64,000 bases of DNA from Rhabdothermincola sediminis (GTDB lineage: Bacteria; Actinomycetota; Acidimicrobiia; Acidimicrobiales; Acidimicrobilacustridaceae): assembly GCF_014805525.1 (NCBI RefSeq), contig NZ_JACFSZ010000008.1, forward strand, positions 62,001 through 126,000, read 5' to 3'. The position numbers and the translations under genes are program-made. The number at the start of each line of letters is the position of its first letter. Positions within the stretch are counted from its first letter, which is position 1. The notes under the pieces were generated by a model. It had not been told where the DNA came from, ran no database searches, and saw only the letters and a program-made list of their open reading frames with translations. Below are positions 1 to 64,000 of this stretch, piece after piece.

Positions 1-435
1 GTCGGCGATCGAGGCGAGCGGGCCGGGTGCCTCGTCGGCTTCGCCGCGCAGTGCAGCATCAGTCCCCCACGCTTCCTCGCGCTGCTGTCGGTGCTGAACC
101 GCACCCACCAGGTCGCCGAGTCCGCGGACCTGCTGGCGGTGCACACCGTTGCTCGCGGCGCGCAACCGCTGGCCGCCCTGTTCGCCGGTGAGACCGGGGA
201 CGAGGTCGACAAGTTCGCCCGCTGCGCCTGGACGCCGGGCCCCGGCGGCGTGCCGATCCTCGAAGAGTGCCCCAACTGGTTCGCCGGGCGGATCCTGTCT
301 CGGGTCCGGGGCCTCGGTGACCACACCGGCTACCTCCTGGAACCGGTGGCGGTAGAGCTCGGCGACCCCGGTGAAGCCCTGCTCGGGATCCACGACGTGG
401 CCGGCATCGAGGCTGGTCATCCGGAGAGCAGCTGA
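1..435 (+). CDS. Flavin reductase-like FMN-binding protein, 5' end missing
   Basis: The reading frame is open from base 1 and ends at TGA 433-435, leaving 144 residues of a longer protein. The stretch CSISPPRFLALLSVLNRTHQ and the later LAVHTVARG and PNWFAGRI segments fit the flavin reductase-like split-barrel family, whose members bind FMN and either reduce free flavin with NAD(P)H or use it as cofactor. The C-terminal part (LLEPVAVELGDPGEALL) is the usual last strands of the barrel. The N-terminus lies outside the window, so substrate and partner cannot be judged. Family assignment is from pattern recognition only. Confidence 0.75.
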   Translation, partial: VGDRGERAGCLVGFAAQCSISPPRFLALLSVLNRTHQVAESADLLAVHTVARGAQPLAALFAGETGDEVDKFARCAWTPGPGGVPILEECPNWFAGRILSRVRGLGDHTGYLLEPVAVELGDPGEALLGIHDVAGIEAGHPESS

Positions 436-573
436 GCGGTACCGCGCACACCTCTGACGGCCCGTCAGGCCTGTGCGATGCGCCGATCCCGCGAGTACCG
501 TCCAGCCAGCCAGCGAGTGACGGGCGAGGGTCGAGACGGTCGACCTGCCTGCGAGACACAAGGGGGATCGGCT

Positions 574-2082
574 ATGGCCGACTACCAGCTCTTCATCGAC
601 GGAGCGTTCACCGACGCCGCGTCGGGTGAGACGTTCGCCACCTACAACCCGGGCACCGGCCAGAAGCTCGCCGACCTCCCGAAGGCCGGGCGCGACGATG
701 CGATCCGGGCCATCGAAGCAGCCCGCAAGGCGTTCGACGAGGGGCCGTGGCCGAAGATGTCGGGTGCCGAGCGGGCGGCCAAGCTCCGGCGCATCGTCGA
801 GCTCATCAACCAGCACTCGGCCGAGCTGGCCGAACTCGAAGCCCTCGACAGCGGCGGCACCATCCTCAAGGCCCAGATGGCCGACGTACCCGGCGCGGTC
901 TCGGCGTTCGAGTGGTTCGCACGCATGGCCGAGGAGCGCCCGGACCGGGTTGACCTCGAGGGGTCCCCGTTCCCCGTGTCGCAGAACTACATCCGCTACG
1001 AGCCGATCGGCGTGTGCACCGGCATCATCCCCTGGAACTTCCCGCTCATCATGGCTGCCTGGAAGATCGCCCCGGCACTCGCCGCGGGGAACACCTCGGT
1101 ACTCAAGCCCGCCTCCCTCACCTCGCTCTCCGCGCTGAAGCTGGCCCAGATCATCGCCGAGGCCGACCTGCCGCCCGGGGTGGTGAACATCCTCGCCGGG
1201 CCCGGTGGCACGGTCGGCGAGGAGCTGGCCTCGAACCCGCTGGTCGACAAGACTGCGTTCACCGGCTCCACCGAGGTCGGCCGCCGGATCATGCAGCTGG
1301 CGTCGGGCACCGTGAAGGCGGTGACCCTCGAGCTCGGTGGCAAGTCGGCCAACATCGTGCTCGACGACGCCGATCTCGACCTGGCGGCTGCCGGCGTGCT
1401 GTGGGGCACCTTCTTCCACGGCGGTCAGGTCTGCGAGTCCGGCACCCGGGCGCTCGTCCAGCGAGGTATCTACGACGAGTTCATCAGCCTCCTGGTGGAG
1501 AAGGCCAACAACATCGTGGTCGGTGACCAGATGGAGATGACCACCAACATCGGCCCGCTGGTGTCACGGGGCCAGGTGGAGACCGTGGAGCGCTACGTGA
1601 AGCTCGGGCGCGACGAGGTGGGCGAGCCGCTGTGCGGCGGCGGGGCCCCCGACAACCTGCCCGACCACCTCGACAAGGGGGCGTTCTACCGTCCGACGAT
1701 CTTCGCCGATGTCGACAACAAGGCCAAGATCGCCCAGGAGGAGATCTTCGGCCCGGTGCTCTGCGTGATCCCCTTCGACACCGACGACGAGGCGGTGGCC
1801 ATCGCCAACGACTCGATCTACGGGCTCGCCGGCGGGGTGCAGAGCGGCAACATCGAGCGGGCGGAGGCGGTCGCGGCCCGGATGCGTACCGGCACGGTGT
1901 GGATCAACGACTACCACTTGATCTCCCCCGAGCGGCCCTTCGGAGGGTACAAGCAGTCCGGCATCGGTCGCGAGCTGGGCACCCAGGGCTACGACATCTA
2001 CCGCCAGGTGAAGCACGTCCACATCAACCCGGAGACCTCCGGGCGCGACAACCACTTCCACTACGGCGTCCTCGGGGTCTGA
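574..2082 (+). CDS. Aldehyde dehydrogenase (NAD(P)+), ALDH superfamily
   Basis: This 502-aa protein is a full-length aldehyde dehydrogenase that oxidises an aldehyde to the carboxylate with NAD(P)+. The general-base Glu is at about residue 253 (VTLELGGKS) and the catalytic Cys at about 287 (GGQVCESGTR); the cofactor-binding PWNFP segment, FTGST loop and EEIFGPVL motif are all present. The ATG at 574 is chosen because it follows a strong AGGGGGAT ribosome-binding site and gives the family N-terminus; the open frame extends to 478 without homology. It stands alone, convergent with the downstream hydrolase. The substrate is unknown; betaine-aldehyde-like or aromatic aldehydes are possible. Confidence 0.93.
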   Translation: MADYQLFIDGAFTDAASGETFATYNPGTGQKLADLPKAGRDDAIRAIEAARKAFDEGPWPKMSGAERAAKLRRIVELINQHSAELAELEALDSGGTILKAQMADVPGAVSAFEWFARMAEERPDRVDLEGSPFPVSQNYIRYEPIGVCTGIIPWNFPLIMAAWKIAPALAAGNTSVLKPASLTSLSALKLAQIIAEADLPPGVVNILAGPGGTVGEELASNPLVDKTAFTGSTEVGRRIMQLASGTVKAVTLELGGKSANIVLDDADLDLAAAGVLWGTFFHGGQVCESGTRALVQRGIYDEFISLLVEKANNIVVGDQMEMTTNIGPLVSRGQVETVERYVKLGRDEVGEPLCGGGAPDNLPDHLDKGAFYRPTIFADVDNKAKIAQEEIFGPVLCVIPFDTDDEAVAIANDSIYGLAGGVQSGNIERAEAVAARMRTGTVWINDYHLISPERPFGGYKQSGIGRELGTQGYDIYRQVKHVHINPETSGRDNHFHYGVLGV

Positions 2083-2091
2083 TCCTGCTTG

Positions 2092-2161
2092 CCCGGCGAG
2101 CGTGGAGCGGTAGAGCGCCTCATCATCGAGCGGGGCGCTCGATCACCACGCGTTCGCCGGG
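2092..2161. terminator. Structured spacer between convergent genes, possible bidirectional terminator
   Basis: The 79-base gap between two convergent genes holds an outer near-perfect inverted repeat (2092-2102 with 2151-2161) enclosing a smaller one (GAGCGCC 2113-2119 with GGCGCTC 2134-2140). There is no T tract, as is common in high-GC actinobacteria. The terminator role is inferred from position. Confidence 0.4.
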
Positions 2162-3238
2162 TCAGCCGGTGACCAGGTAGTGGAGCAGGCCACCCTCCTC
2201 ACGCACCAGCGCCGCGCCCCTCGCTCGCAGGTGCTCGAGGTGCGCGTAGGTCTCGCTCTCGGCCATCGAGCCCCAGTTCCGGGGGGCGAACAGCTCGTGT
2301 GACAGCGCCTCGACGGTCGCCCAACCGATCCCCGCGCTGATCTCCCGGAGCCGGTCGAGCCGTTCGTCGTGGTGGCGCTTGATCTCCTCCACCCGCCGCG
2401 GCAGGTCGCCGAAGGGGTGACCGTGCGCCGGCAGCACCGTCGTCACCCCTGCCAGCTCGGCCACCCGGTCCAGCGAGTCGACGTAGCGGGCCAGCGAGTC
2501 GCCCTCCACCAGTCCCGAGATGTGCGGGGTGATGGTGGGCAGCACGTGGTCGCCCGCGAGGACCACCCCTCCATCGGGGTCGAACAGGCACAGGTGGTCG
2601 TCGGTGTGCCCGGGCGTGTAGAGCGCCACCCACTCCCGCCGAGCGAGGGAGATGGTGTCGGCGTCGTCGAGGCGGTGGGTGGGCTCGGGCACCCGGAAGA
2701 ATGGCAACCCGCTCGCCAACCGCTGCCGGAACAGCGCGACCTTGTCGGGTGGCGGCCCTTCGATGGTGCCGCCCCAGGGAGCGGGACGGCGGAAGTCGAG
2801 TTCCTCGTCTTGCCCTTCCGGCTGGTCGGCTCCGTCGTCGTCGGGCCGGCGCTCCTCGAGCTCGGCGTCGCCGTCGAGCCGCCCGTCGAAGATGGTGCGG
2901 AACCGCGACGAGGTCACGACCCGGGCGCCGGTCTCTGCCGCGAGCAACCCGGCACCGCCGAAGTGATCGGGATGGGAGTGGGTGACGATCACCGTGTGCA
3001 CCCGCGCCAGAGGGATGCCGGCCGCGTCGAGCCGGTTGAGCAGCGCCCGCCACGACGCCTCACCGGGCAGACCGGGGTCGACCAGGGCGAAGCCGTCGCC
3101 GTCCTCGAGGGCATAGGTGTTGACGTGGCCCAAGCCCGGCAGGTCGATGGGGAGCTGTAGCCGCAGGATCCCGGGAGCGACCTCGGCGATCTCCTCGGAC
3201 GCGGGGAGCTGCTCCTGCTTGGTGGATCGGCTGGTCAC
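2162..3238 (-). CDS. Metallo-beta-lactamase-fold hydrolase
   Basis: This 358-aa protein has the MBL zinc-binding signature HSHPDHFGGA near residue 100, a downstream LAGDHVLP segment with the bridging Asp, and a late histidine in PAHGHPF. Such proteins hydrolyse esters, thioesters or related substrates with two metal ions. The C-terminal tail from about residue 290 (helical, with an ALSHELFAPRNWGS segment) fits the extra winged-helix-like region of LACTB2/GloB-like enzymes. It starts with GTG at 3238, overlapping the stop of the upstream oligoribonuclease gene by 4 bases (GTGA), so the two are translationally coupled. An acidic insertion near residues 150-180 (many D/E) is unusual. The exact substrate is unknown. 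Confidence 0.85.
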   Translation of the reverse strand: MTSRSTKQEQLPASEEIAEVAPGILRLQLPIDLPGLGHVNTYALEDGDGFALVDPGLPGEASWRALLNRLDAAGIPLARVHTVIVTHSHPDHFGGAGLLAAETGARVVTSSRFRTIFDGRLDGDAELEERRPDDDGADQPEGQDEELDFRRPAPWGGTIEGPPPDKVALFRQRLASGLPFFRVPEPTHRLDDADTISLARREWVALYTPGHTDDHLCLFDPDGGVVLAGDHVLPTITPHISGLVEGDSLARYVDSLDRVAELAGVTTVLPAHGHPFGDLPRRVEEIKRHHDERLDRLREISAGIGWATVEALSHELFAPRNWGSMAESETYAHLEHLRARGAALVREEGGLLHYLVTG

Positions 3239-3828
3239 GGCTCTCCCGCCGGATCGGGGGCGTCGGCCGCGCCAGTGGTTGGTTCCGGGTGGCTCGCCAC
3301 CCGGAAGAACGTGTCGCGGTAGTAGCGCAGCTCCTCGATGCTCTCACGGATGTCGTCGAGAGCCCGGTGGCTCTCGGCCTTCCTCGGCGCTCCCGCCAGC
3401 AACGCGGGGTTCCACCGCTTGATGAGCTCCTTCACGGTCGACACGTCGACGGAGCGGTAGTGCAAGAACTCCTCGATCTCGGGGAGGTACCGGGCCAGGA
3501 AGCGGCGATCGGTGCCGATCGAGTTGCCGCACAGTGGGACCGTGCGCGGCTCGGCGATGTGCTCGCGCAGGAAGGCGAGGGTCTGGGCGCCGGCCTCCTC
3601 GAGGGAGACCGACGAGGCCCGGATGCTGTCGAGCAGGCCGCTGCGGGTGTGCATCTCGATCACCACCTCGCCCATGTGGGCCAGCGCGGCTTCGGACTGG
3701 TGGATCACCAGGTCCGGCCCCTCGGCCACGATGTGCAGGTCGTCGTCGGTGATCAGGGTGGCGATCTCGACGATCACGTGGCGATCCGGGCTCAGGCCGG
3801 TCATCTCCAGGTCCATCCACGCGAGCAC
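3235..3828 (-). CDS. orn: Oligoribonuclease
   Basis: Oligoribonuclease is the DEDDh 3'-5' exonuclease that degrades RNA di- to pentanucleotides, including pGpG from c-di-GMP turnover. The 197-aa protein begins with the canonical LAWMDLEMTGL (exoI Asp/Glu), has the GNSIGTDRRFL segment with the exoII Asp, and ends with HRALDDIRESIEEL containing the exoIII His and Asp. GTG at 3828 restores the canonical N-terminus. It is the first gene of a two-gene unit with the MBL hydrolase. The 27-aa proline/alanine-rich tail after the last helix is not conserved. The call is firm. Confidence 0.95.
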   Translation of the reverse strand: MLAWMDLEMTGLSPDRHVIVEIATLITDDDLHIVAEGPDLVIHQSEAALAHMGEVVIEMHTRSGLLDSIRASSVSLEEAGAQTLAFLREHIAEPRTVPLCGNSIGTDRRFLARYLPEIEEFLHYRSVDVSTVKELIKRWNPALLAGAPRKAESHRALDDIRESIEELRYYRDTFFRVASHPEPTTGAADAPDPAGEP

Positions 3829-3887
3829 GCCGGGCAGCGTACCGGGGTGCCTGGCACCGGCCGGCTCGACCGGTGAGACTCTGCCCG

Positions 3888-4532
3888 ATGCGACGGTTGG
3901 TCCCGGTGGTCGTGGTGGCGGTGCTGCTCGCCGCCGGTTGCTCGTCGGGTGGCGGTGACCGGGACGGTGACGACGCAGCCGGCTCGGGGGAGGACCCGGC
4001 CACGGCCACGACGATGCCCGGGGTCACCGGCACGGTGCCCGCCGGCGACCTCCCCCTCTCCTCGGTGACCACGGTCGAGGCCGAGCTCCCCCCGGTCGAG
4101 CCGCTGGCGAAGCCCACCGGGGTCGGGGAGGACGGCGAGCTGTCGGCCGCCCGGCTCGAGGGCTGCGTGACCGGCGGCTCCTGCCGGGAGATCGAAGCTC
4201 CCCTGGTGATCTGGCCCGGGGCACAGCTCGCGGGGCTCGACCTCTCCTTCGCCGTGCTCACCGGCGTCGACCTGCGGGGCGCGGACCTCTCGGGCGCGAA
4301 CCTCACCTCGGCGAACCTCTCCGGAGCGAACCTGGCCGGGGCGAAGCTCGACGGGGCCACCCTGGCAGACGTGAACTTGACCGGGGCGAGCCTGACGCTG
4401 GCCAGCGTCCGGGGCACGGATCTCCGGGGCGCCGACCTGCGGGACGCGATCATCGACCGGGCCAGCTTCCAGGCGTCGATCTTCTGCCAGACGGTTTGGG
4501 TCGACGGGACCAGACTGAACGACCTCTGCTAG
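3888..4532 (+). CDS. Pentapeptide-repeat lipoprotein
   Basis: The 214-aa protein starts with a type II signal peptide (RRLVPVVVVAVLLAAGC, lipobox LAAGC) and should be anchored on the outer face of the membrane. A low-complexity D/G/T/P linker follows, then from about residue 115 a run of pentapeptide repeats of the A(D/N)LxG type (for example LRGADLSGANLTSANL), which fold into a right-handed quadrilateral helix. Such domains mediate protein contacts; no enzyme activity is implied. The ATG at 3888 is preferred over the GTG at 3873 because it gives a normal signal peptide. The pair of Cys in LEGCVTGGSC and the final Cys are outside the repeats. Confidence 0.8.
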   Translation: MRRLVPVVVVAVLLAAGCSSGGGDRDGDDAAGSGEDPATATTMPGVTGTVPAGDLPLSSVTTVEAELPPVEPLAKPTGVGEDGELSAARLEGCVTGGSCREIEAPLVIWPGAQLAGLDLSFAVLTGVDLRGADLSGANLTSANLSGANLAGAKLDGATLADVNLTGASLTLASVRGTDLRGADLRDAIIDRASFQASIFCQTVWVDGTRLNDLC

Positions 4533-4542
4533 CACCATCAGT

Positions 4543-4560
4543 GCCCGCCCTGCTGCGGGC
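4543..4560 (+). terminator. Short hairpin after the pentapeptide lipoprotein gene
   Basis: GCCCGC (4543-4548) and GCGGGC (4555-4560) form a 6-bp GC stem with a 6-base loop just after the stop codon. It is weak and lacks a T tract; the terminator role is inferred. Confidence 0.3.
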
Positions 4561-4687
4561 TGTATGGATCGCGGTCACGAGCGGTGGTAGACATGAGGCC
4601 GGCGGTCTCCTTTTCGGCACCGCCCACGAGCTGTTGGGGGTTCGGGCGCGCCCGGGCCCGGGGACACGCGATCGAAGGGGGACACCG

Positions 4688-7600
4688 ATGGGTGCCAGGA
4701 CTCGGGCCGCAACCGTCGGACGGGTGGTGACGGCCTTCGCCGTGGTGGCGAGCCTGTTCGGGTTGTCCGTGGCCGGCGCGCCGCAGGCGTCGGCGGCGGG
4801 CACGTGGCAGAACCCGGGGAACTGGACGCTGTTCACGCAGACCGGCGAGCTGGCGCTCGCGGGTCGGGGTGGCGCACTCCAGGCGCCGACTCGGCCGTAC
4901 GAGTGCAACAACGGCACGAACGACGACCAGTCCCTCACCGACCCGAACCTGCCCCCGGTGTTCCAGGACACCATGCCCGACTTCAACGCCACCGCGAGCG
5001 AGTCCGGAACGGCCACCGGCGGTACGGCGAACACCCTCGTCCACAGCGGCAAGACGTGGACCACCAACCAGTGGGTGGACCACACCGTGGTCATCACCGG
5101 CGGGACGGGCTCGGGGCAGTTCCGCAAGGTGGTCAGCAACACCAACAACACCCTCACCGTGAGCCCGAACTGGACCACGACCCCGAACAACACCAGCCAG
5201 TACCAGATCCGGGCGTCGGACCCCGAGTGTGAGTCGGCCACCGACGACAGTGAGATCATGTCGGGCGTCCAGCCTCGGGTCATCACCAACCTGGCGGCGA
5301 ACATCCTCGCCGACGGCACACTCTCGTCCGCCACGTTCACGCTGGCGCCCATCTACACCTACATCAACCAGCCGCTGAGCGGGACGGTCTCGATCACCAC
5401 CACCGCCACCTCGGTGTCGGGCTGGATCGACCCCGCGACCGGCGGCGCGCAGATCGACGTATCGCTGAACGCGACGTTGGTGGGCCCGTTCGGCACCTGC
5501 CCCATCAACGGGATCAACGTGTCGGCTCGGACCTCGAACCCGGGTGGTGTTCCCTACAACTCGAGCACCGGTTTCCTCACCGTCGTCGACAACACCTTCG
5601 TCGTCCCCGCCACCACCGGCGGCGGACTCTGTGGTTCGGTCAACAGCTCCTTCGGCCTGCCTTCGGCCCCCGGGCAGAGCAAGCTGCTGCTCACCGCCAG
5701 GATGACGCCCACCAGCGGCAACCAGCAGCCGACGGCCATCGCCCCTCCCACCCCGGTGGGGGTCACCGAGGGTCAGGTGGTGACCCTGACGCCGTCGGCC
5801 ACCGACCCTGATGTGGTGCTGTGCGCGTCGCCGGGGCCGTGCACCAACCCGCCCCCGAAGTACAACTGGCGCTGGACGCAGACCTCGGGTCCGACCATCT
5901 CGCAGATCTCAGTGAACCCCGAGACCGGTGCCGCGACCTTCATCCCACCGGACGGAGGTAGCTACAGCTTCCTGATCGAGGTGGGTGACGGGGCCGGCCA
6001 GGCCATGAGCCCGAACACCGCGACCGTCAGCTTCAGCGTCGCGAACGTCCCGCCGACGGTGAGTGCCGGGCCTGACCTGACCGTGTCCGCGGGGCTGTCG
6101 GCGCCGGCGAATCCCCAGAAGCTGGTGGGGAGCTTCACCAGCCCCGCCCCATCGGACGTCGCGGGCCGCACCTACCTGTGGCAGAAGATCGCGGGTGGAA
6201 CCTGCGGGGCGTCCGTGGTCACGATCACCAATCCGGCGGCGCTCACCACGACCTTCTCGACCGAGGCTTCGGCGACGGACTGCACCCAGTTCGTGCGATT
6301 CACCGGCACCGACGCTGATGGTCAGTCGTCGTTCGACGACATGGTGATCACGGTGAAAGGCACCACGGCTGGCACGATCTCCGGTCGGGTGACCGGCTGT
6401 ACGCCCGCCTGCGCGGACCTCAGCGGGGCCACCGTCAACCTGTACCAGGTGTCGGGTATGAGCCTGACGCTGTACGGGTTCACCACCACCGATGCCAACG
6501 GCGACTACTCGTTCACCTCGGTTCCGGCCGGGACCTACAAGGTCTTCTTCTCCAACGCCGGCTACACCAGCCGCTGGTTGGGTGACGGGCTGATCTCGGC
6601 CGCGAACTCGCCTGCCATCCCGGTGCCGTACGCCGGCGCCAACCAGACGCTGTGGGGCGGCGCCGGCCGGGGCACCCTCCAGGGCACGGTGAACAAGCTG
6701 CCGAGCGGCAACGTCGGCGCGGGTATCGAGGTCAGGCTCTACGACGCGCCGACCGGGTGGTTCAGCCGCAAGACCACCACCGACGCCTCGGGCTTCTACC
6801 AGTTCGCCAATATCAACCCGGGGACCTACAAGCTGAGCTTCGCCAAGGGCTCGACCACCTACGCGGAGATCTGGAGCGGTGGGGCGCTCAACGTCAGCAC
6901 CGCCAAGACGGAGACCGTGGCGAGTGGAGCGACGACGGTCTCCGACGTCACCGCCAATGCCAACCTCGTGCCCGCCAAGAGCACCGGCATCGCGACGAGC
7001 GGGTCGACCACCACGGTGGTGGAGGCCGGCAAGGGCTGGTCGTCAGGCCAGTGGAACACCTACCGGGTGCGGATGCTCACCGGCGCGGCCGCTGGCCAGT
7101 CGCGGGTCATCAACAACACCACGGCGACGACCCTCACGGTCTCGACGGCCTTCACCGCAGCGGTGGCGGCTGGTGACCAGTACGTCATCGAAGCCAATGC
7201 CACCAACGCGGCGCCGGGTACCGGACAAGCCACCGGCGGCGGCAACACCGGGCTCCTCGGGTCGCCTCCGCGGGCCTACCTGGACGACACGACGAAGGCG
7301 TGGACCACCAACATGTGGGCCGGTTACCGGCTGCGCATCGTCGCGGGACGGGGCGTGGGGCAGGTCAAGACGATCGTGGCCAACACGGCCACCCGCATCG
7401 AGGTCGACAGCGACTGGGCCACCGCCAGCATCCCCAACGCCACGACCGTCTACGCCATCGAGCCGGTGAGCAACGCCAACCCGGGTTACCTGCAAGGCGG
7501 CGTCGGCGCGGCGAGGAACGGGGCGAAGGTCCCCGCCGGCCAGACCGAGGTCCGGGTGTACGACGCCGCCACGGGGGCCTTCCGAGGCAAGGTGCTCGTC

Positions 7601-7900
7601 GGTCAGGGCCTCGCCGGTGACAACCCGGCGGTCAACTACAGCTTCTTCCGCTGGACCGCCGATCCGGCCTTCCCGAACGCCCAGCAGGGTTTGCCTCCGG
7701 GTAGCTACAAGGTGCTGTTCCGGGTGATCGGCACCGGCGGTGGTAGCCCCGCTTTCTGCTCCGAGTGGAATGCGGACGTACGAGGCGGCCCGAACACCGG
7801 CAGCCAACTGTACGCCACGCCGGTGACGGTCAGCCCCGGTCAGGTCACGATTCTCAGTGCGTTCCTGGCGCAGTCGGCGGGATGCACCGCGAGCAACTGA
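4688..7900 (+). CDS. Large secreted repeat protein with Ig-like and carboxypeptidase-regulatory-like domains
   Basis: This 1070-aa protein begins with a Sec signal peptide (VVTAFAVVASLFGLSVAG, cleavage near AQASA-type site) and has no C-terminal anchor. Three copies of a module of about 60 residues (around residues 105-170, 775-840 and 855-925) share the pattern K-x-W-x-x-x-x-W-x-x-Y/H-x-V ... G-x-G-Q-x-x-x-I-x-x-N-T-x-T-x-L-x-V. Between them are a PKD/REJ-like Ig domain (PPTVSAGPDLTVSAG) and at least three carboxypeptidase-regulatory-like domains (TTDANGDYSFTSVPAGTYKV). The start is the ATG with AAGGGGGACACC upstream. A perfect terminator follows. It lies just before the exopolysaccharide locus; a surface or matrix role is inferred. 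Confidence 0.7.
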   Translation: MGARTRAATVGRVVTAFAVVASLFGLSVAGAPQASAAGTWQNPGNWTLFTQTGELALAGRGGALQAPTRPYECNNGTNDDQSLTDPNLPPVFQDTMPDFNATASESGTATGGTANTLVHSGKTWTTNQWVDHTVVITGGTGSGQFRKVVSNTNNTLTVSPNWTTTPNNTSQYQIRASDPECESATDDSEIMSGVQPRVITNLAANILADGTLSSATFTLAPIYTYINQPLSGTVSITTTATSVSGWIDPATGGAQIDVSLNATLVGPFGTCPINGINVSARTSNPGGVPYNSSTGFLTVVDNTFVVPATTGGGLCGSVNSSFGLPSAPGQSKLLLTARMTPTSGNQQPTAIAPPTPVGVTEGQVVTLTPSATDPDVVLCASPGPCTNPPPKYNWRWTQTSGPTISQISVNPETGAATFIPPDGGSYSFLIEVGDGAGQAMSPNTATVSFSVANVPPTVSAGPDLTVSAGLSAPANPQKLVGSFTSPAPSDVAGRTYLWQKIAGGTCGASVVTITNPAALTTTFSTEASATDCTQFVRFTGTDADGQSSFDDMVITVKGTTAGTISGRVTGCTPACADLSGATVNLYQVSGMSLTLYGFTTTDANGDYSFTSVPAGTYKVFFSNAGYTSRWLGDGLISAANSPAIPVPYAGANQTLWGGAGRGTLQGTVNKLPSGNVGAGIEVRLYDAPTGWFSRKTTTDASGFYQFANINPGTYKLSFAKGSTTYAEIWSGGALNVSTAKTETVASGATTVSDVTANANLVPAKSTGIATSGSTTTVVEAGKGWSSGQWNTYRVRMLTGAAAGQSRVINNTTATTLTVSTAFTAAVAAGDQYVIEANATNAAPGTGQATGGGNTGLLGSPPRAYLDDTTKAWTTNMWAGYRLRIVAGRGVGQVKTIVANTATRIEVDSDWATASIPNATTVYAIEPVSNANPGYLQGGVGAARNGAKVPAGQTEVRVYDAATGAFRGKVLVGQGLAGDNPAVNYSFFRWTADPAFPNAQQGLPPGSYKVLFRVIGTGGGSPAFCSEWNADVRGGPNTGSQLYATPVTVSPGQVTILSAFLAQSAGCTASN

Positions 7901-7926
7901 ACCACCCATCATCCACGTGATCCTGG

Positions 7927-7957
7927 ACGGTCCCCCGGCGATCAGCCGGGGGACCGT
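7927..7957 (+). terminator. Strong hairpin terminator
   Basis: ACGGTCCCCCGGC (7927-7939) and its exact reverse complement (7945-7957) form a 13-bp perfect stem with a GATCA loop, 26 bases after the stop of the large secreted protein and 9 bases before the next gene. No T tract follows, as is usual in actinobacteria. Confidence 0.8.
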
Positions 7958-7966
7958 CGCGTCCTG

Positions 7967-9418
7967 ATGGCCCTCGCCACGACTGACGCCGACCGCCCGA
8001 TCCGGTGGGTGCCGGCAGCCGGGATCATCCTGGCGGGCGCCTTCGGCGCGCTCGCCGGCGCGGCCGGCGCGGCCCCCGCCACCTGGTGGCTGGTGTGCCT
8101 GTGGATGGCGTGGGGCATCGCCACCGTGTTCGCCCTGGGCTCGCGTTGGCCGTCCCTTGCGTTGGCCGGGTTGCAGGTGTTCTTCCTCCTGGAGGTGCTC
8201 GCGCCGGCGACCATCGCCGTCAGCGAAGGGCGGACCATGATCGCCGCCTATGACGTCACCGCGGGCACCGTCGGGGCGCTGCGGCTCTCGGTGCTCGCGC
8301 AGGTGGCGGTGCTCGCCGGGGTCTTCCTCGCCCGGGCATGGCGGGGTGGCGGTCCTCCGGTGCGGATGGACCTGTCATTGCCCGCCTGGCTGCTCGACCG
8401 GTGGGCCATCGCCCTGCTCCTCGGAGCGGTGGCAGGGATGGCGCTGTACGTGCTGACCGCGGGAGGCGATCCTCGGACGCTGGTGGTGCTGGTCGGCGAG
8501 GCGAAGTACGGCCAGTTCGCCAAGACCGCGCAAGGACCGGTGGTGAAGTACTTCAGCGTCTTGCTCGGCCTCGCCGGCGCGGCGATCGTGGTGGCGACGC
8601 TCCGGCTGACCTCGTCGGCGGCCCGGTCACGGTGGTTGCCCTGGTGGGTGATGGGGATCTCGGCGGTGATGCTCATCAGCGGCGGGGGCCGCTGGTGGCT
8701 CGGGATCCCGGCGGTGACCGCGGCGCTGGTCTGGTGGCGCACGACCCGAGGGGCGTGGACCCGTCACCCCCGACTCATCGTGGTGCTGGGCGCGATGGGG
8801 CTCTTCGTGGTGGCGGTGCTCGTGGGCGGTCTGCGCGAGCAGGCCGGCTCGAAGTCCATCGACACCGACGCGTTCCTCGCCAAACAGCTCCGTGGAGGGG
8901 TGTTCGCCACGACCGCGGTCCTGGTGGACACCGTGCCCGCCACCCATCCCTACCTCGGCGGCTCCAGCTACGCGGAGCTGGTGACGATGCCGGTGCCGCG
9001 GGCGTTGTGGCCGGACAAGCCCGAAGGCGAGGTGAAGGACCTGCAGCGCGCCTTCTTCCGCCAAGAGCTGGGTGCGTCGTTCGCCTACTACGGGGAGGCC
9101 TACGCGAACTTCGGTTGGGCTGGCGCAGCCATCCTGTGCGCCCTGTTCGGGTTCGTGCTCGAGCGTTGCTGGCTGGGTCTCGTGAGCGCCTCGACGCCGG
9201 CGAGGCTCGTGGCGTTCGCCGCCGCGGTACCGGTGCTACTCCAGCTCTTCTCGCGGGGCTATCTCGCCGGGCTCGTGGCCGGCGTCTCCGGCTACGCGGT
9301 GGGCATCGCCCTCGTCGCCCGCGGGCTGCAGCGATGGCAGGGCCGTGGAGGCCTGGACCATCGACCGATCCGGGGGACTGCCGCGCCGGTCGCGCCGGGC
9401 CTCTCCACCGGACGATGA
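7967..9418 (+). CDS. O-antigen/exopolysaccharide polymerase (Wzy-like)
   Basis: The 483-aa protein is mostly hydrophobic with about 11-12 predicted membrane segments. A large extracytoplasmic loop near residues 310-365 contains the PRALWPDKPEGEV motif and FAYYGEAYANFGW, typical of the oligosaccharide repeat-unit polymerase family. These enzymes join lipid-linked repeat units on the periplasmic side in Wzx/Wzy assembly. It overlaps the next gene by 4 bases (ATGA). The neighbouring flippase, chain-length regulator and glycosyltransferases support the role. The start is ATG 7967, right after the terminator hairpin; the first residues before the first membrane segment are polar. Confidence 0.75.
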   Translation: MALATTDADRPIRWVPAAGIILAGAFGALAGAAGAAPATWWLVCLWMAWGIATVFALGSRWPSLALAGLQVFFLLEVLAPATIAVSEGRTMIAAYDVTAGTVGALRLSVLAQVAVLAGVFLARAWRGGGPPVRMDLSLPAWLLDRWAIALLLGAVAGMALYVLTAGGDPRTLVVLVGEAKYGQFAKTAQGPVVKYFSVLLGLAGAAIVVATLRLTSSAARSRWLPWWVMGISAVMLISGGGRWWLGIPAVTAALVWWRTTRGAWTRHPRLIVVLGAMGLFVVAVLVGGLREQAGSKSIDTDAFLAKQLRGGVFATTAVLVDTVPATHPYLGGSSYAELVTMPVPRALWPDKPEGEVKDLQRAFFRQELGASFAYYGEAYANFGWAGAAILCALFGFVLERCWLGLVSASTPARLVAFAAAVPVLLQLFSRGYLAGLVAGVSGYAVGIALVARGLQRWQGRGGLDHRPIRGTAAPVAPGLSTGR

Positions 9419-10656
9419 CCCTCGACCAAGGCGCCGAGCGGCCGGTCGATCTCGTGGCCCATCTTCCCTACTACGTGCACGCCGCGGTGGCCTTGCACCG
9501 CGCCGGTCTGCTGCACCGGTTCGTGTCGGCCCCCATGTCGCACCATCCGTCCCCGTTGGCGCGGGTGTCGGGGCTCGGCGGGCTGGGTGGCTACTACAAC
9601 CGGACCCGCGTCGACCCTCGCCTCGACGGGGTTCCGATGCGCCGCATGTGGGCCGCGCAGACCGTCGCCCTCACCGCTCAGCGGCTGGCGATGCGCACCG
9701 GCCGAGGGACCGCGCTGGCGTTGCGGTCCGCGCTGTGGGACCGTGCGGGGCGGCTCCATCTCCGAGGCCCGAACCGACCGGAGCCGTGGATCGTCCACGG
9801 TCTGAGCGGGATCATGGCCGGCACTGCCGCCTGGGCCCGTCGGCGAGGGGCGGTCGTCGTGTGCGACGTGCGTGCCGCTCACCCCCGCGCCATGCACCGC
9901 CAGGTCACCGAGGTCCTGAGACATCGCGGTGTGCGTTACGAACCACCGGATGAAGGGATCATCGGACGCATGGAGCGTGAGTTCTCGCTGAGCGACGTGC
10001 TGGTGTGCAACTCCGAGTACACCCGCCGCAGCTTCCTCGCCGAGGGTTTCGATCCGGCCCGGGTCATCGCGATCCCGCTGGGTTGCGACGTGGAGCGGTT
10101 CCACCCCGCGACCCACCGACCGGAGCAGTTCACCGTGCTGTTCGTGGGGCGGGACTCGTTCCGCAAAGGCCTGCTCGACCTGCTGGAGGCCGTCCGGGCC
10201 CTTCCCCGAGGGACCCGTCTGCTGGTGGCCGGTGAGATCGACTCCACCTCGCGAGGCATGCTCGCCGGTCTCGGTATCGAGGTCGAAGCACTCGGTGGGG
10301 TGGGAGCGGACGAGATGGCCGTCCTCTACCACCGGGCGTCGGTGCTCGCGCTGCCCTCCTTGTCGGAGGCGTTCGGGATGGTGGTCCTCGAGGCGATGGC
10401 GTGCGGCGTACCGGTGGTCATCAGCGACCAGGTGGGCGCGGGGGAAGCGGTCACCGACGGCGTAGACGGGTTCGTCGTCCCGGTGGGTGACGTCGAGGCC
10501 CTCGCCGAGCGGCTCCTCGCCCTGAGCCGGGATCGTGCGCTCGTGGAGTCGATGTCTCACCATGCCCGGCGCGCTGCCGAGGCCAACACCTGGGACCACT
10601 ACGGCGAACGGCTGGTGCGGGCATACCAGGAGGCGGTGCTACCGCTCACCCGGTGA
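9415..10656 (+). CDS. Glycosyltransferase family 4
   Basis: The 413-aa protein is a GT-B fold retaining glycosyltransferase. The N-terminal half has a mostly variable acceptor domain; the C-terminal half has the donor-site signature SEAFGMVVLEAMACGVPVV with the E-x7-E pair, and a VLFVGRDSFRKG segment in the linker. It is presumed to add a sugar to the growing repeat unit on the cytoplasmic face. The ATG at 9415 overlaps the polymerase stop, so the two are coupled; the open frame continues far upstream but only as a shadow of the polymerase gene. Its 3' end overlaps the opposite-strand glycosyltransferase by 11 bases. Confidence 0.88.
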   Translation: MTLDQGAERPVDLVAHLPYYVHAAVALHRAGLLHRFVSAPMSHHPSPLARVSGLGGLGGYYNRTRVDPRLDGVPMRRMWAAQTVALTAQRLAMRTGRGTALALRSALWDRAGRLHLRGPNRPEPWIVHGLSGIMAGTAAWARRRGAVVVCDVRAAHPRAMHRQVTEVLRHRGVRYEPPDEGIIGRMEREFSLSDVLVCNSEYTRRSFLAEGFDPARVIAIPLGCDVERFHPATHRPEQFTVLFVGRDSFRKGLLDLLEAVRALPRGTRLLVAGEIDSTSRGMLAGLGIEVEALGGVGADEMAVLYHRASVLALPSLSEAFGMVVLEAMACGVPVVISDQVGAGEAVTDGVDGFVVPVGDVEALAERLLALSRDRALVESMSHHARRAAEANTWDHYGERLVRAYQEAVLPLTR

Positions 10657-11851
10657 GCTGGTCGAGCAGCTCACCCAGCCGGGCGGCCATGAGCGAGCGG
10701 TTCCGCTCCTGGGCCGTGTAGCGCATCCCGTTGCGGCCCCACCGGCGGCGGCGCTCGGGGCCGGCGGCCACGAGCTGGCGTACGCCGGAGGCGAGCTGCG
10801 CGGGCTCGACCACGATCCCGGCGTCGTTGCCCTTGACGATCTCGCCGACCTCACCCGCGGTGTTCGTCAGCACCGGCAGGCCCGCTGCCATGTAGTCGAA
10901 CAACTTGTTGGGACTGACCCCGTAGAGGAACAGCGGTAGGTCCGCCAGCACGTGCAGGCCGGCATCGGTCGCGGCCAGCAGATCGGGCACCTCGTTCTTG
11001 GGCACCGCTTCCAGGAACACGACGTTCGTGAGGCGCCGGCGGGCCGCCCGGGTCATCAGCGCCGGCTTGGCCAGGCCGTCCCCCACGAGCACGAATCGCA
11101 CCTGAGGCAGGTCCCGGGCCACCTCCGCTGCTGCATCGAGGACGAAATCGAGGCCGTTCGCGGGACCGTGAGCCCCAGCATAGAGAATGGTCACCCCGTC
11201 GAATCCGTAACGGCGCCTGAGCTCCTCGCGAGGCGCGGTGGGCTCGAAGTCGGCGGGGTCGGCGGCGTTCGGGATGAACCAGATCCTTCCCGGCGGCACG
11301 CCGTCCTCGGCGATGGCTTGTGCCGCGCCCTGGGCGAGCACCACGATCGCGTCCGCCCGCCGGTAGAGGAACTGCTCCAGGCCCCGCACCAGGCGGTGGG
11401 TCAGGGAGCCGGCCCGGATCCGGCCCATGTCCACCAGGATCTGGGGCCACAGGTCGCGGATCTCCAGCACGAACGGGGCCCGGCGGATGCGGGCGATTGC
11501 CCACCCGGCGAGCCCGGTCAGCAGGTGCGGCGAGGAGGCGTACACCACGTCGGGTCGCGGGAGTCGCAGACCGGTGACCAGTGCCCCGACGGCGAAGACG
11601 GCCCAGTTGAGGACCCTGGTGGCGTCGTTCGCCCCGTACGGGGGAGTCCACACGGTGCGGAAGGCGTCGGTCGCCGGGGGCTGGGGACCCTGGGTGAACA
11701 GGTTGCGGTTCGCGGCCACGATGGTGGTGTCCCAACCTTCGAGACGCTCGGTGAGCTCGAGCAGGCGAGTGCCGCCCGGCGCGTCGTACGGGTTGGCGAA
11801 GTGGTTGAGCGCCAGGAGTCGGCGGGTGGGGCGCGCCGGCTGACCTTTCAC
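10646..11851 (-). CDS. Glycosyltransferase family 4 (WbuB-like)
   Basis: The 401-aa protein starts LLALNHFANPYDAPGGTRL, the pattern of GT4 enzymes of the WbuB/WcaI type, and has DVVYASSPHL in the acceptor half and TILYAGAHGPANGLDFVLDA plus NKLFDYMAAGLPVL in the donor half. It is the last gene of the minus-strand exopolysaccharide operon. The GTG at 11851 overlaps the stop of the heparinase gene by 4 bases (GTGA), which fixes the start; the frame is open further upstream but only as a shadow. It probably transfers an amino sugar or deoxysugar to the lipid-linked oligosaccharide; the donor cannot be read from sequence. Confidence 0.88.
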   Translation of the reverse strand: MKGQPARPTRRLLALNHFANPYDAPGGTRLLELTERLEGWDTTIVAANRNLFTQGPQPPATDAFRTVWTPPYGANDATRVLNWAVFAVGALVTGLRLPRPDVVYASSPHLLTGLAGWAIARIRRAPFVLEIRDLWPQILVDMGRIRAGSLTHRLVRGLEQFLYRRADAIVVLAQGAAQAIAEDGVPPGRIWFIPNAADPADFEPTAPREELRRRYGFDGVTILYAGAHGPANGLDFVLDAAAEVARDLPQVRFVLVGDGLAKPALMTRAARRRLTNVVFLEAVPKNEVPDLLAATDAGLHVLADLPLFLYGVSPNKLFDYMAAGLPVLTNTAGEVGEIVKGNDAGIVVEPAQLASGVRQLVAAGPERRRRWGRNGMRYTAQERNRSLMAARLGELLDQLTG

Positions 11852-13905
11852 GCTCTCCCCAGCACCACGGCGTTCGTCCACTCGCTCTCCCCTCGATCGA
11901 CCCGCAGCCTGATCTCCCTCCCAGTCTGCTCCACCGACACCTGGCAGCGGCCCATCGGCTGAGGAGGCGCGCACCGGCGCACCAGGCGGCCGTCGTCGGC
12001 GTGCCAGAGACCAGGAGCGGAACCGGCTCCGGGGACCGCCTGCCACAGCACCGGGCCCGCCGAGCGACCCCGCACGATGAGCCAGGTGGCCGCCTCGAGC
12101 TCGCCGTAGGTCCGGCTCCACCAACCCGTCCACGGCTCGCGGTGGCCCCTGACCGCCTCCGCGTGGGCGGGTAGGTGCAGGGACCACTGGCCTGCGGCGC
12201 CGGGTCGACAACGCACCAGGCAGCCGTCGAGCTCGGCGGCCACCTCCGGCCCCAGCGGGAGGTCGAGCTGCCAGCGCACCGGTCCCCCGCCGAGGACCCA
12301 GTCCGCGACCGCGACGCACGGTGGATCGGTGTCGACCAGGACGGCTCGCACGACGACGACCGGCGGATCGACCCGCGTGTAGGCGTCATGGGCGCCCCAC
12401 AGGATGGTCAACCCGTCCAGGATCGCGGGTTCACCGAGCACCCCGGTGGCGTGGTGCCGCCACCGGAACACCCGATGAGGCTCCAGCTGGTCCATGCCGC
12501 GGACTCGCAGCACGGCGTGCGCAGCGGAGCAGCGCAGCCCGTCTCGTAACCCGGGGTCGGCGTTGTACGCGCCCGTGCCGGGGTCGCCCACCAGCCAGCT
12601 ACCGCCGACCGCGATCTCGGTGCTGCAGAGGTCCGCGTGGCCGTGCCAGCGGCGCTCGCCGACGCGCAGCCACACCCGCACCGGGCCGGTGGCGGCCCGA
12701 GCGATGCCGCCCCCCACCACGCCCCCGTCCACCGCGGGTTCGGGCTCGATCGGTTCGCCCTCCGCCAGGTACCAGGCCAGCTCGTCGTAGCGATCTCGCT
12801 GGTCGGGCGGAGCTCCACCACCGGCAAGGGCGAGCGCACCGAGCGCGGTACCCGACAGGTCGGTTGTGGCGTCCGGGGCGGACGAGACCAGCAGCCGGCC
12901 CTCGTCCCAGTCCCCGTACTGGGGCACCGGCCCGTCGAGCACCCCCAGGCGGGCCAGGTACTGGGCCGCCCGTGCGGCCCGTTCGAGGGTCGCCGGATCC
13001 CGATCCAGCAGCGCCCGCACCAGGAGCATCTCCAGGACGAAGCGGTGGTACGAGAGCGCCTCGTCGATCGTCGAGCCGTCGGCGCGGACCTCACGCCCGG
13101 CCTGCCGGTCGAACAGGCGGGCGCCTGCTGCGGCCCATCGGGCCGCCGTCGGGTGATCGAAAGAACGCCCGATCACGAGTAAGCCGAGGGCATCGCCGAG
13201 CAAGTGGTTGTTGGCCATGGTGCTCAACGTGTACGGGAGCTCGAAGACCAGGTGCTTGCCGGCGTGCCAGAGCACCCGGCCCATGGCGTCGCGCAGGGGG
13301 CGGGCCAGGCGCTCGCCGGTGAGCGAGAGCACTTGTGCCCACGCCACGGCCCGCAGCGCGATCTCCAGGTTGGAGGCCCATTGGACGCCGACCTCGAGGG
13401 GGTTGTCGACGACCCATGCCCCCAGGTGGCGTTCGAGGACGGCCATCCAGCGGGGCTCGCGGGGCTCGAGGTGCGCGGCCCGGGCCAGCACCACGAGGTG
13501 GCGGTGCCGGTTCAGCTCCCAGGTCCACTTGACGTCGCCCCGCCGGGCCGGGGAGCGGATGTCTATCGTCCACCAGTACGATCGAGGCCACGAGCCGGGT
13601 CCGTCGAGGACCGCGTGCCAATCGGGCGGGTCGCCGAGATCGAGCTGGCGTCCGAAGAGGGTGAACCGGCCCGCGGCGATGTCGACCGCTTCGGCCAGGG
13701 TGCGCTCGCGGGCCGCGTCCGGCACCTCCGCGGGCGGGGGAAAACAGGCTCGCAGCGCGGGGACCGGGCGCAACGTGTCCGTGGCGGCCATCCTCCCGAG
13801 CAGTGCCCGGTGAGCTCCAGCCCGCTTGCTCAGCTCGTAGACAGCCCGGATCGGTGTTCCCCAGCCGAGCGAGCGCAAGTCGGCGGCGAGGCGGGCCGGC
13901 TTCAC
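11848..13905 (-). CDS. Heparinase II/III-family polysaccharide lyase-like protein
   Basis: The 685-aa protein has the two-part architecture of heparinase II/III proteins: an N-terminal alpha/alpha toroid (NNHLLGDALGLLVIG, then the EALSYHRFVLEMLLVRAL helices) and a C-terminal beta-sandwich (WHGHADLCSTEIAVGGSWLVGDPGTGAYN, whose His-x-His-x-Asp segment is typical). The family cleaves uronate-containing polysaccharides by beta-elimination. No signal peptide is seen, as is common for lyases inside exopolysaccharide loci. GTG at 13905 overlaps the sulfotransferase stop by 4 bases and the 3' end overlaps the next start the same way. Its place with a sulfotransferase and Wzx/Wzy genes suggests it trims or recycles a uronate-bearing exopolysaccharide. 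Confidence 0.85.
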   Translation of the reverse strand: MKPARLAADLRSLGWGTPIRAVYELSKRAGAHRALLGRMAATDTLRPVPALRACFPPPAEVPDAARERTLAEAVDIAAGRFTLFGRQLDLGDPPDWHAVLDGPGSWPRSYWWTIDIRSPARRGDVKWTWELNRHRHLVVLARAAHLEPREPRWMAVLERHLGAWVVDNPLEVGVQWASNLEIALRAVAWAQVLSLTGERLARPLRDAMGRVLWHAGKHLVFELPYTLSTMANNHLLGDALGLLVIGRSFDHPTAARWAAAGARLFDRQAGREVRADGSTIDEALSYHRFVLEMLLVRALLDRDPATLERAARAAQYLARLGVLDGPVPQYGDWDEGRLLVSSAPDATTDLSGTALGALALAGGGAPPDQRDRYDELAWYLAEGEPIEPEPAVDGGVVGGGIARAATGPVRVWLRVGERRWHGHADLCSTEIAVGGSWLVGDPGTGAYNADPGLRDGLRCSAAHAVLRVRGMDQLEPHRVFRWRHHATGVLGEPAILDGLTILWGAHDAYTRVDPPVVVVRAVLVDTDPPCVAVADWVLGGGPVRWQLDLPLGPEVAAELDGCLVRCRPGAAGQWSLHLPAHAEAVRGHREPWTGWWSRTYGELEAATWLIVRGRSAGPVLWQAVPGAGSAPGLWHADDGRLVRRCAPPQPMGRCQVSVEQTGREIRLRVDRGESEWTNAVVLGRA

Positions 13906-14813
13906 CGCGGCCGGGGTTGTGATCCGCGCCGCTGGTAGCCGTAGCGACGGGCCATCGGGGCGCAGATCCACCAGACCAGTCTGGCGTGCCGCCGGTCCAG
14001 CTCGGAACGCCAGCGCTCGTCGAGCGCGATGGGCTCCGAGCGGTGGCGCATCGGGTTGCCACCGAGGGCATGGCCGGGGGTGGCGCGGAACGCCGACGGG
14101 TCGAAACCTGCCGGGTCGATCCCGACGAGGCGAGCGAGCCGCTCGAGCTGGCCTTCCGGGTCCGTGGCGAGGTCCTCGTAGCGAACCAGCAGCGGCGGCT
14201 CCGCGCGAGCCGAGGCGCGCTCGAAGAGCATCTGCTGCACCGACCACCGGGCCGCGACCCGGGCGACTCGCCAGGCACGGGGTCGGGTTCCCGCCTGTTC
14301 CCGGCTGGCCGCAGATCCGCCGACCGTCGAGGCGACGAAACCCCGGGGGTCCCGCACCAGATGCACGACCAGGACCTCCACACCGCCCGCACGCAGGAGG
14401 TGCAGCCGGTAGGGGTCTTTCGAGGCGTCCACCACGACGCTCGCGCCACACCGCGCCCCGGCCCGCCGAGCGGCCTCGAGCGTGATCACCCGGTACGACC
14501 GTGCACGGGCGCGAGTGCGCCTCGTCGCCCGACCGGTGATCAGGCCGGGAATCCAGTGCCAGCGCACGACCCGGCCCGCGTCCTTCGATTCCCGGAACCA
14601 GCTGAGCGTGTCGATCGGCGCGCGGTCGGGATGAGCAGCCACGATCGGCCCCCACAACGGGCAGGCACGGAGAGCTGCGCCGCACTGGCAGCGGGCATCG
14701 GGATCGTCCAGGAGGTGCGGCAGGAGGTGCAGCTCGCCCAGGCTCGCCACCTCGGGATGGGTGGCGAGGAGCATCTCGAGCAGCGTCGAGCCACTCCGGC
14801 CGGTGGAGAGCAC
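13902..14813 (-). CDS. PAPS-dependent sulfotransferase family protein
   Basis: The protein has the 5'-phosphosulfate loop LSTGRSGSTLLEMLL at its extreme N-terminus and a 3'-phosphate-binding segment HLVRDPRGFVAST, the two signatures of the sulfotransferase superfamily (Sulfotransfer_3 type). It should transfer sulfate from PAPS to a carbohydrate or small-molecule hydroxyl. The first ATG/GTG-type start, GTG 14813, leaves only two residues before the P-loop. An in-frame CTG at 14834 overlaps the upstream flippase stop as CTGA and would add TAQLLYV, the expected first beta strand, so a CTG start with translational coupling is likely. Two Cys pairs (CQCGAAL, CPLW) near residue 40 are notable. Confidence 0.85.
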   Translation of the reverse strand: MLSTGRSGSTLLEMLLATHPEVASLGELHLLPHLLDDPDARCQCGAALRACPLWGPIVAAHPDRAPIDTLSWFRESKDAGRVVRWHWIPGLITGRATRRTRARARSYRVITLEAARRAGARCGASVVVDASKDPYRLHLLRAGGVEVLVVHLVRDPRGFVASTVGGSAASREQAGTRPRAWRVARVAARWSVQQMLFERASARAEPPLLVRYEDLATDPEGQLERLARLVGIDPAGFDPSAFRATPGHALGGNPMRHRSEPIALDERWRSELDRRHARLVWWICAPMARRYGYQRRGSQPRPR

Positions 14814-14830
14814 GTAGAGGAGCTGGGCCG

Positions 14831-16231
14831 TCAGGGCAGCGGTCCTCTGACGGGCCGGCGCCGGATCGACGTAGGCAGCGCGGCGCGAACGGCGTGGAGG
14901 TCCTCAGGTCGAGGAAGGACGAACGCGCCGGCCGGGAGTCCCGTGGCCCGGACCAGGTTGACGAGCAGCGCTAGCGCAGCGCTCCCGTACCCGGCGACGC
15001 TGGCCATCGCGATCCACGCCAGCCCACCCGTCGGCATCGTCACCGCGAGGCCGGCGACGGTGACCGCCAGCCCGGCGAGTTGGGACCACAGGACCGCCGC
15101 GGGGCGGCCGAGGCCCCGGAGTACCTCCTGCTGGACGCTGGTGACCCCGAACGCCGCGCCGGCGACGGTCAGCACCAGCGCGGTCGGGACCGCCACGTCG
15201 AAGCGATGCCCGAACAGCAGTGGCAGCCCGATCGGGGTCAGCAGGAGGGCCACGGTGGTGAGGACCACGGACAGCATGATCGCGGTGCGCACCCCGCGCG
15301 CCGCGAGCGCGGCCCGGGCCTCGTCGTCGTCGTGCTCGGCCACCCTCGGGAACAACACGTTGCCGAACGCGGCCATCACCGGTGAGGAGAGCGTGCTCCA
15401 CGACACCGCCACCGCGTACAGCCCCAGGTCCCCTGGTGGGAGGAAGGCGGCGATCAGGAGCTGGTCCAACCGCACGTTCAAGGTCGTGGGGAGGGCGGCC
15501 AGCGCGCTTGGGAGGCCGAAGCGCAGCAGCGAGGGGGCGAGCGACAGATCGGGCCGGAGGGGCTGGCGTAGTCGGCGCCGGACGAACAGCACCGCGACCG
15601 GGGCCAGCACGGCTCGGGCCGCGACGAAGCTGATGGCCACCGTCGCGGGTTCGGGCCGACCCCCACCGCGTGTGGCGAACACCACCAGCGTGCCCAACCA
15701 GAGCAGCGTCGGCACCGAACGGAGCACGTTCCACGCCCGCACGTCACCGATGCCCCGGAGGGGCCCGATCACGAGCCCGATCACCGCGGCGACGGGGACC
15801 TGCAGCAGGTACCAGCGCGCCCCCGCCACGACGGAGGCGTCCTGAGCTGCCAGCAGCACCGGCATCAGAACCCAGCCCACGGCGACGAATCCGGCACTCG
15901 CCGACAGCGACACCACCAGGCCGGTGCCGAGGTAGCGGCCGGCGCGGGTGCGCTGGCGAGCGGGATAGAAGACGAGTGCTTCGGTCATCCCGAGGGTCGT
16001 GAGCATGCCGAGGAACGTGGGCCAGTTGAGGATCGCCGCCAGCTCGCCCCGCCCGGCCGGGTTGAGCAGGCGCGCCACCAGGACCCCGGTCACGACGTTG
16101 ACGAGGCTGATGAACAGGTTCGTCGCCGTGGTGGACGCGAAGTCGTGCCGGAACGAGGGGCGAGAGGCCGGCGACGTTGCGGCCGCCGCCGAGCCGGCGC
16201 GCCGTTCGGGACGCACGCCGGCGCCGGTCAT
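14831..16231 (-). CDS. Polysaccharide flippase (Wzx/MATE-like MOP family)
   Basis: The 466-aa protein has 12 to 14 predicted membrane helices and the MOP-family start pattern NLFISLVNVVTGVLVARLLNPAGRGELA, where the N-terminal helix is followed by the conserved LGPxxxGxL-like segment. Such proteins move undecaprenyl-linked repeat units across the membrane. It overlaps the upstream GT4 gene by 4 bases (ATGA at 16228-16231) and is followed by the sulfotransferase. Together with the polymerase (7967-9418) and the Wzz-like protein (17343-18527) it completes a Wzx/Wzy set, although no initiating sugar-phosphate transferase lies in the window. Confidence 0.87.
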   Translation of the reverse strand: MTGAGVRPERRAGSAAAATSPASRPSFRHDFASTTATNLFISLVNVVTGVLVARLLNPAGRGELAAILNWPTFLGMLTTLGMTEALVFYPARQRTRAGRYLGTGLVVSLSASAGFVAVGWVLMPVLLAAQDASVVAGARWYLLQVPVAAVIGLVIGPLRGIGDVRAWNVLRSVPTLLWLGTLVVFATRGGGRPEPATVAISFVAARAVLAPVAVLFVRRRLRQPLRPDLSLAPSLLRFGLPSALAALPTTLNVRLDQLLIAAFLPPGDLGLYAVAVSWSTLSSPVMAAFGNVLFPRVAEHDDDEARAALAARGVRTAIMLSVVLTTVALLLTPIGLPLLFGHRFDVAVPTALVLTVAGAAFGVTSVQQEVLRGLGRPAAVLWSQLAGLAVTVAGLAVTMPTGGLAWIAMASVAGYGSAALALLVNLVRATGLPAGAFVLPRPEDLHAVRAALPTSIRRRPVRGPLP

Positions 16232-17346
16232 GTGCTCGTCCGGTGCCGGGGGCGGTTCGCCAGGCGCAGCAGGACCTCATGGAGCCTGCGAGCGTGGTCG
16301 TCCCAGGACACGGGCCAGCGCCAGGGCCGGCGGGTGCCGGGCGCGGGCAGGTCCGCCAGCGCGTTCCGCAGAGCAGTCCGGTCGCCGGCGGGCACGTAGG
16401 TCGCGTGCTCGCCGGCGACTTCGCGATGTGCGGGGATGTCGGAGAGGATCACCGGGCACCCGGCTTCCCCCGCCTCGGCCGGGGTGAACCCGAACGTCTC
16501 GAGCGTCGAGGCCGACACCAGGGCCCGCGCCCGGCCGAGCAGCCACGCCACCTCCTCCCGCCGCACCACTGGTCCGAGGTGGTGCAGGGAGGAGCGGGAC
16601 CGGGGTGGGACGAGCGAGCGTTGGTGTTGCTGGCGCGCCGCCGGGATGGCGCCGGCGAGCACGAGCGGCGGGACGTCGGCTGCGATGGCCACCGCTTCAC
16701 CCCAGGCCTCGCACAGCAGGTCGAGTTGCTTGTGTGGGGCGTCGTTGGCGAGCGACAGGACGAAATCGTCGACCCCGGGCGGGAACGTGGGTGGGGGAAG
16801 GTGTTCGCTGGGGAGTGGAGCGATGCCGCTCGGGATGACGCTGAGGCGGGGCGCCAGTTCGGGGAGATCGTCGAGCACCTCCCGGCGGAACGACTCGGAG
16901 ACCGTGATGAGGTGATCCGCGTGGCGGGCTGACCACCGGTGCAGCGCCACCCGCCACCGGCGGTGCCAGCGTCGGTTGTGGTTGGCCTGCCGGCCACGGC
17001 CGAAGAAGTTCGGGTTCTGGAGGGCCGCCAGCACTGGGACCCGGCACGGACGGAGCGGCACGATGCCTCCCGGCGCGTACAGCACTGCCGGCGGGGTGGC
17101 TCGACCGGGGAGGGCCACCTGTTCCCAGACACCACGGCCGACGCCGTCGGGGACGCGGATCACCTCGACCTGCGCGGAGGGCAGCCCGCTCTCGCGGAGC
17201 AGCGGCACGTTCCATCGCCCGGCGAGGAGCTGAACCTGCACGTCCGGGGCCACGCGCTGCAGGGCCCGGAGCTGGTTCGTGAGGTAGGTGGCTCCGCCGC
17301 CGAAGTGGACCGGCAGGGCGTCCACGACGACGTGGACGGCGGTCAT
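16228..17346 (-). CDS. Glycosyltransferase family 4
   Basis: The 372-aa protein is a GT-B glycosyltransferase with the glycine-rich acceptor loop HFGGGATYL at residues 14-22, HADHLITVSESFRRE in the middle and SASTLETFGFTPAEAGEAGCPVI in the donor site. The catalytic-region E-x7-E motif is ETFGFTPAE. It follows the Wzz-like gene with a 4-base overlap and precedes the flippase with another, so it is part of the same five-step coupled operon. It is presumed cytoplasmic and membrane-peripheral, adding one sugar to the repeat unit. Confidence 0.88.
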   Translation of the reverse strand: MTAVHVVVDALPVHFGGGATYLTNQLRALQRVAPDVQVQLLAGRWNVPLLRESGLPSAQVEVIRVPDGVGRGVWEQVALPGRATPPAVLYAPGGIVPLRPCRVPVLAALQNPNFFGRGRQANHNRRWHRRWRVALHRWSARHADHLITVSESFRREVLDDLPELAPRLSVIPSGIAPLPSEHLPPPTFPPGVDDFVLSLANDAPHKQLDLLCEAWGEAVAIAADVPPLVLAGAIPAARQQHQRSLVPPRSRSSLHHLGPVVRREEVAWLLGRARALVSASTLETFGFTPAEAGEAGCPVILSDIPAHREVAGEHATYVPAGDRTALRNALADLPAPGTRRPWRWPVSWDDHARRLHEVLLRLANRPRHRTST

Positions 17347-18527
17347 GTGCGCAGCTGCCCGCCAGTCGCCTGGGAGGCGAGGCGGCGGGACCCCTCGAGG
17401 TCCGGCGTCGAGCCGGCCGAGGCGTCCCCCTCGCCTAAGGCCAGCACCGCGCCCACGAGGTGCACCCCGAGCCGATCGAGGGCCGTGGCCCGCTCCCGCA
17501 CCTGCCGCCCCCGTGACCCGCGGGGCACCACCAGGACCTGAGCGCGACCGGTACCCGTTTCCGGTGGTGCCAGCGGTGCGACGCCGGCTTCGATCAGCGC
17601 GGGATCGTCGGCGGGGACGACCCGTACGTCGCCCGATGTCGGCAGCGTGCTCGCGGCGCCGATGACGGGCAAGGTCAACGCCCGCGCCAGGTCGTCGACG
17701 TTCCGGATGGCGTCGTCGAGCTCATCGACCGCGTACCCCGTGCCCAAGCCGAGCACGAGCCCCACCAGCACGGCCAGGAGCAGGTTGCGCAGCGTGGCCG
17801 GCTGTGAAGGGTGTCGTGGGGGATCGGCACGGTCGATGACTCGCGCGTCGTTGGTCGATGCCAGCGCGATGTCGGCCGCCAAGACCTGCTGCTGGCGGAC
17901 CCACGCGGCGCGCTGGTCGATCAGCGCGGCTCGCTCTGCGTCCAGCGCCACCGCCCGCTCGGCGCCGGGTCCGGCGTCGAGCTCCCGGTCGATCCCCGCC
18001 AACCGGGAGTCGATGGCGTCGAGCTGTGCGTCGATGGCCGACGAGCTGGCGGTGGTCCGGGAGGCCGACAGGTCCGCTCGCACCGCGGTGTACGCATCGG
18101 CCCAGGCGTTCGCCGCGGTGGCCGCGTCGTCCGGTGTCGCGGCGCGAGCGGAGAAGAGGAGGACGTCCGAGTCACGGACGTTGGTCACCGAGCCGCTCAC
18201 CGGTCGGCCGAGCGCGCCCTGTGCCCGCTCTCGGACCAGTTCGCTCGAGGCCAGGCGGACCTCGTTCTGCATCACCCGTACCGGGTCGAGGCGCTTGCTG
18301 TCGACGATCTGGTCGGGCCGCGGATCCTGCACCGTAGCCGTGTCCTGTTGGAACAGCACCTGTGCGGTGGCCGTGTAGCGGCGAGGTTGGGTCAGCGACA
18401 GCCCGAGCGCGGCGAGAGCGGCGACGAGGGTGATGGCGACGACGACGAGCGCCCGGCGACGGAGCACCCCGATGTGATCGCGCAGCCTTCGCGAGCCAGC
18501 TGCGGGCTCGAATGACATCGGCCGCAT
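17343..18527 (-). CDS. Polysaccharide chain-length determinant (Wzz/capsular biosynthesis) protein
   Basis: The 394-aa protein has a first membrane helix near residues 25-48 (ALVVVAITLVAALAALGLSL), a long extracytoplasmic region with coiled-coil stretches (AIDAQLDAIDSRLAGIDREL), and a second helix near residue 245 (LLLAVLVGLVLGLGTGYAVDEL), the standard Wzz layout. After the second helix about 120 residues remain; a Walker A motif is not seen, so this is the regulator part without its tyrosine kinase. It is the first gene of the minus-strand operon; ATG 18527 is used, ATG 18515-18518 is an alternative. It likely sets polymer length for the Wzy enzyme. Confidence 0.82.
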   Translation of the reverse strand: MRPMSFEPAAGSRRLRDHIGVLRRRALVVVAITLVAALAALGLSLTQPRRYTATAQVLFQQDTATVQDPRPDQIVDSKRLDPVRVMQNEVRLASSELVRERAQGALGRPVSGSVTNVRDSDVLLFSARAATPDDAATAANAWADAYTAVRADLSASRTTASSSAIDAQLDAIDSRLAGIDRELDAGPGAERAVALDAERAALIDQRAAWVRQQQVLAADIALASTNDARVIDRADPPRHPSQPATLRNLLLAVLVGLVLGLGTGYAVDELDDAIRNVDDLARALTLPVIGAASTLPTSGDVRVVPADDPALIEAGVAPLAPPETGTGRAQVLVVPRGSRGRQVRERATALDRLGVHLVGAVLALGEGDASAGSTPDLEGSRRLASQATGGQLRT

Positions 18528-18588
18528 GGTAGACGCGGCCGGCCGAGAGCGTGCTCGTCCCGTTCCGTGTCGCGCCTAGCCTGCGCTC

Positions 18589-19026
18589 GTGCTGCGCATC
18601 CCGCTGCTCCGTCTCGACCCTGATCTCCCACTTCCCGCCTACGCCCGGCCGGGCGACGCCGGTCTCGACCTACTGGCTCGGCACGACGTGGTGATCCCCG
18701 CCGGGGGCGGGCGGGCGTTGGTGCCCTGCGGTGTGGCCATCGCCATCCCGGAAGGGTTCGCCGGTTTCGTCCAGCCCAGGAGCGGGCTCGCGCTCCACCA
18801 CGGGGTGACGTGCCTCAACTCGCCCGGCCTGATCGACAGCGGCTACCGGGGTGAGTTGAAGGTGCTGCTCGTGAACACCGATGCGGTGGCGGACTTCGAG
18901 GTGGTGCGCGGCGAGCGCATCGCCCAGCTCGTCATCCAGCCCGTGGAGCACGTGGTGCTCGACGTGGTCGAGGAGCTCGATGGCTCCCACCGGGGCGACG
19001 GCGGGTTCGGTCACACCGGGCGCTGA
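18589..19026 (+). CDS. dut: dUTP diphosphatase
   Basis: The 145-aa protein carries the five dUTPase motifs in order: PGDAGLDLLA (I), PRSGLALHHGV (II), GLIDSGYRGELKVLL (III), RGERIAQLVI (IV) and RGDGGFGHTGR (V). It hydrolyses dUTP to dUMP and PPi, protecting DNA from uracil, and works as a trimer. Length and motif spacing match the family. It starts with GTG 18589, 61 bases from the divergent exopolysaccharide operon. Confidence 0.97.
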   Translation: MLRIPLLRLDPDLPLPAYARPGDAGLDLLARHDVVIPAGGGRALVPCGVAIAIPEGFAGFVQPRSGLALHHGVTCLNSPGLIDSGYRGELKVLLVNTDAVADFEVVRGERIAQLVIQPVEHVVLDVVEELDGSHRGDGGFGHTGR

Positions 19027-19036
19027 ACCGGCACAG

Positions 19037-19059
19037 GACCGGATCGTGGTGGACCGGTC
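19037..19059. terminator. Hairpin between convergent dut and RsbW-like genes
   Basis: GACCGG (19037-19042) pairs with CCGGTC (19054-19059) in the 31-base gap between two convergent genes. The 6-bp stem partly covers the stop codon of the minus-strand gene. A shared terminator role is only inferred. Confidence 0.3.
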
Positions 19060-19444
19060 AGGTGGGCAGCGTCTTCACCAGGCGCACCCGCTCGCCCTGG
19101 TCGCCGATCTGGTACTCGTCGACGACCGGTCCCACGAGGTGCTCGAAGCGCGAACGCACCGCGTCGTCGAGCCGGTGACCGCTCGGGGCGGTGCTCGCCC
19201 CTGCGTCGATGGTGAGCCTGCCGGCTTGGATGTGGAAGGTGAGCGCGATGGTGTCCGCCGTGCCGGCGGCACGGAGGAGCAGGATCAGCGTCTCGTCGAC
19301 CGCGATCCGCAGGTCCTCGATCTCCGCCAGCCGCAGGCCGAGGCGAGCCGCGATCCCCGAGACAGCCACGCGTGCGACCCGGCTGTAGGCGGGCGTGGCC
19401 GGGATGACGAGTCGTACCTCGTCACCCACCAAGCGGGATCGCAC
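19058..19444 (-). CDS. RsbW/anti-sigma-like ATPase-fold protein with degenerate nucleotide site
   Basis: The 128-aa protein has the outline of a GHKL serine-kinase/anti-sigma factor: an N-terminal strand set (VRLVIPATPAYSRVARVAVSGIAARLGL), then the helix EIEDLRIAVDETLILLL that aligns with the N-box helix, then strands with LTIDAGAST where DxGxG is expected. The Asn four residues after the N-box Glu that coordinates Mg-ATP in RsbW is Leu here, and the G1 box is not intact. It may therefore bind a partner without kinase activity. GTG 19444 is preferred; longer frames run into the ligase gene. No sigma factor or antagonist lies nearby. Confidence 0.6.
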   Translation of the reverse strand: MRSRLVGDEVRLVIPATPAYSRVARVAVSGIAARLGLRLAEIEDLRIAVDETLILLLRAAGTADTIALTFHIQAGRLTIDAGASTAPSGHRLDDAVRSRFEHLVGPVVDEYQIGDQGERVRLVKTLPT

Positions 19445-19494
19445 GATGCCAGCATCGCACGTCTCCGCCCCCGGACCGGGTCGCGCCGTGCCGC

Positions 19495-20472
19495 TCACGC
19501 ACGCTCGCGCACCACCTGGCTCGCGTCCTTGTCGATCCGCTGGCCGAGGTACACCGGCTGGCGGAGGATCCCGTCGGAGGTCCATTCCCGGAAGGCGACC
19601 TCCACCACGAGGGTCGGCTCGGCCCACCGGGCGAGCTTGCGCACCGCCGCCGGCGGTGGCGGATCGAACGGGCAGCGGTCGGTCGAGCGGGCGTCGAGCA
19701 GGCGCCGCAGCTCATGCAGCTCGCGGTCGTCGAAGCCGGTGCCGACGCGGCCCGCGTACCGCAGCGACGGGCCATCGACGTAGCCGACGAGCAGGGCTCC
19801 GAAGCTCGCCGCTCGCGCGCCCTTGCCGGGCAGCCAACCGCCGACCACCAGCTCCTGCTGCTGGCGGACCTTCAGCTTCCGCCAGGCGCTGGAGCGGCGT
19901 CCCGGTTCGTAGTGGCTGCCGAGCCGCTTGGCGATCAGCCCCTCCAGGCCGCGGTCGCGCATGACCTCGAGCAACTCCCGGCCCCCACCGGTCCACGCGT
20001 CGGTGACCCGCCAGGCGGGGCCGGGGGCGATCAGGTCGCGCAGGATGGATCGGCGCTGCTCGTACGGCAGGGAGGTGAGGTCCCGACCGTCGAGCGCCAG
20101 CAGGTCGAACAACACGTACACCACAGGCTGGCGGGCGGCGGCTTCCTGCACCGAGGCGGGGCTGCGGGCCTGTATGCGTGGTTGCAGCCGACCGAAGTCC
20201 GGGATCCCGTGGCCGTCCAGGGCCACGATCTCGCCGTCGAGGACGGCCGTGTGGGGGGCGATGGCCGCGGCCAGGTCCTGTAGCTCCGGGAACCGATCGG
20301 TGGCGTCGAGCAGGTTCGCCGTGTGGAGTCGGAGCTCGCCGTGCTCGACCACGGCGATGGCGCGCATGCCGTCCCACTTGATCTCGTAGGACCACTGGTC
20401 ATCGTCATCCGGGACGGCGTCGACCAGCACGGCGCGCATCGGCGCGAGCCGCTGAGGAGTGGTGGTGCCCAC
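19495..20472 (-). CDS. ATP-dependent DNA ligase, LigD/LigC ligase-domain type
   Basis: The 325-aa protein has adenylation motif I YEIKWDGMRA with the nucleotidyl-acceptor Lys, motif III VLDGEIVAL, motif IV EGLIAKR and motif V WRKLKVR, then an OB-fold (ELVVGGWLPGKG) and motif VI-like end (FREWTSDGILRQP). This is the ligase domain found in LigD and the stand-alone LigC enzymes, which seal nicks and act in end joining or excision repair with Ku. Neither Ku nor the polymerase and phosphoesterase domains are encoded in the window. GTG 20472 is chosen because MRAVLV follows closely as in homologues; the longer frame lacks homology. It is divergent from an SDR gene by 51 bases. Confidence 0.92.
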   Translation of the reverse strand: MGTTTPQRLAPMRAVLVDAVPDDDDQWSYEIKWDGMRAIAVVEHGELRLHTANLLDATDRFPELQDLAAAIAPHTAVLDGEIVALDGHGIPDFGRLQPRIQARSPASVQEAAARQPVVYVLFDLLALDGRDLTSLPYEQRRSILRDLIAPGPAWRVTDAWTGGGRELLEVMRDRGLEGLIAKRLGSHYEPGRRSSAWRKLKVRQQQELVVGGWLPGKGARAASFGALLVGYVDGPSLRYAGRVGTGFDDRELHELRRLLDARSTDRCPFDPPPPAAVRKLARWAEPTLVVEVAFREWTSDGILRQPVYLGQRIDKDASQVVRERA

Positions 20473-20523
20473 GCGGACAGCGTAGGTTTCGCCGGGTTCG
20501 AGAGCGTCGAGGTGGCGGTGCGG

Positions 20524-21360
20524 ATGAGCACGTTGGCAGGGCAGGCAGCGCTGGTGACCGGTGGAGGCAGCGGCATTGGCTTGCAGTGCGCGCGGTACCT
20601 CCTGCGTGACGGCGCGACGGTCACCATCGCCGGTCGCACCGAGTCGAGGCTGCGCGAGGCCGCCGATCTGCTGCGGGAGGAGTTGGCAGGTGAGGGGTCG
20701 GTCCACTGGGTGGTGTGCGACGTCGCGGACGAAGATCAGGTGCGCGCCGCGGTCGAGACCGCCACGGCGCCGCTCGGTTCGCTCCACCTGGCCGTCGCCG
20801 CCGCCGGCCGGGGCGGGCTCGGGCCGCTCCTGGTCACCCCGCTCGAGGAGTGGGAGAGCATCCTCGCCACCAACACCACCGGGACCTTCCTCACCTTCAA
20901 GCACGCCGGCGCGGCCATCAGCGCCAGTGGCGGGGGTGCCATGGTCGCCATCTCGTCGATCGCGGGGGTGGCCACGCACCGGTTCATGGGCCCGTACTGC
21001 GTCAGCAAGGCGGCCATCGACATGCTGGTTCGGGTGGCCGCGGACGAGCTCGGGGTGGCCGGGGTGCGGGTGAACTCGGTGCAACCGGGCTTGGTCGACA
21101 CCGACCTGGTGTCACTCGTGATGGCCGACGAGCAGATCCGAGGCGACTACCTCGACCAGATGCCGGTGCGCCGAACCGGCACCGTCGACGACGTGGCGGC
21201 GCTGGTGCGCTTCCTGCTCGGGCCGGAGTCGAGTTGGATCACCGGCGCCACCATCAACGTGGACGGCGGCCACCACCTCCGCCGCGGCCCGAACTACGAG
21301 CCCGTGACCCGGGCGCTGTTCGGCGACGACGCCGTGGAAGGACGGGTTCCTCGCGGATGA
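20524..21360 (+). CDS. Short-chain dehydrogenase/reductase
   Basis: The 278-aa protein is a classical SDR with the cofactor loop GGGSGIG, the segment AVAAAGRGGLGPL in place of the usual NNAG, a catalytic Ser in VAISSIAGVA, and YCVSK as the YxxxK motif. It oxidises or reduces a hydroxyl/keto group with NAD(P)(H); the substrate cannot be told. The ATG at 20524 gives the normal N-terminus (LAGQAALVTG). NNAG being replaced by AAAG is a small deviation. Confidence 0.88.
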   Translation: MSTLAGQAALVTGGGSGIGLQCARYLLRDGATVTIAGRTESRLREAADLLREELAGEGSVHWVVCDVADEDQVRAAVETATAPLGSLHLAVAAAGRGGLGPLLVTPLEEWESILATNTTGTFLTFKHAGAAISASGGGAMVAISSIAGVATHRFMGPYCVSKAAIDMLVRVAADELGVAGVRVNSVQPGLVDTDLVSLVMADEQIRGDYLDQMPVRRTGTVDDVAALVRFLLGPESSWITGATINVDGGHHLRRGPNYEPVTRALFGDDAVEGRVPRG

Positions 21361-21385
21361 CCGTGGAGCCGACCGGGAAGCCCGC

Positions 21386-22237
21386 TCAGCTGGCGGGCGG
21401 CTCGGCCGGCCCCTCGTCGTGGAGGCCGTCGGGGCGGAGGACCAGCACCGGGCAGGGTGCGTGGCGCACCACGTCGGCGGCGACGCTGCCGATCGCCACC
21501 CGCGCCAGCCCCGTCGTGCCGTGCGTGGCCATGGCCACGATCGCGGCAGGGAGCCGGGCTGCGAAGTCGACGATCGCCGCCGCTGGATCGCGGTCGTAGA
21601 GGACCTCCCACCCCCCGACGGTCCCGTTCACGCCCAGCCCCCGGGCCAGCCGCTCCACGTGGGCGCTGTCGACGGTGTCCGGTACGGGCTCGCGGCCAGC
21701 GGCTCTCGCCGCGGCGTCCGGGTCGACCACGCTGGTCACCCAGGGTTCGAGCCCGAAGCGGCTCGCCCATTCCGCCGCGACGGGCAGGATGGACTCCGAG
21801 AAGGCGGACCCGTCCGTGCACACCAGGAGGCGCCCGCCTCGGAGCGTCGAGCTGCCCGTGGCCAGTTCCGGGCCCACCACCAGCACCGGTCCGGAGCCGA
21901 GACGCAAGACGTCCTCGGCGACCGAGCCGAGCAGGACCCGGCGCACCCCGCTGCTCCCGTGGCTGGTCAGGCAGATGAGCGCGCCGGGCTCCTCGGCCGC
22001 GTTGGCGATGCACTCCGCCACCCAATCGGATTCGATCACGTAGGGCGGGCGGCAGGGCACGTCCAGACGCGCCGCCCACCCTTCGAGGTAGCGATGGGCT
22101 TCCTCGGTCCCGCCAGCTCCGACGACGCGCATCAGCTGCAGCTCGGCGCCCGCGGCCCGGGCGACGGCGGATGCGGGGCGGAGGGCCCGCTCGGCGAGCT
22201 CGGATCCGTCGAGAGGCACCACCACCGTCCGGTACAT
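21386..22237 (-). CDS. Tandem universal stress protein (two UspA domains)
   Basis: The 283-aa protein consists of two UspA domains. Domain 1 starts TVVVPLDGSELAERAL and has the ATP motif SHGSSGVRRVLLGS; domain 2 starts LLVCTDGSAFSESIL and ends with THGTTGLARVAIGS. Tandem USPs of this layout are DosR-controlled in Mycobacterium (for example Rv1996, Rv2623), where they bind ATP and influence dormancy. A DosR-like box lies 53 bases upstream, in the region shared with the divergent FMN protein gene. Start ATG 22237. Function is inferred from family and context. Confidence 0.9.
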   Translation of the reverse strand: MYRTVVVPLDGSELAERALRPASAVARAAGAELQLMRVVGAGGTEEAHRYLEGWAARLDVPCRPPYVIESDWVAECIANAAEEPGALICLTSHGSSGVRRVLLGSVAEDVLRLGSGPVLVVGPELATGSSTLRGGRLLVCTDGSAFSESILPVAAEWASRFGLEPWVTSVVDPDAAARAAGREPVPDTVDSAHVERLARGLGVNGTVGGWEVLYDRDPAAAIVDFAARLPAAIVAMATHGTTGLARVAIGSVAADVVRHAPCPVLVLRPDGLHDEGPAEPPAS

Positions 22238-22289
22238 GCATCCTGAGCGTAGTGGGCGCAGCGCGCGGGTGGACCCGCCCTGCCGTGCG

Positions 22290-22303
22290 GGACGTTCGGC
22301 CCT
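22290..22303. promoter_or_regulatory. DosR-like operator between tandem-USP and FMN protein genes
   Basis: GGACGTTCGGCCCT matches the published DosR motif GGACTTNNGNCCCT at 11 of 12 defined positions. It sits in a divergent promoter, 53 bases upstream of the USP start and 35 bases upstream of the FMN protein start. The response regulator gene downstream keeps the DosR base-contacting residues. Binding is not shown. Confidence 0.6.
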
Positions 22304-22337
22304 ACCCGATGCTGAGGTGGGCCGCGCACCATCGTCG

Positions 22338-22808
22338 ATGGTGGAAGAAGACCGAAACGGCATGGAGATCCTCGACCGCGGGCACTGCCTCGGGCTGCTG
22401 CGCACCGTGCCGGTGGGTCGGGTCGGTCTGTCGATCAACGCGTTGCCGGTCGTGCTGCCGGTGAACTTCGCATACGACGCCGAGCGCGAGCGCATCATCA
22501 TCCGCACCTCGGAGGGGGGCAAGCTGCGGGCCGCGCTCCTGGGGGCCATCGTGGCGTTCGAGACCGACCAGATCGATCCGGTGAGCCACACGGGCTGGTC
22601 GGTCCTGGTGCGGGGCCAGTCGTCGCTGGTCACCGACCCACACGACCTCGAGCGGCTCCGCCGGCTCCCCCTTCGGCCGTGGGCGAACGAGCAGACCGAC
22701 CACTGGGTGGCGATCAGCACCGACCTGGTCACCGGCCGCCGCATCGGCGGGTGGTACGGCGAAGGGGCGCTCGAGCGCCACCACCTGGGTCCCGACGGGA
22801 GTGGCTGA
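22338..22808 (+). CDS. Pyridoxamine 5'-phosphate oxidase-like FMN split-barrel protein
   Basis: The 156-aa protein begins EILDRGHCLGLLRTVPVGRV, the signature of the Pyridox_ox_2 family, followed by the barrel strands LPVVLPVNFAY and TGWSVLVRGQSS. Members bind flavin and may act as reductases or flavin stores. It is a paralogue of 27939-28379 (both share the DR-x-x-CLxLL start and the LPLRPW segment). Start ATG 22338 has no clear ribosome-binding site; ATG 22362, preceded by GGAAGAAG, is an alternative. It is 59 bases ahead of the response regulator gene, so they may be co-transcribed from the DosR-like box. Rv0080 of M. tuberculosis is a DosR-regulated relative. Confidence 0.8.
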   Translation: MVEEDRNGMEILDRGHCLGLLRTVPVGRVGLSINALPVVLPVNFAYDAERERIIIRTSEGGKLRAALLGAIVAFETDQIDPVSHTGWSVLVRGQSSLVTDPHDLERLRRLPLRPWANEQTDHWVAISTDLVTGRRIGGWYGEGALERHHLGPDGSG

Positions 22809-22867
22809 CCCGCTCCCCGATCGGGAGCTCGCCCACGATCGGAGTCGGCATCGGGCACAATGTCGGG

Positions 22868-23527
22868 GTGCCGATCCGGGTGTTCCTGCTCGATGACCAC
22901 GAGGTGGTGCGCCGCGGGCTTCGAGAGCTGCTCGAAGGCGCCGGCGACATGGAGGTGATCGGCGAGGCGAGCACCGCGGAGGAGGCACTGCGGCGCATTC
23001 CCGCCACGAACCCGGACGTGGCCGTGCTCGACGTGCGGCTGCCGGACGGCGATGGGGTGGAGGTCTGCCGCGAGGTGCGGTCCAAGATGCCGCAGCTCCA
23101 CTGCCTGATGCTGACCTCTTACGCGGACGACGAGGCGTTGTTCGACGCGATCATGGCCGGCGCGGCCGGTTACGTCCTCAAGCAGATCCGCGCCTCTGAG
23201 CTCGTCGACGCTGTGCGAGCGGTGGCTTCGGGCCAGTCGTTGCTCGATCCCTCGGTGACGGCGAGGGTGCTCGACCGGCTGCGCAACGGCTCCGTGGGTG
23301 ACGAGCGGGTCGAGGCGCTGACCGACCAGGAGCGACGCATCCTCGATCTGCTCGCCGAGGGACTCACCAACCGCGAGATCGCCGATCGGATGTACCTCGC
23401 GGAGAAGACGGTCAAGAACTACGTGTCGAACCTGTTGTCGAAGATGGGCATGCAGCGGCGGACCGAAGCCGCGGTCTACGCGGCTCGCCTGGCGGAACGG
23501 CAGCGCAAGGGATCCGCGCGGCGCTGA
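22868..23527 (+). CDS. DevR/DosR-like NarL-family response regulator
   Basis: The 219-aa protein has a receiver domain (residues 3-120; acidic Asp9/Asp10, phosphoacceptor Asp55 in LDVRLPDGDG, Thr83, Lys105) and a LuxR-type HTH (residues 150-210). Residues FLLDDHEVVRRGL, PDVAVLDVRLPDG and ADRMYLAEKTVKNYVS run almost identically to M. tuberculosis DevR. Lys180, Lys183 and Asn184 correspond to the DosR residues that contact the operator. Hypoxia, NO or CO signals would come from a DosS-like heme kinase, which is not in the window. GTG 22868 matches DevR length. It lies amid genes of DosR-regulon type, supporting a similar role here. Confidence 0.9.
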   Translation: MPIRVFLLDDHEVVRRGLRELLEGAGDMEVIGEASTAEEALRRIPATNPDVAVLDVRLPDGDGVEVCREVRSKMPQLHCLMLTSYADDEALFDAIMAGAAGYVLKQIRASELVDAVRAVASGQSLLDPSVTARVLDRLRNGSVGDERVEALTDQERRILDLLAEGLTNREIADRMYLAEKTVKNYVSNLLSKMGMQRRTEAAVYAARLAERQRKGSARR

Positions 23528-23560
23528 CCGGCGATCGGGTGCGCCTGCTGGATGAGCGGG

Positions 23561-25930
23561 TCAGCGAGCGGCCATCTCGAGGTTGATGGACGTGTTCCGA
23601 TCGACCCAGCCAGCCAGTCGCCAGCCCAGTTCCAGCAACCCGCAGGCTGCTGCCCCCACCGCGACCGCGACCAGCAACGCATCGGCCGGCGGGAGCGGCA
23701 ACTCGAAGTAGGCCCGTAGCCGGGGTAGCGCGAGGGTGAGGAAGAACGCTCCTGCCATCGATCCCACCAGCGCGGCGCGCCAGCCGTTGAAGGGCCTGGC
23801 CAGGATGGCGAGCACCCAGATGGCCACCATGAACAGCACGATGACCGCGACGGTGCGAGCGACCTCGACGTCGAGGTCCTCGACCTCGCGAGCGATCTGG
23901 TAGGCGGTGAGCGTGGCGGTCGCGGCGACCAACCCGGCGGGGGCGGCGAAGCGCAGTACTCGGGCGAGGAAGTTCGGCCGGGCCCGCCGGGCATTCGGTG
24001 CCAGCGCGAGGAAGAAACCCGGGATGCCGATGGTGAGGCTGGAGATGATCGTGAAGTGCCTGGGGATGAACGGGAACGGCAGTCCCGCGACGCCGACCGC
24101 GAGCGCGAGCAGCATGGCGTAGAAGGTCTTGGTGAGGAAGAGGTTGGCCACCCGCTCCACGTTGGCGATCACCCGGCGTCCCTCGGCCACGACCGAGGGG
24201 AACAAGGCGAAGTCGTTGCCGAGCAGCACGAACCTGGCGACGGCACGAGCAGCCTGGCTGCCGGTGCCCATCGCGACACCGATGTCGGCGTCCTTCAGTG
24301 CCAGGGTGTCGTTGACACCATCGCCGGTCATCGCCACGGTGTGCCCCGTCGACTGCAGCGCGTGGACCATCGAGCGCTTCTGTTGCGGGGTGACCCGGCC
24401 GAAGACCGCGTGGTCCTCCATCACCCGAGCGAGCTCGGTGGGGTCCTCGGGGAGCTGGCGGGCGTCGAAGGCGTGAGCCGCGCCGGCCACGCCCGCCCGC
24501 TGGGCGACCGCGGCGACGGTGACCGGGTTGTCCCCGGAGATCACCTTCACCGTGACCTGCTGGGCCTCGAAGTAGCGGATCATGCCGGGCGCGGCGTCCC
24601 GGAGCTTCTCTTCCAGCACGACGAGCGCCACCGGCACCAGCCCGTCAGGGAGCTCCTCGCCGCGCAGGCCGGCGGGCGAGCGGGCGAGCATGAGCACCCG
24701 GCGTCCTCGCTCGGTGTAGGAGCGGAGCCGCTCGGAGGCGTCACCCGACGGCGCGGCGTTGGTGAGCAGGATGTCGGGGGCTCCGAGGAACCAGCCGCCG
24801 TGGCCCTCGAAGTCCGCGGCGCTCCACTTGCGGGCGGAGGAGAACGGCACCGAGCTGCTGAGCGTCCAGCCGGGAGGGGTGGCGTACTGCGACCGGATCG
24901 CGAGCAGGCTGGGGTTCGGGTGCTCGTCTGCTGCCGCGAGCGCTGCCAGGGCGGCTGCGGCGTCGGGGTCGCCACCGTCGAGGTGCTCGACGGTGGCGAG
25001 CACCAGCTCGCCTTCGGTGAGGGTGCCGGTCTTGTCGAGACAGATGACGTCGACCCGTGCCAGCCCTTCGATGGCGGCCAGTTCCTGGGTCAGCACCTGC
25101 TGGCGGGCCAGCCGGGTGGCGCCGACCGCGAACGCGATGCTGGTCAGCAACACGAGGCCCTCGGGCACCATGGCCACCAGACCGGCGACCGAGCCCTGCA
25201 CCGCGGAGATGAAGCCCTCGTCGGCACGGATCTGCGCGGTCACCAGCAACACCGCCGTGGGCGCCATGAGCCAGCCGACGAAGGAGATGATCCGGTTGAT
25301 GCCCTCGCGCAGCTCCGAGCGCACGAGGGAGAAGCGGCGGGCTTCGCTGCTCAGCCGGAAGGCGTAGGCGTCGGATCCGACGCCGGTCGCCCTGATGCGG
25401 CCGCCACCGGCGACCACGAAGCTGCCGGAGAGCACGCGGTCGCCGGGTGCTTTGTCCACCGGGTCCGCTTCGCCAGTGAGCAGGGACTCGTCGACCTCCA
25501 GGCCCGCGGTGTCGATGACCGTGCCGTCCACGGTGATCTGGTCGCCGAGACTCAGCACGATCACGTCGTCGAGGACCAGCTCGCGGGTCGAGACCTCCAC
25601 CGGGGCGCCGTCGCGAAGCACGGTCACCCGGGGCTGGTTGAGCAGCGCGAGCCGGTCGAGCGCCCGCTTGGAACGGGTCTCCTGGATGATGCCGATGAGA
25701 GCGTTGGCGACGAGGACGATGCCGAACAGAGCATCGCGGTACTCGCGTACCGCGAGGATCACGAGGAGCAGGCTGCCGAGCAGGAAGTTGAAGGGCGTGA
25801 AAACGTTCGCCCGGATGATTTGGCCGACGGTGCGGCTCGTGGGGTCCGGAACGTCGTTCGTGAGCCCCTCGGCGCGGCGCTGCTCGACGTCGGCGGTGGT
25901 GAGCCCGGCGGTCCGCTCGGGCTCGGCCAT
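23561..25930 (-). CDS. P-type cation-transporting ATPase, CtpE-like
   Basis: The 789-aa protein has the P-type ATPase order: actuator loop with LLTGEADPV, the membrane motif MVPEGLVLLT, phosphorylation site CLDKTGTLTEGE, nucleotide-binding region, hinge VKVISGDNP and MTGDGVNDTLALKDADIGVAMG, with about ten membrane helices. The N-terminal pattern (GLTNDVPDPTSRTVGQIIRANVFTPFN) and VPEGLVLLTSIAFAVG fit the mycobacterial CtpE group, which imports Ca2+; no heavy-metal CPC motif is present. ATG 25930 follows GGTGGAGGTC. It is the last gene of a minus-strand run with a USP and a hibernation factor. A DosR-regulated P-type ATPase (CtpF) exists in mycobacteria, so the association recurs with a different subtype. 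Confidence 0.88.
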   Translation of the reverse strand: MAEPERTAGLTTADVEQRRAEGLTNDVPDPTSRTVGQIIRANVFTPFNFLLGSLLLVILAVREYRDALFGIVLVANALIGIIQETRSKRALDRLALLNQPRVTVLRDGAPVEVSTRELVLDDVIVLSLGDQITVDGTVIDTAGLEVDESLLTGEADPVDKAPGDRVLSGSFVVAGGGRIRATGVGSDAYAFRLSSEARRFSLVRSELREGINRIISFVGWLMAPTAVLLVTAQIRADEGFISAVQGSVAGLVAMVPEGLVLLTSIAFAVGATRLARQQVLTQELAAIEGLARVDVICLDKTGTLTEGELVLATVEHLDGGDPDAAAALAALAAADEHPNPSLLAIRSQYATPPGWTLSSSVPFSSARKWSAADFEGHGGWFLGAPDILLTNAAPSGDASERLRSYTERGRRVLMLARSPAGLRGEELPDGLVPVALVVLEEKLRDAAPGMIRYFEAQQVTVKVISGDNPVTVAAVAQRAGVAGAAHAFDARQLPEDPTELARVMEDHAVFGRVTPQQKRSMVHALQSTGHTVAMTGDGVNDTLALKDADIGVAMGTGSQAARAVARFVLLGNDFALFPSVVAEGRRVIANVERVANLFLTKTFYAMLLALAVGVAGLPFPFIPRHFTIISSLTIGIPGFFLALAPNARRARPNFLARVLRFAAPAGLVAATATLTAYQIAREVEDLDVEVARTVAVIVLFMVAIWVLAILARPFNGWRAALVGSMAGAFFLTLALPRLRAYFELPLPPADALLVAVAVGAAACGLLELGWRLAGWVDRNTSINLEMAAR

Positions 25931-26002
25931 GACCTCCACCGCTCTTGTCTATCGCAGGTCCCGCCGGTGGCCGGAGCCGTCGGGTGGGCGCCGGTCGCGA
26001 CG

Positions 26003-26500
26003 TCAGTCGCCCGGCCCTCCCGGCGGCCTCGGCACGACCACGACCGGACAGATCGCGTGGGTGACGCACGCCTGGCTGACCGAACCGAGCAAGAGCCCGG
26101 TGAACCCGCCGTGGCCACGTGAGCCCACCACCAGCAGGTCGGCGTCCTTCGAAGCGTCGAGCAATGCGGCTGCGGCCGGGCCTTGTGCGACCACCGGGAC
26201 CACCTCGAGCTCGGGGTCCGCGGCCAGGCCCTCGTCACGGATGAGCTGCTCCAAGCCCTGGCGGGCCTCGCTGGCCATCTCGTCGACCGGCGGCAGCACG
26301 CCGAACGCCGGCATGGTCGTGAGGACCGGGTACTGCCAGGCGACGACGACCTCCAGCCGGGCACCGCGCAGCCGAGCCTCCTGAGCGGCGAAGGCGAGTG
26401 CGGCCCGGGATCCCTCGGAACCGTCGACACCCACCACGACGCGCGGCTTGGTGGTTTGTGCTGGCGCGCCGGCCGGGGCGTCGGTGGTCTCGGTCGTCAT
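26003..26500 (-). CDS. Universal stress protein, single UspA domain
   Basis: The 165-aa protein has an N-terminal extension of about 20 residues rich in T/A, then RVVVGVDGSEGSRAAL and the ATP-binding motif GSRGHGGFTGLLLGS near the C-terminus. It is predicted to bind ATP. It lies 28 bases after the hibernation factor gene and 72 bases before the ATPase gene on the same strand. ATG 26500 is used because it follows a CAGGTGATC ribosome-binding stretch. Confidence 0.9.
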   Translation of the reverse strand: MTTETTDAPAGAPAQTTKPRVVVGVDGSEGSRAALAFAAQEARLRGARLEVVVAWQYPVLTTMPAFGVLPPVDEMASEARQGLEQLIRDEGLAADPELEVVPVVAQGPAAAALLDASKDADLLVVGSRGHGGFTGLLLGSVSQACVTHAICPVVVVPRPPGGPGD

Positions 26501-26528
26501 GGTGATCACCTGGGGGTCGTCTCGATGT

Positions 26529-27311
26529 TCATGCCGGGGTGATCAGACCGTAGTGGCCGTCGTAGCGGCGGTAGATGACGTTCCCCCTCCCCGTCTCGAC
26601 GTTGACGAAGAACACGAACGGCTCCTTCGAGACGTCGAGCCGCTCCTCTGCCTCGCTGACCGCCATCGTGGCCGGTCGTTGCGTGCTGGCGACGACTGGA
26701 GCTGAGCACGACTCCGGTACCCGGTTCTCGTCGGCGGCCTGCATCAGCTCGAGATGGTCGGATCCTTCGGGATGGAACAGCACGCTGTCGGCGCCGGTCT
26801 CGATGTCGGTGAAGAGGTAGAAGTCGTGACCGAGCATGTCGAGATCGAAGGCGGCCTCCTCGCAGGTCATCGGGGCCAGGGCGAAGGTCTTGTGACGGAC
26901 GATCTCCCGCTCATCGACCGGCCGATCGAAGTACTCCGGGCGTTGGGTGGGCAGGTCGCCGTGCCGCCAGCGCCCGTTTCCCGGCGGTGGGCGGTGTTGC
27001 GGATCCATCCGGTGGGTGCTGCGCTCCAGCCGGCGGCGCAGGCGGTCGGTGAGTAGATCGACGGCCTCGGTCAGGTCGTGCGCGGCCACATGAGCCCGCA
27101 GGTGTCGACCGTTCACGTCGAAGGACGCCTCTGCCAGCGCCGGCCGCTCCCGTGACGGGTTGCCTTCGAGCGAGAGCTTCACCTGCACGAACAGGATCGG
27201 TCGCTTCGTAAGACGGGCGAGATGGGTCACCTTCTCGACCGCATACTGCTTGGCGGCCTCGGGCACGTCACCTCGGGTCGTCACCTGGACCTCGAGCTCC
27301 TCGACTTCCAC
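26529..27311 (-). CDS. Long ribosome hibernation factor with duplicated C-terminal domain (Rv0079-like)
   Basis: The 260-aa protein has an N-terminal HPF/RaiA fold (residues 1-98: ELEVQVTTRGDVPEAAKQYAVEKV ends with the LRRRLERSTHR helix) and then two copies of the long-HPF C-terminal dimerisation domain: residues about 130-190 (IVRHKTFALAPMTCEEAAFD ... DFYLFTDIETGADSVLFHPE) and about 212-260 (MAVSEAEERLDVSKEPFVFF ... NVETGRGNVIYRRYDGHYG). Ordinary long HPFs have one. Tandem C-terminal domains are also seen in mycobacterial Rv0079 (DATIN), a DosR-regulated translation inhibitor. GTG 27311 follows GAGGAGGT. It should bind the 30S subunit and hold ribosomes inactive during stress. Confidence 0.85.
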   Translation of the reverse strand: MEVEELEVQVTTRGDVPEAAKQYAVEKVTHLARLTKRPILFVQVKLSLEGNPSRERPALAEASFDVNGRHLRAHVAAHDLTEAVDLLTDRLRRRLERSTHRMDPQHRPPPGNGRWRHGDLPTQRPEYFDRPVDEREIVRHKTFALAPMTCEEAAFDLDMLGHDFYLFTDIETGADSVLFHPEGSDHLELMQAADENRVPESCSAPVVASTQRPATMAVSEAEERLDVSKEPFVFFVNVETGRGNVIYRRYDGHYGLITPA

Positions 27312-27353
27312 GTGGGCAGAACCTCCTCGGTTCGGGACGGTACGGCGAGCGGT

Positions 27354-27704
27354 TCAGCGCTCGGTGGGCGGGAACGTGTAGTGCTGGCTCTCCAGGATCT
27401 CCTCCAGATCGGGTTCATGCTCGACCGTGGGCGGCCGTTCGTCCTCACTCGCCCACTCCGGCTCCTCGTCGTCGAAGTAGCTCACCATCGAGCGCTCGTC
27501 AGCGTCGTCGCCGGAGGGGGTGCCGGTGTCCACGTCTGCTCGCCCGGGATCGTTGGCCGGGAGACGGTCGATCGGCGACACGTGCATCGCTTGTTCCTCG
27601 GGCTGGCGTTCTGCAGCCTGATCGGCCCGTTCGACCGCGTCGTCATCGACGAACTCGTCCGGTCGCAGGAAGGTCCACTCATCCGAGGGCTGTTCGTGCG
27701 ACAT
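27354..27704 (-). CDS. Acidic hypothetical protein
   Basis: The 116-aa product is very rich in Asp and Glu and has no membrane segment or Cys. It contains short aromatic patches (DEWTFLRPDEF at residues 8-18, SYFDDEEPEWASEDE about 80-94, SQHYTFPP at the end) separated by disordered-looking acidic linkers. I do not recognise it. ATG 27704 follows a good GGAAGGAGCC ribosome-binding site. It lies 42 bases ahead of the hibernation factor and so may be its operon leader, and it shares a divergent promoter with the second FMN protein. Its acidity suggests a partner-binding role, which is only a guess. Confidence 0.65.
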   Translation of the reverse strand: MSHEQPSDEWTFLRPDEFVDDDAVERADQAAERQPEEQAMHVSPIDRLPANDPGRADVDTGTPSGDDADERSMVSYFDDEEPEWASEDERPPTVEHEPDLEEILESQHYTFPPTER

Positions 27705-27769
27705 CGTGGCTCCTTCCCTCAGCGACTGGTTGCTCGCTCCCAGGGTGCCCTGGCCCCGCCGACGGGGCA

Positions 27770-27783
27770 AGGGCGAAAAGGCC
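27770..27783. promoter_or_regulatory. Weaker DosR-like operator
   Basis: AGGGCGAAAAGGCC matches AGGGNCNNAAGTCC, the reverse complement of the DosR motif, at 10 of 12 defined positions. It lies between the divergent acidic protein gene (66 bases away) and the second FMN protein gene (155 bases away). A separate near-perfect palindrome, GAGGCCCTTGGGCCTC, follows at 27794-27809. Both are candidates only. Confidence 0.4.
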
Positions 27784-27938
27784 TGGCGGATCGGAGGCCC
27801 TTGGGCCTCACCGGTGCGGTCCACCGCAGGGCGAGGGGGCCGGTGGCGAGATGCCTGGAGCCGGTGACGAACGACCTTCTCCTCTGGACGTGCTCACCGG
27901 GCAGGAGGGAACCTCGGGGGTGAGCAGGAGGTGTCGCG

Positions 27939-28379
27939 ATGCGACTGGTCGATAGCAAGACCGGGATCGAGGTGCTCGATCGCAAGACGTGCCTGGAGCT
28001 GCTGGCCGGCCAGCAGGTGGGCCGGGTGGCCGTCGTGGTCGCCGGGCAGCCCGTGATCCTGCCGGTGAACTACGTGATGGATGGAGAGGACGTCGTGTTC
28101 CGCACGGCCGAGGGCACGAAGTTCGATGCAGCGGTCCGCTCCGCCGCCGTGGCCTTCGAGGTGGACCAGACCGACGGGCGGACCCAGACCGGCTGGAGCG
28201 TCCTTGTCACCGGTCGGTCTGAGCTGGTGGTCGACGCCGCCGAGCGTGACCGGCTGGCGAAGCTCCCGTTGCGTCCCTGGTCGTCACACGAGAAGTCGAA
28301 CTGGGTGCGGGTGCCCATCGGTGAGATCACCGGCCGTCGAGTGAGCCAGCCGATGCCACCCGAGGCCTTCCGGGGCTGA
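27939..28379 (+). CDS. Pyridoxamine 5'-phosphate oxidase-like FMN split-barrel protein (second copy)
   Basis: The 146-aa protein starts EVLDRKTCLELLAGQQVGRVA and continues with QPVILPVNYVM, TAEGTKFDAA and TQTGWSVLVTGRSE, the same Pyridox_ox_2 family as 22338-22808. Flavin binding is predicted; the oxidoreductase substrate is not known. ATG 27939 follows AGCAGGAGGTG. It is divergent from the acidic protein/hibernation factor genes, repeating the Rv0079/Rv0080 neighbourhood of mycobacteria, and is followed by a hairpin terminator. Confidence 0.82.
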   Translation: MRLVDSKTGIEVLDRKTCLELLAGQQVGRVAVVVAGQPVILPVNYVMDGEDVVFRTAEGTKFDAAVRSAAVAFEVDQTDGRTQTGWSVLVTGRSELVVDAAERDRLAKLPLRPWSSHEKSNWVRVPIGEITGRRVSQPMPPEAFRG

Positions 28380-28396
28380 CGAGGGTGCCCGGACGA

Positions 28397-28434
28397 GTGG
28401 GTGGCCGCCGCATCTTCCGGTGGCGGCCACCCAC
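28397..28434. terminator. Hairpin terminator between convergent genes
   Basis: GTGGGTGGCCGCC (28397-28409) and its exact reverse complement (28422-28434) make a 13-bp stem with a 12-base loop, 17 bases after the FMN protein gene and 61 bases beyond the end of the convergent multicopper oxidase gene. It can serve both strands. Confidence 0.7.
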
Positions 28435-28495
28435 ACGACGTCCGAGGTCACGGTCTGAGGTCGGGCTTCCCGAGCATCCCCGGATCTGAGAGCGC

Positions 28496-29983
28496 TCAGG
28501 GGGTGACGATCCAGGCGGTCACCATGCCGTGGAGGCCGGCATCGCTCTCCGCATGGGTGAGGATGTGGCAGTGGTAGGCCCAGATGCCGTACTGGGCGGC
28601 GGCCGGCTGTCCGGGCTGGTACTCGACGTTGAGGTCCTCGGGGCGGCTCTGCACCAGCACGCTGTAGCGCTCGCCCGGGGCCACGTTCAGGGTGTCGACC
28701 CAGTAGGGCTGCTCGAGGGGGAAGCCGTCCTTCGCCACCACCAGCTGCGGCATGTGGTGCAGGTGCATGGGGTGGATCTGCAGACCCTCGTTCTGGTAGT
28801 GGACGAGGTGCCAGTCGCCGACCTTGCTCACGATGGGATCGGTGGCCGGGAAGCCCTTGCCGTTCAAGGTCAGGCCGATCACGCCCGCGTCGTTCAGCAC
28901 CATCGGGATCTCCTGGGCGACCTGGAGGTTCGCCGGGACGGTGACGCCGTTGATCGTCCGCCCCCGTGGCAGCGGGAGGTCACCGACTTGGAACATGCCG
29001 AACATCCCGTTCACCACCGCCACCTGGCCGTGATTGTGGGGGTGGTACATCCCGAGCTCGGGTCGGTCCGGTGCGGTGAAGGTGTAGGTGTAGGTCTCAC
29101 CCGGCTTGATCGGTGGCTGGGTGATGGGCGACACGCCATCGGAGGGGAACGGCGTGGTGATCCCGTGGAAGTGGATGTCGGTGTTCACCGGTAGGTCGTT
29201 CTTGAGGACGACCTGCACCCGGTCACCCGGCTCGACCCGGATCCACGGTGAGGGCACCATCCCGTTGTAGGTCCAGGCCTCGACGGTGCGCTCGGGCTCC
29301 ACCTGCCACTGGGTGATCGCCGCCGTGAGATTGAACCGCTTGGTCCCGTCCGGGAGGATCTCCGGCTCCAGCTTCTGGTTGCCGACACCCTCGGTCGGGA
29401 CGGCTCGTAGGCCCGGCACGCCGTTGGTGGTCATCCCGCCGCCCGCAGCGGCCGACTCCAGGATGGCGTTCACGTAGCCGTTCGCGCTGTCGATCATCTG
29501 CTGGTCGAGCTTCGCCCAGTCCGCCGCGCTGTGGCCGCTGTGGCCACCCGCGGCGGCGGTGTCCGTGGTGGCCGCAGCCGCCCCGGCCGACACGGTGAGG
29601 GTGCCCTTCATGCCGGCGTCCGCGTGACCGGGGATGTTGCAGAGCACGTCGTAGGTGCCGGGCGCGAGGCTCGAGACGTCGAGCTCCTGGCTGGCGCCAG
29701 GAGCGAGGTCGCGGGTCTTGGGGCCGCCCACGATCTCGAGGTTGTGCACCTGAGACCCCCCGTTGGTGACCAGCAGCGACCCGCCGGTGCCGACCGAGAT
29801 GCTGGCCGGCGCGATCTTGAACTCGGAGATGGTGACCGATACCGGTGGGGCCTTCGTGGTGGCAGCACCACCTTCGTCCTTGTTGACCACCACCACGATG
29901 CCGATCGCGGCTAGCAGGAACGCGGCCACGGAGAGCAGCGAGGCGAACAGCGAAAACATGCTCCGGTCGTCGTTGGGGGCCAT
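28496..29983 (-). CDS. Membrane-anchored cupredoxin-multicopper oxidase fusion
   Basis: The 495-aa protein has an N-terminal membrane anchor (residues 10-34), a plastocyanin-like domain (about 45-135) with type 1 copper ligands His (QVHNLEI), Cys (VLCNIPGHADAGM), His and Met, a linker rich in A/G/T/H, and a two-domain multicopper oxidase (about 215-495). The oxidase keeps copper motifs HFHG, YHPHNHG, HPMHLHHM and YHCHILTHAESDAGLHGM. It faces outside the membrane and should oxidise a substrate and reduce O2, or possibly nitrite. The fused cupredoxin could carry electrons to it. A DosR-like box lies 113 bases upstream. ATG 29983 follows AAGGAAGGACC. Confidence 0.87.
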   Translation of the reverse strand: MAPNDDRSMFSLFASLLSVAAFLLAAIGIVVVVNKDEGGAATTKAPPVSVTISEFKIAPASISVGTGGSLLVTNGGSQVHNLEIVGGPKTRDLAPGASQELDVSSLAPGTYDVLCNIPGHADAGMKGTLTVSAGAAAATTDTAAAGGHSGHSAADWAKLDQQMIDSANGYVNAILESAAAGGGMTTNGVPGLRAVPTEGVGNQKLEPEILPDGTKRFNLTAAITQWQVEPERTVEAWTYNGMVPSPWIRVEPGDRVQVVLKNDLPVNTDIHFHGITTPFPSDGVSPITQPPIKPGETYTYTFTAPDRPELGMYHPHNHGQVAVVNGMFGMFQVGDLPLPRGRTINGVTVPANLQVAQEIPMVLNDAGVIGLTLNGKGFPATDPIVSKVGDWHLVHYQNEGLQIHPMHLHHMPQLVVAKDGFPLEQPYWVDTLNVAPGERYSVLVQSRPEDLNVEYQPGQPAAAQYGIWAYHCHILTHAESDAGLHGMVTAWIVTP

Positions 29984-30095
29984 GTGGTCCTTCCTTGCGG
30001 GAGGGTGGTTCGGGGGGATCGGGCCCGAAGACCCGTGCCGGCAGTCTGACTCGCCTGGGGAGCCGTCGGGCAGGGCAGGCGGTCGGGCGATGAAA

Positions 30096-30109
30096 GGACT
30101 TAGGTCCCA
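30096..30109. promoter_or_regulatory. DosR-like operator between multicopper oxidase and receiver-like protein genes
   Basis: GGACTTAGGTCCCA matches GGACTTNNGNCCCT at 11 of 12 defined positions and contains the palindromic halves GGAC and GTCC. It lies midway in the 233-base divergent promoter, 113 bases from the oxidase start and 107 bases from the receiver-like gene start. It is an AT-rich patch in a GC-rich region, which makes chance occurrence less likely. Confidence 0.65.
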
Positions 30110-30216
30110 TCGCGCCAGGACGCCGTGCCCTGTGCCAGGGCCACGCCGACCCCCGACCATCGGGTGTCGTATCGCCGATCAGGGGGTCCGCCGTAGCGGC
30201 CAGGAGGTGTAGCCCG

Positions 30217-30825
30217 ATGCGCGTGTTGCTTCTCGAAGGGGATCCGGGAGCCGCGGCGGATGCAGCCGCCGAGTTGGCCGAGGCGGGACATGAGGTGTCC
30301 CGGTGCCACGAGGCGGGGACTCCCGCCTTCCCGTGCCGAGGCCTGACCGAGCCCGGGACCTGCCCGCTCGAGCGGGAGCACATCGACGTGGCGGTGGTAG
30401 TCCGAGGCCAGCCTGGTAACGGGCCAGCTCCCGGTGAGGACGGTGTCCGTTGCGCGCTCCGGAGGTTCGTTCCGCTCGTTGTTGCCGGTGACGTCTCCCG
30501 CTCCCCGTACACAGACTGGGCCACCGTGGTGCACGAGGGCACGGACGAGCTGGACCTGGCCGTCACCGAGGCGGCCAGTGCTCCGCTGCGCCGCCACGCC
30601 GACGCCGCGACCCGCTCGCTCCGGGAGGTGCTGAGCCGCCACGGGTTGGACGGCTCGATGGCCGAGGCGCACGTGCGCCGGGTGGGCGACGACCTGCGGG
30701 TCATGCTGCGCCCGAACGTGCCGGTGGAGCCGGCGGTGGCCGAGATGGCCTCCGTGCGGGCCGTCGGCGCGGTCCGGGCCCTCGACGCTCACCCGAGGGT
30801 GATCGACGTCACCATCGAGCACTGA
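30217..30825 (+). CDS. Degenerate receiver-like protein with three Cys
   Basis: The 202-aa protein starts MRVLLLEGDPGAAADAA like a response-regulator receiver, but only one acidic residue of the usual pair remains and the strand that should carry the phosphoacceptor (HIDVAVVVRG) lacks Asp. Cys30, Cys40 and Cys49 lie in a loop (RCHEAGTPAFPCRG, GTCPLE) inserted after the first helix. The C-terminal region (about 130-202) alternates strands and helices ending VRALDAHPRVIDVTIEH, a ferredoxin-like or Asp23/BON-like pattern. I do not recognise the family. It faces the multicopper oxidase across a DosR-like box. A redox or metal-sensing role is possible but unproven. Confidence 0.7.
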   Translation: MRVLLLEGDPGAAADAAAELAEAGHEVSRCHEAGTPAFPCRGLTEPGTCPLEREHIDVAVVVRGQPGNGPAPGEDGVRCALRRFVPLVVAGDVSRSPYTDWATVVHEGTDELDLAVTEAASAPLRRHADAATRSLREVLSRHGLDGSMAEAHVRRVGDDLRVMLRPNVPVEPAVAEMASVRAVGAVRALDAHPRVIDVTIEH

Positions 30826-30875
30826 GTCCGGACTGGCGCGAGCATCACGCCAGGCCTCCAGTCCAGTGAGTACGG

Positions 30876-30900
30876 GGGCCGCTGGTGATCCCAGCGGCCC
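30876..30900 (+). terminator. Hairpin terminator
   Basis: GGGCCGCTGG (30876-30885) and CCAGCGGCCC (30891-30900) form a perfect 10-bp stem with a TGATC loop between the receiver-like gene and dsbB-like gene. It is placed as a terminator for the former. Confidence 0.7.
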
Positions 30901-30929
30901 TCGCTTCGCCCGTACACTAGCGGTCGCTC

Positions 30930-31517
30930 ATGGGTGTGCCGACGGCCTCGTTCTTCTTCGCCGTGCTCGCGTTGTGCTGCCTCGGCGGGGTGGCGGCGAC
31001 GCTGATCGCGAGTGTGGTCCAGCGGGTCGTTCCCTCACCGGTGCTGGCGGCGTTGCGCCGTGACGTAGGTGCCGCGTCGGTGGCGCTCGCAGCGCTCGTC
31101 GCGGTGGTGGCCACCATGGGGAGCCTCTACTACTCGCAGGTCGCCGGGTTCACGCCGTGCACCCTGTGTTGGTATCAGCGCATCTTCATGTACTCCCTCG
31201 CGGTCGTTCTCATCGTCGCCGCGGTGCGTCGTGACCGGGAGGTGCGCTGGTACGCCCTGCCCCTCGCCGTGACCGGGGCCGGTTTCAGCGTCTACCACAG
31301 CTGGATCCAGGCCTTCCCACCCGACAGCGGCACGTCGTTCTGCACGGCCGAGGCTCCCTGCACCACCCGTCATGTGTGGGAGTTTGGTTTCGTGTCGCTG
31401 CCGTTCATGGCGCTGTGCGGTTTCTCGTTCGTGATCACGATGATGGTGCTGGCTCGGCCCGCGCCCCAGGAGGTCTCCGTTGTCGAATCGACCGACCACG
31501 AGCTCGTCTCGCTCTGA
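30930..31517 (+). CDS. DsbB-like disulfide-bond formation protein
   Basis: The 195-aa membrane protein has about five predicted helices, one more than classical DsbB, with the quinone-side CxxC pair Cys77/Cys80 in FTPCTLCWYQR and the second pair Cys138/Cys144 (FCTAEAPC) in the outer loop. Both pairs are needed to pass electrons from a thioredoxin-fold oxidase to quinone. The first helix (residues 5-30) is extra. The next gene encodes a thioredoxin-fold protein and overlaps by 38 bases, so the two form a redox pair. DsbB/BdbC-type function is well supported. Confidence 0.9.
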   Translation: MGVPTASFFFAVLALCCLGGVAATLIASVVQRVVPSPVLAALRRDVGAASVALAALVAVVATMGSLYYSQVAGFTPCTLCWYQRIFMYSLAVVLIVAAVRRDREVRWYALPLAVTGAGFSVYHSWIQAFPPDSGTSFCTAEAPCTTRHVWEFGFVSLPFMALCGFSFVITMMVLARPAPQEVSVVESTDHELVSL

Positions 31518-32256
31518 ACGGGCCCGCCAGGCCCGGGCGGCCTCCGAGGCGCGAACCCGCACCGGCTGGATCATCGGCGGCGCGGTGCTGGTCGTCCTGC
31601 TCGCCGCGGGCATCGCCCTGCTCGCCACCCGCTCGTCGGGTGATGACGTGGCCGGTGGTGGCGCGTCACCGTCGGGCGGGACGGTGGTGCCGAGTGGCGA
31701 TCGGAGCACTGGGCCGGTGCAGGTCACCGGTTCCGCGCTGCCAGCGTTCTCGCAGGCCACCCCGGATACCGCGGTCGGGCAGCCTGCGCCGGGTCTCGTG
31801 GGGGAGTCCTTCGACGGGGAGGCGGTGCGCATCGATCCCGGCGACGGCCGGCCCAAGATCGTGGCGTTCCTGGCGCACTGGTGCCCCCACTGCCAGAAGG
31901 AGGTCCCGCGCCTCACCGATTGGTTGGAGGCGAACGGCATGCCGACCGACGTCGACCTCTTCGCGGTGAGCACGGCCGTGGCCCCCGATCGTGGCAACTA
32001 CCCACCGGGTGCCTGGCTCCGGCGGGAGGCGTGGCCCGTACCGACCATGCTCGATGATCAGGACCAGGCCGCCGCCAGCGCCTACGGGTTGTCGTCGTTC
32101 CCGTACTTCGTGGTCATCGGGCCCGACGGCAGGGTGGTCGGGCGTGCCAGCGGCGAGCTGTCGACCTCGCAGTGGGAGGCGCTGCTCGAGGCGGCCCGAA
32201 CGGGTTCGAGCACGTCGACTGGCGAGGTGGGGCCGGCCTCGCGGGTCGGCGGGTGA
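31480..32256 (+). CDS. Membrane-anchored thioredoxin-fold protein (TlpA-like)
   Basis: The 258-aa protein has a cytosolic charged N-terminus, one membrane anchor (about 29-50, WIIGGAVLVVLLAAGIALLA), a G/S-rich linker and a thioredoxin domain with active site HWCPHC near residue 130 and cis-Pro segment SSFPYFVVIG. The WCPHC type resembles DsbA/TlpA oxidants. A TTG start at 31480 is chosen: it follows CAGGAGGT and lies inside the dsbB-like gene in another frame. It is probably the thiol oxidase or reductase partner of the DsbB-like protein outside the membrane. Confidence 0.87.
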   Translation: MSNRPTTSSSRSERARQARAASEARTRTGWIIGGAVLVVLLAAGIALLATRSSGDDVAGGGASPSGGTVVPSGDRSTGPVQVTGSALPAFSQATPDTAVGQPAPGLVGESFDGEAVRIDPGDGRPKIVAFLAHWCPHCQKEVPRLTDWLEANGMPTDVDLFAVSTAVAPDRGNYPPGAWLRREAWPVPTMLDDQDQAAASAYGLSSFPYFVVIGPDGRVVGRASGELSTSQWEALLEAARTGSSTSTGEVGPASRVGG

Positions 32257-32278
32257 GGCGCGCTACGTTGCTGGGGCC

Positions 32279-33031
32279 ATGAGCTCCACCGGCCCGACGG
32301 AGCGGTTCACGGGCAAGGTCGTGCTCGTGACGGGCTCTTCCAGCGGCATCGGCGCGGCGTGCGCCCGCGCGTTCGCCGGCGAGGGCGCGAGGGTGGTGGT
32401 GAACTCGTCGTCATCGACCGAAGCGGGGCAGGCCGTCGCGTCGTCATTGCCCGGCGCCTTCTACGTCCAGGCCGACATCTCCCGTGAGGACGACTGCCAG
32501 AGGCTGGTCGACACGGTGGTGCGGCAGGCCGGACGCCTCGACGTGCTCGTCAACAACGCTGGGGTGACCGAGGTGATCCCGCACCACGACCTCGATGCGG
32601 TCACCGACGCGGTGTTCCGGCGGATCCTCGACGTGAACGTGCTGGGCACGTGGAACCTGACCAGGCTCGCCATGCCTGCGCTGCGGTCGTCGGGCGACGG
32701 CGCGGTGGTCAACATCACCTCGGTTGCCGGCGTCCGTCCAACCGGTAGTTCGATCCCCTACGCCGCATCGAAGGCCGCGCTCAACCACCTGACCGCATTG
32801 GTCGCGAACGTGGTGGGCCCTGCGGTGCGGGTCAACGCGGTGGCGCCGGGCTTGATCCGCACACCTTGGACGGCCGGGTGGGGGCCGCTGCACGAGGCCA
32901 TGGCCGAGCGCGCGCCGCTCGGTCGTTCCGGAGAACCCGAAGACGTGGCGCAGGTGGTGCTCGACGTGGCCGCGGCGCGATACCTCACCGGGCAGGTGGT
33001 GGTCGTCGACGGTGGTCTGACGCTGCGATGA
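32279..33031 (+). CDS. Short-chain dehydrogenase/reductase
   Basis: The 250-aa protein has the classical SDR motifs TGSSSGIG (cofactor), NNAG, catalytic Ser in NITSVAG and YAASK, plus the late RVNAVAPGLIRT segment. It is close to FabG-type reductases in length and pattern, but no fatty-acid synthesis genes are near. ATG 32279 gives the family N-terminus. It starts 22 bases after the TlpA-like gene and could be in the same transcript. Confidence 0.88.
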   Translation: MSSTGPTERFTGKVVLVTGSSSGIGAACARAFAGEGARVVVNSSSSTEAGQAVASSLPGAFYVQADISREDDCQRLVDTVVRQAGRLDVLVNNAGVTEVIPHHDLDAVTDAVFRRILDVNVLGTWNLTRLAMPALRSSGDGAVVNITSVAGVRPTGSSIPYAASKAALNHLTALVANVVGPAVRVNAVAPGLIRTPWTAGWGPLHEAMAERAPLGRSGEPEDVAQVVLDVAAARYLTGQVVVVDGGLTLR

Positions 33032-33088
33032 AGGCGCACGAGCAGGGCCGACCCCGACTGCGTCCGGTCGGGTGATCGAGGAGGCGAG

Positions 33089-33514
33089 ATGAACCGGGTC
33101 ATCGTGGGTGTCGACGGATCGGACGGTTCCCGGGCCGCGTTGCGGTGGGCGGCCTCCGAGGCCGAGCGCTGGGGGGCACCGCTCGTCGCCGTGTGGGCGT
33201 GGGAGTTCTCGCCGCTGATCGTGGCCACCAACGCCCCGACGGAGATCGAGGAGCTGAGCCAGGCCGTCGCGCAGCGACTCCGCGAGACGCTGGTCGAGGA
33301 GCTCGGGGAGGACGGAGCCGACCGAGTCGAGGCCCATGTCGTCGAGGGCACCCCGGTGCGTGCGCTGCTCGACCAGGCCGGCGCAGACGATCTCATCGTC
33401 GTCGGCTCACGTGGCTACGGCGGGTTCAAGGGTGCGCTCCTCGGTTCGGTCAGCCAGCAGGTCGTGCACTACGCCCCCTGCCCGGTGACCGTGGTTCGCG
33501 CCGCCGGCCGCTGA
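33089..33514 (+). CDS. Universal stress protein, single UspA domain
   Basis: The 141-aa protein starts RVIVGVDGSDGSRAALRW and has the ATP motif GSRGYGGFKGALLGS, typical of ATP-binding UspA proteins of actinobacteria. It is the third USP gene of the island and resembles the one at 26003-26500 in its last half. ATG 33089 follows CGAGGAGGCGAG. Confidence 0.92.
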   Translation: MNRVIVGVDGSDGSRAALRWAASEAERWGAPLVAVWAWEFSPLIVATNAPTEIEELSQAVAQRLRETLVEELGEDGADRVEAHVVEGTPVRALLDQAGADDLIVVGSRGYGGFKGALLGSVSQQVVHYAPCPVTVVRAAGR

Positions 33515-33543
33515 CCCGCGCGCAGCCCGACCCGTCGCCCATC

Positions 33544-33592
33544 GAACTGTTCATCGGAGCGCGGTCTCAGGCCGTTATTTCATGAACAGTTC
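33544..33592. repeat. 49-bp palindromic repeat, copy 1
   Basis: GAACTGTTCA at the left and TGAACAGTTC at the right are exact inverted arms of a 49-bp unit. The same arms, length and internal GCGGTC at positions 18-23 recur at 41556-41604. It lies 29 bases after the USP gene, inside the longest gene-free stretch of the window (33515-33805), in which I recognise nothing else. Confidence 0.85.
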
Positions 33593-33805
33593 GGGGAGAG
33601 GGAGGGGGGGACGGATATGGAGGGGGAGCCGCGATCGTGACCCGGCGGCGGTGCGCGCGACTCGTGGCCCGAGCCGACCCATCTTGGGCGCTCGTCCGAC
33701 GCGGCCGGTGAGAAATTTGTCGCGTAGTCGAAATCCCTCTCAGGAACGACCGCGAGATCTTCCGATGCCCCTCCGTGACCGCTCCCGATGCGAAAGGAAG
33801 GTCAC

Positions 33806-34405
33806 GTGGTCAATCCCCTCAACCTCTCCCGATCAGACGGTCCCACGCGCCTGAAGCGAAACCGCCTGGGGCTCGGCGCCTTGCTGGTCGTCACGGCGAC
33901 GCTGCTCGGACTCCTGCCGTTGACGACGGTGGACGCAGCGACGGCGCCCATCCGGTACGGCTGGAACGGCGGCCTGCAAGGCTGGGTCGGCGAGAACAGC
34001 CAGGCATCCGTCGACACGACGACGAAGTACGAAGGCGCTGGCGCGCTGGCGGGCACCCGCTCCGTGACCCGGAGCTGGAACACCCTGCGGCTGAACAGCC
34101 CGGTCTTCTCACCGATCGATCTCCGCACCTCGGGCACGGAGCTGTCCACCTACGTGTACGTCCCCGTCGGCACGCCAGGACGGTGGAGTGCCCGTCTCAA
34201 CGTGCAGAGCCCCTCGTGGGTATGGGCGTTCGGTCCGGCCGTTCCGGTCACCCCCGGACAGGACGCACTAGACCATTCGTGGGCCCCGGTCACGAGATGT
34301 TCACCTTCACGCCGGGTGATCTTCCCGAGCAGCAGCGTGGCGGTGGGCCGCCTGGGTCTCGAACCCAGCACCTTGGGATTAAAAGTCCCCTGCTCTACCC
34401 GATGA
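33806..34405 (+). pseudogene. Truncated secreted protein with carbohydrate-binding-like domain
   Basis: The N-terminal part has a Sec signal peptide (LGALLVVTATLLGLLPLTTVDA) and a beta-sandwich resembling a family 4/9 carbohydrate-binding module (YGWNGGLQGWVGENSQASV ... WVWAFGPAVPVTPGQ). Homology-like sequence stops at about 34263; the rest of the frame (DALDHSWAPV onward) is unrelated and reads into the antisense of the tRNA-Lys gene before stopping. The downstream bulk of the original protein is missing. GTG 33806, behind AAAGGAAGGTC, is the likely start; ATG 33788 is an alternative. Confidence 0.7.
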
Positions 34406-34416
34406 GCTAGCGGCCC
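34344..34416 (-). tRNA. tRNA-Lys (anticodon TTT)
   Basis: The 73-nt minus-strand sequence folds as a full cloverleaf: acceptor GGGCCGC/GCGGCCC, D arm GCTC/GAGC, anticodon loop CTTTTAA (TTT, Lys), T arm CTGGG/CCCAG with TTCGAGA, and discriminator A. The outer anticodon-stem pair (27-43) is a G-A mismatch. CCA is not encoded (CCG follows). Confidence 0.95.
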
Positions 34417-34559
34417 ATACAGCAAGATATCCCTCGGGGCGAGCACGGGATCCGAGTCGGGATCGAGCCATGAGGCGCAGAACCGCCGCCGTGGCGATCG
34501 GTATGCCGGATCCCCGGGGCGGCAGGTTCGGTGTGGACGCCCCAGAGCGGCGTTTGGGC

Positions 34560-35130
34560 TCAGCCCTTGCGAGCTCGGATCAGCCAGGCGGCTGACGCGT
34601 AGAGCACCCCGGCCGATCCCGCGTGGGCCTCGATGCTCGATCGGAGCGCGCCGAGCGCCCGGGACCGGCCGTCGTCGTCCAGCCCCTCGAGCATCCACTC
34701 CGAGACGTCGAGCACAAACTCGCACGCGTCGTCGGCGGTGTCGCCGAACCACATCGGCGCCTCGACCGGGTCGAGCCGGATCTCCTCGCAACCGGCGGCG
34801 ACGAGGATGCCCTCCATTCGCTGTGGATCGGAGAGCGCGAAGGGGCCGGGAGCATCCGGGGGCGGCGGAGGCATGTCGCGTCCCGCAGCGAGCGCACCGG
34901 AGAGCTCCCGGGTCCACTCGTTGCCCGCGAGCGGTGCGAGCCACCTCGAGCATCGCCGAGGAGAGGTCCACGCCGAGCGCTGCCTCACCCTCAGCCAGGC
35001 GGGCGGCGTCGAGTGTGGTCTCCCCAGATCCGCAGCCCACGTCGAGGACGCGGTCGGCGGCGCCGATGCCCGCCGCTTCCAGGAACGGCTGGCGGTAGCC
35101 CGCGTCGAGCGCTCCGGCGATGGCTCGGCA
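34560..35130 (-). pseudogene. Methyltransferase remnant with internal deletion and frameshift
   Basis: In one minus-strand frame (about 35130-34940) there is the N-terminal half of a class I SAM methyltransferase: LDAGYRQPFLEAAGI, VLDVGCGSGETT and LGVDLSSAMLEVAR. In a second frame (about 34945-34560) there is its C-terminal part: PLAGNEWTRELSGALAAGRD, GPFALSDPQRMEGILVAAGC and a WLIRARKG end. The switch occurs near 34928-34945; the roughly 90-100 residues expected between these segments are absent. The 5' end also abuts a PadR fragment. It cannot make a working enzyme. Confidence 0.78.
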
Positions 35131-35150
35131 CGCCTGGCGAGGGCCCGGTG

Positions 35151-35522
35151 ATGGAGTTCGAGCAGGGACTCAAGGTCTTCTTCGCGGATCACGGCAGCAA
35201 GCAGACCGCCCTGGCGGCCGTCCGGAGCATCCGCGCCTGGGCCGAGCGGCGGAACGCCGAGAACGTGGCGGTGGCACGCAGCTACCTCGCGGGTCAGGGT
35301 CCGTTCCCCGAGCGGGCCGCGGTCCTCACCCTGATGGGCCGCTTCATGGTCGACTTCGTCGACATGGTGGCAGCGTGGGCGGACTGGGCTACCACCGTGA
35401 TCGAGGCGTGGCCCGATGACCTGCGACTCGCCGAGCCGGAATGGTCGGTGTGGGAGGAGACCGCCCGCCACGAGCTCCCGGAACCTGTCGACGCGGGGGC
35501 CGGGATGCGCCGATCCGGCTGA
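35151..35522 (+). pseudogene. PadR-family regulator fragment lacking the HTH domain
   Basis: The 123-residue frame corresponds to the C-terminal helical (Vir_act_alpha_C) half of PadR regulators: EFEQGLKVFFADHGSKQTAL, FPERAAVLTLMGRFMVDFVD and WADWATTVIEAWP. The N-terminal winged helix that binds DNA is absent; upstream sequence in the frame has no similarity. ATG 35151 coincides with a Met commonly found inside the intact family, so the reading frame may be only a remnant. It borders the methyltransferase remnant directly. Confidence 0.72.
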
Positions 35523-35539
35523 CCGGACCGGGACCTATC

Positions 35540-36166
35540 GTGTTCGGCGTGCCTGCCGAGCCGGGATCCGCATCGCCGAGCCGCGGGCCTCGATCCCCGC
35601 TGACCCTCGGCCGCGGGTTCGACGGTGCCCGCTACCAGGAGCGCTTCGATCAGCTCCAGGCGCAGGGGGTCGACATCCACGGCGAGGCGAACCTCGTCGC
35701 CTCGTACCGGCCGCGGACCGTGCTCGACGCCGGGTGCGGTACGGGCCGGGTGGCGATCGAGTTGCACCGCCGGGGGATCGAGGTGGTGGGTGCCGATCGC
35801 GACCCGTCGATGCTCGCCGTCGCCCGGGAGCGAGCCCCGGAGATCGAGTGGGTCCTGGCGGATCTGGCGTCGCTGGACCTGGGCCGGGCCTTCGACGTGG
35901 TCGTGCTGGCCGGCAACGTGCCGCTGTTCACCCCTCCGGGAACCGAAGCCGCGCTGGTGGCAGGCTGTGCCCGCCACGTCCGCACCGGCGGCCAGATGGT
36001 TGCTGGCTTCCAGCTCGGGCGGGGATACACCCTGGCCGACCACGACCGGTACTGCGGCACGGCCGGGCTGGTGCTCGTCGAGCGGTACGCGACCTGGGAC
36101 CGGGAGCCCTTCGCCGACGGCGGGGACTACGCGGTGTCGATCCACCAGCGCCCCCCGGCACCCTGA
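35540..36166 (+). CDS. Class I SAM-dependent methyltransferase
   Basis: The 208-aa protein carries motif I VLDAGCGTGRVAIEL, motif II-like VVGADRDPSMLAVAR, and EWVLADLASLDL, then AFDVVVLAGNVPLFT in the place of motif IV. It belongs to the small class I methyltransferases of unknown acceptor. Start is GTG 35540 (18 bases after the PadR fragment) or GTG 35549. It is intact, unlike its left neighbours. Confidence 0.85.
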   Translation: MFGVPAEPGSASPSRGPRSPLTLGRGFDGARYQERFDQLQAQGVDIHGEANLVASYRPRTVLDAGCGTGRVAIELHRRGIEVVGADRDPSMLAVARERAPEIEWVLADLASLDLGRAFDVVVLAGNVPLFTPPGTEAALVAGCARHVRTGGQMVAGFQLGRGYTLADHDRYCGTAGLVLVERYATWDREPFADGGDYAVSIHQRPPAP

Positions 36167-36222
36167 CCAGCCGAACCCCCGTTGGCTAGGGTGAGTCGTC
36201 CTTCGAGCGCGCGGGAGGGCCG

Positions 36223-37002
36223 ATGAGTGGGCGTGTGCACCTCGAGATCGACGGCCACGTTGCCGTGATCACCAACGACAACCCGGACAAGCACAACGCC
36301 TTCGACGACGAGATGGACGTGCAGCTGTTCGCCGCGTTCGAGGAGGTGAGGAACCGCCCCGAGGTGCGCGCGGTGATCTGGCGCGGAGAGGGTCAGAGCT
36401 TCTCGTCAGGCCGTGACGTGGGCGCGATCGGCACGAACCGCACCCAGCTCACCCACCACCAGCTCATGCAGCGGGGTCACCGCGGCATCCAGACCGTCCT
36501 CGCGCTCGATGTGCCGGTCATCGTGGCCTGCAAGGGTTGGACGATCGGAGGATCGTTCCAACGGGCGTTGCTCTGCGACATCCGGGTCGCGGCCGAAGGT
36601 AGTCGCTTCAGGTTGCCGGAGGTCACCCACGGCGTGATACCGGACACCGGTGGGGTGGCTCGCCTGTACCAGATGGCCGGTCACGGGCTGGTGAGCGACA
36701 TGGTGTTCACCGGGCGGGTGCTGACCGCGGAGGAGGCCCTCCACCACGGCGTGGTCAGCCGTGTCGTCCCGCTCGACACCCTCGATGAGGTGGTGCGCGA
36801 GATGGCGGGCGCCATCGCGGCCGCTCCGCCTCTCACGGTCAAGCTGGCCCGCCGGGTCATCGCCAACCTCGCCGACCCCGAGGTGCTCGCCTCGATGGAA
36901 GAGGAGCTGCTCGCCCAGACCGTGATCGCGACCTCCGCCGACTTCGCCGAGTTCAAGGCATCGAAGGCCGAAGGTCGCGAGCCCCGTTACGTCCGCGGCT
37001 GA
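36223..37002 (+). CDS. Enoyl-CoA hydratase/isomerase family protein
   Basis: The 259-aa protein has the crotonase oxyanion-hole segment FSSGRDV, the GWTIGGSFQRALLCDIRVA helix, and LPEVTHGVIPDTGG. The Glu in LPEVTHG aligns with one of the two catalytic Glu of hydratases, whereas the first (normally in GGxxE) is replaced here (GGSFQ), so it may act on a different reaction of the superfamily. It precedes a dienoyl-CoA-reductase-like SDR by 35 bases in the same direction, suggesting unsaturated fatty acyl-CoA metabolism. Start ATG 36223 with GGGAGGGCC. Confidence 0.88.
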   Translation: MSGRVHLEIDGHVAVITNDNPDKHNAFDDEMDVQLFAAFEEVRNRPEVRAVIWRGEGQSFSSGRDVGAIGTNRTQLTHHQLMQRGHRGIQTVLALDVPVIVACKGWTIGGSFQRALLCDIRVAAEGSRFRLPEVTHGVIPDTGGVARLYQMAGHGLVSDMVFTGRVLTAEEALHHGVVSRVVPLDTLDEVVREMAGAIAAAPPLTVKLARRVIANLADPEVLASMEEELLAQTVIATSADFAEFKASKAEGREPRYVRG

Positions 37003-37037
37003 GCCGCGCACCGGTCGCCGAACCGCAAGGAGACGAC

Positions 37038-37907
37038 ATGGGTCTACCCGAACCGCCGCCGCTGGGTGCCTCGGCGCTGCCACCTGGCACCTTCGACGGC
37101 CACGTCGTGCTCGTCACGGGTGGTGGTACCGGTCTGGGCAAGGCGATCGCCACGGAGTTCGCCCGGCTCGGCGCGGCCGTCGCCATCGCCAGCCGCAAGC
37201 CCGAGCATCTCGATGCCGGGGTCGAGGCCATCGCGGCGCTGGGCGGTCCGGTTCATGCCGTGGCCTGTGACATCCGTGACCCCGAGGCGATCGCGGCGGC
37301 GTTCGACGACATCGAGCGCGTGCTGGGCCTGCCGCACGTGCTGGTGAACAACGCCGCGGCGAACTTCCCGGTGCCGGCCGAGGACATGAGCCCCAACGCC
37401 TGGCGCACGGTCGTCGACATCACCCTGAACGGCACGTTCTTCTGCGCTCGCGAGTTCGCGAGGCGCCATCTCGCGGAGGGGATCCCGGGATCGATCATCA
37501 ACGTGGGTGCCTCGTACGCGTGGACCGGCGGGCCGGGCTTCGCGCACTCGGCCGCGGCGAAGGCAGGGGTGAAGAACATGGTCGAGACCCTCGCCGTCGA
37601 GTGGGGTCCCTACGGCATCCAGGTCAACGGCCTCGTGCCCGGGCTCTTCCCCCATGACGACATGACCGCGGACATCAAGGGCAACCTCGACCGCACCAGC
37701 GAGAAGGATGCCTGCCAGCCGGCGATGCGCGTCGGTCGGGTGCGCGAGCTCGGCTGGGCCGCAACCTTCCTCGCCTCGCCGTACGCACGGTTCATCTCCG
37801 GTCACACGCTCGTGGTTGACGGGGCCAACTGGCAACGGCGCACGCTCACCAACCCGCCCGTCGTCACCGTGCGCGAGCAGATGGGCAAGGGTCCGTTCCA
37901 GGCCTGA
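37038..37907 (+). CDS. SDR-family oxidoreductase, 2,4-dienoyl-CoA reductase-like
   Basis: The 289-aa SDR has the cofactor loop TGGGTGLG, NNAAANFPVPAEDMS and a C-terminal SGHTLVVDGANW. The usual YxxxK Tyr is absent: the segment reads FAHSAAAKAGV, as in 2,4-dienoyl-CoA reductases, where Tyr comes from elsewhere. Pairing with the enoyl-CoA hydratase-like gene fits beta-oxidation of unsaturated acyl-CoA. Its last codons (GPFQA) lie in a 30-bp sequence duplicated 61 bases downstream. ATG 37038 follows AAGGAGACG. Confidence 0.87.
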   Translation: MGLPEPPPLGASALPPGTFDGHVVLVTGGGTGLGKAIATEFARLGAAVAIASRKPEHLDAGVEAIAALGGPVHAVACDIRDPEAIAAAFDDIERVLGLPHVLVNNAAANFPVPAEDMSPNAWRTVVDITLNGTFFCAREFARRHLAEGIPGSIINVGASYAWTGGPGFAHSAAAKAGVKNMVETLAVEWGPYGIQVNGLVPGLFPHDDMTADIKGNLDRTSEKDACQPAMRVGRVRELGWAATFLASPYARFISGHTLVVDGANWQRRTLTNPPVVTVREQMGKGPFQA

Positions 37908-37979
37908 CCGGCAGCCGTCGAGGACCGCCGCCCCCGCGGAGACCAGTGCGGGTCCGTTCCAGGCCTGACCGGCAGCCGT
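37889..37979. repeat. 30-bp direct repeat with 61-base period
   Basis: The 30-base sequence at 37889-37918, which encodes the last residues and stop of the SDR gene, is repeated exactly at 37950-37979 after a 31-base spacer. It ends just before the next gene's start at 37995. It looks like a recent local duplication. Confidence 0.9.
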
Positions 37980-37994
37980 AGCCTGGGCGGCCGC

Positions 37995-39212
37995 ATGGAG
38001 GGTCAGAGCGGGACCTGGCAACGCCTTCGTTACCCGGTCGTCGCCTTCCTCGCCGTCGCCTGCTGGCTGGTGCTGGTGGTGTGGGTCTCCGACCACTGGT
38101 TGGAGCGTCATCCCGGCTACCCGGTGGCACCTGTGCCGTTCAGGGGGTCATGGCTACTCGGGGGTTGGTTCCGCTTCGACGGGGGCTGGTACGACCTCAT
38201 CGCTCGCACCGGCTACTACTCGCTCGGTCCCGATCAGCAGTCACCGGTGGCGTTCTTCCCCGCGTACCCGCTGTCGATGCGGGCCGTGGGATGGGTGCTC
38301 GGCGACGAGATCCTGGCCGGCGTCCTGATCACGTTCGTGTGCGGCCTGGTCGCGACCGTGCTGCTCTACCGGTGGACCCTCGAGCGGCTCGGGTCCTCCG
38401 CAGCGCGCACCACCGTGCTCCTGCTCGTGCTGTTCCCCTACGGGTGGTACCTGTTCGGCGCGGTGTACGCCGACGCGCTGTTCCTGGTGGCGGTGCTGGC
38501 GGCGTTCGTGCTACTGGAGCGGGACCATCCGGTCCTGGCCGGGCTCGCCGGAGCGGTCGCCACCGCGGCCCGACCGGTGGCCCTGGCGGTCGTGCTCGGT
38601 CTGGTCGCCGTGCTCGTCGAACGGCGGGGGGGTTGGCGGAAGGTCCGGGGCTTGAGACCGGCCGACGCGGGGGTGCTGCTCTCGCTCACCGGACTGGTCG
38701 CCTGGTCGGGCTACCTGTGGAGCCGCTTCGGCGACCCGCTGCTCTGGGTGAAGATCCAGCGCGCCGCAGGCTGGGACCAGGGATCGGGTCCTCGCACGTG
38801 GTTCAAGGTCACCTTCTTCCAGCGTCTCAAGCACCTGCCGTTCTGGTTGAGTGACTCCGTGACCGGCTCCACCACCCACCATCCCGCGCCCTGGACCGAG
38901 TCCGCCTACACCCTCGGGCTCATCCTGCAGGCCACCTTGCTGCTCGGGTTCCTGGCACTCACCGTCCTCGTCTGGAAGCGGCTCGGTTGGGGGTACGGGG
39001 TCTATGCGATCACCCTGCTCGCGGTGCCCCTCGCCGGCACCAAGGACTTCCAAGGTGTCGGCCGGTACCTGCTGGCGGCGTTCCCGTGCTTCGCCGTGCT
39101 GGCCACCCTCCTCGATCCTCGCCCGAGGCTGCGGCTGGCCACGCTCATCGTGAGCGCGATGCTGCTCACGTTGTTGGCGTCTGCCTATGCGCGCGGGTAC
39201 TACGTTGCCTGA
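37995..39212 (+). CDS. PIG-V-like membrane mannosyltransferase
   Basis: The 405-aa protein has about ten membrane helices. After the first helix the loop reads RFDGGWYDLIARTGY, the DG/HWDxxxF-like catalytic loop of GT-C mannosyltransferases of the PIG-V/GPI-MT II type that use polyprenyl-phosphate-mannose. AFFPAYPLSMR and FPYGWYLFGAVYADALF are further family segments. It is followed 1 base later by a polyprenyl-phosphate-sugar-synthase-like GT2, which may supply its donor. Start ATG 37995. Confidence 0.83.
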   Translation: MEGQSGTWQRLRYPVVAFLAVACWLVLVVWVSDHWLERHPGYPVAPVPFRGSWLLGGWFRFDGGWYDLIARTGYYSLGPDQQSPVAFFPAYPLSMRAVGWVLGDEILAGVLITFVCGLVATVLLYRWTLERLGSSAARTTVLLLVLFPYGWYLFGAVYADALFLVAVLAAFVLLERDHPVLAGLAGAVATAARPVALAVVLGLVAVLVERRGGWRKVRGLRPADAGVLLSLTGLVAWSGYLWSRFGDPLLWVKIQRAAGWDQGSGPRTWFKVTFFQRLKHLPFWLSDSVTGSTTHHPAPWTESAYTLGLILQATLLLGFLALTVLVWKRLGWGYGVYAITLLAVPLAGTKDFQGVGRYLLAAFPCFAVLATLLDPRPRLRLATLIVSAMLLTLLASAYARGYYVA

Positions 39213-39213
39213 G

Positions 39214-40008
39214 ATGGCCTCGTCCGCGCGCCGACCGCACTTCGAGAGCCTGACGATCTTCTTCCCGATGTGGAACGAGGAGGCCACGATCGAGCGCGCC
39301 GTGGCAGCAGCGTTCGACGCTGGCGATCGACTCGTCGCCACCGGCGAGATCGGCACCTTCGACATCCTGGTGATCGACGACGCGTCCACGGACAACACCC
39401 CGGTGATCGCGGACAAGCTGGCGGCCGAGCACGAGCAGTTGCGTGTCATCCATCACGAACGGAACCGCAAGCTCGGCGGCTCCCTGAAGACCGGCTTCGC
39501 GAACGCCACCGGCGAGCTGGTCCTCTACACCGACGCCGATCTGCCTTTCGATCTGGCGGAGACGACGAAGGCGGTCCGGCTGTTGCGCATCTACGAGGCC
39601 GACATCGTGAGCGCGTACCGGTTCGACCGCACCGGAGAAGGCCCCCGCCGGCTCGTGTACTCCTACGTCTACAACCACCTGGTGCAACTGGCGTTCGGGC
39701 TGCGCCTGCGTGACATGAACTTCGCGTTCAAGCTGCTCCGTCGCCGGGTGTTCGATCACATCGAGCTCAAGAGCGAAGGGTCCTTCATCGACGTCGAACT
39801 GCTCGCTCGCGCCCACCGGCTCGGTTTTCACATCGTCCAGTTCGGGGTCGACTACTTCCCCCGCACCAGAGGCATCTCGACGCTGTCATCGAACGCCGTC
39901 ATCCTCCAGATCCTGCGCGAGATGTGGGAGTTGCGCAGCGACCTGAGATCCCTCGAACCCCTCCCTGCCAGCCTGCTGGAGCACCGCAGCCCGTCGACCG
40001 AACCATGA
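39214..40008 (+). CDS. Family 2 glycosyltransferase, dolichol-phosphate-mannose-synthase-like
   Basis: The 264-aa protein has the GT2 start LTIFFPMWNEEATIERAV, the DILVIDDASTDNTP donor segment, and DADLPFDL as the metal-binding DxD. The second half (GLRLRDMNFAFKLLRRRVF, IDVELLARA) fits the DPM1-like subgroup; it lacks C-terminal membrane helices. ATG 39214 is preferred to ATG 39187, which overlaps the previous gene. It ends with ATGA overlapping the deacetylase gene. It probably charges polyprenyl phosphate with a hexose for the PIG-V-like enzyme. Confidence 0.87.
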   Translation: MASSARRPHFESLTIFFPMWNEEATIERAVAAAFDAGDRLVATGEIGTFDILVIDDASTDNTPVIADKLAAEHEQLRVIHHERNRKLGGSLKTGFANATGELVLYTDADLPFDLAETTKAVRLLRIYEADIVSAYRFDRTGEGPRRLVYSYVYNHLVQLAFGLRLRDMNFAFKLLRRRVFDHIELKSEGSFIDVELLARAHRLGFHIVQFGVDYFPRTRGISTLSSNAVILQILREMWELRSDLRSLEPLPASLLEHRSPSTEP

Positions 40009-40853
40009 GCCGGTTGCTCATCGTGAACGCTGACGATTTCGGGCTGACCGAAGGCGTGTCCCGGGCCATCCTCCGATCGCACCGGGACGGGGTTGTCACC
40101 TCGACGTCGGTGCTGGCCCTCGGGCCGGCCTTCGAGCGGACGGTGCGGTGGCTCGATGACGCGCCTCAGCTCGGCACGGGCGCACACCTCGCGGCGGTGG
40201 GAGAGGATCCGCCGCTGCTGGAGGCCCGCGAGATCCCGACGCTCGTCGACACGCGGGGTCGCCTGCGGCCGTCGTGGAGGCAGCTCCTCCCGCTGCTCGC
40301 GGCCCGGCGAGTCGACCCGGCGGACATCCGCCGGGAGTTCACCGCCCAGCTCGAGCGCATCCTCGGTGCGGGGCGAGCGGTCGATCACCTCGACACCCAT
40401 CAGAACGTGCACCTCTGGCCAGCCGTTCGGGACGTGCTCTTCGAGCTGGGTGAGCGCTTCGGGGTGCGCGCGGTGCGCGTCACCCGCTCCTCGGCTCGAG
40501 GTGTGATCGGCTGGACGGTGAGGCGCCTGGCTCGGGACCTCGAGGCGTGCTGCGACGAGCGGGGATGGCTCTACCCGCGGGCATCGACGGGACTCGACGA
40601 GGCGGGGGCCCTCGACCTCGGTGGCATGGTCGCCGCGGTGGACCGCCTGGCCAGCGGTGGGGCCGAATCGGCCGAGCTCGCCACCCATCCGGGCGAGCGG
40701 GGCGACCCTGATCTGCGACGGTACCGGTGGGGCTACCGGTGGAGTGACGAGCTCGAGGCCCTCTGCTCGCGGACCGTGCGCACCGCGATCGACGAAGCCG
40801 GCTTCCGGCTGGGCACCTTCGCCGAGCTCGACCCCGAGCCGACCGTGAGGTGA
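40005..40853 (+). CDS. YdjC/ChbG-family carbohydrate deacetylase
   Basis: The 282-aa protein begins LLIVNADDFGLTEGVSRAI, with the metal-binding DD pair, then has HLDTHQNVHLWP and ELATHPGE supplying metal-site histidines. Family members remove N-acetyl groups from amino sugars. It overlaps the GT2 gene by 4 bases and is followed 7 bases later by a methyltransferase. In similar clusters the enzyme deacetylates lipid-linked N-acetylhexosamine; that role is inferred. Confidence 0.88.
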   Translation: MSRLLIVNADDFGLTEGVSRAILRSHRDGVVTSTSVLALGPAFERTVRWLDDAPQLGTGAHLAAVGEDPPLLEAREIPTLVDTRGRLRPSWRQLLPLLAARRVDPADIRREFTAQLERILGAGRAVDHLDTHQNVHLWPAVRDVLFELGERFGVRAVRVTRSSARGVIGWTVRRLARDLEACCDERGWLYPRASTGLDEAGALDLGGMVAAVDRLASGGAESAELATHPGERGDPDLRRYRWGYRWSDELEALCSRTVRTAIDEAGFRLGTFAELDPEPTVR

Positions 40854-40860
40854 TCGGACC

Positions 40861-41568
40861 GTGAAGCGGCCGCGCTCGACCATCGCCCGAACGACGCTGG
40901 CCCGCTATCGCCATGCGCCTGCCGGCGACCGCTTCCACGTGCAGGTCCGCTGGCTCACCTGCCCCATCGACGAGTTGGAGCGGCGGGTGCCACGGGCCGG
41001 CCGGATCCTCGACCTGGGGTGTGGTCACGGCTTGGTGAGCCTCTACCTGGCAGCGTGCGCCCCCGGCCGGGAGGTCACGGGTGTCGACATCGACGAGCAC
41101 AAGATCGAGCTGGCGCGCCGAGCGGCGGCTGCGTCCCCGGCCACGTCGGCCGTCTTCGCGGTCTCGCCGGACGGCTCGCTACCGACCGGTGAGTGGGACG
41201 CAATCGTCATCACCGACGTGCTCTACCTGCTCGGTCCGGAGGCGAGGGCGGAGCTCCTGCGCCGGTGCGCGGCGGCGCTGGCCCCCGGCGGGCTGCTGCT
41301 GGTGAAGGAGACCGACACCCGACCGAGGTGGAAGCACCGGCTGGCGGCGTTCCAGGAGGTGCTGGCGACGAAGGTCCTGCGCATCACCGCCGGGTCAGCA
41401 CTCGACTTCGCCAGCTCGACCGAGCTCGGTGAGGTGCTGCGGGCGGCCGGCTTGGAGGTAGAGGTCGAACGTCTGGACCGGGGCTACCTGCACCCCCATG
41501 TGCTGCTCACCGGCCGCCGCCCCCGGATCCCGCCCCCGGACCCCGTCCCCTCCCCGAACTGTTCATGA
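40861..41568 (+). CDS. Class I SAM-dependent methyltransferase
   Basis: The 235-aa protein has motif I ILDLGCGHGLVSLYL, VTGVDIDEHKIELAR and WDAIVITDVLYLL, a typical class I fold. It ends in PSPNCS, where the last codons and stop TGA lie within the second 49-bp palindromic repeat, so the natural C-terminus may have been reshaped by the repeat. GTG 40861 starts 7 bases after the deacetylase gene. The acceptor is likely a glycolipid intermediate of the same module. Confidence 0.83.
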   Translation: MKRPRSTIARTTLARYRHAPAGDRFHVQVRWLTCPIDELERRVPRAGRILDLGCGHGLVSLYLAACAPGREVTGVDIDEHKIELARRAAAASPATSAVFAVSPDGSLPTGEWDAIVITDVLYLLGPEARAELLRRCAAALAPGGLLLVKETDTRPRWKHRLAAFQEVLATKVLRITAGSALDFASSTELGEVLRAAGLEVEVERLDRGYLHPHVLLTGRRPRIPPPDPVPSPNCS

Positions 41569-41604
41569 GATGGCGGTCGTGAGCCTCGGCTTCCTGAACA
41601 GTTC
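41556..41604. repeat. 49-bp palindromic repeat, copy 2
   Basis: Arms GAACTGTTCA and TGAACAGTTC, total length 49 and internal GCGGTC are the same as in the copy at 33544-33592; other internal bases differ. It spans the stop codon of the methyltransferase gene and ends 59 bases before the secreted propeller protein gene. Confidence 0.85.
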
Positions 41605-41663
41605 ACCAGGACGCTCACTGGTACGGTGACCGCCGTCCGAACACCTGCCCTCACCTTGCGTCC

Positions 41664-44150
41664 ATGACGACTCGAGCCGCCCGCTGCTCCGCCCCGCTGA
41701 TCCTGCTCGCGCTGCTGGCCGCGGCGCTCCCGGCCGTGATCGCTCGCCCGGTGCGAGCGCTCAACCCGGGCGCGACCACCCTGCGGGGCTCGGCCAACAC
41801 CAGCGGGACCATCGTGAGCGGGTGGGCCGGGCAGCTCTCGGGGGACGGGCAGTACCTGGCGTTCTCCTCCACCTCGCCGAGCGTGCTGGCCGGGGTGCCC
41901 GGCGTGCCGACCCAGGTCTACCTGCGCGGGCCCGGCCTCGGATCGGCCGCCACGCCCATCGTGCACGTGTCTCGCGGGCTGGGCGGTCTACCGGGGAACG
42001 CCGCGTCGATCCCGGTGTCGATCAGCGCCGACGGAGGGGTCGTGCTGTTCCGCTCCTACGCCACCAACCTGGTCGCCGGTGACACCAACCTCCGCTGGGA
42101 CTTGTTCGTGTTCACCCGCGCCACCGGCACGGTCGAGCGGGTCTCGGTCGGGGCGAACGGGGAGCAGGCCGACGGCAACTCCTTGGTGGGCAGCCTGTCA
42201 GCCGACGGGCGGTTCGTGGCCTTCGCCTCCGACGCAACGAACCTCTGGCCCGGCGGGACGACCCGCAAGCAGGTCTACGTCCTCGATCGTCAGACCGGCT
42301 CGCTGGATCGCATCTCGGCGGCCCCGAGCGGTGTGCCAGGCGACGGCCCTTCGGACAACCCGTCGATCTCCGCGGACGGCCGGCTCGTGGCCTTCGAGTC
42401 CACGGCGAACAACCTGGGTGGTGACTCGCCGTTCAACACCAGCGGCATCTACGTCCGGGATCGCCTCCTGGGCAGCACGACCCTGGTGTCGGTCAACACG
42501 GCCGGGGTGAGTGCCAACGGCGACGCGCAGAACGCGGCGATCTCCGGTGACGGTCGGTTCGTGGTGTTCGACTCGGACTCGACCAACCTCGATCCCCGAG
42601 ACGTGGGTGTCAACAACGACGTGTTCGTGCGCGATCGGCAGCTCGGCCGCACCGAGCTGGTGTCGGTCACCACCGACGACACCGTCCCCGGCGGGGACTC
42701 GTATCTGCCCGCCATCTCAGCGAACGGCCGGTTCATCACTTACACCAGCGATGCCGACGACATCGTTCCCGACGACAACAACGAATCGCTCGACGTGTTC
42801 GTCCGGGACCGGGTGTTCGCATCGACCGAGCGGGCGTCGCTGCTGGCGAACGGCGGTGAGACGGACGGCGATTCCGAGGACCCGTTCTACGACGACGGTC
42901 CCCGCATCTCCGCCGACGGCCGGTACATCGCGTTCGAGTCCTACTCGAGCAAGCTACGCGGGGGCACCACGGGAGACGACACGGCCACCTACATCCGTGA
43001 TCTCGGTCTCGCTCCCGAGGGTGCATCCCGGTTCACCTCGCTCGATCCCGTCCGGATCCTCGATTCCCGTGCGGGTTCCAAGGTGGGGCCCTACTCCTCG
43101 CCGTGGGGCGCGGGGACCACCCGTGACGTGCAGGTGACGGGTGTGGGTGGTGTCCCGTCGACCGCGACCGCGGTCGTGTTGAACGTTACGGTCACCGAGA
43201 CCTCCGACAGCTCGTTCCTGTCGGTGTGGCCGAAGGGCCAGGCCCGCCCGACGGTGTCGAGCCTGAACTGGCAGGCGGGCTGGACCGTCCCGAACGCGGT
43301 GACGGTGAAGGTGGGTGTCGGCGGGATGGTGAGCATGTTCAACAACCGCGGCAGCGTGCACGTGATCGTCGACGTGGTCGGTTTCTACGACCCGACCGGT
43401 GGTGCGGGGTTCACCCCGCTGGATCCGGCACGGATCCTCGATTCCCGTGCGGGTTCCAAGGTGGGGCCCTACTCCTCGCCGTGGGGCGCCGGGATGACGC
43501 GTGACGTGCAGGTGGCCGGCATAGGTGGTGTGCCGGGCGATGCCGAGGCGGTGGTATTGAACGTTACGGTCACCGAGACCTCCGACAGCTCGTTCCTGTC
43601 GGTGTGGCCGAAGGGCCAGGCCCGCCCGACGGTGTCGAGCCTGAACTGGCAGGCGGGCTGGACCGTCCCGAACGCGGTGACGGTGAAGGTGGGTGCCGGC
43701 GGGATGGTGAGCATGTTCAACAACCGCGGCAGCGTGCACGTGATCGTCGACGTCGTGGGCTACTTCCGCCGGGGGACAGGATGGACCTTCTACCCCGTCG
43801 ACCCCGGCCGCATCCTGGACTCGCGACCGACCTCACAGGTGGGGCCGTATTCATCGCCTTGGAGCGCCGGGACCACGCGCGACGTGACCGTGACCGGCGG
43901 GACGGCCGCAGTTCCGTCGCTGGCCACCGCGGTCCTCATGAACGTGACGGTCACCGAGACCACCGACAGCTCGTTCCTGTCGGTGTGGCCGAAGGGCCAG
44001 CCCCGCCCGACGGTGTCGAGCTCGAACTGGAGGCCGGGCTGGACCATTCCCAACGCGGTCACCGCCAAGCTCGGCACCGGCAAGGTGAGCGTGTTCAACA
44101 ACCGGGGCTCGGTGCAGGTGATCGCGGACGTGGCCGGCTGGTACGGCTGA
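41664..44150 (+). CDS. Secreted beta-propeller protein with three C-terminal RILDSR repeats
   Basis: The 828-aa protein has a signal peptide (PLILLALLAAALPAVIARP), then TolB/PD40-like propeller blades up to about residue 450. Each blade has the pattern ISADGRFVAFxSxATNL followed by VYVxDRxTGxxxRVS. From residue 457 three repeats of 126 residues follow, each starting FTxLDPxRILDSRxGSKVGP and ending HVIVDVVGxY. Such C-terminal repeats are common on secreted proteins of Acidimicrobiia and other actinobacteria. No anchor is visible. ATG 41664 is the start. Function unknown; surface binding is likely. Confidence 0.78.
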   Translation: MTTRAARCSAPLILLALLAAALPAVIARPVRALNPGATTLRGSANTSGTIVSGWAGQLSGDGQYLAFSSTSPSVLAGVPGVPTQVYLRGPGLGSAATPIVHVSRGLGGLPGNAASIPVSISADGGVVLFRSYATNLVAGDTNLRWDLFVFTRATGTVERVSVGANGEQADGNSLVGSLSADGRFVAFASDATNLWPGGTTRKQVYVLDRQTGSLDRISAAPSGVPGDGPSDNPSISADGRLVAFESTANNLGGDSPFNTSGIYVRDRLLGSTTLVSVNTAGVSANGDAQNAAISGDGRFVVFDSDSTNLDPRDVGVNNDVFVRDRQLGRTELVSVTTDDTVPGGDSYLPAISANGRFITYTSDADDIVPDDNNESLDVFVRDRVFASTERASLLANGGETDGDSEDPFYDDGPRISADGRYIAFESYSSKLRGGTTGDDTATYIRDLGLAPEGASRFTSLDPVRILDSRAGSKVGPYSSPWGAGTTRDVQVTGVGGVPSTATAVVLNVTVTETSDSSFLSVWPKGQARPTVSSLNWQAGWTVPNAVTVKVGVGGMVSMFNNRGSVHVIVDVVGFYDPTGGAGFTPLDPARILDSRAGSKVGPYSSPWGAGMTRDVQVAGIGGVPGDAEAVVLNVTVTETSDSSFLSVWPKGQARPTVSSLNWQAGWTVPNAVTVKVGAGGMVSMFNNRGSVHVIVDVVGYFRRGTGWTFYPVDPGRILDSRPTSQVGPYSSPWSAGTTRDVTVTGGTAAVPSLATAVLMNVTVTETTDSSFLSVWPKGQPRPTVSSSNWRPGWTIPNAVTAKLGTGKVSVFNNRGSVQVIADVAGWYG
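43032..44147 (+). repeat. Three tandem 378-bp coding repeats
   Basis: Units begin at 43032, 43410 and 43788 with exact 378-base spacing (126 codons). Units 1 and 2 are almost identical in DNA over long blocks (for example 43045-43110 against 43423-43488, and 43180-43380 against 43558-43758); unit 3 is more diverged. This points to recent duplication or gene conversion. Confidence 0.88.
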
Positions 44151-44172
44151 CGCGGTGGGGCAGCGCCGCTGG

Positions 44173-44763
44173 TCACAACACTGACGGGACGGTGAGCTCG
44201 TCCTCACTGGCCAGTAGCAGCCGGTCACCGAGTTCGAGGTGCCCACCGTGGTGCGTCACCCACCGGGCCCCGAGATTCGGGATCCGTCCGGCAGGGTCGC
44301 CGTGGTAGCCCTCGAGCGCGTAGATGATCCCGCCGTGGCACACGATCACCACCTCGGCCCCCCGGTGCCGACGCTCGATGCGCTCCAGCGCCCGCGTCAC
44401 CCGTTCGATCACCGAATCGTCGTTCTCGTAGCCCTTCGGGCGCCGACCGGCCTCGATCCAGCCCGGCCACCGGGCTTCGATCTCGGCTCGGGTCAGTCCG
44501 GACCACTCACCCGCGTCCCGCTCGACCAGGTCGGCGTCAGGGATCACCGGGCCCACACCGAGCTGCTCGGCCATGATGCCGGCCGTGTCGAATGCACGCC
44601 GTAGTGGCGAGGCGACGATGGCATCGACGCGCCCCAGGCGAGCGGCGGCGTGGCGTGCCTGGCGGCGTCCCAGCCCGGACAGGGGGGGATCGGCCCGGCC
44701 CTGCCACCGGCCTTGGGCGTTCCATTCCGATTGGCCGTGGCGGACGAGCAGCATCCGGGTCAT
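44173..44763 (-). CDS. Histidine phosphatase family protein (phosphoglycerate-mutase-like)
   Basis: The 196-aa protein starts MLLVRHGQSEWN, with the catalytic RHG motif at residues 8-10, has ASPLRRAFDTA and ERDAGEWSGLTRAEIE, and the second catalytic His in VIVCHGGII. It removes phosphate from an unknown small molecule or protein. ATG 44763 is used. It is convergent with the secreted propeller gene and divergent from the MoaD-like gene. Confidence 0.92.
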   Translation of the reverse strand: MTRMLLVRHGQSEWNAQGRWQGRADPPLSGLGRRQARHAAARLGRVDAIVASPLRRAFDTAGIMAEQLGVGPVIPDADLVERDAGEWSGLTRAEIEARWPGWIEAGRRPKGYENDDSVIERVTRALERIERRHRGAEVVIVCHGGIIYALEGYHGDPAGRIPNLGARWVTHHGGHLELGDRLLLASEDELTVPSVL

Positions 44764-44857
44764 ACGGCGGGCAACCGTAGTGGCTGACCGCCCACGTTTC
44801 GGCCGCCCGCACCCGGGCGGGCGGGCGAGGAGCGAGCCGGCACTACGCTTCGGGTCC

Positions 44858-45109
44858 ATGGCGACGCTCCGCCTGTTCGCCTCGGCGAGAGAGGCAGCCG
44901 GTACGGCGCGCGACACCGTTCCGGGGGCTACCGTCGGCGAGGTGCTCGATGCGGCCGAAGCCCGGTACGGGCGCGTGTTCGCCGAGGTCCTGGCGGGCTG
45001 CCGGGTGTGGTGCAACGGCGAGCCGATCACTCGGGATGCCGCGGTCGGCGAGGGCGACGAGATCGCGGTGCTGCCTCCCGTGTCCGGTGGCGCGGTCGGC
45101 GTGAGGTGA
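44858..45109 (+). CDS. MoaD/ThiS-family ubiquitin-like sulfur carrier, with C-terminal extension
   Basis: The 83-aa protein has the beta-grasp pattern ATLRLFASAREAAGTARD, CNGEPITRDAAVGEGDEIAVLPPVSGG. Family members end in Gly-Gly, whose carboxylate is adenylated and thiolated. Here five more residues (AVGVR) follow the Gly-Gly, so a cleavage or another role would be needed. No MoaE, MoaB or E1-like gene is nearby. ATG 44858 is used; the stop overlaps the next ATG by 1 base (TGATG). Confidence 0.85.
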   Translation: MATLRLFASAREAAGTARDTVPGATVGEVLDAAEARYGRVFAEVLAGCRVWCNGEPITRDAAVGEGDEIAVLPPVSGGAVGVR

Positions 45110-45924
45110 TGCGACCGGCACGACCGACCGGGGCCGGCTCCGCGGACGACTTCGCCTCGTTCGCCTGGGTGGACCGCCTGGTCAGTGGCTACGACCTCGA
45201 GGGCCCACGGGTGCGGATGGGGATCCTCTGGTTCGTGCTGGCGGTGGCGGCCGCCGTCGCGGGCTCGGTCGCGGTGGCCCTGCTCTTCGGGATCGTGGCG
45301 TTCGCCGCCGCGCTGCAGACCGCCGCCGCCTGGCGACGGACCCGTCGGCGGCCGAGCCGGCTGGTGGCCGGCACCGGTGCGCTGGCGATGCCGGTGGCGG
45401 CGACGCTGGGCATCGGGCTGGCCGGCGTGGCCGCGCTGGCGTTCGCCGCGGCGGCCGCGCTTGTCGCCGCCGTGCAGCCCCGCCGCCGCTTGCACCCGGT
45501 CGCCGCCGCGGGGTACACGCTGCGATGCGGCTTCTTCGTCGCCCTGGCGGCCGCGTCGGCGGTGTTCCTCGCCCGTACGGACGCGGCGGCGCTCGTCACG
45601 CTGGTGGTGCTGGTGTCGGCCTTCGAGACCGGTGACTACCTCGTCGGCACCGGCGCCGCGAGCCCGGTGGAGGGGCCGGTCGCCGGTATTGCCGCCGTCT
45701 TGGTGCTCACCTTCACGGTGGCGGTCTTCGAGCTGCCGCCTTTCGAGAGCGGCTCGGCTTGGGTTTTCGGGGGGTTCGTCGCGGTGCTCGCCCCACTCGG
45801 GCGGTTCCTCGCGCCGGTGCTGGCGCCGTCCGCCGACGCCCGGGTTCCCGCGTTGCGCCGGCTCGATTCCTACCTCCTCGTGACGCCGATCTGGGCCTGG
45901 ATGCTCTGGCAGTACCTGCTCTGA
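45109..45924 (+). CDS. CdsA-like integral membrane protein
   Basis: The 271-aa protein has about eight membrane helices. Near the end of the middle region FETGDYLVGTGAASPVEGPVAG resembles the DxxAYxxGxxxGxxxLxPxxSPxKTxEG signature of phosphatidate cytidylyltransferases, and RRLDSYLLVTPIWAW resembles the DRxDS end. Several invariant residues of true CdsA (Lys and the KDxGxxxPGHGG block) are not seen. It may use CDP-lipid-like substrates or be a non-catalytic relative. ATG 45109 overlaps the MoaD-like stop by one base. Confidence 0.6.
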   Translation: MRPARPTGAGSADDFASFAWVDRLVSGYDLEGPRVRMGILWFVLAVAAAVAGSVAVALLFGIVAFAAALQTAAAWRRTRRRPSRLVAGTGALAMPVAATLGIGLAGVAALAFAAAAALVAAVQPRRRLHPVAAAGYTLRCGFFVALAAASAVFLARTDAAALVTLVVLVSAFETGDYLVGTGAASPVEGPVAGIAAVLVLTFTVAVFELPPFESGSAWVFGGFVAVLAPLGRFLAPVLAPSADARVPALRRLDSYLLVTPIWAWMLWQYLL

Positions 45925-45987
45925 ACGTCCGGGTGTCGGAGCCCGCCGGCGGGGACCTGGTCGAGGTGGCCGGGGTACGCTCTGGCC

Positions 45988-46524
45988 GTGACGCCCGATG
46001 CCGAGGACCTGCTGGCCCCCGATGTGCTCGCAGATCTCGAGCACCAACCGATAGACCGGGTCCGGGCCAGCCGGGCCGCGTGCATCGAGGTCGAGACGGG
46101 CCTGTCCTACCTGCGGCGCCTGGTGCAAGGACCGCTCGACATCGTGAGTCGCGAGCGCGCCCGGCGTGATGCGGGCCAGCCTGAGCCCGCGGACCTGTCG
46201 GCGCTGGTGAAGGAGCTGCCCGATCTGCTCGCGGACGGTACCCGGGCGCAGGGCGTCGGCCGGTTGCCACAAACCTTGGAGCCCACCACCGTCGATCCGC
46301 AGCTCGCAGCGGAGCTGGCCGCCCTGCTGGGCGACGGCCGGCTCGCCGCGGTGACCTCGATGCCCGACGACGAGCTGCGTGCCCTCGAGGGCGCGCTGGC
46401 CGACATCGAGCGGCGGGTGTCCGACCGCCGGCGAGCCTTCCACGAACGCATCGACGCCCTGCAAGCGGAGCTGACCCGCCGATACCGGACGGGTGAGGCG
46501 TCGGTGGAGTCGCTGCTGGAGTGA
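45988..46524 (+). CDS. RsiG-like anti-sigma factor with two c-di-GMP-binding motifs
   Basis: The 178-aa protein is helical with no membrane segment. Residues 36-51 (ETGLSYLRRLVQGPLD) fit exactly the RsiG signature E(X)3S(X)2R(X)3Q(X)3D. Residues 141-156 (ERRVSDRRRAFHERID) give a second copy with His in place of Gln. In Streptomyces, RsiG uses two such helices in an antiparallel coiled coil to bind c-di-GMP and then to sequester sigma WhiG. Homologues in Acidimicrobiia are usually annotated as aerial mycelium formation proteins. GTG 45988 is used. No WhiG-like sigma gene or cyclase is in the window, so partner and output are unknown. Confidence 0.75.
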   Translation: MTPDAEDLLAPDVLADLEHQPIDRVRASRAACIEVETGLSYLRRLVQGPLDIVSRERARRDAGQPEPADLSALVKELPDLLADGTRAQGVGRLPQTLEPTTVDPQLAAELAALLGDGRLAAVTSMPDDELRALEGALADIERRVSDRRRAFHERIDALQAELTRRYRTGEASVESLLE

Positions 46525-46546
46525 CCCGGCCCTAACCTTTGGGGAC

Positions 46547-46915
46547 GTGAACGAGCTGGAGCAGCGATGGAGCGACCTCGGTGCGTTCATCCGTGAGCAG
46601 CGCCGGGTGGGCCAGCTCTCGCTGCGGAAGCTCTCGCAGCTCGCTGGGGTGTCGAACCCCTACCTCAGCCAGATCGAGCGCGGGCTTCGCAAGCCGTCCG
46701 CTGAGATCCTGCAACAGATCGCTCATGCCCTCGAGATCTCCGCGGAGACCCTCTACGTGCGAGCCGGCATCCTCGATCAGCGCGACGGTTCGGTCGACGT
46801 GGTGGGGGAGATCCGCCGTGACCCGGGCCTGACCGAGACCCAGAAGAAGACCCTCGTCCACATCTACGAGACCTTCCGGGCCGAATCCGAACCCGGCGAC
46901 CGCGTTGCCAGCTGA
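46547..46915 (+). CDS. XRE-family helix-turn-helix regulator
   Basis: The 122-aa protein has an XRE HTH at residues 15-72 (LSLRKLSQLAGVSNPYLSQIERG, LQQIAHALEISAETLYVRAG), then a short helical tail (TETQKKTLVHIYETFRAES). It resembles mycobacterial Rv0474 and is similarly placed upstream of mshA, with a 5-base gap. GTG 46547 fits the family N-terminus. Target genes are unknown. Confidence 0.88.
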   Translation: MNELEQRWSDLGAFIREQRRVGQLSLRKLSQLAGVSNPYLSQIERGLRKPSAEILQQIAHALEISAETLYVRAGILDQRDGSVDVVGEIRRDPGLTETQKKTLVHIYETFRAESEPGDRVAS

Positions 46916-46920
46916 TCCGC

Positions 46921-48129
46921 ATGCGCAACCTAGCTGTCCTCTCCCTCCACACCTCCCCGCTCGTACAGCCCGGCATCGGCGACAGCGGGGGCATGAACGT
47001 CTACGTCCGCGAGCTCGTGGGCGCGCTGGCGCAAGCTGGCGTCCACTCGACGGTCTACGTGCGTCGCTGGCGCCACGACCTCCCCGAGACCATCGAGGTG
47101 GAGGCGGGTTTCCGGGTGGTCCACGTCGAGGCCGGACCGTACGACCTGAGCAAGGAACAGCTTCCGGAGGTGACCGATGAGTTCGCCGAGGCCGTGGGGC
47201 GACACCTTCGCCGGGGTGGTGACACCGACGCCATCCACGCCAACTACTGGCTGTCGGGGGTGGCGGGCCACCGGCTCAAGCACGAGCTCTCGCTCCCACT
47301 GGTCTCGACCTTCCACACGCTCGCCAGAGTGAAGGCGGAGACGGGCGACCCGGAGCCGGCCAGGCGTGTCGAGGCCGAGACCGAGGTCGTGTCCTGCTCC
47401 GATGCACTGCTCGCGTCGTGCGAGACGGAGCTGGAACAGCTCGTCGAGCTGTACGGCGCGCCGCGGGAGCGGGTGGAGATCGTGCCACCCGGTGTCGACC
47501 ACGCCTTCTTCTCGCCGGGTGATCGCCGCGGCGCGAGGCAGGCGCTCGGACTGGGGGACCACCCAGTGCTGCTCTTCGTGGGCCGGATCCAACCGCTCAA
47601 GGGGCTCACCATCGCCATCCGCTGCCTGGCGCTGATCGACCCCCGAGCGGTGCTGGTCGTGGTCGGCGGGCCGAGCGGGATAGACGGTGAGGCCGAGCAA
47701 CGCCGGGCGCGGGCACTGGTGAGCGAGCTCGGGTTGGGTGACCGGGTGCGGTTCGTGCCCCCACAGCCCCATCACCTGCTGTCCACCTACTACCGCAGCG
47801 CTGACGTGTGCGTCGTACCGAGCCGATCGGAGTCCTTCGGGCTGGTGGCCTTGGAGGCTGCCGCGTGCGGCACCCCGGTCGTGGCCGCCAGCGTCGGCGG
47901 GCTCACCACGCTGGTCCAGCACGGCCGCACCGGGTTTCTCGTCGACGAGCGCGACCCGGAGGCCTTCGCCGGGTACGTGAGCGAGATCATCGCCGACCAC
48001 GAGCTGGCCGAAGGGTTGGCGAGGTCGGCCGCCGTGAGGGCCAGCCGGTACACGTGGTCGACGACCGCTGCCCGGCTGCGCCGTCTCTACGCGGATCTCG
48101 CCGCCCGATCGCTCGTGACCTGCTCGTGA
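46921..48129 (+). CDS. mshA: D-inositol-3-phosphate glycosyltransferase (mycothiol synthesis)
   Basis: The 402-aa GT4 enzyme begins LAVLSLHTSPLVQPGIGDSGGMNVYVREL, the MshA signature for inositol-phosphate acceptor and UDP-GlcNAc donor, and has LFVGRIQPLKGL and SRSESFGLVALEAAACGTPVV in the donor half. It makes the first intermediate of mycothiol, the actinobacterial redox thiol. The assignment is by motif and neighbourhood; related sucrose-phosphate-synthase-like GT4 enzymes cannot be fully excluded. Start ATG 46921. Confidence 0.85.
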   Translation: MRNLAVLSLHTSPLVQPGIGDSGGMNVYVRELVGALAQAGVHSTVYVRRWRHDLPETIEVEAGFRVVHVEAGPYDLSKEQLPEVTDEFAEAVGRHLRRGGDTDAIHANYWLSGVAGHRLKHELSLPLVSTFHTLARVKAETGDPEPARRVEAETEVVSCSDALLASCETELEQLVELYGAPRERVEIVPPGVDHAFFSPGDRRGARQALGLGDHPVLLFVGRIQPLKGLTIAIRCLALIDPRAVLVVVGGPSGIDGEAEQRRARALVSELGLGDRVRFVPPQPHHLLSTYYRSADVCVVPSRSESFGLVALEAAACGTPVVAASVGGLTTLVQHGRTGFLVDERDPEAFAGYVSEIIADHELAEGLARSAAVRASRYTWSTTAARLRRLYADLAARSLVTCS

Positions 48130-48180
48130 ACGAGGCGCGGGTGCCCGGGGGAGGTCGGCCCCGACGGGTCGGAGGTTCAC

Positions 48181-48651
48181 ATGGCTGACGAGATCGCGAC
48201 CCGGGAGGCGCGGGACCGGGTCGAGGGACTCATCGACCGATGGCTCGCGGACCAACTCGCCGGCAACCCGGTGGTGGTGGCCGTCGAGAAGCACGTCGAT
48301 CCACTCGTCGGCGATCGTCGCTGGTCCGTGCGGATCCACGGGGAGGAGAAGGACGTCTACACGGTCCGGTACGCGCTGCGGCAGCGGAGCCTGCACTACG
48401 AGACCTACGTCATGCCTGCGCCGGAGGAGAACCACGCCCGGTTCTACGAGCACCTCCTGCGTCGCAACGCGGGCTTCAACGGCATGGCGTTCGTCATCGG
48501 TGAGGAGGACGCGGTGTTCCTCGTGGGCCAGCTCCCCATCCACGCGGTGGACGAGGGGGAGCTCGATCGGATCCTGGGCTCGGTCTACTCGTATGTCGAG
48601 CAGTGCTTCCGTCCCGCGCTGCGGATCGGCTTCGCCTCACGATTTCGATGA
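48181..48651 (+). CDS. YbjN-domain protein
   Basis: The 156-aa protein matches the YbjN/type III secretion chaperone-like fold family as in Rv0487, with RWSVRIHGEEKDVYTVRYALRQRSLHYETYVMP and NHARFYEHLLRRNAGFNGMAFVI segments. Function of the family is not established; the fold suggests protein binding. It is the gene after mshA in mycobacteria too. ATG 48181 is used. Confidence 0.8.
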   Translation: MADEIATREARDRVEGLIDRWLADQLAGNPVVVAVEKHVDPLVGDRRWSVRIHGEEKDVYTVRYALRQRSLHYETYVMPAPEENHARFYEHLLRRNAGFNGMAFVIGEEDAVFLVGQLPIHAVDEGELDRILGSVYSYVEQCFRPALRIGFASRFR

Positions 48652-48689
48652 GTATCAATCATTTTCCCTCCTTTTTCTTGTTGTTCATC

Positions 48690-48709
48690 ACCACCCCGAC
48701 TAGGGTGGT
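48690..48709 (+). other. Hairpin after a T-rich stretch
   Basis: A pyrimidine-rich, low-GC tract (48658-48687, with runs of T) is followed by ACCACCC (48690-48696) paired with GGGTGGT (48703-48709). It lies between the YbjN gene and the MFS gene. The T tract precedes the hairpin, so it does not look like a plus-strand terminator; a promoter region or regulatory leader is possible. Confidence 0.4.
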
Positions 48710-48766
48710 CGGCGGGCCCGGGGAGCACCCCCCCACCGGCGCCGATCGGGGAAGACGGTCACTGGT

Positions 48767-49993
48767 GTGAAGCTCCTCGGGCCCTCCGCCCGCCGGCGTG
48801 AACGACCTGCGCTGGCGTTGGTGTTCGCGATCACCGTGACCGGCATCCTCGCCAACACGCTGGTGAACGCGCCCCTCCCGGACATCCTCGACGACTTCGG
48901 GGTCCCGGAGACCGGAGCGGGACCGTTGGTGGCGGCCGCCACCTTGCCCGGCATCGTCATCGCGCCCGCCATCGGCTTGCTGGCCGATCGCTTCGGGCGG
49001 CGACAGGTGCTCGTGCCCTGCCTGGTGGTGTTCGGTCTGGGAGGTGTCGGCGCAGCGTTCGCCCCGTCGTTCGGGGCTCTGCTCGGGTTGCGGCTGGTCC
49101 AAGGGGTGGGATCGGCCGGGCTGATCAACCTCGCCGTGGTGCTGCTGGGGGACTACTGGGAGGGTACCGAGCGGGCCCGGTTGATCGGTTACAACGCGGC
49201 AGTGCTGACGGTGTCGGTGGCGATCTTCCCTGCCGTGGGTGGGTTGCTGGCGGAGGCGGGCGGATGGCGATGGTCGTTCGCGCCGTACGGGTTCGCGCTG
49301 GTGACCGCGCTGGCCGTGTGGTGGGGCGTCCCCCCGCGTCCAACCCCGGTGACGATCCCGATGCGTCGCCAAGTCCACGACGCGCTGGCGGTGTTGCGCC
49401 GGCCGGCTGTGCTGGGCGCGGTCTCGTTCGGCTTCGTCCTGTTCGTGTTGGTCTTCGGGCTGTTCCTCACCGTGCTCCCGCTGCTCCTCGAGCAGCGCTT
49501 CGGGCTGGCCGCCGGCCGGCGGGGCTTCGTGCTTGCGGTTCCCGCGACGGGGGCCACCGTGGCCGCGCTCTCGCTGGGCCGGCTGCGGGCACGGTTCGGG
49601 CGGCGGACCCTGATCCTCGTGGCCTCGATGCTCTTCACGGTCGGCTTCGTGGTCATCGGGGCCGCACCCGTCCTGGGACTGGTCTTCGCCGGTGCGGTGC
49701 TGTACGGGTTCGGCGAAGGGATGTCCATCCCGACCGTCCAGGATGTCGTCGCCGGCTACGCACCGGAGGCGAGCCGGGGCGCGGTGGTCGCGGCCTGGGT
49801 GGGGGCGGCCCGCGCCGGGCAGACCGCCGGGCCGCTGCTGGCCGCGGTCTCGATGGGTGCGGTGGGCCCGGGGGGCACGTACCTGATCGGCGCGGTCGTG
49901 GCTCTCGCGATGGCTATGGCGGTCCTCGTGGCGCGCACGGGCAGGATCCAGGACCGGTACGGCGGCAGGCAAGCGGTAACGTCCGGCCCATGA
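48767..49993 (+). CDS. Major facilitator superfamily transporter
   Basis: The 408-aa protein has 12 predicted helices, the MFS loop signature GLLADRFGRRQVL between helices 2 and 3, and a second RARFGRRTLI segment between helices 8 and 9. It resembles drug/proton antiporters of the 12-TM type. Substrate is unknown. GTG 48767 is used; the stop overlaps the proC start by 4 bases (ATGA), so they are coupled. Confidence 0.88.
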   Translation: MKLLGPSARRRERPALALVFAITVTGILANTLVNAPLPDILDDFGVPETGAGPLVAAATLPGIVIAPAIGLLADRFGRRQVLVPCLVVFGLGGVGAAFAPSFGALLGLRLVQGVGSAGLINLAVVLLGDYWEGTERARLIGYNAAVLTVSVAIFPAVGGLLAEAGGWRWSFAPYGFALVTALAVWWGVPPRPTPVTIPMRRQVHDALAVLRRPAVLGAVSFGFVLFVLVFGLFLTVLPLLLEQRFGLAAGRRGFVLAVPATGATVAALSLGRLRARFGRRTLILVASMLFTVGFVVIGAAPVLGLVFAGAVLYGFGEGMSIPTVQDVVAGYAPEASRGAVVAAWVGAARAGQTAGPLLAAVSMGAVGPGGTYLIGAVVALAMAMAVLVARTGRIQDRYGGRQAVTSGP

Positions 49994-50781
49994 TTCGACT
50001 CCAGCTGGTGGGCGGGGGCCGCATGGGCGAGGCCCTCCTGGCCGGACTGCTCCGGGCGGGGTGGGCGGAGCCCGGCGAGCTAGCCGTGGTGGAGCGCATC
50101 GCTGCCCGCCGCGACGAGCTCGGCTCGGCCTTCCCCGGCGTCGCCGTCATCGACGCACCCGTGCCAGCCGAGGGTGCGGTCATCGCGGTCAAGCCGGGCG
50201 ACGTGCCGGAGGCGTGCAAGGAGGTCGCGCTCGCCGGCGTGCGGCAGGTGCTGTCGATCGCGGCCGGCGTCGACACCGGCACCCTCGAGTCGGTGCTGGG
50301 TGGCGGGGTGGCCGTGGTGCGAGCCATGCCGAACACTCCGGCGGTCGTGGGGTGCGGAGCGGCGGCCATCGCAGGCGGGGCCAGCGCCGGGCAGGCCGAC
50401 CTCGACTGGGCTCGGTCCATCCTCGATGCCGTCGGGATCGTGGTGGAGGTCAAGGAGGAGCAGCTCGACGCGGTGACCGGGCTGTCGGGTTCGGGGCCGG
50501 CGTACCTCTTCCTGGTGGCGGAGAGCCTGATCGAAGCGGGCGTCCTCGTGGGGCTACCCCGAGAGGTGGCCGAGGTGCTCGCCGTGCAGACGATCATCGG
50601 TTCGGGCACGCTGCTGCGCGAGTCCGACGAGCACGCGGCCGTGCTGCGCGCCGCGGTGACCTCTCCGGGCGGTACCACGGCGGTGGGGCTGCATGAGCTC
50701 GAGCGGGGTGGAGTGCGCTCGGCCTTCCTCGCCGCGGTGCAAGCCGCCACGGAGCGGTCGCGCCAGCTCGGGCGGGGCTGA
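49990..50781 (+). CDS. proC: Pyrroline-5-carboxylate reductase
   Basis: The 263-aa protein has the N-terminal Rossmann motif LVGGGRMGEALLAGL, VVRAMPNTPAVVG, and the C-terminal GLSGSGPAYLFLVAESLIEAGV and VTSPGGTTAVGLHELE signatures of ProC. It reduces pyrroline-5-carboxylate to proline with NAD(P)H. Length and motifs are complete. ATG 49990 overlaps the MFS stop. Confidence 0.95.
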   Translation: MIRLQLVGGGRMGEALLAGLLRAGWAEPGELAVVERIAARRDELGSAFPGVAVIDAPVPAEGAVIAVKPGDVPEACKEVALAGVRQVLSIAAGVDTGTLESVLGGGVAVVRAMPNTPAVVGCGAAAIAGGASAGQADLDWARSILDAVGIVVEVKEEQLDAVTGLSGSGPAYLFLVAESLIEAGVLVGLPREVAEVLAVQTIIGSGTLLRESDEHAAVLRAAVTSPGGTTAVGLHELERGGVRSAFLAAVQAATERSRQLGRG

Positions 50782-50898
50782 TCACCACCCGGAGACGACC
50801 GCGCCCGGGGTGGGTGCGGGGCGCCGCCGGGCCCGCTTTCGCCACCCTCGGTGCGCGGTTAGGGTGTCGATCCATGCGGAGCGAGGGGACCTTCTGAG

Positions 50899-51093
50899 GT
50901 GGCGTCACCGGCGTCGCGCGGGCGCTTCCTGACGGTGGCGGAGGTGGCCCAGATGATGCGGGTCTCGACCATGACCGTGTACCGGTTGATCAAGGCCGGC
51001 GACCTCGCGTCGGTGCGGGTGGGCAAGAGCTACCGCATCCGCGAGGAAGACGTCGACGCCTACCTCGCGAAGCGCTACACCGAAGCTGGCTGA
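50899..51093 (+). CDS. Excisionase-type helix-turn-helix protein
   Basis: The 64-aa protein is a MerR-like winged HTH: FLTVAEVAQMMRVSTMTVYRLIKAGDLASVRVGKSYRIREEDVDAYL. It belongs to the SinR/excisionase DNA-binding domain family and is the counterpart of Rv0500A, which also follows proC. It is a stand-alone DNA-binding protein and not a sign of a phage: no integrase is near. Start GTG 50899. Confidence 0.9.
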   Translation: MASPASRGRFLTVAEVAQMMRVSTMTVYRLIKAGDLASVRVGKSYRIREEDVDAYLAKRYTEAG

Positions 51094-51154
51094 GCTTCGC
51101 CGGGCCGGGCCGGGCGGTTCGCAGCGACGGGCCCCCGCCGCTACCGTCGGCCCG

Positions 51155-52033
51155 ATGCCGTTGCGGTACGACACGGTCACGTTCCTGTCCGACTACGGGC
51201 GGGTCGACGAGTTCGTGGGCGTGGTGCACTCGGTGATCCGGTCGCTCGCACCGGAGGTGACGGTGATCGACCTCACCCATGACGTACCTCCCTACGACGT
51301 GCGCGCCGCGGGTCTCACCCTGGCCCGGAGCGCCCAGTACTTGTGTCCCGGGGTGGTGTTGGCCATCGTGGACCCAGGCGTGGGCACCGACCGCCGTGGG
51401 GTGGCGGTCGAAGTCGGCGAGGGCATGTCGGTGCTGATCGGCCCCGACAACGGGGTGCTGGCGCCAGCCGTGGCGCTCTGCGGGGGCGCGTCCCGAGCCG
51501 TTGCCCTGACCAACCCCGACTACCAACTCCCGGCCCCCGGGCCGACCTTCGCCGGGCGGGACGTCTTCGCTCCCGCCGCGGCCCACCTGTGCAACGGGGT
51601 GCCGCTCGAGGAGCTCGGCGAGGTGGTCGACCCCGTGACCCTCCTGCCCGGCGTGCTGCCGGTGACCCATGAGGACGGCGCTGCGCTCGTGGGGGAGGTG
51701 CTCTGGATCGACCGGTACGGCAACGCGCAGCTCAACGTGGACCCGGCCGAGATCGAGCCGTACGGTGAGCGGGTGCGCCTGCGCTTCGAGGGTGAGCAGC
51801 GCACCGCTCGGCGGGTGCGCACGTTCGCCGAGCTGGCTGCGGGCGAGATCGGCCTGGTGGTCGACTCCTACGGGTTGGTGTCGGTGGTCGTGGACCGCCA
51901 CTCCGCGGCCCAGGAGCTCGGGCTGCGGCCATCGACCGAAGTTCGCCTGGAGCCGATCCCCGACAGCGATGAGGGAGAGGAGTCGGGGATCACGACCGCG
52001 GTCCACCTCGCCCGGAAGGAGGCTCGCCCGTGA
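51155..52033 (+). CDS. SAM hydroxide adenosyltransferase (DUF62 family)
   Basis: The 292-aa protein has the family start TVTFLSDYGRVDEFVG, IVDPGVGTDRRGVAV and IGPDNGVLAPA, with a C-terminal domain FAELAAGEIGLVVDSYG. Relatives include fluorinase and chlorinase, but the widespread members hydrolyse SAM to adenosine and methionine with water or hydroxide. The presence of the D-R-H type residues suggests the hydrolase. Start ATG 51155. The end overlaps a 29-aa ORF by 4 bases. Confidence 0.9.
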   Translation: MPLRYDTVTFLSDYGRVDEFVGVVHSVIRSLAPEVTVIDLTHDVPPYDVRAAGLTLARSAQYLCPGVVLAIVDPGVGTDRRGVAVEVGEGMSVLIGPDNGVLAPAVALCGGASRAVALTNPDYQLPAPGPTFAGRDVFAPAAAHLCNGVPLEELGEVVDPVTLLPGVLPVTHEDGAALVGEVLWIDRYGNAQLNVDPAEIEPYGERVRLRFEGEQRTARRVRTFAELAAGEIGLVVDSYGLVSVVVDRHSAAQELGLRPSTEVRLEPIPDSDEGEESGITTAVHLARKEARP

Positions 52034-52119
52034 GACCCGGAACCGTGATCACCCTGGGCATCCTGCTCCTGCTAATCCTCGGCGCCGCGGTGCTGCAGCT
52101 GTTCGTGCTGGCTCGCTGA
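52030..52119 (+). CDS. 29-aa membrane microprotein coupled to the SAM hydrolase
   Basis: GTG 52030 overlaps the SAM hydrolase stop as GTGA, and the frame encodes one hydrophobic helix (about residues 6-26, ITLGILLLLILGAAVLQLF) with short basic ends (VRPG at the start, AR at the end). The length and coupling are typical of small membrane proteins, but no homologue is known to me and codon bias cannot be judged over so few codons. Confidence 0.5.
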   Translation: MRPGTVITLGILLLLILGAAVLQLFVLAR

Positions 52120-52275
52120 TCGGCGGTTCCGCGAGCCGTGTCCAGGCTCGGTCGTCCCGTCCGCCGGTCAGTGGCGAGCGCACGGGGCCGTCCGGGCCGG
52201 CACCGGTGTGCAAGACTTGTGCTTTCGCCGTCTGTTCGCCGTCGGGTGGTCGTCGGCGATTGCTGGGAGGAAGAC

Positions 52276-53109
52276 ATGTCGAGGTTGACGAAGCTGGCTG
52301 CGGCCACGTTCGCAGGAGCCCTGCTCTTCAGTGCGTGCAGCAGCAAAGAGAGTGGTGAAGCGGGGAAGGACCAGGACAGCGCCCCGGCCACGACCTCCGC
52401 GCCGACGACGACTGCACCGAAGGCCACGACCACCATCGACACCTCCGACGACGAGGGCCTGGCCACGAGCGCGCTCATCGGTACCTCCGATCTCCCACCG
52501 GGCGAGTGGTCCGCCGGCGAGGTCGACTCGTCGACGGGGAGCTCCAACACGGCGTCGGGGGACCTGCTGAAGGTCGCCTCGTGCCGGAAGCTGGTCGACG
52601 ACCGCGACGCGGTCGAGGCGGAATCGACCGGGCGAGCGTCGATCACGTTCTCGCAGGGTGTCGGCGAAGAGGTCCAGATCAGCAACGACGTGGAGTTGTG
52701 GCCCTCGGCCGCCACCGTGGAGCAGATCGGCAAGATCACGAACGCTCCTGGGTTCCAGACCTGCATGTCCGATGCGCTGGCGCGGGAGATGGGTGACAGC
52801 GGCGACGTCACGGCGACGCCCAGCGACGTGCAGGTGACGGCGTTCAACGTCGGGGTCGATGCGAACGCTGCCGGGGTCGATTTCATCACCGGCGCCACTG
52901 TGCGCTTCTCGATGGACATCGGGGGTGCTGCGGCCGGCGGCGTGGTGCGCTTCGTGTTCATCGGCTCGGGCCGGGGGCTCGCGACGGTGAGCCTGATGGC
53001 CTTCGAGGTCCCGGGCCTCACCCAGGCGGTCGATCTGGACTCACTGGATCTGGGCAAGACCGTGCGCGCCGCCGCGTCGAACCTCGCCGAGATCACCAGC
53101 TCCCGCTGA
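52276..53109 (+). CDS. Putative lipoprotein
   Basis: The 277-aa protein has a lipobox signal peptide (LAAATFAGALLFSAC) followed by a T/P/A-rich linker of about 40 residues (SAPATTSAPTTTAPKATTT). The folded part (about 75-277) has alternating strands and one Cys pair (VASCRKL, FQTCMSD). It shows no catalytic signature that I recognise; PsbP/LpqN-like extracellular domains are a possible comparison. ATG 52276 follows GGGAGGAAG. Confidence 0.7.
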   Translation: MSRLTKLAAATFAGALLFSACSSKESGEAGKDQDSAPATTSAPTTTAPKATTTIDTSDDEGLATSALIGTSDLPPGEWSAGEVDSSTGSSNTASGDLLKVASCRKLVDDRDAVEAESTGRASITFSQGVGEEVQISNDVELWPSAATVEQIGKITNAPGFQTCMSDALAREMGDSGDVTATPSDVQVTAFNVGVDANAAGVDFITGATVRFSMDIGGAAAGGVVRFVFIGSGRGLATVSLMAFEVPGLTQAVDLDSLDLGKTVRAAASNLAEITSSR

Positions 53110-53130
53110 CCCGAGCCTGTCCGGTCTGGG

Positions 53131-53970
53131 TCAGGCGGAGGTGGCGAGGCGGTCGCGCGTGAAGCGCGTCCCGTTGAATGCCACCAGCCCGAGCGAGAAC
53201 ATCCAGATCAGGGTGCCGGCAGCCAGGACTCCCCACCAGGGGAGCAACAGCAGCGCGGAGGCCTGGGTCGCGCCGAGGAAGATCAACGGCAGGATCACCG
53301 CGCCGCCGAGCTGGTTCGCCTCTTGGGTGGTCTTGGCCCGGGACGACACCACCACCAGCAGCCCGAGGGCCAGCAGAGCAATCGCGGGTGCGATCCACAC
53401 GATCATCACCGTCCACTGGGTGAACGGCAGGAAGGCCCGCCCGGTGACCGGCCAGGCCACGAGGTTGCTCACCAGCGCGTAGAGCACCGCGCCGATCCAG
53501 GTGATGGCCACCGCGGGGAGGAAGGCGCCGAGCACCTTGGCCACGAAGAGGTCCCGGTCGCTGATGGGCAGGTGCAGGAGACCCTCTAGTGTCCGGCGTT
53601 CCTTCTCGCCGGCGAAGGCGTCGGCGGCGAGCACCGCCGAGACCATCAGGGGGATGACGAGCAGCAACGGTGGCAGCAGGTAGCCGAGGGTCAGCACCAC
53701 CATCTGCTCCTGCTCGGGCAGCGAGGAGATCGGCCCGGTGAGGTCTTTCACCACACTCGACGAGAGTGCGTTCTGCACCTGTTGCGACGAGGAAGACCGG
53801 GCGATGAGCCCGAGCACGAACGGCAGCACCACGATCAGGATGAGCGGCACGAAGATCATCGGCAGCACGATGGGCTTCGAGCGCCGCACCGCGGTCAGGT
53901 CCTTGCGGACCACCGTGCGGATGGCCCGGCGGTCCATGCCCTGCCCGGACGTGTGCCCCGCCCCGCTCAT
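53131..53970 (-). CDS. ABC-2-type transporter permease
   Basis: The 279-aa protein has six predicted membrane helices: the first after AVRRSKPIVLPMIFVPLILIVVLPFVLG, a large extracytoplasmic loop, then LGYLLPPLLLVIPLMVSAVLAADAFAGEKERRTLEGLLHLP, the conserved cytoplasmic segment of ABC-2 permeases. ATG 53970 overlaps the ATPase stop by 4 bases. It pairs with the ATPase as an exporter, substrate unknown (NatAB-like). Confidence 0.87.
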   Translation of the reverse strand: MSGAGHTSGQGMDRRAIRTVVRKDLTAVRRSKPIVLPMIFVPLILIVVLPFVLGLIARSSSSQQVQNALSSSVVKDLTGPISSLPEQEQMVVLTLGYLLPPLLLVIPLMVSAVLAADAFAGEKERRTLEGLLHLPISDRDLFVAKVLGAFLPAVAITWIGAVLYALVSNLVAWPVTGRAFLPFTQWTVMIVWIAPAIALLALGLLVVVSSRAKTTQEANQLGGAVILPLIFLGATQASALLLLPWWGVLAAGTLIWMFSLGLVAFNGTRFTRDRLATSA

Positions 53971-54971
53971 CGCTGGTTCTCCGAGCCCTGGAGGCGCCGG
54001 CGGAGGAACCCGTCACTGAAGGATGCGTCGCCGGTCTCGGCCAGGATGCGTCGCTCCACCTCGAAGTAGACGTCCTCGAGGGTCGGCGGGTGAGCGACCG
54101 CACCGAACACCTGCACCTCGTGCGCCACGAGCGCGGCGACCGCCGCGGCCAGCGCCTCACGACCCCTCACGCGTAGCTCGGCCCCGGTGGGCGACGCCGT
54201 GGCCCGGGTGACGCCGTCGATCGCGCGGAGGGCGCGGAGGACCGGTTCGGTCGCCGGACCGCCGAGGTCCAGGTCTGCGGCCATGTCCTGCCAGATCTCC
54301 GCCGCGATCTCCTGGGGGCTGCCGAAGGCTCGCAGCCGGCCGTTGTGCAGGACCGCCATGCGGTGCGCGAGTCGCCCTGCCTCGCCCAGGAAGTGGGTCG
54401 CCAGCACGATGGTACGCCCCTCGCTTGCAAGCTCGTGGATGAGGTCGATCACGTCGCGTGTGCCGGCGGGGTCGAGCCCCGAGGTCGGTTCGTCGAGGAA
54501 CAGCACCTCCGGATCGTGCAGCAGTGCGCGGGCGAGCGCGATCCGCTTCCGTTGCCCGGTGGAGAAGCCCTGGGTGAGGTCGCCGGCCCGATCGGCCATG
54601 CCGAAGCGCTCGAGCATCTCGTCGACCCGGCGCCGGGCGGCCGCGGCGTTGAAGCCGCGGATACGGGCGGTGAACTCCAGGTTCTCCCGGGTGGTGAGCC
54701 GGTCGTCGAGCCCGGCGTTCTCCGTCAGGACCCCGGTGCGTCGGCGTACCGCTTCGCCGTCTCGGGTGGCGTCGAAGCCGAGGACCCGAGCCGTGCCCCG
54801 GTCGGGTCGCAGCACGCCGTTGAGCAGGCGGACGGTGGTGGTCTTGCCCGCCCCGTTGGGCCCGAGCAGTGCCAGCACCTCCCCGCGCTCGACGGAGAAC
54901 GTGACGCGGTCGACGGCCAGACCGCTGGCGAAGCCGCGGGTCAGCTCGACGGTCTCGATGGCGGCGGTCAC
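53967..54971 (-). CDS. ABC transporter ATP-binding protein
   Basis: The 334-aa protein has Walker A GPNGAGKTT, signature GFSTGQRKRIALARAL, Walker B VLFLDEPTSGLD and the switch His in LATHFLGEAG. The signature is SxGQ instead of SGGQ. A C-terminal part of about 90 residues (VLRALRAIDGVTRATASPTG) is the usual extra domain of drug/Na+ exporter ATPases. GTG 54971 is chosen; the longer frame upstream is a shadow of the CAP gene. It energises the permease encoded next. Confidence 0.93.
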   Translation of the reverse strand: MTAAIETVELTRGFASGLAVDRVTFSVERGEVLALLGPNGAGKTTTVRLLNGVLRPDRGTARVLGFDATRDGEAVRRRTGVLTENAGLDDRLTTRENLEFTARIRGFNAAAARRRVDEMLERFGMADRAGDLTQGFSTGQRKRIALARALLHDPEVLFLDEPTSGLDPAGTRDVIDLIHELASEGRTIVLATHFLGEAGRLAHRMAVLHNGRLRAFGSPQEIAAEIWQDMAADLDLGGPATEPVLRALRAIDGVTRATASPTGAELRVRGREALAAAVAALVAHEVQVFGAVAHPPTLEDVYFEVERRILAETGDASFSDGFLRRRLQGSENQR

Positions 54972-55014
54972 GGCACCAAGTGTGGTCGCGGACCGGGGGT
55001 GATGTCGTTTCGGC

Positions 55015-55716
55015 TCAACCGGTGGCGTCGCGCAGCGCTTCGAGCATCGCGGCCACCCGGCCCGGCTCTGCCGGCGGCGGTGGGCTGGCCGGGGTGCTCG
55101 GTGGGGCGGGGTCGGGTTCCGCCGGCGGGTGGGTCGCCGGCGGGCTCGTGGTGGATGCTCTCGGAGCGGCAGCTCCGAAGCCGCCGGCCGAGCCGTTCGT
55201 CGTGACCTCCGACCCGCCGGAGCCCTCGTCCGCCGAGCCGCCGCCGGCCACGGCCATGAACCGGTGGACCACGAACTCCCGGTCCCCCACGAAGGTGGTG
55301 CCGATCCCGATGTGGGTGAACTGGGGATCGACCAGGTTGGCGAGGTGCGGGGGACTGTTGAGGAAGGCTTGCCAGATGCCCTGCCGGTCGGTGCCGGTGC
55401 CGACGTTCTCGCCCAGCTTCGTCCAGTCGGCCGTGACCCCCCCGGCGAGGTTCGGGTCGTGGGAGATCGCGCCGTCGGCGGCCATCTTCTCCGACCAGCG
55501 TTGGGCCAGCGAGGAGAGGTTGGCATCGAGCTGCAGTGGAGCGAGGCCGCGCGAGGACCGCAGGTCGTTCACCAGACGCAGCCACTCGCCGGTGCTTTGG
55601 GCGTGGACTGGCGAGGCCCACAGGCCAGCGGCGGCGATCACCGCCAGGGCCAGCACGAGGGCCGCGGGGAGCCTCCCGTGGCTCGCCCTCCGAACCCGCT
55701 GGTGTGACATCCTCAT
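55015..55716 (-). CDS. Secreted CAP/SCP-domain protein
   Basis: The 233-aa protein has a signal peptide (LPAALVLALAVIAAAGLWASPVHA), a CAP domain (about 40-160: WLRLVNDLRSSRGLAPL, LAQRWSEKMAADGAISH, ENVGTG, NSPPHLANLVD, IGIGTTF) and a long C-terminal tail rich in Pro, Ala and Gly. The His residues of the CAP cavity are present (ISHDP, PPHLAN). CAP proteins are secreted and often cell-wall associated. It stands alone, in the same direction as and 43 bases upstream of the ABC ATPase gene. ATG 55716 or 55710. Confidence 0.87.
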   Translation of the reverse strand: MRMSHQRVRRASHGRLPAALVLALAVIAAAGLWASPVHAQSTGEWLRLVNDLRSSRGLAPLQLDANLSSLAQRWSEKMAADGAISHDPNLAGGVTADWTKLGENVGTGTDRQGIWQAFLNSPPHLANLVDPQFTHIGIGTTFVGDREFVVHRFMAVAGGGSADEGSGGSEVTTNGSAGGFGAAAPRASTTSPPATHPPAEPDPAPPSTPASPPPPAEPGRVAAMLEALRDATG

Positions 55717-55883
55717 CTACCCGACCCTTCGTCGCCTCTCGTGCCCTCCCCGTGGGCGGGGAGCCTCTCTGAGGTGTTGTCGTCATCCGGAGGCCGGAGG
55801 TTGAGCGGGCTCGGCGCCCATCAGGGCGCGCGCTCCGTGGTCGGGGCTGCACCCCGGCGCAGCCGTGGGTAGGGTGCGCGGCG

Positions 55884-57377
55884 GTGAACATCGCCTCGAT
55901 CATCGAGCCGCATCCTGGCGACGCCGTGGCCCTCGTCAGCCGGGGCAAGCCCACGACCTACGGCGAGCTGCGGGCCCAGGTGGCGGCGCTGCGCGGCGGC
56001 CTGACCGGTCTCGGGTTGCAGGCGGGGGATCGGGTCGGGATCGCCTGCGGCAACAACTGGTACTTCGTGGTCGCCTACCTCTCGGTGACCGGCGTGGGAT
56101 GCATCGCGGTGCCGCTGAACCCGCTGGCTCCCGCGCTGGAGCTCGAACGGGAGCTGGCGGTCACCGGCTGCCGAGCGCTCGTCGCCGGTCCGGCGGCCAA
56201 GGCGTCGGTGCAGGGGCTGGATCGTTCTGCGGTACCGTCCCTCGAGCACCTCTTGGTGGCGGCGGGCACCGAGCTCGCTGGTGCGGTCGAGCTGGAGGAG
56301 CTGCTCGGGGCCGAGCCGGTCCCGATCGTCGAGCGTGATCCCGACGAGCTGGCGGTGCTGATGTTCACGAGCGGCACCGCCGGCCCACCGCGAGCGGCGA
56401 TGCTCAGCCATCGGAACCTGCTGTCGAACCTCGAGCAGGTGCACGCGCTGGCGGCCCGGCGCCAGCATCCCGACGATGTCGTGTTCGGCGTGCTGCCGCT
56501 GTTCCACATCTTCGGGCTCAACGTGATGCTCGGTCTCACCCTGTACTCGGGGTCACGGGTGGTGCTCATCGAGCGCTTCGACCCTGCCTCGGGTCTCGAG
56601 GCGATCGAGCGGCACGGCATCACCATCGTCACGGGCCCACCGACCATGTGGGCGGCGTGGGCCGGCCTGCCCGCAGCGGACCCCCGGGCGTTCGAGTCGG
56701 TCCGGCTCGGCATCTCGGGGGCGGCCAAGTTGCCCATCGAGACCGCGCAGCTCATCGAAGACCGCTTCGGGCTCCACCTCGACGAGGGGTACGGGCTGAC
56801 CGAGGCGTCCCCCGTGGTGACCTCCGCCACCGGCACCGACGCTCCGTGGGGCTCGATCGGGTTGCCGTTGCCTGGTGTGCGCATGCGGCTGGTCGATGCC
56901 GACGGCGAGGACGTGCTCGCCGGCGACACGGGAGAGATCTGGGTCCAGGGCCCGAACGTCTTCCAGGGCTACTGGAACGAGCCGGAGGCCACCGCCGCGG
57001 CGTTGACGGCAGACGGTTGGCTCCGCACGGGTGACATCGCGGTGGTGGACGACGAGGGCTACGTGTTCCTCGTCGACCGGGCCAAGGACCTCATCATCGT
57101 GTCGGGCTTCAACGTCTACCCGGCCGAGGTCGAAGCGGTCCTGGCCGAGCACCCCGCGGTGGAGGCGTGTGCCGTGGTCGGGGTCCCGCACCCCCATTCC
57201 GGTGAGGCGGTGAAGGCCTACGTGGTGCTCGCACCGGGCAAGGCCGCGGAGGAGGATGACATCGTCGCGTGGTGCGCCGAGCGGCTCGCCCGGTACAAGT
57301 GCCCGAGCAAGGTGATGTTCGTGGACGAGCTCCCTCGGGGGATCGCCGGGAAGGTCCTCCGGCGCGCCCTGCGCTGA
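55884..57377 (+). CDS. Acyl-CoA ligase (AMP-binding, long-chain-fatty-acid-CoA ligase-like)
   Basis: The 497-aa enzyme has the P-loop VLMFTSGTAGPPRAAMLSH, A5 motif GYGLTEASPVV, A8 GWLRTGDIAVVDDEGYVF, and A10-like GIAGKVLRRALR containing the catalytic Lys. It activates a fatty acid or similar acid with ATP and transfers it to CoA. GTG 55884 starts the family N-terminus (IASIIEPHPGDAVAL). Substrate length is not determined. Confidence 0.9.
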   Translation: MNIASIIEPHPGDAVALVSRGKPTTYGELRAQVAALRGGLTGLGLQAGDRVGIACGNNWYFVVAYLSVTGVGCIAVPLNPLAPALELERELAVTGCRALVAGPAAKASVQGLDRSAVPSLEHLLVAAGTELAGAVELEELLGAEPVPIVERDPDELAVLMFTSGTAGPPRAAMLSHRNLLSNLEQVHALAARRQHPDDVVFGVLPLFHIFGLNVMLGLTLYSGSRVVLIERFDPASGLEAIERHGITIVTGPPTMWAAWAGLPAADPRAFESVRLGISGAAKLPIETAQLIEDRFGLHLDEGYGLTEASPVVTSATGTDAPWGSIGLPLPGVRMRLVDADGEDVLAGDTGEIWVQGPNVFQGYWNEPEATAAALTADGWLRTGDIAVVDDEGYVFLVDRAKDLIIVSGFNVYPAEVEAVLAEHPAVEACAVVGVPHPHSGEAVKAYVVLAPGKAAEEDDIVAWCAERLARYKCPSKVMFVDELPRGIAGKVLRRALR

Positions 57378-57415
57378 ACGGCCCGGGTTGGCCGCCGACG
57401 ACGCCAGGCGGGTGA

Positions 57416-58210
57416 TCAGGCGCGCGTGAGACGGGTGGGGGTGCCCAGCGGCCCTTCCCGCTGGCGGTCGGGCGGGTACCACGGCTGTGGCGGGGTCGAG
57501 ACGGCCGGGGTGGCGGTCAGCAGGAAGCCGCCGAAGATGATGGCGATGCCGACCACGAGGGAGACGGCGAACGCGTCCATCTCGTCGAGCACCGAGTTGA
57601 GCAGCCCTCCCGTGCTCAGCACGAGGGTGCCCGCCGCGATGAACAGGTTGGCGAGTGCCAGCCGGCGGGGCGAGACCGGCGAGCGCGGGACGCCGCCCGC
57701 GGCGGGCCTGCGGCCCGTGCGCAGCAGCCGCCAGGCACTCACGAGCGCCCCGCCGATGATGACCAGCGCGGCTACTCCGGAACCGACCGCGGCCGCGATG
57801 CGGGGCCCGACCCCGAACACCTCCGCGCCCCGGGGCAGCACGTCCTCCTCGATGGGTGCCACCAGCGGGGCCGACACCACCAGGCCTGCACAGAACGCGC
57901 CGAGCAGGGAGACGACCAGCGCCCATCGATCGCCGGTGCGTGGCCGGCCGAGCAGGTAGACGGTGCCCAGCGCGAGGAACGGCACGTTGAGGATGGCCCC
58001 GAACAGGTAGAAGACCTTGAAGCTGACCTCGTCCCAGCCGAGCGCCGCGCCCCACCACAGCGCCGCCGAGGCTATCGAGAACATGAACAGGGCAGTGGTC
58101 CACGCGGCCTCGTGGCGCCGCCGGCGATCGAGCCAGCGGTCGAGGGTCGACAGGGCGAAGGCGAGCGACACCAGCGTCGCCGCCGCGGCGAGCGCGGCGT
58201 GGAGGGTCAT
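57416..58210 (-). CDS. Seven-helix membrane protein, unknown
   Basis: The 264-aa protein has about seven hydrophobic segments, with the WWGAALGWDEVSFKVFYLFGAILNVPFLALGTVYLL stretch its most conserved-looking part, and a cytoplasmic basic linker (RLLRTGRRPAAGGVPRS) before the last helices. No signature motif is seen. ATG 58210 is used; a Rex-type operator lies 66 bases upstream, shared with divergent rex, so it may respond to NADH/NAD+. Function unknown. Confidence 0.65.
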   Translation of the reverse strand: MTLHAALAAAATLVSLAFALSTLDRWLDRRRRHEAAWTTALFMFSIASAALWWGAALGWDEVSFKVFYLFGAILNVPFLALGTVYLLGRPRTGDRWALVVSLLGAFCAGLVVSAPLVAPIEEDVLPRGAEVFGVGPRIAAAVGSGVAALVIIGGALVSAWRLLRTGRRPAAGGVPRSPVSPRRLALANLFIAAGTLVLSTGGLLNSVLDEMDAFAVSLVVGIAIIFGGFLLTATPAVSTPPQPWYPPDRQREGPLGTPTRLTRA

Positions 58211-58275
58211 CCTCACGAGGCTACGGGACGCCTCCCAGGAGCCGGAACGCGGTGGTGCGACGGCCGGCGACGACT

Positions 58276-58293
58276 TTGTGAACGGTTGCACGA
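58276..58293. promoter_or_regulatory. Rex-type operator
   Basis: TTGTGAACGGTTGCACGA matches the Rex consensus TTGTGAANNNNTTCACAA at 12 of 14 defined positions. It lies 20 bases upstream of the rex start, between rex and the divergent membrane protein gene. Autoregulation of rex is a usual pattern. Confidence 0.75.
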
Positions 58294-58313
58294 GGCCACT
58301 ACGCTCGGCGGCC

Positions 58314-59165
58314 ATGGAGCGCGGCCCTCGACGGATCCCGGAGGCCACCGTCGCTCGCTTGCCCGTCTACCTGCGGATCCTGCTCGAGCTGGCGGAGGAG
58401 AAGGCGACCACCATCTCCTCCGAGCGGCTGGCGGAGCTGGCCGGGGTCAACGCCGCGAAGGTTCGCAAGGACCTGTCGTACCTGGGTAGCTACGGCACCC
58501 GGGGCGTGGGGTACGACGTCGAGTACCTGCTGTTCCAGATGAGCCGCGAGCTGGGCCTCACCCATGACTGGCCGGTGGTGATCGTGGGCATCGGCAACCT
58601 CGGGGCAGCCCTGGCCAACTACGGTGGGTTCGGAGCCCGTGGTTTCCCGGTGGCGGCCCTGATCGACGCGGATCCCGCGAAGCAGGGGATGGAGGTCGCG
58701 GGCCTGCGGGTCCGGCATCTGGACGAGCTGCCCGACGTGGTGCGCGAGCACGAGGTCGCCATCGGCATCATCGCCACCCCTGCCTCCGTGGCCCAGCAGG
58801 TCGCCGACCGGCTGACCGAGGCCGGTGTGACGTCGATCCTGAACTTCGCTCCGACCGTGATCTCGGTGCCACCGGGAGCGTCGTTGCGCAAGGTCGACCT
58901 CGCGCTCGAGCTGCAGATCCTCAGCTTCTACCGCCAGCACGCGGCGATCGACGCCGCCACGCGCACCGGCGCGACCGGTCACGGGAACGGCGGGTCGACC
59001 CCCCGTGGCGAGTTGAACCCGGACGCCGGTGGTGGCGCCGCCAGGCTCTCGGGCGGCCGGGGGGTGGGGAAGCCGGCCAAGGCGGCTGAGTCCGAGCGGC
59101 GGGCCGCGACCGTGGATCGCCGGCCTCGGCCGGCACGGGCGAGCGCCGAGACAGGTCCGGGCTGA
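58314..59165 (+). CDS. rex: Redox-sensing transcriptional repressor Rex
   Basis: The 283-aa protein has the N-terminal winged helix (ATVARLPVYLRILLELAEE, NAAKVRKDLSYLGSYGTRGVGYDVEYL) and a Rossmann NADH-binding domain (VVIVGIGNLGAALANY, AALIDADPAKQG, domain-swapped LQILSFYRQ helix). Rex is released from DNA when NADH rises. The tail of about 70 residues after the last helix (residues 215-283), rich in G/A/R/P, is unusually long. ATG 58314 starts the first gene of an apparent rex-sirohaem-dehydrogenase-like-hemA-hemC unit. Confidence 0.94.
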   Translation: MERGPRRIPEATVARLPVYLRILLELAEEKATTISSERLAELAGVNAAKVRKDLSYLGSYGTRGVGYDVEYLLFQMSRELGLTHDWPVVIVGIGNLGAALANYGGFGARGFPVAALIDADPAKQGMEVAGLRVRHLDELPDVVREHEVAIGIIATPASVAQQVADRLTEAGVTSILNFAPTVISVPPGASLRKVDLALELQILSFYRQHAAIDAATRTGATGHGNGGSTPRGELNPDAGGGAARLSGGRGVGKPAKAAESERRAATVDRRPRPARASAETGPG

Positions 59166-59800
59166 TGCCGGTGGACGATCCGCTCTTCCCGGTGAACCTG
59201 CGGCTCACCGGGCGTCGATGCCTGGTGGTCGGCGGTGGGCGGGTCGCGCAACAGAAGGTGGAGGCCCTGCTGGAGGCGGGAGCGGCGGTCCATGTCGTGG
59301 CCCCGGCGGTCAGTGACGTGATCCGGGCGCTGCCGGGGGTCACGTGGGACGAACGGCCCTACCGGGAGGGAGACGTCGCGGGGTACCGGTTGGTGATCAC
59401 GGCGACCGGCGATCGCGAGGTGGACCGGGCGGTGTACCTGGACGGCGAGACCCACGGGGTCTGGGTGAACAGCGCGGACGACCCCGACCACTGCGCGTTC
59501 ACCCTTCCCGCTCGGCTGCGCCGCGGTCGCCTGCTGCTCGCGGTGTCCACCGCCGGGAGCAGCCCCGCGGTCGCCACGTGGCTGCGTCGGCGGCTCGAAC
59601 GCGAGATCGGGCCCGAGTACGGCGAGCTGGTGGAGCTGGTCGCCGAAGAGCGGGAACGGATCCGAGCCGAGGGGCGCTCGACCGAGGAGGTCGATTGGCA
59701 AAGGGCCCTGGACTCGGGAATGCTGGAGCTCATCCGCGAGGGTCGCCTCGCCGAAGCCAAGGAGCGCCTCCAGGCGTGTCTCTCGTCGTCATCGGCCTGA
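59165..59800 (+). CDS. Precorrin-2 dehydrogenase/sirohydrochlorin ferrochelatase-like protein
   Basis: The 211-aa protein begins PVNLRLTGRRCLVVGGGRVAQQKVEALLEAGA, the CysG N-terminal NAD-binding start, with VITATGDREVDRAV and STAGSSPAVATWLRRRLE. It oxidises precorrin-2 and may insert Fe, giving siroheme precursors. The first ATG overlaps the rex stop (TGATG), and its own end overlaps hemA by 25 bases. Linked to hemA in several bacteria. Confidence 0.88.
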   Translation: MPVDDPLFPVNLRLTGRRCLVVGGGRVAQQKVEALLEAGAAVHVVAPAVSDVIRALPGVTWDERPYREGDVAGYRLVITATGDREVDRAVYLDGETHGVWVNSADDPDHCAFTLPARLRRGRLLLAVSTAGSSPAVATWLRRRLEREIGPEYGELVELVAEERERIRAEGRSTEEVDWQRALDSGMLELIREGRLAEAKERLQACLSSSSA

Positions 59801-61035
59801 ACCACCGGACCGTCCCGCTCGATCTCCTCGAGCGCATGACGATCGACGAGTCGCGACTCCCCAAGGCCCTCCACGACGTCGCCTCCCGGGAGTTCGTGAG
59901 CGAGGCCGTCGTACTGTCGACCTGCAACCGCACCGAGATCTACGTCCTCGCCGAGCGGTTCCACCCCGCCTACCACGACATCCGCAACTTCCTCTCCGAA
60001 GTCGCCTACCTGCCACCCGAGGAGTTCAGCGATCACCTCTACGTCCACTACGACGACGACGCGGTCCACCACCTGTTCGCCGTCGCTGCGGGGATCGACT
60101 CCGCCGTGGTCGGCGAGGCCGAGATCCTCGGGCAGGTTCGAGCGGCGTGGGAGCGGGCCCGCGACGAGGGCACCAGTGGTGCGGCGCTCAACATGCTGTT
60201 CCGGCATGCGCTCGAAGTCGGCAAGCGCGCCCGCAGCGAGACCGGCATCTCGCGCAGCATCGTGTCCGTGTCGACCGCAGCGGTGGCCATGGCCGCCGAC
60301 CGGCTCGGCAGCCTCGAGGGCCGGCGGGTGCTCGTGCTGGGCGCGGGCGACATGGGCGAAGGCATGGTACGAGCGCTGGTGCAGCGGGGTGTCGGGGACC
60401 TGTTCGTCGCCAACCGCACCTGGGAGCGGGCGCTGGAGCTGGCCACCCGGGTGGGGGGAACGGCCGTTCGGCTGGCCGAGCTGAACGAGACCCTCGCCAC
60501 CGTCGACCTGCTGCTCACCGGAACGGGCGCCAGCTCGATCATGCTCGAGCACGGGGACCTGGCCCGAGTGATGCGGGCTCGCCCGGGCCGGCCGTTGCTC
60601 GTGGTCGACGTGGCGGTACCCCGCGACGTCGATCCGGGCGCAGCGGAGCTGGCAGGCGTCACCCTGCTGGACATGGACGACCTGCGCGCCTTCGCCTCGG
60701 CGGGGATGGCCGAGCGGCGGCGCGAGGTGACCGCCGTCGAGCGCATCATCGCCGAGGAGCTCGAGCGGTTCACGGCGCTCAGCACCGCTCGGGAGGTCGC
60801 ACCGCTGATCGCCGCGCTCCACGACAAGGCCGAAGCCGTCCGGACAGCCGAGCTGGAGCGGTTCTCGGCCCGGCTTTCGGCACTCGATCCCGTGGCGCGG
60901 GAGGTCGTCGAGGCGCTGACCAGAGGGCTCGTGGCGAAGTTGCTGCACGAGCCCACCGTTGGGCTCAAGGGAGCTGCCGGGACTCCTCGGGGCGAGCGGC
61001 TGGCCGAAGCGGTCCGTGACCTGTTCGATCTCTGA
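59776..61035 (+). CDS. hemA: Glutamyl-tRNA reductase
   Basis: The 419-aa protein begins LVVIGLNHRTVPLDLLE, has the catalytic Cys50 in LSTCNRTEIY, GEAEILGQVR, the NADPH-binding VLVLGAGDMGEGM and the V-shaped dimer helix near the end (REVVEALTRGLVAKLLHEP). It reduces glutamyl-tRNA-Glu to glutamate-1-semialdehyde, the first committed step of tetrapyrrole synthesis. GTG 59776 restores the family N-terminus. Confidence 0.96.
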   Translation: MSLVVIGLNHRTVPLDLLERMTIDESRLPKALHDVASREFVSEAVVLSTCNRTEIYVLAERFHPAYHDIRNFLSEVAYLPPEEFSDHLYVHYDDDAVHHLFAVAAGIDSAVVGEAEILGQVRAAWERARDEGTSGAALNMLFRHALEVGKRARSETGISRSIVSVSTAAVAMAADRLGSLEGRRVLVLGAGDMGEGMVRALVQRGVGDLFVANRTWERALELATRVGGTAVRLAELNETLATVDLLLTGTGASSIMLEHGDLARVMRARPGRPLLVVDVAVPRDVDPGAAELAGVTLLDMDDLRAFASAGMAERRREVTAVERIIAEELERFTALSTAREVAPLIAALHDKAEAVRTAELERFSARLSALDPVAREVVEALTRGLVAKLLHEPTVGLKGAAGTPRGERLAEAVRDLFDL

Positions 61036-61059
61036 CCGGCAGGGACGGATCGCCACCAC

Positions 61060-61983
61060 GTGAGCGAGGCCGCCGTGCGGATCGCCACCCGGGGCAGTGC
61101 CCTGGCGCGCTGGCAAGCCGAGCACGCGGCGCGGCTGCTCCGGCGGGCTGCGACCGCGGCCGGGCTGGAGCTCGAGGCCGAGCTGGTGGTGGTGGAGACC
61201 ACGGCCGATCGGCGGCTCGACATCCCGATCCCGGAGATTGGTGGCAAGGGGGTCTTCGTGAAGGAGGTCCAAGCCGCCCTGCTGGATGGCCGAGCCGACG
61301 TGGCGGTGCACTCGGCCAAGGACCTGCCGTCGACGACCCCGGACGGCTTGGTGCTGGCGGCCGTTCCCCAGCGAGCGGATCCCCGTGACGCGCTGGTGGG
61401 CTACACGTTGGCGAGTCTGCCTCGGGGCGCGGTGGTGGCGAGCGGGTCGCTCCGCCGTCGCGCCCAGCTCGCCGCGCTGCGCCCGGATCTGGTCTTCGAG
61501 GGTCTGCGGGGGAACATCGCCACCCGCCTGGAGAAGATCCCGCCCGGCGGGGCGATCGTGATGGCGGTGGCGGCGATCGTGCGGCTGGGCATCGACCTGG
61601 CCGGCATCGACCACGAGATCCTTGCGCCGTCGGTGATGGTCCCCCAGGTCGGCCAGGGAGCGCTGGCCATCGAGTGCCGCTCTGACGAAGCGAGCCTGCG
61701 CGACCGGTTACGTGCTGTGGAGCACGCGGCCTCCCGCACCGCGGTCGATGCCGAGCGGGCGTTCCTCGCCGAGCTCGGCGGTGACTGCGGCCTGCCGGCG
61801 GGTGCCTATGCCACCGTCGACGACCGCACCGGGATGATCACCCTGGAGGGCATGCTCGCCGCGCCCGACGGCAGCACCGTGCTGCGCCACGTGGCAGCCG
61901 GCACCGATGCGGTGGCGGTGGGTCGGGCCGTCGCCCGGCACCTCCTCCACGAGGAGGGGGGAGCCGCACTCCTCCCGGGCTGA
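61060..61983 (+). CDS. hemC: Hydroxymethylbilane synthase (porphobilinogen deaminase)
   Basis: The 307-aa protein starts VRIATRGSALARWQAEHAARLL, contains FVKEVQAALLDGRADVAVHSAKDLP, a SLRRRAQLAALRPDL segment and the cofactor Cys in GGDCGLPAGAYA. It polymerises four porphobilinogens to hydroxymethylbilane. GTG 61060, 24 bases after hemA. It completes the early haem pathway part of the cluster; hemD and hemB are not seen in the window. Confidence 0.95.
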   Translation: MSEAAVRIATRGSALARWQAEHAARLLRRAATAAGLELEAELVVVETTADRRLDIPIPEIGGKGVFVKEVQAALLDGRADVAVHSAKDLPSTTPDGLVLAAVPQRADPRDALVGYTLASLPRGAVVASGSLRRRAQLAALRPDLVFEGLRGNIATRLEKIPPGGAIVMAVAAIVRLGIDLAGIDHEILAPSVMVPQVGQGALAIECRSDEASLRDRLRAVEHAASRTAVDAERAFLAELGGDCGLPAGAYATVDDRTGMITLEGMLAAPDGSTVLRHVAAGTDAVAVGRAVARHLLHEEGGAALLPG

Positions 61984-61988
61984 ACGGC

Positions 61989-62813
61989 TCAGAGCGTGAG
62001 CTCCCATCCGTCGTGGGCGAGCACCACCTCGCCGCCGAACTCGGTCGCGGCAGCGTCGATCCAGTCCTGCTCGGTTCCGGGCGCGGGGGAAGGGATGGGA
62101 TGGGTGAGCACCAGCGTCCCCACGCCGGCGCGCGCCGCGGTGCGGGCTGCGTCCTCGATACTGGAGTGGTATCCGAGGATGTCCTGCAGGCGTGGGACCG
62201 GGATGCTCTCCACCAGCGGGCGGTGCAGCACGGTCTGTACGTACACGTCCGCCCCGGCGCAGAGCCGGTCGAGGCCTTCGCAGGGCACCGTGTCGCCGGC
62301 GATGACGATCGAGTGCCCATCCGCCTCGACGCGGTAGCCGACCGTCGGGTGCACGGGCCGGTGGTCGGTGGGCTCGCAGGTGATGCGGATCCTGCCCTCG
62401 TCGAACACGATGCCGGACGTCGCCTCGGTCACCTGGCACTCGGGCTCCCATTCCAGGTCGGGATGGTGGGCGAGCCGGTAGCCGATGTCGTCCTCGAGCA
62501 TGGCGAGGGTGCGCCGGACGAAGCGTTCGGTGCCCGGCGGCCCGTACACGGGCAGCGGGCGTGGTGTGAGTGACATCGCCCAGCGCATGGTCACGACGTC
62601 GTTGAAGTCGGTGACGTGGTCGCTGTGGAGGTGGGTCAACAGGACCGCCGCCAAGCCCGCGGGCAGCACACCCGTGGCCGCGGCCCGCATCAGCACGCCT
62701 CGCCCGCAATCGAACAAGAAGTCGAGGCCTGCGGCTCTCACCAGCGTGGCGGGCCCGGCGCGGTGCGGGTCCGGGAGGGGGTTGCCGGTGCCGAGGGTCA
62801 CGAGCTGCACCAC
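61989..62813 (-). CDS. MBL-fold hydrolase, RNase Z/phosphonate-lyase-like
   Basis: The 274-aa protein starts VTLGTGNPLPDPHRAGPATLV and has the zinc motif LTHLHSDHVTDF plus VIAGDTVPCEG and a late His in ILGYHSSIEDA and LTHPIPSP. The LGTGNPxPDPxR start is shared with the ELAC/arylsulfatase-like MBL groups. Substrate unknown. GTG 62813 is preferred over upstream GTG 62879. Confidence 0.85.
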   Translation of the reverse strand: MVQLVTLGTGNPLPDPHRAGPATLVRAAGLDFLFDCGRGVLMRAAATGVLPAGLAAVLLTHLHSDHVTDFNDVVTMRWAMSLTPRPLPVYGPPGTERFVRRTLAMLEDDIGYRLAHHPDLEWEPECQVTEATSGIVFDEGRIRITCEPTDHRPVHPTVGYRVEADGHSIVIAGDTVPCEGLDRLCAGADVYVQTVLHRPLVESIPVPRLQDILGYHSSIEDAARTAARAGVGTLVLTHPIPSPAPGTEQDWIDAAATEFGGEVVLAHDGWELTL

Positions 62814-62883
62814 CCGACCGTAGGAACTTGCAGCCTGACTGTCAATAGTTCGCGGGGACAGGCTCTGCGATGCTTGCACCGCG

Positions 62884-63540
62884 ATGGACGAGACGAGTGG
62901 AGCGTCGGTGACGAGCGGGACGACCGAGCCGTACGGCGAGGTCGGTGTCGGGCCTCACCCCGAGCCGTGGCCGGACGACCCTCGCTTCGATCCGGAGCTG
63001 CTGCGCCACGGCGATCGCCGCAACGTCGTGGATCGCTACCGCTACTGGACGCGGGAGGCGATCGTGGCGGACCTCGATGCGCGCCGCCACCCGTTCCACG
63101 TCGCCATCGAGAACTGGCAGCACGACATGAACATCGGCGCCGTGGTCCGCAACGCCAATGCGTTCCTCGCCGGCGAGGTGCACATCATCGGTCGGCGCCG
63201 CTGGAACCGGCGGGGGGCGATGGTCACCGACCGGTACCAGCATCTTCGTCACCACGACACGATCGAGGACTTCGCCGGCTGGGCACGGGGAGAGGGGCTG
63301 TCCGTCATCGGCATCGACAACCTGCCGGGCTCGGTGCCCCTGGAGCGGGTGCAGCTGCCCCGACGGTGCGCCCTGCTCTTCGGACAGGAGGGGCCTGGTC
63401 TGTCGGGCGCGGCCCGTGCCGCGTGCTCGATGGTGTGCTCGATCACCCAGTTCGGCTCCACCCGGTCCATCAATGCCGGGGTGGCGTCGGGTATCGCCAT
63501 GCACACGTGGATCCGTCAGCACGCGGACCTGCCGAGCTGA
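62884..63540 (+). CDS. SPOUT-family RNA methyltransferase (TrmH/SpoU-like)
   Basis: The 218-aa protein has the SpoU knot motifs NIGAVVRNANAFLAGEVHII, CALLFGQEGPGLSGAARAA and STRSINAGVASGIAMH, which bind SAM and methylate ribose 2'-OH of tRNA or rRNA. The N-terminal 75 residues are a variable extension. Start ATG 62884, 70 bases from the divergent MBL gene. The RNA target is unknown. Confidence 0.9.
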   Translation: MDETSGASVTSGTTEPYGEVGVGPHPEPWPDDPRFDPELLRHGDRRNVVDRYRYWTREAIVADLDARRHPFHVAIENWQHDMNIGAVVRNANAFLAGEVHIIGRRRWNRRGAMVTDRYQHLRHHDTIEDFAGWARGEGLSVIGIDNLPGSVPLERVQLPRRCALLFGQEGPGLSGAARAACSMVCSITQFGSTRSINAGVASGIAMHTWIRQHADLPS

Positions 63541-63567
63541 CCGCGCCGGGCAGCCCAGGGCCGGCTC

Positions 63568-64000
63568 TCAGGCCAGCAACGCGGCGATCGTGCGGTGCAT
63601 CGCCCGCCGGGCGGCCGCAGCCGACAGTCCAGCGCTGCGCACGGTATCCCACCATGCCCAGCTGGTGGTGGCATCGAGTGCTGCCAGCAGCTCCCGCCGT
63701 GCCCCGACCGGCAGCGCGCGCAGCTCGGGACGGAACACCTCGGTGAGCTGGCGCCGGTTGTGCGCGAGCACCTGGTCGCGGCGCTCCCGCAGTGCCGGTG
63801 AGAACGGCTCGTGCAGCATCGCGGCCCGGCGGAAGGGGGTGATCCACTCGAACAGGGCCGCCCGCTGCTCGACCAGCTCGTCGATGCGCTCGGGGAGCGC
63901 GCGTGCCGCGTCGATCGGCCTGACACGCTCGACCACCCGCTCGCTCTGGCGCTCTGCCACCGCCGCCAGGAGCGCCTCGAGATCGTCGAAGTGGTGGTAG
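63568..64000 (-). CDS. TetR-family regulator, N-terminal part missing
   Basis: The minus-strand frame is open to the window edge; its first residues read YHHFDDLEALLAAVAERQ, the end of a TetR HTH (usually YYHFxSKEALL). The 143 residues kept are the ligand-binding helices (WITPFRRAAMLHEPF, LAALDATTSWAWWDTVR). TetR members of this kind control export or metabolism genes. The DNA-binding domain lies beyond base 64000. Confidence 0.8.
   Translation of the reverse strand, partial: YHHFDDLEALLAAVAERQSERVVERVRPIDAARALPERIDELVEQRAALFEWITPFRRAAMLHEPFSPALRERRDQVLAHNRRQLTEVFRPELRALPVGARRELLAALDATTSWAWWDTVRSAGLSAAAARRAMHRTIAALLA

Follow-up and report, generated by a model that had tools for sequence, protein, structure and literature searches.

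The Rhabdothermincola sediminis genome encodes, in the 64,000-nucleotide stretch of DNA analyzed here (the window), an anti-sigma factor of the RsiG type whose identity is well supported and which is ordinary for its class, the Acidimicrobiia. RsiG is a known bacterial protein that holds the sigma factor WhiG inactive by means of c-di-GMP. On the model of the solved complexes of S. venezuelae and R. radiotolerans for ligand binding, WhiG binding, and release, the window protein is very probably a c-di-GMP-armed anti-sigma factor for the WhiG of its own genome. This role is supported by the sequence, by profile membership, by a predicted helical hairpin, by a gene for the partner that keeps the residues contacting c-di-GMP, and by co-occurrence with that partner.

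The rsiG gene lies at positions 45988 to 46524 on the plus strand, starts with GTG, and encodes 178 aa. Does the protein carry the residues that define RsiG? The published motif is E(X)3S(X)2R(X)3[Q/H](X)3D (PMC8325347), and the window protein contains it twice, with the first residues of the two copies 105 apart. Motif 1 (ETGLSYLRRLVQGPLD; residues 36 to 51, positions 46093 to 46140, plus strand) has E36, S40, R43, Q47, and D51, an exact match to E(X)3S(X)2R(X)3Q(X)3D. Motif 2 (ERRVSDRRRAFHERID; residues 141 to 156, positions 46408 to 46455, plus strand) has E141, S145, R148, H152, and D156; His replaces Gln there, and a strict-Gln form of the motif fails at this copy. The original prediction had described this open reading frame with both motifs, and the sequence confirmed it. 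Of the open frames in the window that reach 60 aa (600 in all), one, rsiG, shows the pattern E...S..R...[QH]...D, and there it is present twice. When the RsiG residues were shuffled 20,000 times, 6 shuffles gave one or more copies of the motif and none gave two, which places it above chance. The RsiGs of Rubrobacter (7lq2, 7lq3, 7lq4) and Thermoleophilia share the motif, a coiled-coil element, and a WhiG partner with the window protein; however, they are one-motif chains that act as homodimers (PMC8325347), whereas the window protein has both motifs on one chain.

We then turned to family membership and fold. The protein matches the Pfam RsiG profile PF22802 in two stretches (E = 4.3e-22; 78 bits versus a cut-off of 27). 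The top match in a PDB sequence search was S. venezuelae RsiG (6pfj_T; E = 1.6e-13, query residues 21 to 177), followed by the three Rubrobacter single-motif RsiG entries, which matched the C-terminal half. Structure prediction, one of the checks proposed earlier, was run with AlphaFold2 on the RsiG chain by itself, with an input alignment in which the window protein was joined by 84 of the 87 other class loci (85 sequences). The model (mean pLDDT, 90.4; pTM, 0.82) revealed long helices at residues 22 to 61 and 127 to 168 that form an antiparallel hairpin, with motif 1 in the first helix and motif 2 in the second. Only four PDB chains matched this model in Foldseek at E ≤ 0.001, all of them S. 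venezuelae RsiG from the WhiG complex (E = 1e-4 to 4e-4; 32 to 33% identity), and the next match was at E = 0.42. The S. venezuelae protein (6pfj and 6pfv, where the PDB molecule name is "AmfC protein") is also close in length (176 versus 178 aa) and has its two motifs on antiparallel helices; it differs in the stacking residue of the second motif, which is Gln there and His in the window protein.

Is there a WhiG in this genome for RsiG to act on? The window genome (G000; 3.29 Mb, 49 contigs) carries a WhiG orthologue at G000:C20:14889-15560 (minus strand), with 279 bits to the FliA/WhiG model and 333.9 bits to S. venezuelae WhiG (6pfj_A). This orthologue retains K57, G61, and R62, the WhiG residues in contact with c-di-GMP in the solved structure (PMC8325347). 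The original prediction of an RsiG-like protein, to be abandoned if the genome had no WhiG/FliA-like sigma factor, is thus upheld by profile, predicted fold, and partner. It had also placed the cognate sigma factor outside the window. The searches gave two FliA/WhiG matches over the curated cut-off and four weaker ones; among the matches listed, the two over the cut-off are on contigs C20 and C18, and the window is on C8.

The second FliA-type sigma factor (C18:44647-45312; locus L098) scored 201.6 bits versus the curated cut-off of 189.6. Its passing the cut-off is what favors the idea that the target of RsiG is another sigma factor, for instance this one. We consider this very unlikely because the C18 protein reads KHIVFQ at the c-di-GMP contact site, compared to KYVAGR in WhiG, so that both Gly and Arg are lost, and because the WhiG class closely tracks RsiG. 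By eye, the C18 gene is downstream of genes resembling gyrB and gyrA, in a genome that has no flagellin match.

The WhiG of contig C20 is the more probable partner, and its contact residues are widely kept. We read 27 WhiG rows, of which two pairs were one gene fetched twice, and the pattern was readable in 25; K-x3-G-R was retained in 23 of these, and Ser replaced Gly in 2. One of these 2 is the WhiG of G079 (L099), from the window's own family, which has Ser and not Gly as one of its three contact residues. Local synteny of actinobacterial whiG-like genes was noted in a 2013 review (PMC4255298). In all 19 twenty-kb loci, including that of the window genome, rpsB was found within ∼5 kb of whiG and in the same orientation. 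In the window genome, the surroundings also hold genes for an M23 peptidase, a tyrosine recombinase, DprA, and a ChlI/ComM-type protein. In its C-terminal part, the peptidase, which is encoded between rpsB and whiG (L097:8115-9737, minus strand), also matches the alpha/beta-hydrolase-like DUF7379 and DUF676. To our knowledge, this is an unusual combination of domains. The window genome yielded 24 GGDEF match rows, two of which are pieces of one frame, and c-di-GMP is therefore likely made and used as a signal in this organism.

How, then, would RsiG control WhiG? By analogy with the solved complexes, the two long helices would pack as an antiparallel hairpin with one binding motif each, and between them the two motifs would grip a c-di-GMP dimer. 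Ser and Glu would hold the ribose, Arg and Asp would read the guanines, and Gln47 and His152, the latter in place of Gln, would stack on guanine. RsiG loaded with c-di-GMP would bind the C20 WhiG and keep it away from RNA polymerase, and a drop in c-di-GMP would set WhiG free. For the RsiGs of S. venezuelae, R. radiotolerans, and C. woesei, c-di-GMP is reported to be bound more tightly when WhiG is present (PMC8325347).

RsiG and WhiG were found together across the class. At E ≤ 0.001, RsiG was present in 89 of 148 sampled class genomes and in 80 of the 110 good ones. For WhiG orthologues we used a threshold of E ≤ 1e-70, which was set after seeing a gap between 249 and 223 bits. Both proteins were present in 87 of the 148 genomes and neither in 57; two had RsiG only (G118 and G119) and two had WhiG only (G016 and G103), so that 144 agree, in a raw genome count that ignores shared ancestry and takes many of its negatives from one small-genome family (f15). 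The sigma factor match in G119 ends at a contig end and covers positions 96 to 223 of 224. Thus, the RsiG-WhiG pair is common in Acidimicrobiia. Phylum-wide, the RsiG profile matched 248 of 396 genomes. Schumacher and co-workers described 130 twin-motif RsiG homologues, best represented in Streptomycetaceae, Geodermatophilaceae, and Pseudonocardiaceae, and found the twin-motif form in three of four Acidimicrobiales (PMC8325347); the family and its presence in Acidimicrobiales were therefore known already.

The surroundings of rsiG are also partly shared within the class. Downstream of rsiG in the window, all on the plus strand, are genes for an XRE-type helix-turn-helix protein (46547 to 46915; Pfam HTH_3, 5.3e-12 on the longer ORF 46493-46915), an MshA-like GT4 glycosyltransferase (46921 to 48129; TIGR03449, 394.5 bits, below the cut-off of 462.5), and a YbjN-family protein (48181 to 48651; Pfam PF10722, 5e-07). 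When the genes that follow rsiG in the same orientation were counted over the 89 Acidimicrobiia loci, the XRE-type gene was present in 41, the glycosyltransferase in 62, and a YbjN gene in 30; these counts are lower bounds because flanks were only ∼1.5 kb in 31 loci. The 70 loci from outside the class, mostly with 1.5-kb flanks, had no glycosyltransferase and three XRE matches. One Acidimicrobiia relative, on JAFIEP010000089.1, is 52% identical to the window protein, shares with it the Gln of motif 1 and the His of motif 2, and is followed by glycosyltransferase, YbjN, and MFS-type genes in matching order; it differs in that the intervening XRE-type gene, placed between rsiG and the glycosyltransferase, is matched on the other strand. 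Helical hairpins are common, and a general coiled coil with motif residues in place by chance might be proposed instead. The class synteny, together with the profile, the predicted fold, the co-occurrence of the partner, and the shuffle control, refutes this proposal and leaves it next to no probability.

Having identified the protein as RsiG, we asked whether His152 sets it apart; the original prediction had called the change from Gln informative about evolution of the switch. Of the 89 class genomes with an RsiG match, 88 loci were read, since G014, a weak match, was missed by our own profile. At the stacking position of motif 1, these 88 proteins have Gln in 54 and His in 34; at that of motif 2, His is the commonest residue (55), followed by Phe (16), Gln (10), and Tyr (7). 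The alignment of Acidimicrobiia homologues that had been suggested as a check thus puts His in the majority, and the combination in the window protein (ESRQD with ESRHD) is the commonest in the class (20 of 88). With His a common state at this position and [Q/H] already written into the published motif, the window rsiG is ordinary in this respect, and the change from Gln does not single it out. What gives the His observation its value is the broader comparison to which it led.

For this comparison, 70 loci were read from the 222 matched genomes outside the class: the 30 best-scoring and 40 picked for family spread among the matches listed, a choice that passes over weaker-matching families (for example, f43, f70, and f78). 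The resulting set of 135 twin-motif proteins comprises the 88 class loci, 46 from outside the class (including the odd L240, described below), and one named relative. In motif 1, the stacking residue is Gln in 89 and His in 46 and nothing else. In motif 2, it takes seven states: His in 63, Gln in 30, Phe in 20, Leu in 11, Tyr in 7, Ile in 3, and Met in 1. The 24 single-motif RsiGs that we read have only Gln or His at this position, and the 11 proteins read from family f55, which we infer to be Streptomyces, are all Gln/Gln. On a tree from whose alignment both stacking columns had been removed, parsimony gave 24 changes for motif 2 (seven states) and 15 for motif 1 (two states); when motif 2 was recoded as His or not, the number was 14. 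Compensation between the two stacking residues was dropped as an explanation, as there were 6 independent pairs on supported branches and the sign test had a median P of 1.

The other motif residues behave differently. Ser and Arg of both motifs are invariant in all 135 proteins. Glu was kept in 110 and Asp in 112 in motif 1, compared to 132 and 123, respectively, in motif 2. This greater variation of Glu and Asp in motif 1 indicates that the freedom of motif 2 is confined to its stacking position and does not extend to the whole motif. In the passages of PMC8325347 available to us, the sole exception reported to motif conservation was Gln to His in motif 1, and we found there no description of wide second-motif variation (Phe, Tyr, Leu, Ile, Met). 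A literature search at the level of titles and the beginnings of abstracts, with passages of PMC13232838 and PMC4255298, pointed to no other paper on such variation. Our comparison therefore qualifies the published generalization that the variable motif residue is in motif 1 only, and the natural variants (Gln, His, Phe, Tyr, and Leu) are material for probing the role of the stacking residue.

Could the relaxed stacking residue of the second motif mean that RsiG holds WhiG with a weakened or asymmetric dependence on c-di-GMP? The seven states at motif 2, against Gln or His in every motif 1, speak for it, as does the larger number of parsimony changes, a comparison between unequal numbers of states that comes down to 14 changes when scored as His or not. 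However, the other four motif 2 residues are intact in the window protein, no protein of the set departs from Ser or Arg, and it is in motif 1 that Glu and Asp vary more. Moreover, a His-type RsiG, the single-motif protein of C. woesei, was assayed and binds c-di-GMP (PMC8325347), although its His is in a single-motif chain and His152 of the window protein is in the second motif. On balance we regard weakened or asymmetric dependence as rather unlikely and favor a c-di-GMP-armed RsiG.

What the RsiG-WhiG pair controls in Acidimicrobiia was addressed with two single markers, flagellin and PilM, in counts that ignore shared ancestry. Profile searches of the window genome found no flagellin-N match and no PilM match. 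Flagellin was present in 22 of the 148 class genomes, every one of them WhiG positive, and PilM in 46 of 89 WhiG-positive genomes versus 2 of 59 others. Both markers were absent from 36 of the 87 genomes with RsiG and WhiG, and the regulon in these 36 is a testable question. In some flagellated genomes (G107, G036, and G034), a second FliA-type sigma factor gene is within a few kilobases of flagellin, an arrangement suggesting a flagellar sigma factor other than WhiG there. A broader reading is possible but doubtful: after an intragenic duplication, motif 1 may have stayed Gln or His, like the single-motif RsiGs, while the stacking position of motif 2 was freed phylum-wide, giving an asymmetric hold on the c-di-GMP dimer, with the switch in Acidimicrobiia like the window organism controlling neither flagella nor PilM-type type IV pili. 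We gave this joint reading slightly more weight before it emerged that Glu and Asp vary more in motif 1, and lowered it for that reason.

The canonical WhiG promoter, TAAA-N14-16-GCCGATAA, had no exact match in the window genome. With up to two mismatches and a spacing of 15, there were 11 sites versus 5 for the reversed pattern, and by eye the genes beside these 11 included no convincing target. Exact sites showed no excess across the 148 class genomes (16 versus 16 reversed in WhiG-positive genomes; 19 versus 17 in the others). In 20 PilM loci, we counted 38 sites with up to two mismatches versus 41 reversed, which gives no sign that WhiG drives PilM pili through the canonical consensus. An excess at the remaining loci (94 versus 39 reversed) was discounted because the pattern itself had been used to select 11 loci, a single locus (L116) contributes 17 sites, and sites with overlapping spacings entered the count repeatedly. 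The sole lead is an exact TAAA-N16-GCCGATAA site present in two congeners, G066 and G078 (L045 near 5849; L062 near 5838, minus strand), with a changed spacer. The site is 7 bases upstream of the start of a CAP-domain protein (PF00188) and 2.9 kb from rsiG, and we take it as a possible WhiG promoter from which a leaderless transcript would start. The window has a relative of this CAP-domain protein at 55015 to 55716 (minus strand; E = 1.8e-17); the one WhiG-type site found in the window with up to two mismatches, at 34380 (plus strand), is away from that gene.

Finally, a half-domain tree of 18 chosen twin loci and 24 single-motif loci was used to trace how the second repeat arose. The 17 canonical second halves formed one group (98/90), which fits a single origin. 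Locus L240 (2480-3001, minus strand; genome G250, family f74, outside Acidimicrobiia) encodes a 174-aa RsiG with two motifs, ESRHD and ESRHD, and the shortest motif spacing of the 135 proteins (85). By BLAST, its two halves are nearest to single-motif RsiG of family f74 (65% and 60%). The first half groups with these single-motif proteins in the tree (98/89), and constraining it to the canonical first halves gave a p-AU of 0.074; the second half was placed with the canonical second halves without support (46/0). A single-sequence model of L240 had a mean pLDDT of 72.3. These data are no more than suggestive of a second duplication to the twin-motif form, with the tree backing the first half only. 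In single genomes, the RsiG profile gave five matches in G205 and six in G250, and both probably carry several RsiG copies.
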